In this document: in pieces, positions 1 through 64,000 of the stretch | Layout: each line of letters starts with the position of its first letter | How positions within the stretch are numbered: the stretch's first letter is position 1 | Source of the DNA: Daphnia carinata | Taxonomy: Eukaryota; Arthropoda; Branchiopoda; Diplostraca; Daphniidae | Direction of reading: 5' to 3' | DNA: 64,000 nucleotides | Assembly: GCF_022539665.2 (NCBI RefSeq) | Contig: NC_081333.1 | Coordinates: 7,996,971-8,060,970, forward strand | The notes under the pieces: model-generated | The model's input: only the letters and a program-made list of their open reading frames with translations | Database searches by the model: none | Told to the model about the DNA's origin: nothing | Position numbers and translations under genes: made by a program

Positions 1-1291
1 CGTTTCCCGTGAGCGGTGCATAATGAACCATTTCAAAAAAGGTCTAACGACTCCCCCCTCTTGACCCGACCCCTTACTAATGGCAAAACGCAACGGAATG
101 TTCCTCGTAACTCTTCTTTTATTTTATCTATTTTTTTTTTCTCATTTTCTGTTTGGCAATTTGAGTTTTCTGTTTTCCTACACGCTTCTCCTTTTTTTCC
201 CTTTCTTCTTCTTCTTTTTAAATCTCGTGAATCGTTTTCCTGCTAGATTAAGACTTATACGTTGCGTTTTCAGTGGCCGCTGGCCGCAGACGCCGCCGCC
301 GCTCATTTTCTCGTATTACGGAATTTGTTTTCAATTGATTCACGAGGCCGGTGATTAGGTCAGGCTTTAATAACAACACGTCTAGCAAATCACAATGCGT
401 AAGAGAAGCGCTAATTGGTAGGTAAGCAGCTCGGGCAAAATGCGCTTTCGGCGCTGCCTTTGTGTGTCGCGGATGTGTTTTCTTCATCTCTTCAGTTGAT
501 ATTTTCAGGAGAGAAAAAAAAACGAAGTATTTCGCAACGTGTTCGGAAAGATCGTCGTGACGGGTTGATAATATCTCCCGCTCGTGCCGTGCTGGCCCCT
601 AGCGGAGACCTTCAACTAAATCGTTCAAAAAAAGAATCCGTCCGCGTCTCGCAAGAAAGTGTACGTACAATACAAGTCAAAAGGAAACGCAAAAAGCAGC
701 ACACATTTCTATGTTATCGTTTTCGTCTCCCTCCCCCCTCTTTTTTTGCGTTTCCGTAGACTACACAATCAAAAATTGTGTTAAAAAAAAAAAGATCAAA
801 AACTCCCTTCCGGAGAACAACCGACAAACAAATGATAACTCAACGCCAATCATCAAGTCCTTCGGTTAATTCTTGTAAAGGATGACACAGTCCATCGTGA
901 CGGGATTTCACGCTAAAAACGAACTGGAAATTTTGGCTAAACAAGTCACGTATTGTGCTCGTGCAGCAAAGGATTCAGAAGCTGGGCAGCAAAACATGGC
1001 CGCCGACGCTCAATGACGTCACATCGAGTGAAAGTTTCGTCGATAAATCGAGCGTGAGATTCCAAAGCATTTGCATAAATGACATCAGCCGTGAAAGAAT
1101 GCTGACTGCCATTATCGCGCCATTCACGCCCACTCAAATTCGTACACCCGCGTCAATACGTTCTCGCAACGGGAGGGAATGGGAGGCGAAAAACGTCGAT
1201 GTTTTTTTTTTTTCTTCTTTTCTCGTTGGTATGGTAATGAAAGAGATTCGGAATACAAGCATCTGAACAATGAAATTGCGAAAGTACCGAC
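1..1291. other. Intron or downstream region of the ZP gene, no exon recognised
   Basis: No sequence resembling the second half of a ZP domain is seen on the minus strand here. Short ORFs are present but low in complexity. The stretch is most simply intron sequence of the ZP gene, since exon 4 ends in phase 2 at a splice donor. Confidence 0.5.
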
Positions 1292-4200
1292 CTTGAGTTG
1301 CGAAAGGCTGATCGGCCGCAAGTGATGACGTAATATTTGTCGTCGCCGAGCTCCAGCGTCCGGTGGAACCGCACGGCGATCGGGACGGATCGTTCGCTCG
1401 TCCGCTGTGAAGCAACAAACAAATGAAATTAAAAAAACAAACCCATGGACAAACCCGCTGAAAAATGAGGCACAAAAAAAAATATATTAAATTGAGTCGC
1501 CCTTCATCATCTTTGCAAATCTCATTATGACCAATGATGGATAGATCTAAAGGCGGATTGAGAAGGGGTACTCTTTTGACAGTTCAAAGTCATTCGTTCC
1601 CCGAAGGCCCTCTTTTTTTCCATTCCAGCAATTGTATTTTAATCGCTTCAAGGTGAGTACGTACCTACGCACACATACACAAGAAACACCCACCCACCCA
1701 TGTGTTGCCTCGTCCACAAGGCACGGTACAGTGGGCGAATGTGCAAAGTTATCCATCCGGAAACGACGGTTTATATATTTATTTAATGCAAGACAATGGG
1801 CTTCAACTTGTAGTGCCATCTTTTTCCCTTTTTCAGCAAAGAGTGTGCACACACACACACACACACACGAAGAGAATGAAAAGTAAAGAGACTACTAGGA
1901 CATAGCGCCCTCCAGGCGTTGCGCATCGCCCGGACGGGCTGAACCGGTCATCCGTTCATGCCAACCGCCATCTTTAAATAAATATTTCCCACTTTCTTTT
2001 CTCGTTTTAGATTTCAGGTCCTTTTCCGTTCTTTTCTTTTTCTTTCCATTCCCACGGCATGTGTGTGTGTGTGTGTGTGAGTAGGCAGTCATAAGGCATG
2101 TCTCTATCAGGGAGAATGTCATTGCTGGCCAACAGGCAAGAAAAACAAAAGAGGACAAGGAAAATAGGTGGGCGGTTGAAACTTACGTCGTTGATGTAGA
2201 CGCCGCAGAAATCCGTGTCGTTCGGGCGGGCCAGCATGTTGATACGCAAATTGGCCGTCGTGTTGCCGTCACCGTAGACCGTGCAGGCCGGACTTCGCTT
2301 GCAATCGCCTCTCGCCCGATCGCACACGTGCATCACGCCTGTAAAAAAGCGACACACACGCAAAGAAATACACCTTAATTAAAGAGACACCGCAATAACA
2401 GTCACGTGTGTTAGAATCATTCATTTCAGAAAGAAACGATTATGTTTTCCAACTTTTGCTTCATTTCCATTCGCGTTGGAAAGATGAATTTGCAGTTTTC
2501 TCTTTTGTACAAGGCTAAAGAATCAACCACAGACGTACGTGTTGGAGAATTCACGATATATCTATCATTCCGTTGGCTGCGTGTCGGATCGATTGAAAGA
2601 CCGATAAAGGACATTTGCTGTGTGTGTATATGATTTTCGGCTAGGAATTCTCACGCTGTATACACAGCACAGATACAAGTTATGCTGTTGCGGAAGGACA
2701 ATAAAAATGTTGCACGCTCTATTTCGAAAACAAAAATCAGCCCGAAACGCAATTGTTTTTAAAATTACACACGCATCGTACAGAACAAATGTGCTACACA
2801 TGTTCTTTTTCGTTATTTTGTTGTTTTGTTCTGCCTCCTCATCCGCCTTTTACCGATAACACGGCAGAGAGAAGAGCGTAACAGCACCTCACTGCTTGCG
2901 CTTTGCGTGGTTGTTTTTGTATTTCGTGTTATTACCGATCGTTGTGGGAGTGGTCGTACGTGATTGCCTGCCTAACGAAAAACAATGGGAAAATATCGCA
3001 GTCATATTTATGTGTGTCTATAACGCCTGACCCCGAGCCGCCCCCTTCATTTTTTCCCCAATATGAATTTTATAACAAAATAATAATCTCGAACACACCC
3101 AACTTACGTAATCTGAAGAAAATAGAATTCGATCAAACCGTATACGCCGTGATTCATCATTCGAAAAACTACCTTTAAACAACAAAATTATTCCGCGAGA
3201 AAAAACAAAGAGTATGGACACTAAATCGGTTTTGTTCTTGTCGGAATGTAATAATGGAAAGAGGCCACCTTGAATCACGAACCCCCCCCCCCCCCGTGAT
3301 ACATAATACGTTTTCACGATGATGAGTTGCAAAGGAAGGGAAACCAGTTTTAGATTTTTTTTCTTTTTTCGAAAAGGGCCGAAAGGAGATCACACGGAGC
3401 TCGTGTAACCTCATTCGCTAGCGTTTGTTTTTTGCTTTTGCTACACGTGATTCATTCCCGCAAGAGGAATTTTCGGCGTACACGCGCGTTCGTTGAACTC
3501 CCATTGAATAATTTTTCTGTTGAACAAAGCATTTCAAATTGGAAAATGCGTAGAGGAAGAATTTTTGTTTGCCTTTTTTTTTTGTTACTGAACTTTGTCA
3601 ACTGTAAAATTCGCTTTCCGTGTTCAACAATCAATGTAGAATTTTTTTAAATCACGAATTTTTTCGGGAGCTGCGTATTCCGTAAAGGATGCTCTCCCGC
3701 CCAAAAAATAAATAAAATGTACACCCAAATGGATATTGCTTGTAAATAAAATGTGCGTGTGTAGCAGTGATGAAAATGTTACCTTGGAATGCTTGTTTGG
3801 TTTCCACTTTGATGGTCATCAATCCGCCCTGGCAGCTGGCCGTGACAGAAGGGAGAAATTCTGCATCAACAGGGCTAGCTAGTTGACTATCTGCCATCTA
3901 TTTGTGGTTTCATGGTGCACAAAAGAAAAGTAAAATCAATGAATATTTATTACTAACGAGTTATTTTCAGGTCAGAAAATTAGACCTAACCCACAAGATA
4001 ACATTCACACCGTATAAACTCCTCCTTGCGCCCATGTTGGAAAATCCTTTCGGAATACACCCCAAGAATGAAGAGAAACAGGCAAAAATGAATCACTATT
4101 TTAAGGTCTTCGAGTCAGAAGAAAAGTCATAAAATTTGAGAGAAAAAATTGGAAAGCGAAGGCCGTTCGAGACAACACCGATCTCCTTAAATGGACGGAC

Positions 4201-7200
4201 GCCAACGGCGCTGAAAGTGAACGATGCCTGTAAAAGGGCGTACTGCCGACCGTGCCCGGCCATCCGAAGGCCATCACTGATCTTTCCCCATCGTTTTTGG
4301 GAGGGTGAGATGATGCTGCACGTTGCCTTCTGTTGTTGCTCAACTGACCGATTTCCCATATGCGGAACGAAAACATACAACCTAAAAAATTGGTTTCCCC
4401 TTGAGCTTTTGTTAGGCAGACAATCGAATAGGAAAAAATATGGCAGTTGAAGAGAAAACAGAAGATTCTTGGGGTTTGTCTAAGCAATTGAATATGTGTG
4501 TCCGCAGTCTTGACGTTGTTTGAATTTCGCCGAACGCATATGGCAAAAAAAAAGGATGAAATGAGATTAACTATTAAAATAAACCTGTTTTTAATTCCAT
4601 GTGAAGATGCCTTTGTGTGTCGACATTTAGTTTTTCGCTGTACCACTGTCGGCTTTCCAGCACACGTTGTTTTTAACTGTATTTGACAGATGAGTTTCTT
4701 TAGTTGAAAACAACACGGCGATATTCACCAATGCAAGCATTTTGGATTCTTTCGGGGCAAATTTGAATAACAAATAACTGACACGGAATGAAATCAGCCC
4801 ATAGCAATTATTATTGTTATTGTTATTCTGATTGTTTTTGCTTTCGGCCTCGGGTTGCCTTTTCTAACATCAGGTTTCACCGATGGCAATAATAGTTTAA
4901 CAGCTCACCATAGTCAAACAGGTTTCTGCTTATTTCTTTATACTTGGAATGTGATGAACAATGTCTTTGTCTGCCTAACATAAAACTGAGGTAGAATTTA
5001 CACTAGTCGAGATTATAAACCTTAACGAAAGTACCGAAACAATTGACTGAAATTTGTTTCATCGGCTGGCACCCTGTTGCTTAAGTACAACATTGCGAGA
5101 TCGCATTAATTTCTATCCTCTTTTTGTTAGTTTTTATGAATAATCAACGTAAGCCTTTTTTTCTTCTTTTTTAAGTTATTATTCATTTTTTTCTTTAGGT
5201 AATTCTCAACGTAAACTCATTAGGAGAACCTTCAAAATAAGTAAAAAAAAAACGTAGGTTTCGCGGGTTGTGAGCGTCATTTGTGTGGGGACGTGTGTGT
5301 CAGCTTGACGTCCATCTGCCATCTTTTCTCCACTGGCCAACGAGGTTAAAATAGCCATTTTCAAAATGGTAGAACTGCTGGCTGGCAAATTAGTTGTTTC
5401 CATGCTATCTTAAGTGGGTATTTACTGAGTGTTTACCAGCAGTTTTTGTCTCTTCTACAACTGGAAAATTTACGACCAAAAAGGTATTTATCTTTTTTTC
5501 TTGTTTTTCCCCTTCCCCCATACCCTCGCCACTTCTCTAGAGAGTGATGGAAAATATCGTGTTGCATGCTGGTGTTGACCAAATTCACTTTGGTAGGTTC
5601 TTTGTAGAAAGCGAAAAAAAGAGAACCGATTTACTAAGTTCAGTTCATTTACCTCAAGTCAGATAATAATCGAGCGACAAGAACCACTAGAAATAATGGA
5701 GAGTAGGCAAGGAGAAAAAAAGATGAAAAAAAAAATTTCCAGGAAAAGGCAAGAAAAAAAAGTGTAAGAAGAATGGACATCAAGAGAGGCCAATTAGCCC
5801 GTGACGAAGTCGATTATCTATGTCCTTTGTTCTTTCTCTATCTATCTATGGCTGCTTTGTTCAATTCGTGTTGCTGAAGCTCCAAAATCGGAATGTGATC
5901 ATGTAGCGTTGTTATGCGGTTAAATGCAGGACATACCCCATGATCGTTATCATTAAAAAGGTTGTAGATCGACGTCCAGAAGCGGGTACTTTAAGTGTAT
6001 ACACACACAACGATATCACACCACAGCGTACAGTAATGTGAAAGCTAGTGGGGGTGAAAGACACTAAAACTCCACAACAAAAAAGTTTTATTTTACTTTT
6101 GTTTAATCTAGACTTTTTTTTTCTTTTTCTAGGTTGTCCTTTACGATAGGTCGTTGTGGCTCGATGAGACAGGCCTAAAGTTTTTGTTTTGTGCCGACCT
6201 TGGAAACCGTATAACATCTAACAGCAGGTAGCAGCAGGTATACACTTAATTCATTTCAAGATATAATCACATCATTCGAGCGCATTCTTTACCTGTTACG
6301 CAGATACCCTTCTCTGCCTTAACTGCTGTGTGGTTATCCCTTCAAGAAATTTCCATTAGGAAAGAGCTTGCTGAGCCTTCACTTCTCTGGTCTTTGTTTC
6401 CCTATTCGTTGGCATGGAGAGAAACTGTCAAAACCTCAAAAGGAAGGAAGAATAACAAACAAAGCAGCTCTCCAAGAATTGTTTGTTTTGCTCAGTGAAT
6501 CGACAGGTCCTAGTTTCGAATCAACAAATAGTGCAGCTATGCCTCGTGGAGCTGCAGGCAAAAGAAGACAAGGAAGAACAGAAAAGTAAGAATGTAGGTA
6601 GCCTCAATCTAACGTCCCTTTCTTAGCCGGAAGGACTGAATCGGCAATCCAAGTCACACATACAGACACATGTAAGATATAGCACTGTAAAATTCTTTTT
6701 TGCCGTTGTTGTTAATATGCATGGGCGGCTACGATGCCAGTCAAGTCTCGTGCGGGAAGTGAAAGCAGCTATTTGTTATCAGAGAGCACGTCCGCACGAC
6801 ACACCGTATACAGCGTGGCAGCGCTAGATGGAAGACGTGTCTAGATGGCGACGTAGTATGCGCAGCAACACAACAGACAGGTTAGACGGATAGGTAGTGA
6901 AGTACTTGGAAACGAACGAACGAGAAAAGGAGAATTTCTCTTTGAATTTTTGTTGTTTTCTCTTCTCCTTTTATTCTTCCCTTCGTTGTCTTCGTCGGCC
7001 CTTACCAAATTGGGCACCGTGTCAGATCAGACCGGGAGAGAGAGAGAGAGAAATCCATGTCAGGATGGCCCGCTTTCACCAAAACGACGGACGATCCATT
7101 CCAGCTCAACAGGTGAAAACTGACCCGCTGTAAGCCATTATTGTTTCTCGGCCAAAAGAACAAATCAAGAAAGACGTATCGTTCCACTGCTGTTGTGCTA

Positions 7201-8945
7201 TTCCCTTTGCAAACGGGTCTGCGGTCCCTTATACAATGCGTACCTCTCTTGTTTTATCTTCGCTTTTGACATGATGGCTTTTTACAGGGGTCTTCTGCTG
7301 TCTACCTCCTTTTTTTTTTTTCGTGTTTAGCGCTTAGACTAGGTAACGAGGCCAGTGAATGTCCAAAACTAGGGAGAGAGCGTGATATCGGGACTGATTC
7401 TGTTTTTGTCGTTTGTTTGTTTTTCTTTTTCTTTTTTTTTTACTGGTGCTGGTATTTGGAAGAGAAGATTTTCGAGGCTCGCATCCGGACAATCAACGAA
7501 CGCTCGCCCGACTCTTAAACGCCGCCATGTGCCCCGTTACAGTGCCGGAAGAGGGCGTCGTCCCCGTGTGTTCAGGCTCAGCGCAGATAGCGAAGTTGCA
7601 CGACACAAATCAAAGGCAGGGAAATAACAAACCCAATAGAGAGACTCCATACAACTATGTAATTTATGTACATAGTACACTCTGCTGCATGTATGCTGGT
7701 CTCGTCCGAACGAGACTCCACGCTCGATTTTGTTTTGTTTGGATGTTTTCTCTCATTTCAATATCCATCCATCAGTTCATACCAATTTTTTTTTTTTCTA
7801 AATCTTTCTATTGTTTTTTTTTTTTGTGCGTTATTCAAGGCCTCCCTGCCAAATCAAAAACGATTTGTTTCTCCTTTTTTCCAAACCCGCGAACATAGTC
7901 AATCACAAAGAAAGGAAACTAATATCAAACTTTTGAAGTAAGTGGAAATATTTCAATTGCTAATGTTTTGTTCTGTACGGTGATTGTCTTTTCCCTGATT
8001 TCCCACTTTTCGTTCGTTTGAGCTATTCGAGCCCAAGAAGGCCATCGGAATTGAGATTTTGATGTAATAATTTCGAAAAACAAGGACAACTCTGAAACCC
8101 GCTTTGCAAGCTTTGACCATCCCTATGCAACTGGTTTATTTGTTTTTGGTTTTTCGGCGTTATTGCTGTTGGTGTGCCAACCCATTCCAACTTAAATTTT
8201 TGTTTCTCCTGTCCCTTTCCTCTTCTGAAGAAGGAGAAAAAAAACAAAACAAAAAAAAACAGAGGAGGGGTTTGGAAAGAAATAAACGAGGAATGGCAAG
8301 AAAGAGAAGAAGCTTAGCGGTAGAAAGTCTTAGAGGCGGTGACTCGAAGCGTGACGGCGCGCACCTGCCGCTCTTTTACCTTGCGCCACCTCAAATTTCT
8401 TTTTTTTTTTCCCTTCATTATTATTGCTACTTATAAATAGTAAAACTAGTTTTGTTGCCGTTTTTTTTTTCCTACCCTCTACTCTCGAGTAGAAAACAAA
8501 TCCATTGAGCTTTATTTATCGTTACGCTTTTCTCACATTTTTAAATCAAAATTCCATCTCGACTAAAATTCTTGTTTTCACGTAGGTTTTCTGGCTTGGC
8601 TGCTTGATTTTCCAACCGTGTCTACTCCGTGATGTAGTGGCTCTTCAATAAATTTCGAATGATATGGAACACTAAATTCTGGAATAAATCCGTTCGAGTT
8701 TCCCTCGAAACCTCCCCCCCTCAAAAAATGAAATGCGTGAAGTGAAAGAAAAGAACCGAAACCAAAAGAGAAAGAGAAAATGGAGAGGGAAGGAAAAGAA
8801 AAATGACAAGAAATGACAACACACGGGTCGTAACGAGCTGATGGCGGATATTCGGGGCGTCATCACAGACGACGTACACACTCACCTGAATGATGGCTGT
8901 CAACAGCAAGGAGATAATCCACAGGTAGTTTGACTTCGACGCCAT
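1292..8945 (-). CDS. ZP-domain secreted/apical matrix protein, N-terminal half (partial)
   Basis: Four exons join in phase on the minus strand: 8945-8886 (start ATG, 20 residues, hydrophobic signal peptide ending in AIIQ), 3897-3783, 2338-2187 and 1404-1292. All have GT-AG borders (donors GTGAGT, GTAACA, GTAAGT, GTCGGT). The product after the signal peptide has the start of a zona pellucida domain: TASCQGGLMTIKVETKQAF, then CGVYINDV, then RFHRTLELGDDKYYVITCG. This cysteine spacing and the 'HRTLEL.DDKYYVITC' stretch are typical of arthropod cuticulin-like ZP proteins of the apical extracellular matrix. The ZP-C half, furin site and transmembrane segment are not found and should lie to the left of the window. 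The first intron is about 5 kb. Assignment to the ZP family is firm; the exact orthologue is not known. Another small exon in the long intron cannot be excluded. Confidence 0.82.
1849..1869. repeat. (CA)n microsatellite
   Basis: About ten CA repeats, in the third intron of the ZP gene. A matching (GT)n tract lies near 2061-2078 and further CA tracts near 21900-21922 and 24034-24048. Confidence 0.9.
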
Positions 8946-11900
8946 TTCTCTTTTTTTTTGTGTATGTATTTATGTTTGTGTTGGGTAATTTTTTTTTTTC
9001 TGATGGATGTTTTGCTTTTTTTTTTTATGTATCGTGCCAGTATGCAGCAGCCGACACGTTGTTCCTCTTTCTCTCAGCTGAAAACTCACTGATGGATAAC
9101 GCTTGCTCAGTAATAATTTTTTGTTGGTGCGCAACGCACGCGCGCCCACGTTGATCTACTATTCCCGGTAAAACCACTTGTATCGTACACTCACGCCAAT
9201 TCGAATGGAACGTGAATCACTGTCGAAGCGCTACAACAATCCTTTAGCGATGGAGTTGAATGGTTGCACAAGATGTTGAATTAAAAGCAACAGTTGAACG
9301 AGTCTTGCGTAGTGGCTTGATTGAGTCGTGCCAGGCAAATGAAAGCTGACTTGTGAGCTCAGCGAACCAAAACTGAATAATAGCTAACTGAACCACAGAA
9401 AAATAACAAACTTTTTTTTGTAATTTAATTCTTTTTTTCTTTTTTCTTTTTTTTTTTTTTCACTAGCCTCGGCTTTCTCTCTGCTTCTCCCACTCGGGCG
9501 TACTGACGACTGGACCGGGCCGGCGCCCGCTACAGCCAGGTATATGCGCTGGATTTTTAAAATAACCACTCCTCCCTCTTCCCCCCTCTCTTTCCTCTCT
9601 TACTCTCTCTCTCTCTCTCTCTCTCTTAGGTGTATGCCCCGCGGGTGTTGAAACCAAGTGGAAGAAGAAGAAAAAGAAGAGGAACGGTGCGAAAGAGAAC
9701 ACGGAGGAGAAGAAGAAGAAAAAGTTCGGCCAGCGAAAAGCCGAAAGCTCGACGCGCAAAGGGAGTGAGGAAAGCTTGGTTGCGAGGCAGGTAGGTGGAG
9801 TGAAGGTGTATACACGTACCTGCTAATCCAAAAGCACCGCCCACTTCTTCCGGCCGCAGCGCGCGGGTGGTCGCGGATTCAAAACCGGCCCGACACGCTT
9901 CTCGATTCTCCCGGCTTATTCTCTCACAGTCCCATGAACTGCCTCGCTATCCTATGTGAGTATTATTTCAAAAGAAAAAAGAGAAAAATGATTCACTACC
10001 GCACCATCTAGCGAGCCGTCGATTCAACTTTGTCGGGAAAGACATAATGGAAGAAGTTGTCGCTCAAGTGTTTCCCTTACGTACGTCTGCAATTCCAGAG
10101 GGAAATGCTGGTTAATTTCATTTGTTTCATGATGAAAAACTTTCATCAAATTAGATATTGCTCATTTCGTCCCAATTTGTTCTACTTCCGGATGGTTGCC
10201 TAGCGCTGGATGGTACAATCTCTTGGGGTGTCCAGCGACTATTTGTAGTGTAGAAACTAATCGCATGTCGCGTTCACTTGTTTTTTCTTTTCTTTTTCGC
10301 TTTCCCATTGGTTTTTCTAATGCTTCCTTCCTTCATCCGCCCATTCTTCCGGTTGCACTCAACAAAAGCGACGTCAAGCTCTACCGCGAAGACTTATTAT
10401 GTTCTTCACCTTTATATAAAAGAAAGGATTTATTCTTTCGCCTTGCAGACGAATCATCATCCAGCATTAAAGAAAACCGCGAGCTAAATCTTTTTGCGTA
10501 ATAACATCAACGTCCGGTAGCGAGTTCGCATGTGATGTAATTCGCGTTTTCTTTTAAGATGGCTGGTGAGTTGTTACGCAGAGCTATTAAGGTGAACATG
10601 GTTGCCATGTACAAAGAGACAGACGTAATGCAAGAAGAACTGAATACTCAGACAGCATAATGAGAGGACACACAGTCGAAGATATCGGATAACTGGACTT
10701 CGCTGCTTAATGGCTGTTTAATTTTATGCGCTTGGTTGGTTGTTTTATGTACTCGTTCAGCCAATCTTGGGGAATTTTGCATTTTCGAAATGTTTTGCTT
10801 GCTTCATATAAAACGTTCGAATTTCTATTTTCCTTGTGGTTGGCGAGCGCAATATTAAATGGTTGCTAAGATGTTTGAGCATGCTCTGACGTGGCATCTT
10901 TGATCAACACACATGTCTCAAGTTCTTGCAGATCTGGCTGTTGCCGGAGTAACGAAAGTAAATGTCACCAATCCCGCAGAGATGTGAAACAAATTGAAAA
11001 AGCAGTCGAGCGAAACAAAAAGATCAATGTCTCCTTGAAAGATTATTCACACTGAAGCATAAGTTGCCTTTCTTTTTATTTCTTTTTATCTTAGGAGTCG
11101 AAAGTTTTGTAGATCAGACATCTCCTAAACAAGATATCCGTATGTTTCTGCTTACTGTTCACGTTCGGCACAGACACCCCCACAAGGTACTTAATTCACT
11201 GCTTTCTTTTCTCCCCCCCCCCTTTTTTTTTTGGTGTATTCTTTTGTATATTTTTTTCTTTGTTGGCATCGTAGAGGCAAGAAAAACAGTTGGTGTGGAC
11301 ATTTGAAATTGTCGGTTGCCATCGTAGCCGTAAACTTTGATCATCGTAAACTTGGACTCCCCACAGCACTGGATGTGGATAACAGAACCCCAGTACTGTA
11401 CCCTCATGACCGAAATTTGCATCAGGTGCTTGGCAATCTTGTTCAACGCCAATTGCGTCGAGCAAGCAAATAACTGAAAAGTAGGGTGAGTGGATGTGGT
11501 GCTAGTAGTTCGTTTAGATTGCATGCATGTTCTCGTATAGCATATATATGTTTTGCCCGCTCTTAGATCGCCATTGGAAGCAGCTGCAGTTTTGTTGGGG
11601 AGTATTGATCGCTCAATCGCCATGCGCAGGAGCGAGGACCGTGCTGAACGTTTTGCTCTCTGCATCCTACACGCAGCTATATGCTGGTTCGATCGCACGA
11701 CAGTCACGAGGACGAATACTTCAGAAGCAGTCCCAAACGAAATAGGCAAGCGGTCTGATCACGGGATTTTTTTTTTCTATTTTTGCAGACGTTTCGCCTT
11801 TTCTTGCAGCCCTACCTCTCCTCTCTTTTTTTTTATCCTACAAACCGGAATCTTCCTAACGAATTTAAGTAAATTAACCAAGCTCGCGCATTTCGGAATC

Positions 11901-12244
11901 GGTAAATCAAAGAGGCCAAACTTCGCGTCGTTCGATCTTATCGCTTCCTTCTTGGTAATTCACTTTTTTTTTCGTCTTCTATTTCTTTTTCTCGTCTTTC
12001 ATTATTTTTGTCAGTTTTCGTTCAGTTAGCTAGGACGGGACTCGATCGATATAACTATAATAAATTTATGGCTTTTAATGGATAGCAATAACTTCTTGTA
12101 TTTATTAGAGATATTTCAGTTGGACGTGACACAAAACTTTACAATAACTAGTCTTCTTTTTTTTTGGCCGAAATTTATGTTTTTCCGCAGGGTTCGTTAG
12201 TTTCGAGACGAACGACCTCCGTTCGAATTTTTTTGTCTAAACAG
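8946..12244. other. Region between ZP gene and synapsin; no gene recognised
   Basis: The stretch lies between the start of the minus-strand ZP gene and the first recognised plus-strand synapsin exon, so it should hold both promoters and the synapsin 5' exon or exons. It contains long T-rich tracts and a (TC)n tract near 9600-9626 next to purine-rich sequence. ORFs of up to 196 codons exist but have biased, low-complexity composition and no recognisable domain. Confidence 0.45.
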
Positions 12245-15200
12245 AGCGGGTTTCACCCTGCAAAAAATCTACGAAAATTTCGTTCTCCAGCTTCAAGCAA
12301 TCTTTCACCGCCAATGTCAACAACCTGAAACGGAGGTACGTATGGAGTGACATTCGTAATCCAATCAGCCGTATGTGAAGAGCAGACAGAAAAAATATGG
12401 GAGTGGGAATATGTCATTGCCTCTCTGTAATATCAAACATAAAAACTAAATTGGATTATCGTACGTATTGCAACTGATCGTATAATATGACACATGTAGG
12501 TTTTCCTCCGGAGATCTGACCGAGTATGACGATGCCAACGGAGATCCTCAACAGCTGCCGCAGCCTCCACCGCCGTCAACTTCAACTCAAGTTCATCAAC
12601 AACAGCAACCGGCCCTGCCACCACGGCCTGTTCCGGCATCTGGGCCTAGCAGCACAGCGCAGCCAATACCTCAACCTCAACAACAGCAGGTAGTCATCTC
12701 ATTATTCATAGCATAAGTGCTGTTTGGGATTGCTCTTCTAATCATGACGAGCCCTGTTTTTTTTTTTTTTTTTTAATAAGTTGGGTGGGCAGGCTTAAGC
12801 AAGGAGTCGAGTTGCTATATGCGCAGACAAACGCACAACCCAGGTCAATAATATGTACCATCGATCGGTCTCTGATCCCTTTCCTACACCCACAAGATGA
12901 GAGTGTACGTTCCTCTACAGTCCAATATGCTAGGCAATGACCGACGTTTCGTCGGCCCATCTTCCATTGCAGTCGTAAATATATAAGGAGTGGGAAAAGT
13001 TTGTACTGCAACTCCACTCGATGTTTGTTGGTCAGCTATGACAGCCTCTTCGACGATATAGAATTAGGTTTCAACTGAGCATAGGCTAGGCATAGTGTAA
13101 CATCTTTTTGCTTCACGAATTCGAGTTGTTTGGCAACGTTAGTGATGCATTAGTGTTATTACAAGTTTACCAAGAAGAACCTCGGGCACTCGTGGGTATA
13201 CAAAGGTATTACAGTGAATGGAACACAGTTTGTTGAATGGATCAACTTTTTCAGCTGGGCAGTTGTCGGCCAACGTAAGGGGATGGCACTTATTTATTTA
13301 TTTGTCAGAAATCTTTCTTTTTCGTCGTGTCTTACTTGCGCCGGCTTGACAAATGCTGCCGAGATTTTTATAAGGACTTCTGTGAATGAAAAGCGACGCT
13401 CGCTTGCCGTTGCCATTGACGTCATCATGAAGTTTCGTGGAAACAGCACGCGCTATGATGGGATCATTATTTGATCAACAAGGGGAACGTGACACACAAC
13501 ATCGTTGTATTGTTTTATTCGGTTTACAATGGCCAATTTTGGTGTTGATCACACAGGTCTCCCGGCTTTCTAAGTGACTTTTACGTAACGACCTTGTACC
13601 CTAACGACGAATATCGTATATCGGCTGTATCTCCGTAAATCCACACGTTTCCTTGTAAGTGCCGTGCCGTGCCATAACGTTGGGAACCTTTTGCTCTAGT
13701 CGTGGTAGAAATATTTTTAAAAATCTTAGAATTTATTCGGAAATCTCGAGGGTCGACAGCAATAGTTTGATCTTGTATTCTTGGAACGCAACTTGGGTTT
13801 GGTCGGTTATAGGCGTTCTGTTTGCTGTGTCTTGGGCAATGGGCGTCCATCTTCTTGGCTATAGTACCCCGGAGAATAAGTGTGAACATGGCCAACGATA
13901 GCCTGCCTCTTTCACTTTCATCCTATGTCGGTGCAGATATGAACGTAGAAATTTTTGTCCCCAATGCCTAACATTTCGTGTTAAAGTCCGCCGTTTTTTT
14001 TTTTTTTAGTTTCTTTTCTGTGTTTGTGTAGTACCGTCGGATAACTTGAATTGGCGATCGTCCTTCCCCTTCTTTTATTGCCCGCGGAAGTGTGGTAGTC
14101 TGTTGGCATTGTGGATGTGATGGATCGCGTTACACATGGAACTGTCACGACGACGAAAAGACTTAAAAAAGGATGTGGGCTAAGGAAGATGGGGGGGTGG
14201 GGTGTGTTATGGATTAGATACTCACTTGCAATCGATTAGACGCTTTGCGATGGAAGGAAAAAGAAACAGTTGCCAGTCACTAGATGGCATAGACGCCTCA
14301 ATTTGTTTCTTATTAAAAAGTTTTAGTGGTTTTTTTTTCTGTCCGTGCGTGCAATTCAAATGCGATTCAAAACGAGATTAAAGACGCCAGTCAGGAAAAA
14401 CAAAGTTTAGATTTTGGTTTTTCTTCTCCCAAAAGGTTGTCGCATTTTTTTATCGAATCCCATCTAGGTTTCTTGTAGCTTTGTTTTGATTTATTTTATC
14501 CGAAACAATGGAATAGAAAATGGAATGCGATGGAATGCGTGGCTTGATGCCTGGCTTGATGCCTGGAAATGCGATCGTGCGATCGGGTTTCGTGGCGAGA
14601 TAGGATATTCGACATTGGAGATTGAAATAAGGAATGCCGCTCGTGATCATGATGGAACATTTCCGAAATCCTCATTTAGGTGTTCAATACGCGATGAGAG
14701 GCAAGGATAGACCAAGGCAATAAATTCTTTGATGATGATTCCCTTGAATTATGGGGTAGGTATTTGTGTGTACGTGGAAAAGCGTAAACTCTTCGATGGA
14801 GGAAGAAACAACAGGGTTGCGTTCAAAAAATCCATAGCGAACAACCTCTGTGATTAAGGTCATGGATTACCTTTTGGTGTGCCTATCAGTGGCAATTTTC
14901 GTTTGATCAGGATACATTCCGGAGCTAAATAGCGCAGACTTTCAAATGTAACGGGAACTTCTGTCTCTTCTTCCGCTGTTTCTAACTAGATGGTGTTACG
15001 CAACAATAGATGCTTTGATAACATAAATATATTCAAATGAAATAATGTATATATTTAAATGTGATTTTCTGCCCTCCTGCGTTTAGGACAAGATTAACGA
15101 GTTCCATGTTTCTGGTTATTCAAGGTCGGTCAAGCAGCAGCGGTTCCACAGCAACCGGACCTGTCGTTGCCGTTGAGATCAAGCAGCCGCACAACGAGCG

Positions 15201-18200
15201 CTCCCACATCTCCGGCGAAATCGCGCGAATCTTTGCTCCAAAGGGTTTCCAGCTTAACATCTAATGTAGTGGGCAACGTAAGCCGCGTAGCTTCATCCCA
15301 GATACAACAACAACAGCAGCAAACGGTCGAAACTGGCAAGTTATCGTACAATAAGGACCACTGCTTCACCTTGTTGGTCATTGACGACCAAAATACTGAC
15401 TGGTACATACGTGAATATTTTCACTTCATTAACTCCGTGCCAATCAACGTACTTTTCTTCTTCATTTCTCGCTGTCTAAACGATGCCTTGCCACATTCAT
15501 GAAACGATGAAGGTCAAAGTATTTCCGAGGACGGCGGATTCACGGAGATTGGGACGTCAGAGTGGAACAGGCGGAATTCCGCGAACTCTCCATCACGGCT
15601 TCGACCGACGGCGGCGCCACTGTCTCCATGGCCGTTTACCGCAACGGCACCAAAGTCGTCAGGTGCTTCGCTAATAGCCCATTACTGCATCGCCAGCTCG
15701 TTTGAAAATCCCGCCAAACTAAATATCTTTTTGTTGGCGTTTACCAACTTCCCGATGCCCAGTTTGTCGGCCGAGTCAACGAGTACGAAGTCAATGCGTG
15801 TGCGTGTGACTGTGATGGAATCTTGAACAAGACGAAGGGCTAGAGGCGTCACAAATTCCAAACTATCAAATCTTGTGATTGGAATTTTTTTTTTTTTTTT
15901 TTTTAGCTTTCCTCTTTTAGTTGCAAAAATGTGAAGAAAAAATAAAACAGACAGTTTAAATGATAAATTCATAACGACAGATATTTTTCTTTCTCTGCGC
16001 AGGGCTTTCCGACCGGATTTCGTGCTGATTCGCCAGAACATGCGTGACGCTGGTGAGGACTACAAATCCATCGTGCTCGGTCTCAAGTTTGGCGGTGTGC
16101 CCAGCATCAACTCTCTGGAGACCGTCTATCATTTCCAGGTGAGACTTTCGTGCTTCAAAATTTCGGCACAATGAAATGCAATTTATTGCATTCCTTCTAG
16201 TTTCTTTTTTTTTTTTACGTTACAAAAAAGCGAATGGTATAAAAGATCGATGAGGCAAACAATGCAATCGTTGAGTTTCGCATTTGACCCAAAATGTATT
16301 GCCGAGGAAGGATCAGCTGGCATCGCAACGATTGACGACATCGTTCATCGCCATTATAATTTGCGCACTGCAAGGGATGGGGGCAAGATTGAAACAAACA
16401 GCCGTTTGAATACCCGTCTATTTACAAGCCCCCCGAGGTGCGTTGTTTGTCTTGTCGAGCAGGAGGGCGATCCTTTACTTCCATTATCTTGGCTGAGTTG
16501 GATAAACAGTAAACATTGGCCGATCGCATCGGCAGCAATATATTACGCGCTCGGACAAACTTGTGTGCCGTGCGTCTGTTCAGTGACAGAAGTATATTTC
16601 GCAGCTTGCAGGGCAATAACACGGAATTGGCGCGCAATTCAAATTCCGCAAACTCCCCTTTCTTTTTTCGATTTTCCTTTCTTCCCTTTCTTTTTTCGAT
16701 TTTCCTTTCTTCCCTTTCTTTTTTCGATTTTCCTTTCTTCCCTTTTGTCGACATTAGTGCGAAACATGGGACACATCGACTCGAAGTATGTCGGCGATTT
16801 CTGGCGCAGTAGCGCGCACAATATAAGCGGAACATTGGCATCACCCTGATTCTATAACAGGCCGAAGGCATACGTAAGGCTAGGGGGGAGGTCGCACTAT
16901 AATTTCTCCGTCTTAAACCCCTTCACGCTTTGCAAAAGAGGGAACTTTTCATTATTTATAGCAAAGTACAAGCCCATGTTTTGGATTCCATTCAAGGAAT
17001 GCACAACACGGAACAATTTCTGTCTCTATCCGCGCCTTTCGCCTTCTTCTCGCTCTAGTATAGTCCATCCATAAATGAACCGTTTCTATTCATAGATATA
17101 CATGGGACCGATGGGCGTGACAACGGGTTTTTAAATAAGGTGTCCCCGTGTATTTATAACACGTCTATATGGTTGGCATCCTTTTTATATTCTTCCTTTG
17201 ACGCACAAAGGTCTTTCTTTTTCTTTTTTCTTTACGCAGACTACATAGGCAAGGAAAAAGAAAGACATAGCAAATGGATGCCGAGGAATGCTATTTTTCA
17301 AATTATTATTATTATTATACATTATTTTTTTTTTTCATTACTCGAAAAAAGAAGTGGAAAAGAACCGTTCGTGTGCATCCGGTAAATCCGTCAGATTGAA
17401 TAATCAGCCTTATACCGCAATGGCGAACAAAAAAACGAGTGGATCCGTCACGTCCTCCTCCGCCGTTTTTGCACGTGATGCACGCCTGCTGAATGAATAG
17501 TGGCATAGAATAGTCTTGTTTCGTTTCTCAGCAACCAATCTCCTTATTTTCCCCTATACGTCTTAGACTGTGCTAATGCTACACTATGGGAAACTGAGAC
17601 GGAAATCATTCATCAGTCGGCGCATTTCTCTTAAATCGACTTGTACATTCGGCATTCGGCGAAAAGAGCAACAGACGGCACGGACGGACCAAACCGAAAT
17701 AGAAGTGTGAATTCTTAAGACCCTCTAAATTTAGCGTCGATTGTGTCCGCGTTCCCCCTTTCTTGTTTTCACATTTCGTTAGTTTAGTTTTAATTTTTTT
17801 TTGTTGGGCTGTTTTTTTTTTATTTCCCCCTCTTTTCTTTTTTTTTTTTTTTTTTTTTTTTTGCTTATTCAACTCGCAGAATATGAACGACTGGATAGAG
17901 AGAAACGGTTAGGGGGGTGGGGATGTCACACATATAGAGATGTACGAAAATATCCGCGCGCGAAGACGGCAGGAATTCAAAAACGAAGAAAACGGACAAA
18001 ATAGAACAAGGAGATGGTTTCGCTCGAGCGCATTCGGTCGTAGAGTGACGTCAAAGGCAAAGAGTTTCGCATTCCTTACGCTCGTGTTCATTAGAGCACA
18101 GGAAGGGTAAATCTTTATTTTTAATTTTTTTTTTTTTTTACCCTCCAGCAAAAATAAAAAAGGATGCCATGGATATTATTAATATCCATAGCAGTTCCAA

Positions 18201-21200
18201 CACTTTTGTGTACGACGATGTAGCTAATATCACGGTAGTGCCACACATTTTTAAAAGAATGAGCAAACGAAAGCAACGAGGGTGCTGACGGATAGAACGA
18301 AACAAGGTCGGCGAAAAAAAAAAGAAAGAGGAATAACTGACGATGATGAGTTAAACGACAACTTTCTTCACTCGGCTTATTTATCCTTCTTAAATACACA
18401 GACAGGCAGACAACAGAAATAAGGTTGTTTAGGCGATAGCAATAACTAGCTCCTAGCTGAGTATTCTTCGGCCGTTGAAAGATTCACGTTGAAGCAGCTC
18501 CCGATGTCTTTGGGACGTTTGGTATATGTTTTTCGTCCGCATTGCTACACTCTTATTTCTTGGCCCGAAATTCTTTTGGGTTTTTTATGACGTTAGCGAT
18601 CAGTTTGTATCCAGAGAATTTCTGGTGCTGATCCGAGCACTCAAGCAACACAACTTTATCTCGTTAGCTTCGAATCTATTAGCCTGCCTTATTTCTTAAG
18701 AAGTGATTTATCTAGACAATTTTTTTCAGGATAAAAATGGACAAAAAAAAACGAGCTAGTAATAAAAAAAAAAAGAAAATCTAGAAGTTAATGCTCCGGT
18801 CCAATCTGCTGATTTTTTTTACGAGTATACGTCGGCGTAAATACTGGGTGGTACGTATGATGTGCTTTGGACTTTGGGAGGTCTTCTATGTCTTCGATGT
18901 TTATTGGCAATGCATTTTTGTTTAGCTTTACTGGTACGAAATTTTACGTCCAAACTGAACTTGACCGTAAATTGATAATGATGATGTGACGACAGGACAA
19001 ACCGTGGGTGTTTGGCCATCTGCTGGATCTGCAACGTCGTTTCGGCCGCGAGCAATTCCCCCTGATCGACCAGACCTTCTACCCCAACCACCGCGAAATG
19101 GTAAGTCAAAACCTAGAGTATTTTAATTACATCTCCTAGCTTTTGCGTATCTAAGAAGGTCATGGTTCTCTCCAACAAAACTAGACGAGAAACAACGAAT
19201 AGGCAAGTGCGTTTTAATAGAGTCCAGAAGAACCAACTGGTTTTTAGACGACTGTCTTGCCACGTCTCCATGTCTTGTTGCACTTGAGAGAATAGAGAGG
19301 AAAAAAAAGGGGGGGGGGATAGAAACAAGTTGGCCGTTTTGTCTTGGGCGTTTATTTCCGTCGACTTCTTGAGTGAACGACCGCGTTACAGTTACTGTTC
19401 TCCATCTGCCTTTCAGCGTTAAATTGAATCCCGTAGACCACTTTGCGTGAAAATAGGGAGGCCACTAATGAAATCAGACCAAGAACTGCTCGTTTTTCTT
19501 TTTCCATTCGTTTATTTTTGTTTCGCATATTGTGGTCGTTATGTTATTATTTTTCCTCTTTGATATTCGTAATTTTTGTACAGTATAGTGTGTGACGCAA
19601 TGGCCAAATTCAGGACAAGTAAGACAACAAACGTTACATGTTAGCATCACGTCAGCGGAACCATGAATCCATGAGTTTCTTTTAAAAAGTTATGCAATTC
19701 GAGAAAACATTTCACACTCGCTTGAAATTAGGACGAGAAAAAAAAAACACTTGGGACGATGAGAGGGGGGGGGGGAGTGTTTACACTTTGTTTTGTTTCT
19801 TTATTGTTAAGTAATTTCGGCGTTTGTTATCTCTTTTCGTTTCTTCCCATCGTGTTGCACGGAGGCATTATTTTCTTTTCACAGAAATACGCTGCTGTAG
19901 TTCAAGGATCGTTTACAAAAGATGTATCGCGTTGGCCGCGACGCAACACAAACACGCACACAAATAGTTCATATACAAACACACATATCCTGTTAGTTCA
20001 TCATTCGAACGACAACAAGAAAAGAAAACAACAACAAAAAGAGAAAGAACGAAAGAAAAACAAAGGGAAAAGAATTGTACATAATTGAAACGATCCAGTT
20101 GAGACACGCGGAACAATTGAGAGACAGACGATAAAATACCCTACTATACAACAATGTTATGTATATATATGTATATATATAATATGTATATAAATAGTGC
20201 GGTGAAACTGTGCGTGAGAGGGGGGGGGGCGGATGTGTCTGTACAGTAGGGCACAATGGCTGCCAACTGGGAGGAAATTAGATTCGGTGCTGGGAGTCGG
20301 GAGAAAAAAAAAACGAGTTGAAAAAAGGAGGCAGTCGGAGGAATTTGGCAGCACTGGATCAAAAAGATATCATCAGAGAAATCGTACATGGAGCGAGTCC
20401 TGGTTGCGTACATATCGGCGTATTTTGCTCCTTTCAAGACTTGAGTAGTAAATTGTTTTTCCATCGCCGAGACGACGAGGTGGCAACGGCTGAAATCGGT
20501 GCCGTTCGGGCTGGAGCGTCGGGATTCTTTGCATCGGCGCCGTTCCGTTTCTTACTGCATTGTCGGTACGATCTTGAATGCGACCAGCGACATGTGCCGC
20601 TGCCACCACCGCCGTTACCGCGCGTGCAAATGGCGTGCATGGATTGACAATCGTGCCAGTCGAACGCCGTGTCCCATGTGCAGGCTTGAGTTGTTGACGG
20701 ACACTTACCCCACCAATGACATTCCATGACCTAATTAAGCGAGACGAGTCATTAGCACAACAGCGCGAGAAGCCGAGGTGTTGGCATAGGTGTTGAAACT
20801 GACCTTGCAGTCGCATCCGCGCTGGTAGAGACGCCGGAAACCTTTGCGCTGGATGGGTGTCATGCGGTCCCAATCGTGGACAAAGTTGCACAAGTTGATC
20901 CAGGGTTTGCCGGAACGGATGTTGCCCGTCAACAGGTAGCGCTTACCCGGCTTGAGTCTGATGCCGCAGGAAGCGTCGTGCGATGGCGTCAGGATGCGTC
21001 CGTAGGACAAGGCTTGACGGCCCGACTCGGTCACCTTGAACTCCTTCTTGATGCGGACCTTGTAGGCACGCGACCATTCGGATCTGTCGTGCACGATGCG
21101 CTTCACGTGAGCTAGAACAACTGCGTGAAAGTTAAGAAGAAAAAAAAAGAAGAGAGAAATTGAGCTTAAAAGGTCGCTTTTGATTGGCGGTTAACGTGTT

Positions 21201-24200
21201 CCAAAAACTGATAATAATACCGTACCAAAATCAGCCGAACAGTAGTGCTCTTGTGGATGACGCTTGGAGCAGCTGCATCCATCGGCCATGGTGGCCATGG
21301 CCGTCAGGAGGGCCAGGACCGACAAAAGAGCCCAGCACTTCATCTTCATAATGAAAAAGAGAAGGAAAAAAACAAAACAAAAAAACGTTTAAACTTAATT
21401 TTCAAGTGGAATGAAAACATTCGTCCTTTCTTTTCCCCCTACTTCTCTCATTTCATTGTTATCCCCAATTGTTTTTCTTCTACGTCGCTGCACGTTTCGT
21501 TCTACAAAGAACGAAAACAAGAAAGAGTAGAAGAGGCTTGTCCAATTAATTCAGAACAGTCAATTCCCAGGGTCTTTTGATTTGATTTCCTATCTAACCT
21601 TTTCAATGGTCAAGTGGTCGTGGCCAAACGACCACGAGCGTGAGACAAGCAAAAAGAAAAGAGAAGTGAAGGGGCGCTCTAACATTTGGACAGGCCACCG
21701 CCGGCCAGTGTCTGTCTATATCGATATGTTAGGTTGAATGGTTGTGTATGCAAAGTGACTAGCCAACTGCACAGGTGCGTCGTCGAGGAGGATATTTATA
21801 AAAGAAAGAAAGAATGAACGAAAAAAAATGGAAGAATGAAACAAAAAAAAAAAAAGGAGCGAGCGCTGCTGCACCCAGCGGGGAGTTTATACTACTATAC
21901 ACACACACACACACACACACACTCTGCTTTGCTTTGCTTTTATGTCTTGCAGCTGGTGAAAGAACATAGTATTAAGACGGGACGTGGCAAGTACGGAGAG
22001 AGAGTTTTGACACGTTACCTAAAACACTTTCCAGTCCCGTTTACATTTTCTTTTGCGTTAAGCGAAACGATCGAGGAAAAAGAAAAAAAAAACCGTGACA
22101 AAGATTTTTGGCTAATTTCAATCGTCCTTCCCCCCCCCCCCCCCCCTCCCTTTTTTTTTTTTTGTTGAATTTCATACACGGCCATGCTATGTGCAACGTG
22201 ACTTGGCGAGAGGTAAATACCGTGACCCAAATTGCATGATGTCTCGTCCCGCCTTGTAACGAAGTAGAAGCAAAAAAAAAAGAATTTGTTTAATGACGGT
22301 ATACCTCTCGGCAGGTTGATTGGATACTGGCTCTTATTTTTCTTCCTTTTTGTCTTCTTTCGTCGATTCCACCACCATCACCACCTTTTCGTAGGCTAAT
22401 GGCAGGTTCCTCCTTTTTGGGGCTTGCGGAACTTTGTATGGCTCAAGGGTCGACGAACAACAACAAGAAAACAACACGACTGAGAAAGAAATGTTTGTTG
22501 AATGACCGGCTGAGTTTGGCCTCTCGCGTCTTTCTTTCACTTTTTTTTTTTCTAGGAAAATTGTATGAAATAGTTTTGTTTTTGTTTCCCCCTTTTTGAG
22601 GAGTAGTTTATGAATGAAACTGCGGATTTCAGTTTAGAGAACAAACAACAAGAACACGCTTGACTGTAGAGCTGGAGCGGCTGGCTGCCGTCTGATCGTT
22701 GAGCGTGAATCCCGCGCCTCCTTTTATATACAAGCAAGTTGCATTGGGAAAACTCCCTATACACGACGGGAGACGGGACGTCATGGCTCCTCCTCTTCTG
22801 ATGAGTCTCGTCGACTCCTCCTACCTCACGCCAACCTCACAGTAACACACTGTGAGACACGGAGAAAAGAAAGACTAGAACCAAAACAAAAAGAAGCTGA
22901 AAAAAAAAAAAGTCTTGAGAAAATTACTCGACTAAGTTATATAAGTTTTAGTAAATCAACGTTATTCCCTTCGTCGTCGTTTTGCCTTTCGGTTTTTTGT
23001 TCCAGGTTCATTTTTTTTGTGTTCCGTTGTCGTTGGGTTTCATTCAATGAAGACGACGCCGTCCGTTTATCGAATCGCAATCTCGTTTGCCCGATTTTTA
23101 TTCGTGTTACCTTGTTTATTTGGTGTTTTCTCTTCCAAATTAGGAGAATCTAAATAACGATTGTGGCCGATGACGTCATTTCAAACTTTTCCGTTTCTCT
23201 CTTTCTCTTCATTTTTTTCTTGTTGTGTGTGTAAATCTCGCTATGCTCCTTCTGGTGTCTCATCTCCATACTCCAGTCCCGCGTTCGCGCCAGACTGTGT
23301 GACTCGCCGAATTTTTTCTTTTTCTTTTTTTCCCCCTCAGTTTTCTAAGACTTCATTGATCATTCACGCGGCTTACCGTACGCCACGCCAACACCACCAC
23401 GGCTATTCTACGATTATAAGGGAAGGCTAGGCTTCTTTCTTCTTTGATGGGTGGGAAAGGCCGTTTCGAACGTCCTCGTCGTCGGGGAAATGATATGCAC
23501 GTCGCATACAATACTGTCCGTAAATGGACACCAGTTGACGTTCATTTTGTCCTTTCTGAAATATGCTGACGGCTTCGCAGAACGATTTTCCGGCGCTTTT
23601 TGTAATAACCGAAAACGAAACGATTCTGTGCTAGATGCATTGTACCCGACTACTGCCATTTTTTTTAGTTGCACAGCGCACCTAAAAGTAGGTGGGAGCT
23701 GCAGGTGTAGCCATAGTTATGTTTTATTTTCAAGACTGCCCAATGTTTTTTTTTGTGTGTGTTCAATAGTTCACGACCATACTAATACTCCAAAGGGCAC
23801 AGAGGAGAAAACAATTAGTTTGTTTTCAAATGGCCAAATGTTTTTTTCTTTTGCGCCTCCTCTTTTTCGCCATGTTTAGCATCTTGTCCGGCTGAAATTT
23901 TGCCATGCCATTTGCGTGACCTTTATATACACCATAACATTCTTTGATCACGAGAGATTGCTAGGTGACGTTTAATCTGGTGGCCGTCGCGGTTGCAAGT
24001 GCCACACACACAATACTCCAGGTGTATTTTCTATACACACACACACATCCGCTGGATTCAAATGCAAATGAAGCGAGTTTCTACGTGCAGCTGTGCATCT
24101 TATTTTTTGTGCGCGTGTGTTACCATGTTAGGGTTGGGGGGCGGCCGAGAAAAGAGCCGTGTCATTGAGAAAAGATCAAAGAAAAGACGGAAAAGAAAGA

Positions 24201-26894
24201 AATGCAGCCGAGAGAGAGAGAGCCCTATACCGTATAAAATACTTGTCTTGTTAGTAACAACAAGCTCACGATGGAGTGTATAAATGGGCAAGGTTGAACG
24301 TTGGTAGCGATCACGACACGTCGCTTCAAAGAGATTGAAATTACGTTTTCCTTTCCTTTTTTTTTCCTTTTTCTTTTACTCTTCGTGCTTCAGTATGTGG
24401 AAAACAACGGACATTGTTTGTAATCGAATTTTTCGCACCTGCAAAAAGGCGCACGCTGGAAACCGGATCGTGAAAGTGATGACGGCGTGTGTGCCATAAA
24501 TATTCTACCACACCAACTATACAGATACGCAGTCATGCACGATATCGGGTCATGATTCAGTGTCATTGTTGATCCTCGTCTCCCTCAAGCTTTGTTGATT
24601 GTTGTCTTAATGGAATCAAAAAGATTCCGCACGGACAATGCGCGGCTCGTTATTGCCAAGAGAAAGGCGCATACGAATTTTGTATTAATCATCTCGTCGA
24701 CGAGGTGCGCCTCTACTATCATAAGAGTCGCTTACTTTTTTCTCTCCCGTTTTTCATTAGTATTGTAAATGTGCAGCTGATATGATGTAGCATCTTCGAT
24801 AGTGATAACTACGTCCTAACGTAATTGTTGACGATGATAGATCTCGGCTCCTCGGTTGCCCGCCGTCCTCAAAATCGGCCACGCTCACGGAGGACTCGGC
24901 AAACTCAAGGTGGAGACTCCGCTGGATTTCCAAGACGCCGCGTCCGTCGTAGCTGTTTCCAATTCCTACTGGTACAAAACGAGAAAATGCGCTTCTTTTT
25001 TTCTTACCCATTTATTTAATGTCAAATGCTTTTTTTTATTTGTTTCCGCAGTACGGTAGAGCCTTACGTGGACTCCAAGTTCGACGTGCACATCCAGAAG
25101 ATCGGCAACTACTACAAAGCCTTCATGTAAATGAATCATTTTTCTTGCGTTCTATCGTGGTAATCGATTCGTTTGATAGTGAAGGTGTGTGGACAAAAAT
25201 TCCGCGTCGTTAGATATGACCGCGTGTCCCCCAAAAGTCATGCGGGGACCGCTATGTCAAGCAATCAACGGTGCGCTGTAGACATTTTTGGGTGACGTCA
25301 GACGAAACTCCCATAATTGAGTCAGTTCTCTGGCCGAAATAGTCGTCGAGTCATCAGCATCTCGACGCATTAGCATATCTGTCGTCCTGCTTTTTATCGG
25401 CTCTCACTAACTCACGCGATGATATAACTCACGGGGCCTTATGTTGGCTGCCATATTGGACGACAAAAAGCAACGGACGATTCACGCTGAGAACGGTCAG
25501 GTGCCAGCGATAAGCCGAGCTAAATCCAGCAAGAACAAGCCGGATACGATAGGAGTGAAGAGAGAGTTGGAACAGAAATAGGAGAATTCAGAAAAGAAAG
25601 AAAAAATTTTTATCGCATGCAAAAAATGTATCACAGATGGTCATTAATGATGACTCATTTGGGAATGTCTTTTTGATGAATCATCCATACGGATGTTTTT
25701 TAATTCAGGCGCAAGTCGATTTCGGGCAACTGGAAGACTAACCTGGGCTCGGCCATGCTAGAGCAGACACCCATGACGGACAAGTACCGCGGCTGGATCG
25801 AGGCCGTCTCGGCCCAATTTGGCGGCCTCGATCTCTGCGCCCTGGAGGTCTTGGTGGCCCGCGACGGACGCGAGATCATCATGGAGCTCAACGACTGCGC
25901 CTTGCCGCTCCTCGGCGACTCGCAAGAGGAGGACCGCCGTCTCATCTCGGAGCTCGTCCTCCATCGTATGAACGTGAGTATGAGTCACGATATGCATTTG
26001 AAGGGGAGCGGGGGAGATTTCCATATGGCACCAGCAGGATATTGTTGATTTTTCTTTTCTCTTCCTCTTCTTTGTTTGTTTCCCTTCTTTAAACTTCTAG
26101 TGCCCTTTTCTTTAAAGATGTTTTTTTCTATCAATTCGTGGCTCTACGTTTTCGATTAATCAAATCGTTGTACTACATTTATCGTGAGGCTATTAAAACG
26201 GGTGGGCCCCAGAACAGAACGTGTGGTTGGGAAAACACACGTCGAAAGATATGCAAATGTTATTGCCCCATGGCACGATCACGTGTTCGACAGCGCATTT
26301 CGAATTCCGAGAAGTTCCCGGTTTGGGACGTTGTGGCGTAATGTTGGATCGCATCCGACTTTTCTCCCCCAAGCAAAGTGTCAAAAATCAACGTAATTTA
26401 TTATTATTATTTTTCTGATATGTCCAATAATTTAGACTCAATGTCGACCACCTGGGATGCCACCCGGTCCACTTGCTGGTCCGGCTCCATCCACCATGTC
26501 GAACGCGCAATCCCGCCATTCGATAACAAGCGGTAGTCGACCAGAATCGCCAATGGAAATGGAACGTAGCAGCTCAGCTATTCCGCCTTCGCTGGCCGGC
26601 GAAGATTCAGTTCCAGGAGTCGCTGGTGGTGCCCCGGCGTTGGCTTCTCAGCAGTCAACGCCATCGCACCAGCCAACGTCTCGTGACGTCTTGGGTGGAG
26701 GCAATCCATTCCTCACCCGACGCGGTACCGAAGACGGGTCGCAGTCCGTTTCCGCAGGATCGTTGGCCCGTTCCTTTTTTACTCGCAGTTCGTCCCAACA
26801 AGCGCAGGAAGGATCAACTGGAGGACCTGACGACGGTGAGGACACGATGAAGAATCTGCGGAAAACATTCGCCGGAATCTTCGGTGACATGTAA
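12245..26894 (+). CDS. Syn: Synapsin (presynaptic vesicle phosphoprotein)
   Basis: Ten exons join in phase: 12245-12335, 12500-12689, 15125-15402, 15513-15662, 16003-16138, 18996-19100, 24841-24971, 25052-25126, 25709-25973 and 26436-26894 (TAA). Domain A is LKRRFSSGDL with its PKA site RRFS. A Pro/Gln-rich linker follows, then [17 protein letters not shown]. The C domain (actin- and ATP-binding, ATP-grasp fold) runs from [14 protein letters not shown] through [51 protein letters not shown] and [20 protein letters not shown] to [15 protein letters not shown] Ser/Pro-rich tail ends in [18 protein letters not shown], the conserved E-domain end. No in-frame ATG precedes domain A. The reading frame of the first exon is open back to TAA at 12238-12240, with a possible acceptor at 12243-12244, so either an upstream exon or a non-AUG start is needed. 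TIMP lies inside the 19101-24840 intron. An AATAAA is at 27292-27297. Confidence 0.95.
16658..16746. repeat. 28-bp tandem repeat, about three copies
   Basis: A pyrimidine-rich unit of 28 bp (core TTTTTTCGATTTTCCTTTC) repeats about three times head to tail within a synapsin intron. The ORFs that cross it on either strand are repeat artefacts. Confidence 0.85.
20434..21349 (-). CDS. Timp: Tissue inhibitor of metalloproteinases (TIMP), nested in synapsin
   Basis: Three exons join in phase: 21349-21226, 21111-20804 and 20730-20434, giving about 242 residues. The signal peptide ([20 protein letters not shown]) is followed by MADG and the mature N-terminus [17 protein letters not shown]. The free N-terminal CxC that chelates the metalloprotease zinc is therefore preserved. 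The N-terminal OB-fold domain includes [25 protein letters not shown] and [13 protein letters not shown], ending in GCDCK. The C-terminal domain keeps the Cys/Trp pattern ([33 protein letters not shown]). A 30-residue Ser/Ala/Lys-rich tail beyond the last cysteine is unusual. Both introns have good GT-AG borders. The gene is antisense to synapsin and lies wholly in one of its introns, the arrangement also known for Drosophila Timp and vertebrate TIMP/SYN pairs. It is a secreted protease inhibitor. Confidence 0.95.
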
Positions 26895-29800
26895 AACTGT
26901 GTGAGGGAATTGGGGATTTTGCTAATCAATGGACGATCGCAGACATGTTGATTTCTCATCCGAGAATGTGTATCAGATTCCCCTTTATCCAACGTCCAAT
27001 CCAGCAGTGACCCAACATTAGAAAGATATTTCAATGTTATTCGATACTTTCTCTTTCTCTCCCTCCTATTTTCTCTCATCATATTGCGTGTTTTTCCACT
27101 CACCCTTTCTTCTCTATTCCCTAAGCCAAACTATCAATCAATTAAGATGCAGAAAATAAGCGTACACACAACGAGGGCTGGAAGAAAAGAAGAAAAAATG
27201 TTTTATCATTGGGAAACCGAAAGCTCCAAAAAGAAAAGAAACAAAAAAAAATTTTAAAAAAATGGCAGATAGGAATTTTCTCTCTTCGAATAATAAATGT
27301 CCTTCCTTACTCAACCCTTTTTAATGCCCGTCCTAGTTTGTTTTAGAGTTCTGCATGCATGTTTTCTTCCCAGCAGTGGTATGCATTTTCTGGCAACCCC
27401 GGCAATTCTAAAAAAAAATCTGATACAGTTTAAATGTTTCTTTTTTTGCGGAAGGCAAACACAAAAAAGTGGAATAACGATTGATTCTTGCATCGTTTCG
27501 GGACATTCGGATTATTAGGTTGTTTTCGTTCAACCGCTAGAAAAAGGTTCATTACGTAACGTTGAACCATTGTTTCATTTGTGTTATTTACGAAACGGTT
27601 AGTGGCGTTGGCTTGTTTATCTTTATTTTACTTTATTTAATCTTTTTTGTTATTTTTCAGCTGACTGTCAATTCTATTAATCATGTTAAAAAGTGTGTGT
27701 GTGCGTGTGCTATCACCTTTCTTTTTTCAGTTGTTTGCAAAGTACAGCCTACTTCCCGCCCATCATGCAATACGGAGAAGTCGGATGTGTTTTGTGCGTT
27801 AACGTTGGTGGCCATCATTGTAAGTTTTCCTCCCCAATTTCCCACGTATTAATACACGTGGAGCTGAGTGTCTTGAAACAAAAAATTTCATCACTTTTCA
27901 TGGCCGGAATGCGATTGGGAAACTGACACTTGGACGGTACGTACACTACGCCATCTCAGTTCATAATAAAGCTGTTTAATCCTGTTTTCATCAGGTCTGC
28001 TTTGTTGTGTGTATTTCTGAATTTAGGATTCCCTTGCTTTGTCACTGGAGAATAATATGAAAAAAGATATCCGCAAGCGTATTACCTTACAAATGGCAAC
28101 GGGAGACGGAGCGGCCGAAACTCATTGTCGGCCTCCAACGGGTGGAACTATCGAGGCCAGCCAAACCACTAAGCGAGGTCATTTTGTGATAGAACCAAAA
28201 CTTCTTGCTGATGTCAAGTTTTTCGGGTTCCACGCCGCTTGGCACCATCAGATATGAATTCTCTCCCTTCCATTCTATCACTATCCACAAGTAATGGAAG
28301 AAAACGAGATGTCAAATGGTTACAAAACAAAAGCATTTCTCCTTTGTTTTCTTCTGCGGTATTCGTGAGTTAGATGGTGGGTGCAGCGACAGCCGTCAGA
28401 CACTCGTCACTCGTAAGCTGGTCGAAAAGATATGAATCTTGAATAGCTGGCGGCTAAGACACAATACTCTGTGTTTCTCTTGGTCTAACTTTATCCAATT
28501 AAATTCCGTCATATTTCTACCTTCTAATGTGTCAAATGTTGGATCGCCTTTCAAGGGATTAGTGGGTGCTATCTGACACACTATCGACCAGATCAAAGAA
28601 GAAAGAATGGTGTTGCACTGTTGGCTGCGACGCACCCCCTTCTCCTTGGGAATGTAGGACCCATGTTAACATCGTGCGGCTCACGCAAAATTCTGCGAAT
28701 ACCATAAATAACGTATCGCACATCATCCTTTCCTGTTTTGTTTTAGATTTTAGCAAGTGTCCTGGTCGCCCACTGCATGATGGTCGGCCTTCGCTTGCGG
28801 TACGTGTCAATTGGCCAAGTATGTTAGTCTCGCCGTATCCGCATCTACAGTCGCTCGGTGATGGATAGATTTCGAGGAGCGTCCTTGCGTGTTGTACCAT
28901 CTGCAAAAGTCACGAGCCAAAATCAGCCGCCTATTGAACACATACATAATACTGCCTCATGTTTGTTTGTTGCTATCTTCTCGGGTTGCCGACATCACAG
29001 ACGGACGTATGCATATGACTTTGTCCGCTTTGTTGTAGAGTCCGGTCTCATCTGTTGATCGTGACTTCACTTGCTGTTTCTTCTCTAATTGACTATCTTT
29101 AAAGCCATTTTCTATTTGATTTTCTGTGCAGATGCATCAGTAGAAAATCTGATTATTTAATAGTGTAATTTGCTTTGTGTAATTTGTGAAATTACCGCAG
29201 GCCCATAGCGTATGCTTCAATTCAGAGTCCGGAGATAACCAGTAGTTTCGCCCATCGCTCAAGATTTTCCCTCAATGCAAATCTGGTGTGTTGGTAGTGA
29301 GCTGAGCTGACGGAATAAGACCCGAAACGGATAGATGAGGCTCCGCACCAGGAAGTGCAACGAATCTTCATTTTTTTACTACAGTAAGTATGAATATTAA
29401 ATATCTTGTAATCGTGCTAAAGTGAATCCTACTACTAAACTGAGCGCCCTTCCTTCGACAAGTCAAAAGCAAATCGAATAAAGCATTTTGGACAGGTTGG
29501 CGCAAGAGACGGATTAGATGCAAGCTTGTTTGCGAATTATTGAAACATATTGTTGAGTCTCAGCTTTGTCAATCCATCAGTGACGACTGACGAATGAATG
29601 TTGAAGAGGCAACTTTCCTTGCCCATGGCCATAGCTCGATCCTGGTTTTGTGTACGGTATACCGCGAAAAAAGAGACAATTGAATTTCAGCTTCAGACAA
29701 TCCTTCATTCGTCATTTCATGGTTCCTTGACAGCCTTTGCTTGAGCTGTCGGCTTCCAAAATCAAACTGCATTTTTAAAGAACAGCCCCATGTTTCACCA

Positions 29801-30724
29801 TACACTTCACAAAGCACCAGCGGCTCCCATATCAACACTACGTCACCTGTTTTAAATTTGCAGTTATTGACGTGATAACGATACCTTTTGATATCGGGAA
29901 AATCATAAATCTTACCCTTGCTTATGTTTTCGTTGTTCTACTTAATGGAGGAACTTCAAGTTGTATCCAGCATCCCAACCTGCAAACTACAATCGGAAAA
30001 AGAAACCAAAAATACCGATTCATAAACTAAGTGGTTGGCAATGTTGGTTATAAGAAGCTCTTTGGTCGACCTTCTCGGATTTGCGTCACAGTGAACTGAT
30101 CGGTTTGCCAGGACAAAACGAAGCGTGAGACATTCACAAATGATGAGGTTGGCAACCAGCCTTCTTCTTTAGCTTACGGTCATTTTTGCTTGCTTGATGA
30201 TTTTAAATGACAAGTAGTATGTGAAAGACCGATAAGCAGGACGAAACACGATGTACGCAAGGCATGTAGACGAGTATTTTACACATTTAACCACCATTGG
30301 GAAGATCTACCTTACGAATAAGTATTTCATGAGTTGTGCTTTGTTGTATTATTCTGCGGCAATTGTTTGTCACTGAATTCAGTTTTAAAAACTTTTGCCT
30401 ACTGGAAATATCCAAAAACTTGCATCAAAACCATAATAGGATATAAGTTTTGGGTTTTTTAATGTTTTTGGTTGAGAAAATTTGGTGCCCACAATGTTCT
30501 AGTTTTAGCTAGCTTCACGACTTAGTAATAACTTGGAGGATATCGAAGATTGCTTTTTAGAACTGCATATTGTACAAAATAACGTCCAGTCTCAAGTTTC
30601 AATCATTCAGCTCGTAATAGGTACACAGCAGACGATTTTTTCTAGGTGATGCCTTGTTTTTCACCGCTAGATGACTTTTCTGTCGTCTGCCGGTAGTCAA
30701 CTCCGATAATTCAGTCAGCCGAAA
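26895..30724. other. Synapsin 3' UTR followed by region without a recognised gene
   Basis: The synapsin 3' UTR runs to about 27.3 kb (AATAAA at 27292-27297). Beyond it only short ORFs are seen, the longest being 28559-28906 and 29569-29838 on the minus strand. Neither has a recognisable domain or clear splice partners. The stretch may hold noncoding RNA or an upstream promoter for mRpL55, but nothing positive can be stated. Confidence 0.5.
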
Positions 30725-31176
30725 ATGTCACAATATTTAACGAAATTCAGGTACTCGTAATTAATTTTTATTGTGGAATTATTACTTTTTAAAATCTGTA
30801 TTGTTCTAGGTTTTCGGTCCCTTTAATTGTTCAGACTAGGCAACTGAATGGTCACCGAGCATCTATTGCAAGCATTGGACGAGCAATTTATGTAAGAACA
30901 TACCCAACAATGCTTGTACAACCAGATGGTTCAACAATAACCATCCGATATAAGGAGCCACGTGGAATAATCAAGGCAAGTTTAGGTGTTCTGTTACCAG
31001 AAGTTCAATATTATTAAAATTGCATAATACAGCTGCCTGCGGATTTGAGCAGCTTAAGTGAAGCTGAACGGCAAAGGCGGTTGATGTTGAGGAAACCAAA
31101 GAAGAAAGTCAAAATTGAGGAAGATATTGAAGATACTTTTGATGAAAATTCCTATTCACACTTGTGGAAAAAGTAA
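30725..31176 (+). CDS. mRpL55: Mitochondrial ribosomal protein L55 (mL55)
   Basis: Three exons: 30725-30750, 30810-30975 and 31033-31176 (TAA), 111 residues. The product starts MSQYLTKFRFS. It contains the family core YVRTYPTMLVQPDGSTITIR followed by YKEPRGIIKLPADL and SEAERQRRLMLRKPKKKVKI, then an acidic stretch and WKK at the end. The 'YP..LV..DGSTI.IRY.EPR' block is diagnostic of mL55, a metazoan-specific protein of the large mitoribosomal subunit. The basic, hydroxyl-containing N-terminus fits a mitochondrial targeting peptide. The second intron (30976-31032) begins with GC instead of GT in an otherwise perfect donor (AAG|GCAAGT). The reading frame supports this junction exactly. An AATAAA lies at 31205-31210. 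The gene converges on TAF8. Confidence 0.93.
30976..31032 (+). other. GC-AG intron in mRpL55
   Basis: A 57-nt intron with donor AAG|GCAAGT and acceptor ATACAG. Splicing joins the codons for GIIK and LPADL in phase, matching the protein family. No nearby GT donor restores the frame. Confidence 0.85.
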
Positions 31177-31225
31177 AGTGACAATCAGAATGCAAAGTAG
31201 GAAAAATAAATGAAATTTAACATAT

Positions 31226-32515
31226 TCATGGGGAGCTCTTCTTCTTCGAAAGAGGCATTTTAACAGGTCTGATAAATGGATTTTCCATAATGAATGGCTC
31301 GGAATTTGACATTTCCATCAGTGAGCCATTTGGTCCAAGGTTATCCATCAACTCATTGTTCTCTTTCTCTTGATCTAACTTGGCTGCCTTGATGGCTTCT
31401 GCGTTTGCTTCTTCTTGTTTCTGCATGTGAACTGCGGCCTCGTCTTCTTCGAACGTCTGGTCACGAGGTAGCAGGGCAGCCAAGAACGGTTTATCCATTG
31501 GCTTACAAGCAATTACTAAAGTAGAAAAAAACGTAATGAAGTAATTCAGTAATGAATAGTGGCCTTTGCAATATTACGCGGATAATGCGTCAAATCTTCC
31601 ACCAGGAAAAAACTTTGGGTTTCCCCTGTTTTGGCAACGAACCGTGTCAGTGCCCTTTCCACATCTCGTTTTTGGCATGAAGCTTTTTCCCGAATAGTTT
31701 CATAGTCCGTGATGGGCTGCTTGTGTGTCTATATGATAACAACCAAAGGTAAACTTAAATACAGGAAACATACCAGTGTCTGCATAAAAATAATCTTATC
31801 ACTATACTGGTGTTTGAACATAGGCATGGGAATCAGGAAAAGCTGGTAAGTGATCTGGAATATGGCTGGGATGGGGTCTTTTCTGGCCAGTTTGTAGAAT
31901 TCCAATTTGCTTTGTGGCCACAGCTTGAGTTGGAGTGGGTAGAACTAATCTTCTTGATCTCTGTGCATAAGACTCCAGAGAGCTATGTTTAACACCCATG
32001 GAAACCAGGGCCATAACAACATCTCCTACTACCGGTTCCTATAAAAATATGGATTAATGTGCTGAAAGCTGCTCAATACATCAAGCAGACATACCACCCT
32101 TCCAGACAATTCACAGTAAAGATGGCTGCTATGTCCAAGTTCAGTGATGACTAAAACAAGAAAATATTTACATGATTTCAAAAATATAAAAAATATAGAA
32201 AATGGTGATTACAGCTTTGCATCATCTCGGTAAGTGTCTCTAGTGATATTTCATCTACTGCACTGAAGCCTGCCTCGCTACACAAGCAGCTCACACTAGC
32301 TTGGAGTAATTTCCTTCTGCAAGAATCCAAATGTTTAAAACGTTCAAACTAATCTCACTTCAACATACATCTGCAGAATGGCACATTAAACATTTAATTG
32401 GAAATGGAAGGGGTTTTATTGATCCATTTGAAATACCATACACATATAGGACCACTAAGCATTTTTACCGCGACACTACTCCAGAGATGATAGTTTCCGA
32501 TACCACGGTGGTCAT
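31226..32515 (-). CDS. Taf8: Transcription initiation factor TFIID subunit 8
   Basis: Six exons join in phase: 32515-32469, 32316-32213, 32150-32098, 32038-31808, 31728-31578 and 31515-31226. The product is about 290 residues. The histone-fold (bromo-associated) domain includes RRKLLQASVSC, EAGFSAVDEISLETLTEMMQ and ITELGHSSHLYCELSGR, ending near residue 105. It is followed by QRSRRLVLP, the proline-rich RPHPSHIPDHLPAFPDSHAY segment and KQPITDYETIREKASCQKRD VERALTRF (TAF8 signature, shown in two parts). The tail has NPFIRPVKMPLSKKKSSP, matching the C-terminal nuclear-localisation region of TAF8. TAF8 pairs with TAF10 through the histone fold and helps assemble TFIID. The stop codon is 49 bp from the mRpL55 stop, so the 3' UTRs probably overlap. 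Confidence 0.94.
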
Positions 32516-32845
32516 TTCGGTGAAAGAATTTGCTGATTTTCTCAGTTAGTTTGAAACAGTTTCCCTTTCCCGTTTTTCACTGTTGTGTTGACAGTTGACA
32601 ATACCACCATGATTCACAACAGTGCAGTCGAAAAAATCGTAAACGTTTCTTGACAGCGTACTAGCAGAGCCACCTATGTAAAGCCGAAATGATTATTGAT
32701 TTTCATTCAATTCTGAATGGAAATTATGTATTTTAAACTAAACCTAAAATTTAGCCAAATGTGAAAAAATAATAAGGTGGGGAAAATATACATATATAAA
32801 CATATACATACAAGAAAATCACAAACAAGCCTGCAATATGTGGAA

Positions 32846-33291
32846 GTGCAGACTTGCCGTCCGATTATTTCTTGAGCGATTATCGGTAGCCGTCGATAAT
32901 CGCAAAAAAATGATCGGCGATCATTCGTCTGTTGAAAAAATTTGATCGGCGATTAAATTTCTTAGCGATTGTTTTTCCGATTATTTTTGACCGCCATCTA
33001 GCAGTAAGAAAATAACTTGCCATTGTTTAAATTGAAAAAATTGAAACAAGTGAAAATTTTAAAAAAAGCGTCTGCTACAAAAATGACAAACCTATGAGTA
33101 GACTTTCATATAGTCTCATCTACCGTTCATAGATGTCGCTAAATAATCGAAAAATAATCGCGATTAAAAATTAATTTTTTTCCACTTTAATCACCGATTT
33201 CGATTATTTTAAAATAATTTGATCGCCGATTAAAATTTTAATCGAAATCGCAATCGCGATTAATTTTCAAGCGATTACGGCAGGTCTGTGT
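32846..33291. mobile_element. MITE-like element rich in CGATTA/TAATCG motifs
   Basis: Termini are imperfect inverted repeats: CAGACTTGCCGT on the left and ACGGCAGGTCTG on the right. Both are flanked by GTGGAA, which could be the target-site duplication (32839-32844 and just after the right end). The interior is dense in CGATTA and its complement in both orientations, so the element can fold on itself. No coding capacity is seen. CAG-initial termini are seen in hAT-type elements, but the superfamily is not proven. Confidence 0.6.
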
Positions 33292-33806
33292 GGAACTATG
33301 GTAAACACATGATTCCAGTTTGGGTATTGAACAAATAATTTTGAGCATAGTAAAGGTTGCGTTTGGTTCTTACAGATTTAGAAAACGGCCTTCAGTGTTT
33401 TTTTTATTGTAGTTAGCAACAGGACTGTTGGTTTAAAGTATGTAAAATTGTGGTCCTTACTTAAAATTTCAATATTGAAATTTGAACGCCAAAGCAGTTA
33501 GGAAGCAATCATCACCCTTAAGTTACAGAAAAATCATATTTGTTTACTCTCCAATGATATCTTGGCATCATCCTTCGGCTTGTCATCAGTTGCTAAGTTC
33601 TATGCTAAATGAAAAATGTCACTTTTATGGCAATCCGTTTTACACAAAAAAAAAATCACACTTTTTTCTTTTTTTCCGACACGTAGCCATCTACCGCTCA
33701 GACTCGTTATTACTGGTGTAGGCAATTTCAGTCCATTGGATGCCATTCGCAGTTAGTTCAGTAGCGTGGATGGAGAATAACGCGTGGCTGGAGGAACAAT
33801 TGAAAA

Positions 33807-35652
33807 ATGGATAAGATAATACAACAAAAGGATGGTAAGTATAAACATTATTATATTGGTTTTCACTTATTAATTATTGTTTATTAGATCAAATTATGAA
33901 GCTGCAGGCCCAATTATTGGAACAACAGAAAATATTAGATAACAGCAAAGCTAAGGATGGTAAGGCCTAATACGTAATGATTCTATTTATTTGCTTTTAT
34001 TCGTTTGTGTTTTGTAGCTCAAATTTGAGTCTACAAGCTCAGCTAGGGGAAAAGAACAAATTGGAACGGAACAGTTTCCAAACAGTGAAGGAGGTTTTTC
34101 AAAACTCTTCCCTAACTGAACATTAGGATGAATTGGCATTAGGCAAACACAGTCAGATATGTAAACTTTTCAAATAAGAATTAAAACTAAGTATAGAATT
34201 TTAACAAACAATTATTTATTGTTTAGTTATTCAGTCCACCACCTGACAGTGTGTTAAATTTAAATTCTGTTAGTGCTGTACTAAAAGAATCGTTAATAAT
34301 AAGTCCATGCAGCGAAGGAACTGAAGAATTGTGGGACCGTATTTGGGCAGAAAATGGGTGTGGTACGGAAACCCAGAAACGGCATGAGTTCAACATAAAA
34401 CATGGATTAGGTACTTTTCGGTTTTTTGTCTATTGAAAAAGTATTTTTAATGCTGTTATTTTGCATTCACAGAATTTTAGCGAGGGTTCAAGTAAAATCT
34501 GGAAGTGTTACAGGATTGAAGAGTGAGCCTACAGTTGAAAAACACTGAAAGTGCATTACCATTAAGGTATGAGCTGCTTCTCTTGCTAAAGAACAACTTG
34601 TCCTTTACGTTCAGAGTGTTGGTGAAGCTGGGTACTTAAATGGCTCTAAAGATGTTTCAATTCGCTGGCATTGCAGCGATGAACATCATACATGGACTCT
34701 TAAGGTATGAAAGGAATTTTCTTGAAAATTTTTTGAATTTATGACGAAGCATTTCTCCTCCTTTTTGCCACCCATGTCTAATCTAAAAAAAAAATTTATC
34801 CAGTAGGAAAGGATTTTCAGCACACTGGGAACACAACTATCAACAATGCAACATTCTATGGGTGCTATTTTATCATTCAAGAGCCTTATACAATGATTTT
34901 TATCTGCAATTTGTATGGCCTTTCCCAAGCTTCTGCCATAAGTTGAATCTATAAGTCATGTAAGTCACATGAGCAACAATTGAGATGCTTAATGGTGTTG
35001 TTTTTCTTTTCTCAGTATAGGTTAAAGAGTTAAGACAATCTAGCACATTGTCTAATGAGAAGTACCATCTTGTGTTAATAAATCCAGTACAACAGCAATC
35101 CTTTATAGTTCTGTCACAGCTAGAAACCTCAAATAATTCTGCTTCTCTGTCTAAAGAACAACTTGTCCTTTACGTTCAGAGTGTTGGGGAAACTGGGTAC
35201 TTAAATGGCCCTAAAGATGTTTTAATTTTGCTGCCATTGCAGAGATGAACATCATACATGGACTCTTTAGGTATGAAAGGATTTTTCTTCAAATAATTTT
35301 GAATTTATGACGAAGAATTTCTCCTCCTTTTTGCCAACCAGGTCTAATCTACCAAAAAAAATTTATCCAATAGGAAAGGATTTTCATGTACTGGGAACAC
35401 AACTATCAACAATGCAACATTGTACAGGTGCTAGTTTATCATTCAAGAGCCTTATACAATGATGTTAATCTGCAATTTGTATGTCCTTCCCCAAGCTTCC
35501 ACCAGAAGTTGAATCTATGAGTCATGTAAGTTACATGATCAACAGTTGATATGTTTAACGGTGTTGTTTTTCTTTTCTCAATATAGGTTAATAGTAACAT
35601 TGGATCTGAAAAAATTCTTGGTTGGGGCAAGACACTGAATAAATTGTATTGA
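33807..35652 (+). pseudogene. Element-encoded spliced gene, left arm copy (degenerate)
   Basis: This is the element gene in plus orientation. It begins MDKIIQQKD with donor GTAAGT, then a coiled-coil exon (QIMKLQAQLLEQQKILDN). Next comes an exon with ELWDRIWAENGCGTETQKRH, and near the 3' end KEQLVLYVQSVGETGYLNG. It ends close to TGA at 35650-35652. Relative to the other copies it lacks one T in the third exon (near 34020-34030), which shifts the frame. It also carries the internal duplication. The family is not recognised; only the heptad-like leucines at the N-terminus can be described. Confidence 0.45.
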
Positions 35653-35694
35653 TTGGATGGATGACATGACATTTCTATACTTAATTCGGATTCC

Positions 35695-36115
35695 CCAGAC
35701 GGTATTTGATATTAAAAAAATTGAAGTGCATATCTGGGCTCCCTTCTTTTCTGAAGCCCCGTTTCCCCTTGACTCGTAATAAGCCCGTAGGGGGTCATGC
35801 CCCTACTGTACGGTATATATAAAAACAACATATACCGAGGTTTGGAGGGCTCTGGCCGGAAAGGGGACGTGGGGTGCCGCTTAGTCCGATGATGTGTTCA
35901 CGGAGGGCGATGTGGCTACCCACAAATCCGAACTAAAGGTTAATCGCTCCTGTAAAAATGTTCCAAATCTTCAGCTCTTCTTCCGGCTTCTCTTAGCCAA
36001 TCACCGGGTAATCTCCCCGGTGGGTCAACAAGGCAGTGTCTCCCCCTGCCTGGGTTGACGGCAACTTTTGAAAAGGCTATTGTGCCTTTTTAAAGTTGCA
36101 AAAATAATTGTAATG
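35695..36115 (+). repeat. Structured repeat module, copy 1
   Basis: About 400 bp just downstream of the element gene stop, beginning GAAGTGCATATCTGGGCTCC. It contains several perfect hairpins, including GTAGGGG...CCCCTAC, CACCGGG...CCCGGTG, GGCAG...CTGCC enclosed by GTCAAC/GTTGAC, and GCAACTTT...AAAGTTGC. Other copies lie at about 36985-37400 (-), 50740-51145 (+), 53555-53935 (-), 57885-58295 (+) and 59195-59600 (-). Confidence 0.8.
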
Positions 36116-36385
36116 TGCAGAGAATTGTTAATAAATTTTTTTTTATAAAATTTTTTTGCAAAATTTGTTACCTTCATTGTCTGTGTTCACACATTACATT
36201 TATCAACTTTTTTTTTTATTCAGCTTGCGCAATTCAATTTTATTGTTTTTGCCACCGTTGTATCGTTTATCTGTAAGTATTCAATTATTATTTATTACAC
36301 TTTTTGAATTCATGAACTTAGACAAGGAACAACGTGTAATACCTTGATATTTTCTGAAGAAATTTTGTATTTGTATATTGTTTTA

Positions 36386-36805
36386 CTGGCATGGGAATCG
36401 ATCCTCAGACATTCAGCGTGCAACGCCGATGCTCTAACATTGAGCCACGAGATATATATAAATTTTTTATTATCGCATATCATATGTTATCGTCTAGGAT
36501 GTTTATGCAGTCTTTCACAACTATATGTTTATCTTTGTATTGCTTTTATAATGTCCATAGCACTGTGGTAGAGCATTCAGCTGCGATAACTGTTACCCTG
36601 GGTTCAAACCTTACTAGATGTATAAAAATCTACATCTAAATGGAGAAAATAATAATGCAGTATTGCATTTCAGTTTTATTCAAAGTGTAAATGCAAGTCC
36701 GCAAGTGACTAGAAAAAAGCCAACTTAACATCATATGATTCATGGCTCATTGGTAAAGCATCGGCGCGGAATGCCGAACATATAGGGTTCGATCCCTGGA
36801 TAATA
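36386..36805. repeat. tRNA-like sequences in spacer of foldback element 1
   Basis: Three tRNA-like stretches: 36386-36456 (minus), 36560-36625 (plus) and 36737-36805 (plus). Each has an A-box-like D arm (for example TGGCTCATTGGTAAAGC), a partial anticodon stem (TCGGC/GCCGA in the third) and a B-box (GGTTCGATCCC or GGTTCAAACCT). Acceptor stems are poor, so they are not functional tRNA genes by eye. They look tRNA-derived (SINE-like). Confidence 0.6.
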
Positions 36806-36984
36806 ATTGAATGCTAACAGATAAACTATGCTTACAGGAAAAAATGCTTACCATTAAACGTGGCAACAATAAAGGAGAATTGAGAAAGCTAAATAAAAAA
36901 AGATGATAAATGTAATGTGTGAAAACAGATAATGAAGGAAACAAATTTTGCAAAAAAATTTTATAAAAAAAATTTATTAACAAT

Positions 36985-37400
36985 TCTCTGCACATTACAA
37001 TTATTTTTGCAACTTTAAAAAGGCACAATAGCCCTTTCAAAAGTTGCCGTCAACCCAGGCAGGGGAGACACTGCCTTGTTGACCCACCGGGGAGATTACC
37101 CGGTGATTGGCTAAGAGAAGCCGGAAGAAGAGCTGAAGATTTGGAACATTTTTACAGGAGCGATTAACCTTTAGTTCGGATTTGTGGGTAGCCACATCGC
37201 CCTCCGTGAACACATCATCGGACTAAGCGGCACCCCACGTCCCCTTTCCGGCCAGAGCCCTCCAAACCTCGGTATATGTTGTTTTTATATATACCGTACA
37301 GTAGGGGCATGACCCCCTACGGGCTTATTACGAGTCAAGGGGAAACGGGGCTTCAGAAAAGAAGGGAGCCCAGATATGCACTTCAATTTTTTAAATATCA
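36985..37400 (-). repeat. Structured repeat module, copy 2
   Basis: Inverted copy of the module at 35695-36115 in the right arm of foldback element 1, with the same hairpins. Confidence 0.8.
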
Positions 37401-37454
37401 AATACCGTCTGGGGAATCCGAATTAAGTATAGAAATGTCATGTCATCCATCCAA

Positions 37455-38850
37455 TCAATACAATTTATTCAGTGTCTTGCCCCAACCAAGAATTTTTTCA
37501 GATCCAATGTTACTATTAACCTATATTGAGAAAAGAAAAACAACACCGTTAAACATATCAACTGTTGATCATGTAACTTACATGACTCATAGATTCAACT
37601 TCTGGTGGAAGCTTGGGGAAGGACATACAAATTGCAGATTAACATCATTGTATAAGGCTCTTGAATGATAAACTAGCACCTGTACAATGTTGCATTGTTG
37701 ATAGTTGTGTTCCCAGTACATGAAAATCCTTTCCTATTGGATAAAATTTTTTTTGGTAGATTAGACCTGGTTGGCAAAAAGGAGGAGAAATTCTTCGTCA
37801 TAAATTCAAAATTATTTGAAGAAAAATCCTTTCATACCTAAAGAGTCCATGTATGATGTTCATCTCTGCAATGGCAGCAAAATTAAAACATCTTTAGGGC
37901 CATTTAAGTACCCAGTTTCCCCAACACTCTGAACGTAAAGGACAAGTTGTTCTTTAGACAGAGAAGCAGAATTATTTGAGGTTTCTAGCTGTGGCAGAAC
38001 TATAAAGGATTGCTGTTGTACTGGATTTATTAACACAAGATGGTACTTCTCATTAGACAATGTGCATACTCTATTACTTTACCTCATACCTTAATGGTAA
38101 TGCACTCTCAGTGTTTTTTCATCTGTAGGCTGACTCTTCCATCCTGTAACACTTCCAGACTTGATTTGATCCCCCATTAAATTCTGTGAATGCAAAATAA
38201 TAGTATTAAAAATACTTTTTCAATAGACATAAAACCGAAAAGTACCTAATCCATGTTTCATGTTGAACTTGTGCCATATCTTGGTTTCCGTACCACACCC
38301 ATTTTCGGCCCAAATACAGTCCCACAATTGTTCACTTCCTTCACTGCATGGGCTTATTACTAACGATTCTTTTTGTGCAGCACTAACAGAATTTAAATTT
38401 AACACACTGTCAGGTGGTAGACTGAATAACTAAACAATAAATAATTGTTTGTTAAAATTCTATACTTATTTTGAATTCTTATTTGAAAAGTTTAGGTACC
38501 TGACTGTGTTCACCTAATGCCAATTCATCCTCATGTTCAGTTAGGTTTGAGTTTGGAAAAACCTCCTTCACTGTTTGGAAACTGTTCCGTTCCAATTTGT
38601 TCTTTTCCCCTAGCTGAGCTTGTAGACTCAAACTTTGAGCTACAAAACACAAATGAATAAAAGCAAATAAATAGAATCATTATGTATTAGGCCTTACCAT
38701 CCTTAGCTTTGCTGTTATCTAATATTTTGTGCTGTTGCAATAATTGAGCCTGCAGGTCCATAATTTGATCTAATAAACAATAATTAATAATTCAAAACAA
38801 ATATAATAATGTTTATACTTACCATCCTTTTGTTGTATTATCTTATCCAT
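37455..38850 (-). pseudogene. Element-encoded spliced gene, right arm copy (best preserved coiled-coil exons)
   Basis: Mirror image of the left arm gene. Exons visible in order: MDKIIQQKD, a coiled-coil exon, SLSLQAQLGEKNKLERN, ELALGEHSQ, QLWDCIWAENGCGTETKIWH, then KEQLVLYVQSVGETGYLNG. Stop codon near 37455-37457. The coiled-coil exons are open here, whereas palindrome 2 copies have a nonsense codon. Later exons could not be joined with certainty. The product is unrecognised; it may be a nonautonomous element's captured or native gene. Confidence 0.45.
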
Positions 38851-39669
38851 TTTTCAATTGTTCCTCCAGCCACGGTTATTCTCCATCCACGCTACTGAAC
38901 TAACTGCGAATGGCATCCAATGGACTGAAATTGCCTACGCCAGTAATAATGAGTCTGAGCGGTAGATGGCTACGTGTCGGAAAAAAAGAAAAAAGTGCGA
39001 TTTTTTATTTTTTTTCCGCCATTTTTTTTTTTTTTTTTATGTAAAACGGATTGCCATAGACTTTTCCCATTTTTTATTTAATTCTTTTCGAAATTTAGTA
39101 CTTAAAATAAAAAACTTAGTAGTTTAGTTTTCTTATAAAACAGAGTAGGTCTCTATGATTAAAAAAGAAAATATTGCGCTATTGTGGCAATTTACGGGAT
39201 CTGCACCGGTTGGCAATGACCGGGTAAACCAACAAAATCCACTCGAAAACATATGTAATCCATGTTTTAGATAACCATAATCAATTTATGTGTCGATTAG
39301 TAGCAAGATAATCACATGACTAGCCGCTGCATTGTCATTCCCTGCCCATGCTCTGATTCATGATTACGTTCCCAGATTCTGCCTCTTTGTATCTCAGTTT
39401 TCCCCTATTTCTACCCGGAAACGTGATTATTCTGTTATTATGACTGTTTCGATTTATGTCCTAGCAATTATGATTAGTCTAATCAATTCTACTAAACAAA
39501 AATATGATTTGTTTCAAACATAATTCCGTGTGATTTTAAGTTTATTGTGCAGCAGGTTGTACACGAAAGGTACGCAAAACTCATAAGTAAATAATTTGAC
39601 AGACGAAACAAGGTTTTGTTTTTTAACTGCGTGTTATCAAACAAACCCGACTGCAATAAAAATGTTTCC

Positions 39670-40200
39670 TTATTTTTTACCAACAGAGACGCTGTTTCCT
39701 TCGCCGAGAGTAATATTTCCCAAGGTTGTTGCGACGGCTAATCCAATGCCGAGACCTATAGCGAATCCACCTAAAATAGTTAAAAAATTGATTAGTTTGA
39801 GATAAACAGCTTCCAGGCACAAACTGCTTTGATTACCTGGTCCAGCGTTCGCCACTCCTGTTCATGTGCCAACCGCCTGGCCGTTCTGCACAGCTCCATT
39901 ACCCGCACCTCCGGCATTTGCTGATCCAGGAGCCACTGTATCACGATGATAACGACGAGTTTGAAAAGTGATTTGATTTAATTATAAGACAAGTTTCATC
40001 AAATTAAAATCTTAATTACGGGCGCCCGATGGATTTACGGCGACTGGGGCAGCTGGCACTGGAGCAACTCCACCTTGATTGGGTACATAACCACCGTCAA
40101 CCGGATAGCCACGACTATGATGGTTGTGATGGTAATGGTGGTGATGATCGTCGGGATAGCCACCATAATAACCACCTCCTGGTGACCGATAATGACCCAT
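39670..40200 (-). pseudogene. Gly/His-rich secreted-type protein with in-frame TGA
   Basis: Exons on the minus strand: one from an uncertain 5' border (possible start ATG at 40200-40198) to 40020, one at 39935-39837 and one at 39770-39670. They join in phase. The first encodes a Gly/Tyr-rich stretch with a histidine run (DDHHHHYHHNHH) and PVAVNPSGA. The second encodes a Gly/Ala/Asn-rich part. The third encodes GFAIGLGIGLAVATT, a glycine-rich hydrophobic segment, and ends GNSVSVGKK. The second exon has an in-frame TGA at 39864-39862 between GT and TGVANAGPG, probably a mutated GGA. It separates the body from the conserved-looking tail. This is either a recent pseudogene, a truncated allele or a shortened protein. 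An exon-like stretch upstream (about 40265-40310) encodes CETGPSYGLGCSPSYG. Confidence 0.5.
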
Positions 40201-40419
40201 TAAAACGAAACTTACCTTAAATTAACAATGTTTCATTTGTATTTGATGAAAATGAAATGCGTACCGTAGCTTGGACTGCAACCAAGTCCATAAGATGGTC
40301 CTGTCTCACACATGAGGCAAATTGTTAATATGGGCGTATTGCATATTAAATAAACACTTATTCCATGTGTAATATTCCTTGTGGTATTTCGAGGATTTGG
40401 TCGTGTTGTACTGGGTATG

Positions 40420-40802
40420 CTAGGTGTAGTAGCTGGGGGCAGCATATGTTGTTGTATAATACTCGGCCTTATTTGTTGTGTAGTACTCGGGAGCCTTCGG
40501 GGTGTAGTAGCTGGGCGCAGCATACGTCGTGGTGTAGTAAGGTGGAGCAGTGGCGTAGTATGCAGAAGACGAACCAATTGGTCCACCCACGGCCTGTCCA
40601 GCCATCAGAGAGACAACTACCAACGGCAGCATCACGCCGTAGTTAGCTGAAACAAGGTAATACATACACGTAAATCTCTAACCTCAATTGAATACAGCGC
40701 AAATACACACATGTTACAATATTAAAATTGATTGAAACCAAAATTAATTACAGGTACAGTTCCTATTATTCAATATTAAAATACAACATCAAAATTACCC
40801 GT
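40420..40802 (-). pseudogene. Tyr/Thr-rich (YYTT) secreted protein, decayed copy 1
   Basis: Paralogue of the intact gene at 43032-44605. Exon 2 starts after the acceptor at about 40656 and encodes NYGVMLPLVVVSLMAGQAVG, a signal peptide. YY-rich repeats follow (PYYTTTYAAPSYYT) up to a TAG at 40420-40422. In-frame repeat-like sequence continues beyond the stop (TQYNTTKSSKYHKEYYT). The four-base coding part of exon 1, ATGG in the intact gene, is ACGG here (40802-40799), so the original start codon is lost. A downstream in-frame Met in the signal peptide could still be used, so a short product is possible. The promoter (TATA at 40927-40933) is preserved. Confidence 0.7.
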
Positions 40803-40926
40803 AAGTGCAAAGTTGGCAAACACGATGTGAATTACAACCGATGGTAATTGTAGTAGGCCTAGACCTACTGCTGTTGCTGTGTCGAAGTAGTTGACTACAC
40901 TGAATTATATTACGTTTGTCCTCTCA

Positions 40927-41030
40927 TTTTATACGCGTCCAAAAGCCACGCTGTTTCAATTCACTAGCCCTGCGGTTACGACACGTGCACCTGACAGGTA
41001 GTGACGTAACAGCCAATATTCTTACCCCAC
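40927..41030 (-). promoter_or_regulatory. Promoter of YYTT copy 1: TATA box and conserved upstream block
   Basis: TATAAAA on the minus strand at 40933-40927. About 70 bp upstream (41001-41030) lies a block with TGACGTAAC, CAATATT and TTACCCC that is identical in the copy 2 promoter and partly conserved in copy 3. Confidence 0.65.
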
Positions 41031-41039
41031 CCTTTGTCT

Positions 41040-43031
41040 TAGCGTTATTGTTGCTATGACACGCGCTGAAGGGGCGTATTGTTCATGAATTAAAATTGCA
41101 TGCTTATTCTTATGCGAAATACAATAAAAACGTAATCAATAATTTCTCATTAAAGCATTATGCACGAGAGAAGTGTAATTGTTGTTGCAACAGAACTGAT
41201 GAACGTTACCATTAAAACAAGTTGAACGCTTATTTCTTTGAACCTGTGTTACAAGATGTGTTCTCGCACTGATTCATACCTATGATTTGGCTTACGGCGA
41301 GGAATGGAGGAAATCACAAAAGATATGATTTGTGTGAAGGCTAATGAATGATGTAATTTTTTCTTTTCCATAGTCGGTCATTATAAGAAAAACGTCCTAA
41401 ATTCATCCTCAGACATAAATCATTTGAAAAATTCACGTTTAATCCATCCAGATGCAGATTCAAAACTATGTAATGCAGCAGAAAAACGAGAAGCGGAAGT
41501 GGATCACATGTAGAGCTCAATCTTTAACGCATAACCCAAAAGGTAACTAACGTTCAAAAAATCCTTTGTGGAATATTCATGGTGACAACTGAATGGATTG
41601 TAATTACGAACAACCATTATCAACTAGACTTGATAAGTCCTGGGAATGTGGCATAAGGTCATTGTTTTCCAAAGCGGAAATTTAGAAAGCGTGTTTATTA
41701 AAGTATTATGGCCCACTAGACGCAATGAGCTGGATACAGCACTACTTATACGTGTATGCGAATGCCAAAAATAATTAATGACGATCCTAAATTGTCTCCA
41801 ACTTATTTTCCCCTCACTACTGGAATAACACCCAGCCAATGCATGAACGCATTAGTGCCAATATTGGCCGCAAGGTGATATGGAGGATTCTTACATGTCA
41901 TTAACGGTGCGTGATGCCACGCCCTATTTCGTGAGTGCTACATAATAATTGAAAATTTTAAACAGTTGATTAAATTTTTTGTTTTATAATTACCTTGGAT
42001 GTTGTTTATCACGATTTTCTTGATACAGTTCATTTATTACATTGTACAATAGTTTCACAGAATTTAAATGGGAGTTGTTGTATGCCGGAAAATCCACGAT
42101 TGCGTTATCAACATGGTTTGGGGTCGTCATTCACGGTATATAATAGTTGCGTGAACATCCTAATGTAGCGGCACTTGAACAATGACTGGGTATGGCACCC
42201 TCCCAATGTTGGGACTAGTACCAAGAGTCTGTAAGCAATTACCAACTCGAAACGTCAAGCGTTGGTATGGGATTGGCCCACCATTCCAATGCAAAACTGA
42301 ATAGAGATGTAAGAGCTCTCAGCTGATGTCACGATGGATTGAATCAATAGCTGTACTATACGATTCAGTCCATCCGGGCAGTTCTGGAGGTTACAAGTAT
42401 GTCAGTCAAGTGCTTAGCGCAAACATTTTTGCTATTTTTTCAATAATTAAAATCAAAACTGACAAACCAAAACTCCTATCACTGCCGAATATTTAAGCAT
42501 TACCTTAACATAGAAATCCAAGGGTGAAATTAGGAAATAGCCATTAGCTGTGTAAACGCAAACTGGAAAAAAAATTTACATTTCATTTTGCTATTCAATT
42601 AAATAGCGAAAGATAAATGTATTTTAAACACAACAACTTAACAATGCTTGCGGACTAACGCAATGGATAAATGCGACTTTGTGCTAAGCGACCGTATAAA
42701 TAAATTCATTGCAATTTTACGAAGAACCATGATATATTTCCGACAAATGTCATAATACATAATTTTGTTCAGAAATTAATATGTTGTACGGACATTAATT
42801 GAAATCGCCTTTATCCGGTTTATGTTATAAAAACTAAAAACAAGTAGATTGAGCAACGACATAATAGCTGTATTCAATATTTCAGTTATAAACCACATGT
42901 GTATGGGGCGACTAGTTATTGCATAAATACAATGAAGGGAAATACTCATTTTGGAACGAGGACAGCAAATAATAAAATAAGATCTAATTATTTTTTACTA
43001 TTGAGCTTGACGGACAACGTATTTTTTACGA
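41040..43031. other. Intergenic part of a segmental duplication
   Basis: No gene recognised. Much of the stretch from about 40.7 to 42.7 kb has a second copy at about 44.5-46.1 kb. Identity is uneven: most is clearly diverged, but about 215 bp at 42121-42335 are nearly identical to 45612-45826. Confidence 0.65.
42121..42371. repeat. Unusually conserved block with hairpin, copy 1
   Basis: About 215 bp with only two visible differences from 45612-45826, followed by a hairpin (42336-42371) whose stem differs from the hairpin at the same place in copy 2. On the plus strand it starts with a TATATAA motif. On the minus strand a frame is open for about 44 codons (WNGGPIPYQRLTFRVGNC). Which of these matters is unknown. 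The pair could be an RNA gene, an exon or a gene-conversion tract. Confidence 0.5.
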
Positions 43032-44605
43032 TTAATAATACTTTGGATGCTCAGTGTAATAGCTTGGTGCAGCATACGGTGTGGTGTAGTACTCGGGGGC
43101 CTTTGTGGTATAGTATTGGGGAGCCTCAGTGTAGTAAGATGGAGCTGCGTAAGTTGTGGTGTAGTATTCTGTTTTCTTGGTGTAGTACTCCGGGGCTTTC
43201 GTCGTGTAGTATTCATCAGCCTTGGTGGTGTAGTATTGCGGAGCCTCGGTGTAATAAGCCGGGGCAGCGTAGGTAGTGGTGTAGTACTTGGGGGTCTCGG
43301 AATAGTAGCTCCGAGCAGCATACGTTGTGGTGTAGTATTCAGGAGCCTTTGTAGTGTAGTATTGCGGAGCTTCAGCCTGGTAGTACTTGGGAGCTGCAGT
43401 GTAGTAAGCCGGGGCAGTGTACGTTGTGGTGTAGTATTCAGCCTTCTGTGTGTAATACTCCGGGGCTTTAGTCGTGTAGTATTCAGCAGCTTTTGTGGTG
43501 TAGTATTGAGGAGCTTCAGTGTAGTAAACCGGAGCAGCATACGTTGTTGTGTATTGTGGAGCCTCAGTCTGGTAGTAGCTTGGGGCTGAGTAATACTTGG
43601 AAGCTTCGGTGTAGTAAACTGGGGCGGCGTATGTTGTGGTGTAGTACATGGGCGGCTCGGTATAATAGCTTGGCGCAGCATATGTTGTGTACTCTGGAGC
43701 CTTTGTAGTATAGTACTGCGGAGTCTCAGTGTAATAGGCTGGAACGGCGTAAGTTGTGGTGTAGTATTCAGCAGCCTTCGTAGTGTAGTACTGAGGAGCC
43801 TCAGTGTAGTAAGACGGGGCTGCATAAGTTGAGGCGTAGTAAGTAGGTTCCACGTAGTACGAAGGAGCAGCCGTTGTGTAATAACTTGGGGCAGTGTAGT
43901 ACGTCGGCTCAGCATAATAAGTCGGGGCAGCCGTGGTGTAGTATGTCGGAGCGACGTAGTACTTGGGTTCCTCGGTCGTGGTGTAGTACGAAACAGTTGT
44001 TGTGTAGCTCGGCGCAGAGTAATATTTCGTGGCCTCAGTGTAATAAGACGGAGAACCGTACGTTGTGGTGTAATACTCAGGGGCCTTTGTGGTATAGTAG
44101 GCGGGAGCTTCGGTGTAGTAGCTTGGAGTGGCGTACGTTGTTGTGTAATACACTGGCGCCTCTGTGTAATAGCTCGGTGCAGAGTAGTATCTTGGGGCCT
44201 CCGTAGGGTAACTCGGAGCTGCGTACGTGGTGGTGTAGTACTCGGGCGCCTTTGTAGTGTAATAAGTGGGCGCTGCATACGCCGTGGTATAGTATTCGGG
44301 AGCCTTAGTGGTGTAGTAAGAGGGGGCTGCATACGTCGTGGTGTAGTAAGACGCCGGAGTGGTGTAGTATGCAGAAGAAGGCGAGCCCATTTGTCCACCC
44401 TTGGCCTGCCCAACCATCAGACAGACAACGGCCAACAGCAGCATCGCGCCGTAGTTAGCTGAAGCAAGATAATACACACATAAATCTCTTGCCCCAATTG
44501 AATACAGCGCAAATACACACGTTACAATATTGCAATTGATTGATACAAAACTAATCGCAGGTGTAATTCTTACGACTATAGTAAATGCAACATTAAATTA
44601 CCCAT
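43032..44605 (-). CDS. Tyr/Thr-rich (YYTT repeat) secreted structural protein
   Basis: Two coding exons: 44605-44602 (only ATGG) and 44458-43032 (TAA at 43034-43032). The intron has donor GTAATT and acceptor CTTCAG. The protein is about 477 residues. It starts MANYGAMLLLAVVCLMVGQA, a clear signal peptide. The rest is almost entirely repeats of the type YYTTTYAAPSYYTEAPKYY and TTKAPEYYTT, with no cysteine seen in the mature part. Tyrosine and threonine dominate. Such composition suits a secreted matrix or cuticle component, possibly cross-linked through tyrosines or O-glycosylated on threonines; this role is inferred. A TATA box lies at 44724-44718. A long ORF in another frame (42998-44413) is a shadow of the repeats. 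Confidence 0.85.
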
Positions 44606-44717
44606 AATTACAAATCTGAATAACACGATGAGAAGTAAACACGATCGAAATTCTAATACTGCTGCTGCTGTGTCCAAGTAGTTGACTACACTGAATCAAA
44701 TTATGTTTGTCCTCTCA

Positions 44718-44820
44718 TTTTATATGCGTCCAAACTCACCCTGTTTCGCTTCAATAGCCCTACGGTTATGACACGTGCATCTGACAGGTAGTGACGTAAC
44801 AGCCAATATTCTTACCCCAC
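44718..44820 (-). promoter_or_regulatory. Promoter of intact YYTT gene
   Basis: TATAAAA on the minus strand at 44724-44718. The block at 44791-44820 has TGACGTAAC, CAATATT and TTACCCC at the same spacing as in copy 1. Start of transcription is expected near 44690. Confidence 0.7.
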
Positions 44821-45611
44821 CTTTTGGTTTGGCGTTTTTGTTGATAGGGCAAACGCGTTGAAAGGGCGTATTGTTCGCGAATTTAAACTTTATGCTTATT
44901 CTATACGGAATACAATAAAAACGTCAACATTAATTTTCTTTAATGCATTATACACAATAGAAGTGTAAATGTTGTATTATAACAGAATTATCTTTAAAAA
45001 AAAGTTGAACGCTTGTTTCATTAAACCCGTGTTTCTAAATGTGTTCTACCACTGATTCATTCCTGTGATTTGCCTGACCACGAGGAAACCACAAATGGAT
45101 GTGATTTGTGTAACCGACTAACGAATGACGTAATCTTTTCTTTTCCGTAGTCGATCATAATAAGAAAAGCTTCCAATATATATCCTAAGACATAAATCAT
45201 TTGAAAGATTCACGTTTAATCGATCCAGATGCAGATTGCGAAACTCTTGTAGTGCAGGGAAAAACGAAAGAAAAGCGGAAGTATGTCACATATAGAACCC
45301 AATCTTATACGCATATGCAAAAGGTAAACTAACGTTCACAAATTAGTGTCAACGTTGGCCGCCAGGTGATATGGAGGATTCTTGCATACCATTAACGGTG
45401 CGTGATGCCACGCCCTAATTCGTGAGTGCTACATAATAATTGAAAATTTTAAACATTTACTTAAGTGTTTTGTTTTATAATTACCTTGGATGTTATTTAT
45501 CACCATTTTCTGGATACAGTTCACTTATTACTTTGTGCAATAGTTTCACAGAATTTAAATGAGAGTTAGTTTTAGACGGAAAATGCACGCTTGCGTTATC
45601 AACATGGTTTG

Positions 45612-45857
45612 GAGTCGTCATTCACGGTATATAATAGTTGCGTGAACATCTTAATGTAGCGGCACTTGAACAATGACTGGGTATGGCACCCTCCCAATGT
45701 TGGGACTAGTACCAAGAGTCTGTAAGCAATTACCAACTCGAAACGTCAAGCGTTGGTATGGGATTGGCCCACCATTCCAATGCAAAACTGAATAGAGATG
45801 TAAGAGCTCTCAGCTGATGTCACGATGGGGATCATATAGTACAGCAATATGATCTCC
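45612..45857. repeat. Unusually conserved block with hairpin, copy 2
   Basis: Second copy of the block at 42121-42371. The hairpin at 45827-45857 has stem GGGGATCATAT/ATATGATCTCC, unlike copy 1, while its loop is the reverse complement of the copy 1 loop. The rest of 44.9-46.2 kb has no recognised gene and is the diverged duplicate of 41.0-42.8 kb. Confidence 0.5.
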
Positions 45858-46467
45858 ATCCGGGCAGGTCTGGAGGATACTAGTATGTCAGTCAAGTGCT
45901 TAGCGCAACCTTTTTGGCTATTTTCCCTAAAACTAAAATCAAAACTGGCAAACCGAAACTGATATCTCTACCGAATCTTAAGTATATTTATTTAAGCGAT
46001 GAAAAAAAATTTCGCCATACCCTGCTATTCAATCATAAAACGGGAAAGATAAATGGATTTTAACCACGACAACTGAACAATGCCAATGCCCTAACGCAAT
46101 AAATCAATGCGACTTCGTGCTAGGCAATTGAACATATAAGGTCACGGTAAATTTACAAATACGCACGATATAGTTCTTACTAATACGTCTTAATGCATAA
46201 TTGTGTTTTAGAAACTACAATGTTGTACGAGCACAAATATAAATCGCTTCATCCGCTTTATGTGATAAAGAATAGAGACAAGTGGATTCGGTAACGACAT
46301 TATGGTTGTATTCAACATTTCATTTAAAAACAACATACGTATGCAACGGCTAGTTATAGATAAATCCATGGCAGGGTAATAACTCATTTTGCAACGAGGA
46401 CAGTAAATAATAAAAGAAGATCTAACCATCCCGTCAACAAGCTTGATGGACAGCACAATTTTTACAA

Positions 46468-47216
46468 TTAATAATACTTTTGGTCGCTCAGTGTAATAGC
46501 TGAGAGTGGCGTACGTTGTTGAGTAATAAGCTGGGGCCTCGGTGTAGTACCTGGGAGCGGCGTAAGTGGTAGTGTAGTACTCTGGCGCTTTTCTGGTGTA
46601 GTAAGGCGGGGCAGCATAAGTTGTGGTGTAGTAGCTAGGTTCCACGTAGTACGGAGGGGCAACCGCTGTGTAGTAACTTGGGGCAGCGTAGGATTTTGGA
46701 GCTTTAGCGTAGTAAGACGGCGCAGCTGCGGTGTAGTATGTTGGAGTGGCGTACGTTGTTGTGTAATACACCGGCGCCTCTGCGTAATAGCTTGGTGCGG
46801 CGTAGTATTTCGGGGCCTCCGAGTAGTAAGTAGGAGCCGCATATGTTGTGGTGTAGTACTCGGGCGCCTTTGTACTGTAGTAAGTGGGGGCTGCATACCG
46901 CGTGGTGCAGTACGGCGCAGCACTTGAAGTTTGATATAAATAACTACCATAGTTAGAAGCCGGCCATTGGCACACTTATGATCGACACAGCGATAAGTGT
47001 AACAGTAGAAGCGTAATGCCATTGATACCTATAGCAGTGGAAGAAAGACATAATTTATTGCTGACATGCCACAGAACTTTGAAACATTGCAAACAAATGT
47101 ACAGAATTAAGTTTGAAAATTTCATTCCAACATTTCATTAAGGGAAATCAATCACTGAACCCTTGCATTACATCAACATCAATTTCTATTCTAATTAAAC
47201 GTTATACTTTACCCAT
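46468..47216 (-). pseudogene. Tyr/Thr-rich (YYTT) secreted protein, decayed copy 3
   Basis: Same design as the intact gene: exon 1 contributes ATGG (47216-47213, donor GTAAAG). Exon 2 begins at 47028 and encodes MGINGITLLLLHLSLCRS. An in-frame TAA (46978-46976) stops it straight after the signal peptide. The frame then continues as CQWPASNYGSYLYQTSS and about 120 residues of YY repeats (TTTYAAPTYYSEAPKYY). Near the end one extra A in the CCAAAAG tract (about 46480) shifts the frame, so the expected KYY-stop terminus is replaced by unrelated sequence to 46208. Two independent lesions make it a pseudogene. The TATA box is at 47308-47302. Confidence 0.75.
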
Positions 47217-47301
47217 TGTTGCACGACGAACTGAAGCTGCTGATGGTAATGCTACGTCGAAGATGAACACTCGACTGATTGTAGCTGGCTCTGCTGTATC
47301 A

Positions 47302-47391
47302 TTTTATACGATTTGATGTCACCCTGATGTTGCTCGCCATCCCAAGCGGGTGTACCAATACACCATGACGTAACCATCAATATTATTACCC
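47302..47391 (-). promoter_or_regulatory. Promoter of YYTT copy 3
   Basis: TATAAAA on the minus strand at 47308-47302. Upstream TGACGTAAC (47366-47374) and CAATATTATTACCC (47378-47391) match the blocks of the other two copies, about 10 bp closer to the TATA box. Confidence 0.6.
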
Positions 47392-48194
47392 TTTCCTTTT
47401 TTTGCGCCCCACACAGCGTGAAGTTGAATGTCAGACAAGGGCATTTCTATGCGCCTAAATTCTGAATGAAAATAAATGAAAACACTTCTTGGAAATAAAA
47501 TTTAAAAGGAGAGGTAACATTAACCTAAAGGTCAATGGCTTTTGGAACATTTCAGCATAATCGGAGGAAATGCCAATTTCACCCTAATTGATCTACCCAT
47601 AAGCAGTGACCTTGAATACATCAATGTCCTCAAGCAATTCAATTTTTAAAAAAATAAAAAAAAAATTTCGCTATTCCGATCAGTAGTTCACTCACTTGCA
47701 CGGTGCACACTAGTGTAGATAGATCTCTCCGGGTGTTTGTGTAGCGTTTCACTCCTTCTCAGTCACGCTCACACCACGAAAGCCTCATATAAGCACCGGG
47801 TTTTGCCTTCGCACGGGTGTATAGTCTAGTTAGCATAAGATAGATTAGAAAAAAACGATGATTAAGGCACAATCATCGTAACACGGGTTACTTTTGCACT
47901 TCACTGCCTCCATGCAATGCACTCTGTATATTTCCCACTTTTGCAATTTGCACACCAACTAGCAATCAAACCTCTCAGCACAATATTCAAACACACTACT
48001 AACATTAACAACCCAACAACTTCCTTAACCTGTTCATTATTAACGAAAAATTTTATTTCAGGACCTATCTGTTAAAAATTGTTTGTCATTCGTGTAGTTG
48101 ATATGTGCTAGCGTTAAGCAGACATGTGTTGTTATTTGATTAATCAAAAGCAATTCTTTGTTCTTTCTTTTTTATTTCGTTCTCGATGAATTAG
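47392..48194. other. Region upstream of tandem-exon gene, no exon recognised
   Basis: This stretch should contain the start of the tandem-exon gene if that gene is complete. No ATG-bearing exon with a matching phase was identified with confidence. Confidence 0.4.
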
Positions 48195-49440
48195 GAGGGC
48201 AATCTCTGGGCGTCACTGTGGACCGCAGGACACCGAGGATCGGCGACACCAAAAACAGGTATCAGTGATAAGTTAAAGTGTACTAACTATGTTTTTTTGT
48301 CTTTTATGTATCTAGATTGGCCGGCCAAAGGACCGAAAAGGCCCAACGAGGATCGTCGTGGGAGCTACAAGATCGCCGTGGGATCGTCGCCATAAAAGGT
48401 ATCAGTGATAAATTAAAGTGTACTAACTGTGTTTTTTTGTCTTTTATGTATCTAGATTGGCCGGCCAAAGGACCGAAAAGGCCCAACGAGAATCGTCGTG
48501 GGAGCTACAAGATCGCCGTGGGATCGTCGCCAAAAAAGGTATCAGTGATAAATTAAAGTGTACTAACTGTGTTTTTTTGTCTTTTATGTATCTAGATTGG
48601 CCGGCCAAAGGACCGAAAAGGCCCAACGAGGATCGTCGTGGGAGCTACAAGATCGCCGTGGGATCGTCGCCATAAAAGGTATCAGTGATAAATTAAAGTG
48701 TACTAACTGTGTTTTTTTGTCTTTTATGTATATAGATTGGCCGGCCAAAGGACCGAAAAGGCCCAACGAGGATCGTCGTGGGAGCTACAAGATCGCCGTG
48801 GGATCGTCGCCATAAAAGGTATCAGTGTTAAACTAAAGTGTACTAACTGTGTTTTTTTGTCTTTTATGTATCTAGATTGGCCGGCCAAAGGACCGAAAAG
48901 GCCCAACGAGGATCGTCGTGGGAGCTACAAGATCGCCGTGGGATCGTCGCCAAAAAAGGTATCAGTGATAAATTAAAGTGTACTAACTGTGTTTTTTTGT
49001 CTTTTATGTATCTAGATTGGCCGGCCAAAGGACCGAAAAGGCCCAACGAGAATCGTCGTGGGAGCTACAAGATCGCCGTGGGATCGTCGCCAAAAAAGGT
49101 ATCAGTGATAAATTAAAGTGTACTAACTGTGTTTTTTTGTCTTTTATGTATCTAGATTGGCCGGCCAAAGGACCGAAAAGGCCCAACGAGGATCGTCGTG
49201 GGAGCTACAAGATCGCCGTGGGATCGTCGCCATAAAAGGTATCAGTGATAAATTAAAGTGTACTAACTGTGTTTTTTTGTCTTTTATGTATCTAGATTGG
49301 CCGGCCAAAGGACCGAAAAGGCCCAACGAGGATCGTCGTGGGAGCTACAAGATCGCCGTGGGATCGTCGCCAAAAAGTATCAGTGATAAATTAAAGTGTA
49401 CTAACTGTGTTTTTTTGTCTTTTATGTATCTAGATTGGCC
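48195..49440. repeat. 140-bp tandem repeat array
   Basis: Seven units with exact 140-bp spacing, plus an eighth shortened by two bases and a partial ninth. Differences are few: GAGGATCG versus GAGAATCG (units 2 and 6), CCATAAAAG versus CCAAAAAAG, one acceptor TATATAG before unit 4, and a few intron substitutions after unit 4. Confidence 0.97.
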
Positions 49441-49552
49441 GGCCAAAGGACCGAAAAGGCCCAACGAGGATCGTCGTGGGAGCTACAAGATCGCCGTGGG
49501 AGCTACAAGGTCGCCGCCTCGAGAACCAGAGATTTACGCCCATTTGGATTAA
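48195..49552 (+). CDS. Tandem-exon gene: nine near-identical exons read in rotating frames (5' end missing)
   Basis: A leading exon (48195-48258, 64 nt) is followed by nine related exons: 48316-48398, 48456-48538, 48596-48678, 48736-48818, 48876-48958, 49016-49098, 49156-49238, 49296-49376 and 49434-49552. The first seven are 83 nt, the eighth 81 nt and the last has a unique end. Each intron is 57 nt with donor GTATCAGTG, a perfect TACTAAC branch site, a T-rich tract and acceptor TATCTAG. Entered in the frame LGVTVDRRTPRIGDTKN, spliced translation rotates through LAGQRTEKAQRGSSWELQ, WPAKGPKRPNEDRRGSYK and IGRPKDRKGPTRIVVGA, ending PREPEIYAHLD then TAA. Frame-c exons (second, fifth, eighth) have CCAAAA where others have CCATAA, avoiding a stop. 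No family is recognised; the product would be Arg/Lys-rich. The start is not found. Coding status is inferred from splice signals and frame. Confidence 0.5.
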
Positions 49553-50590
49553 GAAGAAAAGAAGATGGTACGGTTTAGTATGGCCTAGTCGGCATTTTTT
49601 TTTACTTTTTCCATTTGTTGTGATCTGTGTCATACCAACGTGTTCCTCATTCCTTTTTCCCTACCTTAGTTCCCCTTTAATCATATTGGCTTTACGGGTA
49701 TTTCACTATGCACTGAAATTGCACTTTGCATTTCCCTTTCGATCCATGGTCGTTAGTTGTAGCTGTAACGGTGCGGGTTTGCTTTAGTTCCTGCCCTTAT
49801 CAATCCCACCCTTTTTTTCTTACTTGGTGTAGGTATACTAACGATTTTACTAACTTTTCAAATAGTTTACATAACGAAAGACAAAAAGGCAAATGACAAT
49901 TTGTGTTTTGTCGGTGAAAAGCCAAGAAAATGCAAATCATTTGCAATAAAAAATATGAAAAAATAGTCAAAGTCAAAACTGCTCCATCTGTAAAATCATC
50001 AATATATCGATACATGCCGTACCTCAAGGAACAGGGTTATCATGAAGGTATTTTAAACTTTTGTAACCAATAACGCATTTCAATTTGTAACTTCCCTTAT
50101 GGTTTGGCAACTATTTGGCTGAGCTGGCTTAACAGGTTAACTAAAATGAAGGAGTACATTTTTATTATTTAGCTCGTAACAGCATGCAACAGGTTCTTAC
50201 AAAGTTCATATACGTTTTCAGGTAATTCTACTGTAGTTTGAGAACGTCCAGCCATTTATGCGATGCATTTTTTTGTGTCCAAGAGGACGAGGTCACTGGT
50301 TTAAGTGAGTGCGCCATTATGGAAGTACCAATCGCAATCTTAACCAGAGCTTTCCGGTTACTGCATAAAGCAGGGAACACCATTCTACCAACACCAAAGC
50401 AGTTTACTTTTGATGACATCTCTCATCTGTTCACTTACCCATGACATGTTGTCTGTCAGGTACAAGTATAATGTTTTCATTTGCAATTAATATGCTTTTT
50501 CAGAAGCTCCTGACAGAATATTTACGGAAATATCCAATACGATGAATTTATGTACCATGTATGCTATATAAACAAAAAAAAAATCTGCTA
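49553..50590. other. Downstream of tandem-exon gene; no gene recognised
   Basis: T-rich 3' region. An AATAAA near 49943-49948 could end the tandem-exon transcript. A short plus-strand ORF (50238-50444) ends in SHLFTYP and has no recognisable domain. Confidence 0.4.
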
Positions 50591-51165
50591 ACTATGTTTT
50601 ATCTTAATATAGATTAGTACTCATACCGGATCTCAAAATGTGCCTGTTTGGAGTAAGACACGGAATAAATTATAAATTATAAAAGACAAGGATTGGATGG
50701 AAGACGTGGAATTGCTATGCTGTATTCAGATTCCCCTGCGGTGTTTAATTTTAAAAAATTGAAGTGCATATCTGGGATCCCTTCCTTTCCGTAGCCCCGT
50801 TTCCTCTTGACTCGTAATAAGCCTGTAGGGGGTCATGCTCCTACTGTACGGTATATTGAAATAAAAACCTATACCGAGGTTTGGAGGACTCTGGCCGGAA
50901 AGGGGACGTGGGGGTCCGCATAGTCCGATGAAGTGTTCATGGAGGGCTATGTGGCTACCCACAAATCCGACCTAAAGGTTAATCGCTCCTGTAAAAATGT
51001 TCCATTTCTTCGGCTCTTCTTCCGGCTTTTCTTAGCCAAGCATCGGGTCTCCGGTGGGTCAACCAACGCAGTGTCTCCCCCTGCCTTTTATGGCGGCAAC
51101 TTTTGAAAAGGGTTGTTTTGCCTTCCGAAAGTTGCAAAATCTTCTGTTTATGCAGAGTAATGTCA
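50590..51165 (+). repeat. Old diverged fragment of foldback element (structured module copy 3)
   Basis: Shares the last-exon region (TGGAGTAAGACACGGAATAAA versus TGGGGCAAGACACTGAATAAA, in part) and the structured module with the elements at 35.6-36.1 and 57.8-58.3 kb. Substitutions and small deletions are many. The hairpin tips have changed but several stems remain. Confidence 0.7.
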
Positions 51166-52169
51166 ATATATTTTCAAAAAAATTTTCGCAATCCTCTCTT
51201 GTGCAACACGCAAGATTGCCACCTTGTCTGGCACTTGCAAGCATTTGGCTGATACGCATGTCGAAAAAAAAAGAACACCAACAACCAAGATCGACACAGG
51301 TGGTTGATATAATTCATACAATTTATTTCTGTACAATAAGGCTTGCCTATCTCTTTGTGCAGCAGGGGTTTCTTGAGAGTTGTGCTGATTCGGATGGTTC
51401 CCGCCGATGCTGCTGCTACTGCTGACATTACAACCTCGATTCTACCAATAAAAGCTGGCCGAACATAATTTCCAGCGGACGGCGCTGCAAGTTCACCAGC
51501 CTCTAGCGGCTGAAATCAAAACTATTTTTTGACATGTGATTCTCATTGTTTACTTTGTTATTACGTTGAAAGCGTGTATTTGAGTTTGCTTCGTCGGAAT
51601 AGCTTGTTGTTTTTACCTCCACCCCTATTATTGATGGGTAAATTTTACGCTGCTTCGTTAGCAACACAAAATGTAAGCAGTTGGGCATAGAACAAGGTAA
51701 TATTAACGTACTTTTGGAAAACCAGGTCTCACGTTGTATCATTCTGGATAAAGCCATTGTTACAAGCGTAGTAGCATTCATTTCTCAATGCAACAAAATA
51801 TTCACAGTCTGTAACAGAAGTTTTTTTTGTTGAACCTTCAAGAAATTCTAGCAAGATGTGCTATTTACTATCAATATTCCGCAAGAATTGGATCACCCGT
51901 TTACTTTTTCTGGTAATAACCATATCTGTTCCACTATCACCTTAATTCTGATGGCTATCAAATTAAGGGGATGGTTATGAAACATTTGCTTTGATTATTA
52001 TGTGTGTGGTAGTGCTTTGAAGTGGTATACAGGTCGTACCTTAAAACTGAACTTTAAGAACTTTGAAAGGCCATGTTATGTTAATCTACTATAGTTTACG
52101 ACTGAAACTATGCAGATCTTGTGTACCTTGTAAAGGAGACCATAGTTCATTTTTTAAATTTTTTAAATA

Positions 52170-52520
52170 TTAACTTCCGGTATAACTTCCGGTTTGAAAA
52201 TGCTTAATAACTCACAATCTGTTGGTCTGAAAGAAAAAAGAAACACATTTTCGTAATCCTCGTGAAATTTGGGATCGAATCCATGTGTCAGTAGAAAATA
52301 CCCGAAAATCGTCCAAAATCGCAAATTTCCCTGAACTATAGTTCAGGAAAAATCGCGATTTTGGCCAAATTGGACTTTTCGCCAAAAACAGGTCTAAATA
52401 GGTCAGACACACCTTAAATTTCACAAGAATCACGAAAATAATATTTGTTTTGTTGTGGGCCCAGTATTTCGGGAGATAAAGGCTACTTCCGGTCACTTCC
52501 GGTATTGTTTTTTTTTTTTC
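52170..52520. mobile_element. Small foldback MITE
   Basis: An interrupted palindrome centred near 52341 (CCCTGAACTATAGTTCAGG). Further pairs extend outward: AAAATCGC/GCGATTTT and CTCGTGAAATTT/AAATTTCACAAG. ACTTCCGG occurs twice on each side in the same orientation. No coding capacity. Confidence 0.6.
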
Positions 52521-52904
52521 AACTTGGCAAAAAGTAAAAAATGAACATTAATATTCCAAACATTTTAAGCATTTTGATCATAAATGAAATGGGGTGGCGG
52601 CTTTTTTCGTGTTTGTTTTGCTATTTCACTATTGGTTCATCGCGCGAGTTGCATATACTTATAACACTACTTCGTTAACAGGGACTACTAATATTATGTA
52701 TCACGCTAATGGGAAGGTATACCTGATAAGTATAGATCATAGCATGAAGATATACCTCGTGCTATTATTATAACCTTATCATGCACAGCCATCTGATGTA
52801 CAGTCAGGTTTAAAAATAAGCCCGACTAAAAAATAAGCCCGACTTTTTATTATTTTACGTTACACTGTAGCATACTGGCACGATACGGGAAATCACGTAA
52901 TACT

Positions 52905-53240
52905 AATAGCTCTGAGGTAGAGCGTCTGACCACGGGGGTCGAAAGTCAAGATTCGAGTCACGTCTGGATCCTCTGTGCCAGAGGATTGAGTTACGGTTCC
53001 TAGTGTAGATGATATTTCTTTGTACAAAAAATGAATCACTCTATTGTATTTATAGGTGACATTCCGAGACGGAAATAATAAATTGCGTTGGAACGCACAA
53101 CAATCTTATTACAAGTGCAAATAGGTTTCCTTCAAAACACATGGAAAAATTGTTAACTAATCTGCAAGACTCGTAGCTCTATGGTTGAGCATCGGCGTCG
53201 CACGCTAGAAATCAAGGGTTCAATCCCATAAAGAGTCAAG
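52905..53240 (+). repeat. Two tRNA-like sequences
   Basis: 52912-52975: D arm GCTCTGAGGTAGAGC and a TTCGAGTC-type T loop. 53165-53238: D arm AGCTCTATGGTTGAGC, an anticodon-like loop and B-box GGGTTCAATCCC. Its ends GACTC and GAGTC can pair as part of an acceptor stem. Stems are imperfect elsewhere; both look tRNA-derived rather than functional. Confidence 0.5.
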
Positions 53241-53554
53241 ATGTTCATTAAATGAATATATATAACTCAAAATGTCAAATACAATGCATGTATACTATTC
53301 AATATCATTAATGCACTAAAAGTTGTAGAATCTCCACGAAGTGAGATTAAAGTGCATTGTTCCATTAATAACGAAATATTCTCCCATGATTGGGAACAGC
53401 AAAAATTGAAAATATAACGTAGGCGTCAACAAAAAGACATTGCGGCATAAATAAGGAAATGTTCACAACAGTGAACAGAGCATCCTCACGACAGAAAAAA
53501 AGACAAGATCTGTAAACTTTTTTTTTTTTAAGAATTTGTATTGACAATATTCGG

Positions 53555-53935
53555 CACAATTTAAAGACTTGCAACTTTGAAAGGGCAAAATATCCGATTT
53601 CAAAGTTGCTGTCAACCAAGGTAGGGGGAGACACTACCTCAGTTGACTCACCGGGGAGATTACCCGGTGCGTGGCTAAGAGAAGCCGGAAGAAGAGCGAA
53701 GGTTTCGGACAAGCTTTTACGTGAGCGATTAACTGTTAATTCGGATTTTTGGGTAGCCCCATAGCCCTCCAATGATATCATCGGACCATGAGGACCCCCA
53801 CGTCCCCTTTCCAGACAGCGCACTCACAACCTTTGCTGCTGATCACAGTAGGGGCATGACCCCCTACGGGCTTATTACAAATCAAAGGGAAACGGGGCCA
53901 CAGAAAAGAAGGGAGCCCAGATATGCACTTCAATT
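53555..53935 (-). repeat. Old diverged structured module, copy 4
   Basis: Inverted relative to the copy at 50.7 kb. Keeps GCAACTTTGAAA/TTTCAAAGTTGC, CACCGGG/CCCGGTG and the GTAGGGG/CCCCTAC hairpin. The inner stem reads GGTAG/CTACC instead of GGCAG/CTGCC, a paired change. Confidence 0.75.
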
Positions 53936-54086
53936 TATATAACTTTTAATACTTTGTTTTCGAGCCGCAGCAACGACTGAAGGTAATGGATAGGAAGCAT
54001 TTTTCAAAAATTCCTTCGGGCTTCCAACCGTTATCATTATGAAATTTGGTTCGACTAGATACTTTTGATTCAGTATGATTCTTAAC
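53930..54086 (-). pseudogene. Possible last exon of an unrecognised gene
   Basis: Open frame after a possible acceptor (TTTAAATAG at 54087-54095), encoding EPNFIMITVGSPKEFL and ending KSYIN-stop, directly next to the structured module. This is the same placement as the last exon of the element gene in the other copies. Weak evidence. From 54.1 to 55.3 kb no gene is recognised, apart from an unassigned minus ORF at 54707-54979. Confidence 0.25.
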
Positions 54087-55309
54087 CTATTTAAAGAAAA
54101 CGAAACATGAATCACTTTTTTAACCTTTGCCTATCAATATATATTCAATAAGGCTCGGTGCAATCCTTCTTTACCTCTTGTTTTGGTGAACTACTGGTAT
54201 TAATTGTATTCAGCTAATGGTTTGGCAGACATAGTGCTTGCTTGGATGGTAAGTTGACGGGCAGCGAACAAACTAATCATTAAGCGACTACCTGTTTTCT
54301 AATACCTATACAAATAACACAATAAATGGCATTTTAATTAGTTGTAATCATGGGTTTCCAGCCACAAAAAAAGAGACAGACTTACTGGATGAGACGGTTC
54401 AAAAGGTTCCAACTTCTTTCAGGACCCCTGCATCAGAATGACAGACTGAGGAGTTCGGAAGTCGCGAACTGAGATAGCCAATTCCGTTAATATACTTGAT
54501 CTCTTTCATACTAGGCTTGTAATCTAAATTTGCTGTACAATGAAACAAAGCAGTAAAATAATTCTGTATAAAAAATTTTACAAAATTGCATTTTGTTACA
54601 CCTATTTGGCTTTGTAAAGTGATACTAACTTACAACATAGTCCTGTGAAGTTGGTCACAGGGCATGACAAGCAATACATCTTCGATATAAACTGAAGCAG
54701 TCTGAGTCAAAAATGCTTCCGTTGTCCAAACACACTGCATAGTGACTGGTGGAACAGCAGAAAATAAAGATGTAGATTAACTGATTTTCCAGGAATAAGT
54801 ACTTTTGACGTTTGGAATTCTGACCAACTGTTTTTGCTGTTCACATTTTTCAAAATGTTGGGCACATACTTAAGGCCATTATAGCACAGAATTTTTTCCA
54901 GTTTTGCAAGCATACTATCACAGCATCTATGAGGAACAGGAGAGATTAAAAGTTTTCTTTCCTTAAAAAATCTATTCATTTCATAACATACTGTGATAAG
55001 CTCTTCTTTTGTAATGGGCAGTCCTCTCTAAGTACTTGCATAAGTAATGCTTCAATACTTTGAACAGCTGAAACAAGCGGATGTGATACAAAAAAAATCA
55101 GCACCACTGGCAAGAATGTAAACATGAAGACTTGTTATGGACAATATCTACAATTGGTACAAATGACAGATGGGATGAAACCACAGTATGACGAAATAGC
55201 CTGACGACGTATGGCAACCGCGAAGTACGCTACAGCGCTAGCGCGATGCAGCAGAAAAATTCGGTGAGTGTATGTAGAGAATTACCTAGAAGTCTGACCG
55301 GGAGGTGGC

Positions 55310-55455
55310 GAGTATGGCAATCCGTTTTACCCCCCCAAAAAAAAAAAAAATATCGGCCTTTTTTTCTATTTCACTGCTATCGCCATCTAACGGTGGATAG
55401 CAGTAAAACAGAAAGTAAGGCCGATATTTTTTTTTTGGGGGGGGGGGGGGTATCT
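55310..55455. mobile_element. Short foldback fragment sharing the element terminus
   Basis: Starts TATGGCAATCCGTTTTAC, the same terminus as the giant foldback elements. It is followed by C- and A-runs, then an inverted repeat around GATAGCAGT/ACTGCTATC-like sequence, and ends in T- and G-runs. The matching right terminus is missing. It may be a truncated relative or a MITE of the same family. Confidence 0.55.
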
Positions 55456-55667
55456 AGTCTCAGATGATCTATACCTCATCCTGTGTTCTAAAGTGATCTG
55501 CTTTCACAGCTACATTTCTGTGTTCTTTTCCGTTACTAAGATCTATTCTGATTCTCCTGATGTCCATCTCAAGAGGTTTTTATTTGCTTTTCAACATCCA
55601 TTTCAAAGTGGTACATGTGGCTTTGATTAATATTACCATAAAGACTGCCGAAAATGGAAAATTTCGT

Positions 55668-56232
55668 TTCAAGAAATTCGACTTGTATTGAATTTACGTT
55701 TTTACAAATGGTGTATTAGATGTTTTGTCAGACCTTACACTTACACTCAATGCGAAACAGGAGTTTGACACTTCGTCGTTTCCAGTGACATCTCAACCAT
55801 CGGTGCAACCGATGAAGGCAAAACTTTTGAACGTTTCAAAAACGAACACGTCAACAACGCTCAATTTTACTTCGACCGTTTCACGTTCTTTCAGTGATCA
55901 ACGCAATTTGTTAATCGGTTTCATCTCTAGAATCTTCGAAGACTCTTTAGCCAGCCCTAAAATCCAAAATACGTCCATCATACCTTCTCCTGGTGTCTCT
56001 TTTCCTGCATCAGACCATTATCCCGATCGTGATCATCATTACTCTATCATTTCGTCTCTATACCATTTTTCTTCGCCTTCTCGTCGCCTATTCTGGGCAT
56101 TACGCCGATATTTCAGCAACTTGTGAAAGAATGTGATAATGTAAAATTTAAATGAAACTCCTGTATTTCTTTCCCTTATTTATTTCTTTTTTTTTCTTTT
56201 CTACATTGTGTTTAAATGTGTAGAGTAGCACT
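55668..56232 (+). pseudogene. Inverted duplicate of the last exon of the gene at 61358-62204
   Basis: Contains the acceptor TTTTGTCAG and the full exon up to the stop at 56126 (LTLTLNAKQEFDTSS through FWALRRYFSNL). The upstream exons of the gene are absent, so it cannot make the original product. One residue (His for Arg) differs from the exon at 61358-61752. Confidence 0.8.
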
Positions 56233-56443
56233 TATGGCAATCCGTTTTACACAAAAAAAAAAAAAAAAAATTTCGCCAAAAAAAAAAAAAAAATCACACT
56301 TTTTTCTTTTTTCCGACACTTAGCCATCTACCGCTCAGACTCGTTATTACTGGCGTAGGCAATTTCAGTCCATTGGATGCCATTCGCAGTTAGTTCAGTA
56401 ACGTGGATGGAGAATAACGCGTGGCTGGAGGAGCAATTGAAAA

Positions 56444-57831
56444 ATGGATAAGATAATACGACAAAAGGATGGTAAGTATAAACATTATTATATTTGTTTT
56501 GAATTATTAATTATTGTTTATTAGATCAAATTATGAAGCTGCAGGCCTAATTATTGGAACAACACAAAATATTAGATAACAGCAAAGCTAAGGATGGTAA
56601 GGCCTAATACATAATGATTCTATTTATTTGCTTTTATTCATTTGTGTTTTGTAGCTCAAATTTTGAGTCTACAAGCCCAGCTAAGGGAAAAGAACAAATT
56701 TGAATGGAACAGTTTCCAAACAGTGAAGGAGGTTTTTCCAAACTCATCCCTAACTGAACATGAATTGGCATTAGGCGAACACAGTCAGGTATCTCAACTT
56801 TTCAAATAAGAATTCAAAATAAGTATAGAATTTTAACAAACAATTATTTATTGTTTAGTTATTCAGTCTACCACCTGACAGTGTGTTAAAGTTAAATTCT
56901 GTTAGTGTTGCACTAAAAGAATTGTTAGTAATAAGTCCATGCAGCGAAGGAATTGAACAATTGTGGGACCGTATTTGGGCTGAAAATGGGTGTGGTACGG
57001 AAACCAAGATATGGCACAAGTTCAACATGAAACATGGATTAGGTACTTTTCGGTTTTATGTCTATTGAAAAAGTATTTTTAATGCTATTATTTTGCATTC
57101 ACAGAATTTAATGGGGGATCAAATCAAGTCTGGAAGTGTTACAGGATGGAAGAGTCAGCCTACAGATGAAAAAACACAGAGTGCATTACCATTACGGTAT
57201 GAGGTAAAGTAATAGAGTATGCACATTGTCTAATGAGAAGTACCATCTTGTGTTAATAAATCCAGTACAACAGCAATCCTTTATAGTTCTGTCACAGCTA
57301 GAAACCTCAAATAATTCTGCTTCTCTGTCTAAAGAACAACTTGTCCTTTACGTTCAGAGTGTTGGGGAAACTGGGTACTTAAATGGCCCTAAAGATGTTT
57401 TAATTTTGCTGCCATTGCAGAGATGAACATCATACATGGACTCTTTAGGTATGAAAGGATTTTTCTTCAAATAATTTTGAATTTATGACGAAGAATTTCT
57501 CCTCCTTTTTGCCAACCAGGTCTAATCTACCAAAAAAAATTTTATCCAATAGGAAAGGATTTTCATGTACTGGGAACACAACTATCAACAATGCAACATT
57601 ATACAGGTGCTAGTTTATCATTCAAGAGCCTTATACAATGATGTTAATCTGCAATTTGTATGTCCTTCCCCAAGCTTCCACCAGAAGTTGAATCTATGAG
57701 TCATGTAAGTTACATGATCAACAGTTGATATGTTTAATGGTGTTGTTTTTCTTTTCTCAATATAGGTTAATAGTAACATTGGATCTGAAAAAATTCTTGG
57801 TTGGGGCAAGACACTGAATAAATTGTATTGA
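56444..57831 (+). pseudogene. Element gene, palindrome 2 left arm (nonsense codon in exon 2)
   Basis: Same exon layout as in foldback element 1: MDKIIRQKD with donor GTAAGT, then QIMKLQA followed by TAA where element 1 has CAA. Downstream exons remain largely open (QLWDRIWAENGCGTETKIWH; KEQLVLYVQSVGETGYLNG), with a stop near 57829-57831. The right arm copy has the same TAA, so the mutation preceded the inverted duplication. Confidence 0.5.
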
Positions 57832-57884
57832 TTGGATGGATGACATGACATTTCTATACTTAATTCGGATTCCCCAGACGGTAT

Positions 57885-58295
57885 TTGATATTAAAAAAAT
57901 TGAAGTGCATATCTGGGCTCCCTTCTTTTCTGAAGCCCCGTTTCCCCTTGACTCGTAATAAGCCCGTAGGGGGTCATGCCCCTACTGTACGGTATATATA
58001 AAAACAACATATACCGAGGTTTGGAGGGCTCTGGCCGGAAAGGGGACGTGGGGTGCCGCTTAGTCCGATGATGTGTTCACGGAGGGCGATGTGGCTACCC
58101 ACAAATCCGAACTAAAGGTTAATCGCTCCTGTAAAAATGTTCCAAATCTTCAGCTCTTCTTCCGGCTTCTCTTAGCCAATCACCGGGTAATCTCCCCGGT
58201 GGGTCAACAAGGCAGTGTCTCCCCCTGCCTGGGTTGACGGCAACTTTTGAAAAGGCTATTGTGCCTTTTTAAAGTTGCAAAAATAATTGTAATGT
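57885..58295 (+). repeat. Structured repeat module, copy 5
   Basis: Nearly identical to the copy at 35695-36115, in the left arm of palindrome 2. Confidence 0.8.
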
Positions 58296-58494
58296 GCAGA
58301 GAATTGTCAATAAATTTTTTTTTATAAAATTTTTATAAAATTTTGTTTCTTTCACTGTCTGTTTTTATACATTACATTTATCATCTTGTTTTTATTTAGC
58401 TTTCTCAATTCTCCTTTATTGTTTATGCCACGATTAATGGTAAGCATTGTTTCCTGTAAGCATAGTTTATCTGTAAGCATTCAATTATTATCCA

Positions 58495-59012
58495 GGGACC
58501 GAACCCTAGATGTTCGGCATTCCGCGCCGATGCTTTACCAATGAGCCATGAATCATATGATGTTAAGTTGGCTTCTTTCTAGTCACTTGCGGACTTGCAT
58601 TTACACTTTGATAAAAATTTGCAATACTGAAGTAATTTTGTATTTAGTATATTTTTTACATCTAGTAAGGTTCGATCCTCAGACATTCAACAGTTATCGC
58701 AACTGAATGCTCTAACATTGAGCTATGATATATATAAAAGCAATACAAAGATAAACATATAGTTATCGTCTAGGATGTTTATGCATAAACATTCACATAA
58801 CATATGATATATCTTTAATAAAAAATTTATATATATCTCGTGGCTCAATGTTAGAGCATCGGCGTTGCGATGAACTGTTACTGAGGATCGATTCCTACTA
58901 GAGTAAAACAATATACTATATGGACAAAATTACTTCAGAAAATATCAAGGTATTACAAGTTGTTCCTTGTCTAAGTTCATCATATGATTCATGGCTCATT
59001 GGTTCAAAAAGT
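58495..59012. repeat. tRNA-like sequences in spacer of palindrome 2
   Basis: 58495-58560 (minus) has the same tRNA-like sequence as 36737-36805. 58668-58735 (minus) and 58840-58905 (plus) pair with the types seen in the element 1 spacer. 58980-59012 is a truncated D-arm half. Order and orientation differ between the two spacers. Confidence 0.55.
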
Positions 59013-59194
59013 GTAATAAATAATAATTGAACACTTACAGATAAACGATACAACGGTGGCAAAAACAATAAAGGAGAATTGAGAAAGCTAAATAAAAACA
59101 AGATGATAAATGTAATGTATAAAAACAGACAGTGAAAGAAACAAAATTTGCAAAAACATTTTATAAAAAAAAATTTATTGACAATTCTCTGCAC

Positions 59195-59600
59195 ATTACA
59201 ATTATTTTTGCAACTTTAAAAAGGCACAATAGCCTTTTCAAAAGTTGCCGTCAACCCAGGCAGGGGGAGACACTGCCTTGTTGACCCACCGGGGAGATTA
59301 CCCGGTGATTGGCTAAGAGAAGCCGGAAGAAGAGCTGAAGATTTGGAACATTTTTACAGGAGCGATTAACCTTTAGTTCGGATTTGTGGGTAGCCACATC
59401 GCCCTCCGTGAACACATCATCGGACTAAGCGGCACCCCACGTCCCCTTTCCGGCCAGAGCCCTCCAAACCTCGGTATATGTTGTTTTTATATATACCGTA
59501 CAGTAGGGGCATGACCCCCTACGGGCTTATTACGAGTCAAGGGGAAACGGGGCTTCAGAAAAGAAGGGAGCCCAGATATGCACTTCAATTTTTTTAATAT
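59195..59600 (-). repeat. Structured repeat module, copy 6
   Basis: Inverted copy in the right arm of palindrome 2; hairpins GCAACTTT/AAAGTTGC, GGCAG/CTGCC, CACCGGG/CCCGGTG and GTAGGGG/CCCCTAC intact. Confidence 0.8.
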
Positions 59601-59656
59601 CAAATACCGTCTGGGGAATCCGAATTAAGTATAGAAATGTCATGTCATCCATCCAA

Positions 59657-61044
59657 TCAATACAATTTATTCAGTGTCTTGCCCCAACCAAGAATTTTTT
59701 CAGATCCAATGTTACTATTAACCTATATTGAGAAAAGAAAAACAACACCATTAAACATATCAACTGTTGATCATGTAACTTACATGACTCATAGATTCAA
59801 CTTCTGGTGGAAGCTTGGGGAAGGACATACAAATTGCAGATTAACATCATTGTATAAGGCTCTTGAATGATAAACTAGCACCTGTATAATGTTGCATTGT
59901 TGATAGTTGTGTTCCCAGTACATGAAAATCCTTTCCTATTGGATAAAATTTTTTTTGGTAGATTAGACCTGGTTGGCAAAAAGGAGGAGAAATTCTTCGT
60001 CATAAATTCAAAATTATTTGAAGAAAAATCCTTTCATACCTAAAGAGTCCATGTATGATGTTCATCTCTGCAATGGCAGCAAAATTAAAACATCTTTAGG
60101 GCCATTTAAGTACCCAGTTTCCCCAACACTCTGAACGTAAAGGACAAGTTGTTCTTTAGACAGAGAAGCAGAATTATTTGAGGTTTCTAGCTGTGACAGA
60201 ACTATAAAGGATTGCTGTTGTACTGGATTTATTAACACAAGATGGTACTTCTCATTAGACAATGTGCATACTCTATTACTTTACCTCATACCGTAATGGT
60301 AATGCACTCTGTGTTTTTTCATCTGTAGGCTGACTCTTCCATCCTGTAACACTTCCAGACTTGATTTGATCCCCCATTAAATTCTGTGAATGCAAAATAA
60401 TAGCATTAAAAATACTTTTTCAATAGACATAAAACCGAAAAGTACCTAATCCATGTTTCATGTTGAACTTGTGCCATATCTTGGTTTCCGTACCACACCC
60501 ATTTTCAGCCCAAATACGGTCCCACAATTGTTCAATTCCTTCGCTGCATGGACTTATTACTAACAATTCTTTTAGTGCAGCACTAACAGAATTTAACTTT
60601 AACACACTGTCAGGTGGTAGACTGAATAACTAAACAATAAATAATTGTTTGTTAAAATTCTATACTTATTTTGAATTCTTATTTGAAAAGTTGAGATACC
60701 TGACTGTGTTCGCCTAATGCCAATTCATGTTCAGTTAGGGATGAGTTTGGAAAAACCTCCTTCACTGTTTGGAAACTGTTCCATTCAAATTTGTTCTTTT
60801 CCCTTAGCTGGGCTTGTAGACTCAAAATTTGAGCTACAAAACACAAATGAATAAAAGCAAATAAATAGAATCATTATGTATTAGGCCTTACCATCCTTAG
60901 CTTTGCTGTTATCTAATATTTTGTGTTGTTCCAATAATTAGGCCTGCAGCTTCATAATTTGATCTAATAAACAATAATTAATAATTCAAAACAAATATAA
61001 TAATGTTTATACTTACCATCCTTTTGTCGTATTATCTTATCCAT
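59657..61044 (-). pseudogene. Element gene, palindrome 2 right arm (nonsense codon in exon 2)
   Basis: Mirror copy of 56444-57831 with the same exon-2 TAA and otherwise the same exons. The family is unrecognised. Confidence 0.5.
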
Positions 61045-61357
61045 TTTTCAATTGCTCCTCCAGCCACGCGTTATTCTCCATCCACGTTACTGAACTAACT
61101 GCGAATGGCATCCAATGGACTGAAATTGCCTACGCCAGTAATAACGAGTCTGAGCGGTAGATGGCTAAGTGTCGGAAAAAAGAAAAAAGTGTGATTTTTT
61201 TTTTTTTTGGCGAAATTTTTTTTTTTTTTTTGTGTAAAACGGATTGCCATAAGTGCTACTCTACACATTTAAACACAATGTAGAAAAGAAAAAAAAAGAA
61301 ATAAATAAGGGAAAGAAATACAGGAGTTTCATTTAAATTTTACATTATCACATTCTT

Positions 61358-62204
61358 TCACAAGTTGCTGAAATATCGGCGTAATGCCCAGAATAGGCGA
61401 CGAGAAGGCGAAGAAAAATGGTATAGAGACGAAATGATAGAGTAACGATGATCACGATCGGGATAATGGTCTGATGCAGGAAAAGAGACACCAGGAGAAG
61501 GTATGATGGACGTATTTTGGATTTTAGGGCTGGCTAAAGAGTCTTCGAAGATTCTAGAGATGAAACCGATTAACAAATTGCGTTGATCACTGAAAGAACG
61601 TGAAACGGTCGAAGTAAAATTGAGCGTTGTTGACGTGTTCGTTTTTGAAACGTTCAAAAGTTTTGCCTTCATCGGTTGCACCGATGGTTGAGATGTCACT
61701 GGAAACGACGAAGTGTCAAACTCCTGTTTCGCATTGAGTGTAAGTGTAAGGTCTGACAAAACATCTAATACACCATTTGTAAAAACGTAAATTCAATACA
61801 AGTCGAATTTCTTGAAACGAAATTAAAAAAAAACTCACGTCGCGGATTTAACCAATGCTGGGATGTATTGGAACTGTTGGAAATGTTGCTAACGAAATCA
61901 TTGTTTGCTACTGCTATTACTATGCCAGATGGTGGCTGCTGACTGTTATGTAGGCCAGGAGCGCTTTTCACCAAAGCAATAAATGGTTCAAGGAAAACTG
62001 GTATGTATAATTTGCGTAGGAACATCTATAAATAAAACTTCAATAGTTAAGGCATGGCGTTTGTTAAAGAGGAACTAATAACCTCACCTTTACACCGAGA
62101 AGACCACCTTCATCTGTGGCAAGAAGTTGCATTTCTTCTGTATTTATAAATGATTTTTGACGCCCTTCGTATCCTGTTTTTCCCTTAGGCACATTTCCAA
62201 GGAG
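61358..62204 (-). CDS. Spliced gene of unknown function (5' exon not found)
   Basis: Three exons join in phase: 62204-62088, 62025-61839 and 61752-61358 (stop). Donors are GTGAGG and GTGAGT; acceptors are TTTATAG and TTGTCAG. The joined part encodes about 232 residues, beginning LLGNVPKGKTGYEGRQKSF, then TDEGGLLGVKMFLRKLYIPV and FLEPFIALVKSAPG. A Ser/Thr/Asn-rich region with several possible N-glycosylation sites follows, and it ends in a basic aromatic tail (RRLFWALRRYFSNL). The first exon needs an upstream phase-0 partner, expected between 62215 and 62510. Immediately downstream of the stop lies the end of foldback element 2 (61257), so the element inserted in or next to the 3' UTR. No family is recognised. 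SURF6 lies upstream on the same strand. Confidence 0.6.
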
Positions 62205-62510
62205 CTAACGTTTACCAAATTACATCACATACTACACTGAAATTTAAGAAAGCTATGATCTTGCCGTTAACAAAAACACAAATAAAGACAAATCAATTTA
62301 AATTATTTTCGTCCACGAAAGATCTTTTGTTATAAGAGTGGGTGACTAATGAAATCATTAAACCCTTCAAAATGAATCCAAAACTTTTTTTTCTTCAAAT
62401 TTTCCACGATCATGGAAGGCATGCCAGTATATTTTTATACAAAACTATCACGACACGGCTTGCACACGATAGGACACAGGTCGGCTCATCCATGAATCAG
62501 TGTCGGTCAA

Positions 62511-63735
62511 TCATACGATAAATTTGCCTTTTTTCGCTAATCGATTAAGTTTCTTTTCTTTTTTCTCGGTCTTCTTCTTCCCGATGTTGGCTTTTCTCTT
62601 CTTCTGTTGGTCTTCTTTTCTCTTCTCTTGCGCTTCGATTCGTTCATCCCATTTCTTTTTGCTTTGTTGCTTCATTTTTTCTCGCTTCTTAATCGATTTT
62701 GCCAGCAACTCTACGTTGTCTTTCACCTATGGTAATACAGAAATGTAAAAGTTTATGAAGATCTAAAAAAAAATGTTTGGTAATCGAAAGTTTACCTTGA
62801 CACCCTCAGCTCTTTGCAGAGCACCTTCCCATGCTTGTTTCTCTTCAATACTCCTTGCTCTTTCTACTTCACCTTTGCCTTCCAAATGTTTGACTTTTTC
62901 TTTCACTTTTTTAATTTTAATGAGTGCTGCCTTTGGATCTAAGGTGGTCTTTTTCTGGATTGGTGATGGAGTTGTCAACTCTCCAAAATCAAATTTGCTG
63001 AAAACCATGCGACCTTCACTGTTGAAAATTGGCTTTGGTGGTCTGCTTGTTACGGTTGGCTCAGGAATTTCTGTTTTGACAGACTCTGTAAGTGAAGAGG
63101 TTGATGATACAGATGCTGCCTTGGTAGCTTGTGCAAGTTTTGCAATTTTGGACCTCATCTTGTTATTTTTCCTTTTTAGTTTCTTCTTCTCCAATTTATC
63201 TAATTTCCGTTTAAGTTTCGTTTTCATTTTCTTATCGGACAAATCCAGTTTTTTACCTGAAATTAGATGGCATAAGCTGGCTGGCCTTCCTTAAATATAA
63301 ATGTTAACACATACCTGTGAACTGTGAGAGCTTAGCTGCTAGACGTTCTTTCAGTTCTTCAGGATTGGAAGCACGGTTCCCGGTGTCAAATTTCTGGGTA
63401 GAACTGTTGTGGTCATCACCAGCCTTGTTACCATCGAGATCTTGTACTGTAGAAACACCCTGAGTTGGAATATTGGTCAGTAGGCTAGAAATGAAAAGGT
63501 CCTCAGAAGAGAGTTGCGTCTTTAAAGCGGCGATGTCAATGGGCCCTCGCTTTTTATCAAGCTCTTGATCTTTTGGGTCCATTTTCTTTAAATTTTGTTT
63601 AGACGACACTTTCAAGTTCTTGTTTTCCGCTTTACCATTTACCAAAACTGCCGGAGCCATCACTGGACCGGAAGAATCCTTTTTTGAAGAAGATTTCCTA
63701 TTATCTATTCTTCCACTTGCGACAGATTTACTCAT
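62511..63735 (-). CDS. Surf6: Surfeit locus protein 6 (nucleolar ribosome biogenesis factor)
   Basis: Three exons join in phase: 63735-63315 (ATG start), 63256-62796 and 62726-62511 (TGA), about 365 residues. The N-terminal half is polar and Lys/Ser-rich, with a conserved-type NPEELKERLAAKLSQFTG segment at the end of exon 1. Exon 2 has lysine-rich helices (KKMKTKLKRKLDKLEKKKLK), FNSEGRMVFSKFDF and WEGALQRAEGVK. Exon 3 has NVELLAKSIKKREKMKQQSK, KKWDERIEAQEKRK and KRKANIGKKKTEKKEKK. The 'FNSEG..VFSKFDF', 'W..AL.KAEGVK' and 'K.W.ER' motifs are the SURF6 C-terminal domain. SURF6 is a nucleolar RNA-binding protein needed for rRNA processing. All splice sites are GT-AG. Confidence 0.95.
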
Positions 63736-64000
63736 TAAAAACTAGAGTTATTTGAAGTTAACCAAACGTTTCCTTCACAACTGCTAGAGTAGACACGTTT
63801 TTGTACTGGTAATCGCCATCTTGCTTACACTTCAAACACAGCACCTAGTGAGTATATTGAAAACCAAAAGTAGGACGAGAAAATTGGATGAAATGGTTAT
63901 CAGGAATTAGCATTTCCGTACAAATGAACAACTTGTTTAGGGGCTGTCGATGATTACAATTGTTGACGCGATTACCCAGATGCCAATTTGGTTTTTTACC
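63736..64000. other. Surf6 upstream region
   Basis: Short 5' region with no second gene recognised before the window ends. Confidence 0.4.

Follow-up and report, generated by a model that had tools for sequence, protein, structure and literature searches.

A dispersed family of tandem exon-intron arrays in Daphnia carinata, probably a multi-copy gene family of spliced non-coding RNA

The window analysed here, a stretch of 64,000 nucleotides from Daphnia carinata, carries on its forward strand a tandem exon-intron array between a promoter-like block and a conserved tail, with the following features.

47680..47719, + strand: promoter-like block TCAGTAG...TCACTTGCACG.....CACTAGTGTAGA, conserved in diverged copies
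48062..48093, + strand: predicted small exon 2, with acceptor ..TTTCAG before it, TACTAAC at 47997-48003 and donor GTAGTT after it
48195-48258, + strand: leader exon of 64 nt, starting with GAGGGCAATCT
48259..49433, + strand: tandem array with eight exons, all of 83 nt except for one of 81 nt, and nine introns of 57 nt
49434..49561, + strand: last exon, with partial 20-bp repeats, ending at the tail motif
49562..49585, + strand: conserved 3' tail motif AAGATGGTACGGT..AGTAT.GCC (alignment A1, 19 loci)
49945..49950, + strand: AATAAA polyadenylation-type signal, 383 nt past the tail motif

TRF detects the repeat in the window with a period of 140, 9.0 copies and 98% matches (48249-49501). All nine introns of the array measure 57 nt, start with GTATCA, contain TACTAAC and a T-rich tract, and end in TAG, the first of the seven 83-nt exons beginning at 48316. 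The earlier note on this DNA had described a tandem array of exon-intron units, and this array is real. Nonetheless, some details required correction: the units, described as identical, do repeat but are about 98% alike; the exon of 83 nt ascribed to every unit holds for seven of them, whereas that of the eighth has 81 nt (49296-49376); and the donor, supposed to be uniform, reads AAAAA/GTATCA in the eighth unit instead of AAG/GTATCA. Chance likeness was tested with a 35-place intron pattern, which at ≤3 mismatches gives 191 matches in the genome against 0 for the reversed control; thus, the window array is no chance likeness. Upstream, on the other strand, two tyrosine-/threonine-rich repeat ORFs of the YYTTTYAAPSYYTEAPKYY type are found (window 43032-44597 and 46208-46975, both minus), the former with at most a sub-threshold Cornifin match in Pfam, and the block with the latter being duplicated alongside the array in several loci. 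We take this tyrosine-rich neighbour gene to be Daphnia-like.

When the array was compared with the whole genome (108 Mb, 106 contigs), 50 matches were obtained, and twenty regions were fetched and read. Seven of these (L009, L010, L011, L016, L020, L023, and L024) have a long block in common with the window, including the tyrosine-rich neighbour gene, and another four (L012, L025, L026, and L027) have parts of it, the likeness of the nine remaining copies (L013-L015, L017-L019, L021, L022, and L028) being limited to promoter-to-tail stretches. Some of these nine adjoin ORFs that by eye resemble ordinary genes, for example an SMC3-like ORF in L013. Complete loci hold from 1 to 26 units, the leader pattern occurs at 22 places in the genome (control 0), and AG/GAGGGCAATCT at the leader is identical in 12/12 aligned loci. 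Also, L027 and C3:3735340-3748008 show three truncated leader-array starts within 13 kb, with alternating orientation.

The core of the promoter block (47692-47719) has 84 genome matches at ≤2 mismatches and the tail motif has 79 at the same threshold, with 0 for the reversed control in both cases. Going downstream by up to 8 kb, the first tail met lies on the same strand for 67 of the 84 blocks, at 0.77-4.67 kb, and on the opposite strand for 2 of 84, and a tail of any kind within 8 kb upstream is seen for 2/84; under these thresholds, seventeen promoter blocks and twelve tails are left without a same-strand partner. The TCAGT at the start of the block is presumably an arthropod initiator, and transcription would start near 47682. 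The acceptor of small exon 2 is aligned in most of 12 loci, L017 and L022 having it displaced or missing. Moreover, AWTAAA is present within 500 nt after the tail in 18/19 loci, a sample that includes several close copies, the mean over 200 mononucleotide shuffles being 9.4 and the maximum 16. A hairpin GCC...GGC in the tail was considered and is not claimed, its three closing pairs being invariant and the next pair often broken (A1).

The reading of the array as exons and introns is backed by its relatives. An nhmmer intron profile, whose seeds were picked by their GT..AG pattern so that the set leans toward GT-AG, gave 189 matches in 21 loci, one fragment being dropped to leave 188. All 188 start with GT, 173/188 have AG exactly where the model places it, a count that rises to 185/188 if up to 14 nt downstream are included, and 176/189 intron entries contain TACTAA with C, T or A as the next letter. 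Twelve of the 15 introns off the AG model position belong to L017, eleven of which have their acceptor at the end of TTTAAATAG in place of the usual AG position; two, lengthened by T-rich repeats, belong to L019, and one is a broken intron of L026. This combination of GT-AG introns, branch site and T-rich tract is what a spliced Pol II gene would be expected to have. On the other hand, conservation in the seven splice-signal columns is not significantly higher than in the other intron columns (permutation p = 0.19), so the alikeness could reflect recent exchange and not selection. Two exon-exon patterns gave 0 genome matches at ≤3 mismatches for processed, joined-exon copies. Rfam searches of the window and of 47300-50000 (E up to 2) gave no match, with no snoRNA in the introns of the array, and those of six other loci gave nothing on the array, the only matches being tRNAs in L029/L030. 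The fold z-scores of 9 pieces were unremarkable as regards a structured RNA (-1.48 to 1.79). An array of mirtrons was also considered and dropped, six folded introns having z-scores of -0.13 to 1.79 and no pre-miRNA hairpin.

The coding capacity is where the window and its relatives part. The earlier note had proposed that, after splicing, the same exon is read in three frames in turn up to a last exon encoding PREPEIYAHLD, and that one of these frames, which a TAA variant of the unit would close, meets only units with an A variant. For the window itself, both the open frame and the variant counts are reproduced: in-silico splicing leaves a single frame without a stop over 280 aa, starting in the leader and ending with ...PREPEIYAHLD*, and the A variant occurs in four of the eight units, namely 2, 5, 6, and 8. 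However, the in-silico splicing set comprised 14 arrays with leader and tail found and ≥3 units (L015, L023, L025, L026, and L027 were left out as incomplete, and the parse of L019 is rough), and the window is the only one in which a frame reaches the last exon without a stop, the other 13 complete arrays being closed; for example, L009 carries the TAA variant in 14/14 units. As far as sequence can decide, the protein reading thereby fails the refuting condition set in the earlier note. The one-unit arrays L024 and L028 are open, which is little informative. Leader exons range from 50 to 79 nt, with indels between loci that change the frame. The 167 internal exons of 21 loci divide by phase into 98, 54, and 15, with 47 of 83 nt, 89 of 91 nt and the others of 63-96 nt (a lone value of 170 nt is a split match in L019). 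Substitutions are spread over the three codon positions both between the C9 arms and in the locus consensus exons, although few per exon, and the array ORF 49127-49549 has no counterpart in Pfam at E up to 0.1. Most plausibly, the window owes its open frame to chance, as a coincidence of a single copy, which the earlier note itself allowed.

At E up to 0.01, protein searches yielded two proteins. One of them, OUZ56_030553 of Daphnia magna (P0001), is 34% identical across 74% of the query, having a like leader (GGQSL..), a translated intron and three repeats, each of 34 aa and in frame. Because the intron is read through (GISDKF.CTNCVF being translated intron), P0001 is doubtful as a gene model, and this 'hypothetical protein' is a homologous array partly translated through its intron. 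The best genome match of P0001 by E-value is 45% identical and, at this identity, is not that D. magna gene. The second is an unnamed protein of 212 aa from short contigs, in which the translated tail motif is visible by eye.

Family members also occur as convergent gene pairs, of which there are 15 with tails 5.3-8.1 kb apart, and tails cluster on C9 at 6.0-7.6 Mb (25/79) and on C2 at 2.5-3.8 Mb (13/79), with some near contig ends; from their position, the tail-rich regions of C9 and C2 may be pericentromeric or subtelomeric. Two convergent pairs were read. In the C2 pair (L030), identity between the arm portions covered is 97-99.9%. In the C9 pair (L029, L031, and L035), the arms, of ~5 kb each and both with the promoter block, are 79-87% identical, and this far-diverged copy follows the same plan of promoter block, small exon in a similar arrangement, array and tail, with ten introns of 51-90 nt (51-67 nt for those of the array) and exons of 53-89 nt starting mostly with a GAGGGC-like sequence. 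Conservation between the C9 arms is 94.8% for exons, 95.1% for introns and 38/40 for splice dinucleotides, and one unit of the right arm showed a GC donor in one alignment of the arms; by this near-equal conservation and the GC donor, the divergence of the C9 arms looks neutral. The right arm is ~0.4 kb longer ahead of the tail, the placement of the extra units being uncertain. Inspection by eye of the ends of the C9 palindrome, a single locus, revealed no terminal repeats or target duplications. Inside the L029 and L030 palindromes, in arms and centre, tRNA-like sequences (Ile GAT and Thr CGT; RF00005) lie between the convergent array genes, and just outside the C9 palindrome, within 1-4000 of L031, there is a gag-like ORF of 395 aa with a CCHC-type knuckle by eye.

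Compared between loci, the units resemble one another more closely than the flanks do. Consensus units of 15 loci differ on average by 5.7% in introns and by 9.4% in exons, the exon distances being inflated wherever an 8-nt insertion shifts the alignment, whereas for nine of the loci the sequence upstream and in the leader is just 62-78% identical to that of the window. Within arrays, unit differences are mostly 0.3-3%, being larger in L017, the introns of L018, L019, the exons of L020, and L022. A tandem exon-intron unit thus stays alike between loci despite a flank divergence of roughly 30%, which points to exchange within and between loci, or to a strong constraint on the whole unit.

The array of the window belongs to a family whose members have in common a promoter block, a tail and splice signals, and no conserved frame. 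We consider, with a probability of about 0.6, that this is a multi-copy family of genes for a spliced, probably non-coding RNA, in which an exon-intron unit has been amplified and homogenised; that its members are transcribed, spliced, polyadenylated and non-coding is what we infer from their sequence signals. The window array would then form the main part of one such gene, promoter block and tail being kept together in at least 67 copies. RNA polymerase II would initiate at the initiator-type promoter near 47682, the pre-RNA would be spliced through the very short consensus introns, and the end of the RNA would lie past the AATAAA at 49945, the mature RNA consisting of the same exon, in most loci of 83 or 91 nt, joined in series between the conserved leader and the conserved tail. 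Such arrays could have originated by tandem duplication of one exon plus its intron, with unequal exchange within and between loci keeping the units alike. If the repeat RNA acts at all, it would offer a binding partner many copies of one exon motif, a function as multivalent repeat RNA being a speculation and a weak guess. Doubtful, in our opinion, is a broader version in which an animal genome keeps ~70-80 genes whose product is one exon polymerised by splicing, the number of units varies freely and loci far apart exchange units, where the RNA would be multivalent and the palindromic copies, grouped in two chromosomal regions and close to some contig ends, may link the family to heterochromatin or meiotic drive.

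Other explanations read the same loci differently. The arrays might be a mobile or satellite-like DNA family in which the splice-like signals are a relic, with no RNA processing, and palindromic or segmental duplication spreads the copies. The scatter of 79 tails and 84 promoter blocks over the assembly, the C9 and C2 clusters, the convergent palindromes and the neutral-looking divergence of the arms are all consistent with this possibility; however, one palindrome showed no terminal repeats or target duplications by eye, the ORFs of ≥90 aa within L029 and L030 are by eye unlike a transposase, and promoter, splice and polyadenylation-type signals are kept together in diverged copies, by which we judge it unlikely. 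The convergent palindromes could also yield double-stranded RNA and from it endo-siRNA or piRNA, the dispersed arrays being sources or targets. This role as small-RNA precursor, suggested by the 15 convergent pairs and the near-identity of the C2 arms (up to 99.9%), appears quite improbable, since the tail list shows no convergent partner for the window copy up to 12 kb away and the signal ~0.3-0.4 kb past the tail would stop transcripts short of the palindrome centre.

The two protein readings fare worse. A degenerate protein-coding repeat gene, descended from an in-phase ancestor and now broken in most copies, of which D. magna may keep an in-phase version, would agree with the 34-aa in-frame units of P0001 behind a matching leader and with the exons of the C9 copy, 4/9 of which are divisible by 3 (leader counted, last exon excluded). 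Yet, P0001 includes the read-through intron, the spliced C9 copy has stops in all three frames, and neither the C9 arms nor the locus consensus exons show codon bias, which makes this explanation very improbable. As for the translation of the spliced array into three peptides from the same exon in turn, the 280-aa frame of the window argues for it, and it is largely refuted by the relatives, with their closed frames, leader indels, exon lengths in all phases, lack of codon periodicity, and protein searches that yielded only two matches at E up to 0.01, one of them with the intron read through; we give it hardly any credence.

The spliced RNA gene family that we favour can be compared with known systems. 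Drosophila hsr-omega is a repeat-containing long non-coding RNA dominated by a tandem repeat, for which, to our knowledge, no introns cutting the repeat into exons are known; a tandem-repeat RNA would be present in both cases, but in the Daphnia family each repeat has its own intron. In genes of the Dscam, silk or collagen type, tandem duplicated exons keep phase and coding constraint, whereas the Daphnia family, where exon and intron are likewise amplified in tandem, keeps neither phase nor frame. OUZ56_030553 has a like leader, exon motif and intron, and is annotated as a protein with a repeat unit of 34 aa in frame, the units of the window family being of 83 and 91 nt. Mammalian SNHG14 is stated to carry SNORD116 in 29 consecutive introns and SNORD115 in 48 tandem ones (PMC11608373). 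SNHG14, host of SNORD115/SNORD116, resembles the Daphnia family as a long RNA in which units with introns follow one another in tandem by the dozen; it is unlike the family, where introns are of ~57 nt with no Rfam snoRNA match, exons and introns are near-identical and there are at least 67 dispersed copies. A limited search of open PMC titles and abstract openings returned no description of a family like the present one. If transcribed, the arrays would constitute a large non-coding gene family, with one D. magna relative recorded as a protein, and would offer a natural system in which to study how the spliceosome pairs donors with acceptors among up to 27 near-identical introns in series (L014).

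Finally, some minor observations concern the surroundings of the arrays. Similarity between the window copy and seven sister copies breaks off at 49951, owing to an insertion or deletion specific to the window; this position was considered as the end of the element and discarded, the seven other copies running on in common past it. Further downstream, at 52812-52844, the window has a 17-bp repeat, AAAAATAAGCCCGACTA, which resembles the sequence behind the truncated array copy L023 (after 3405). Also, in L016 (reverse-complemented, 5638-6999) there is an ORF of 454 aa, by eye similar to a hAT-type transposase, ~1.6 kb past the array tail.
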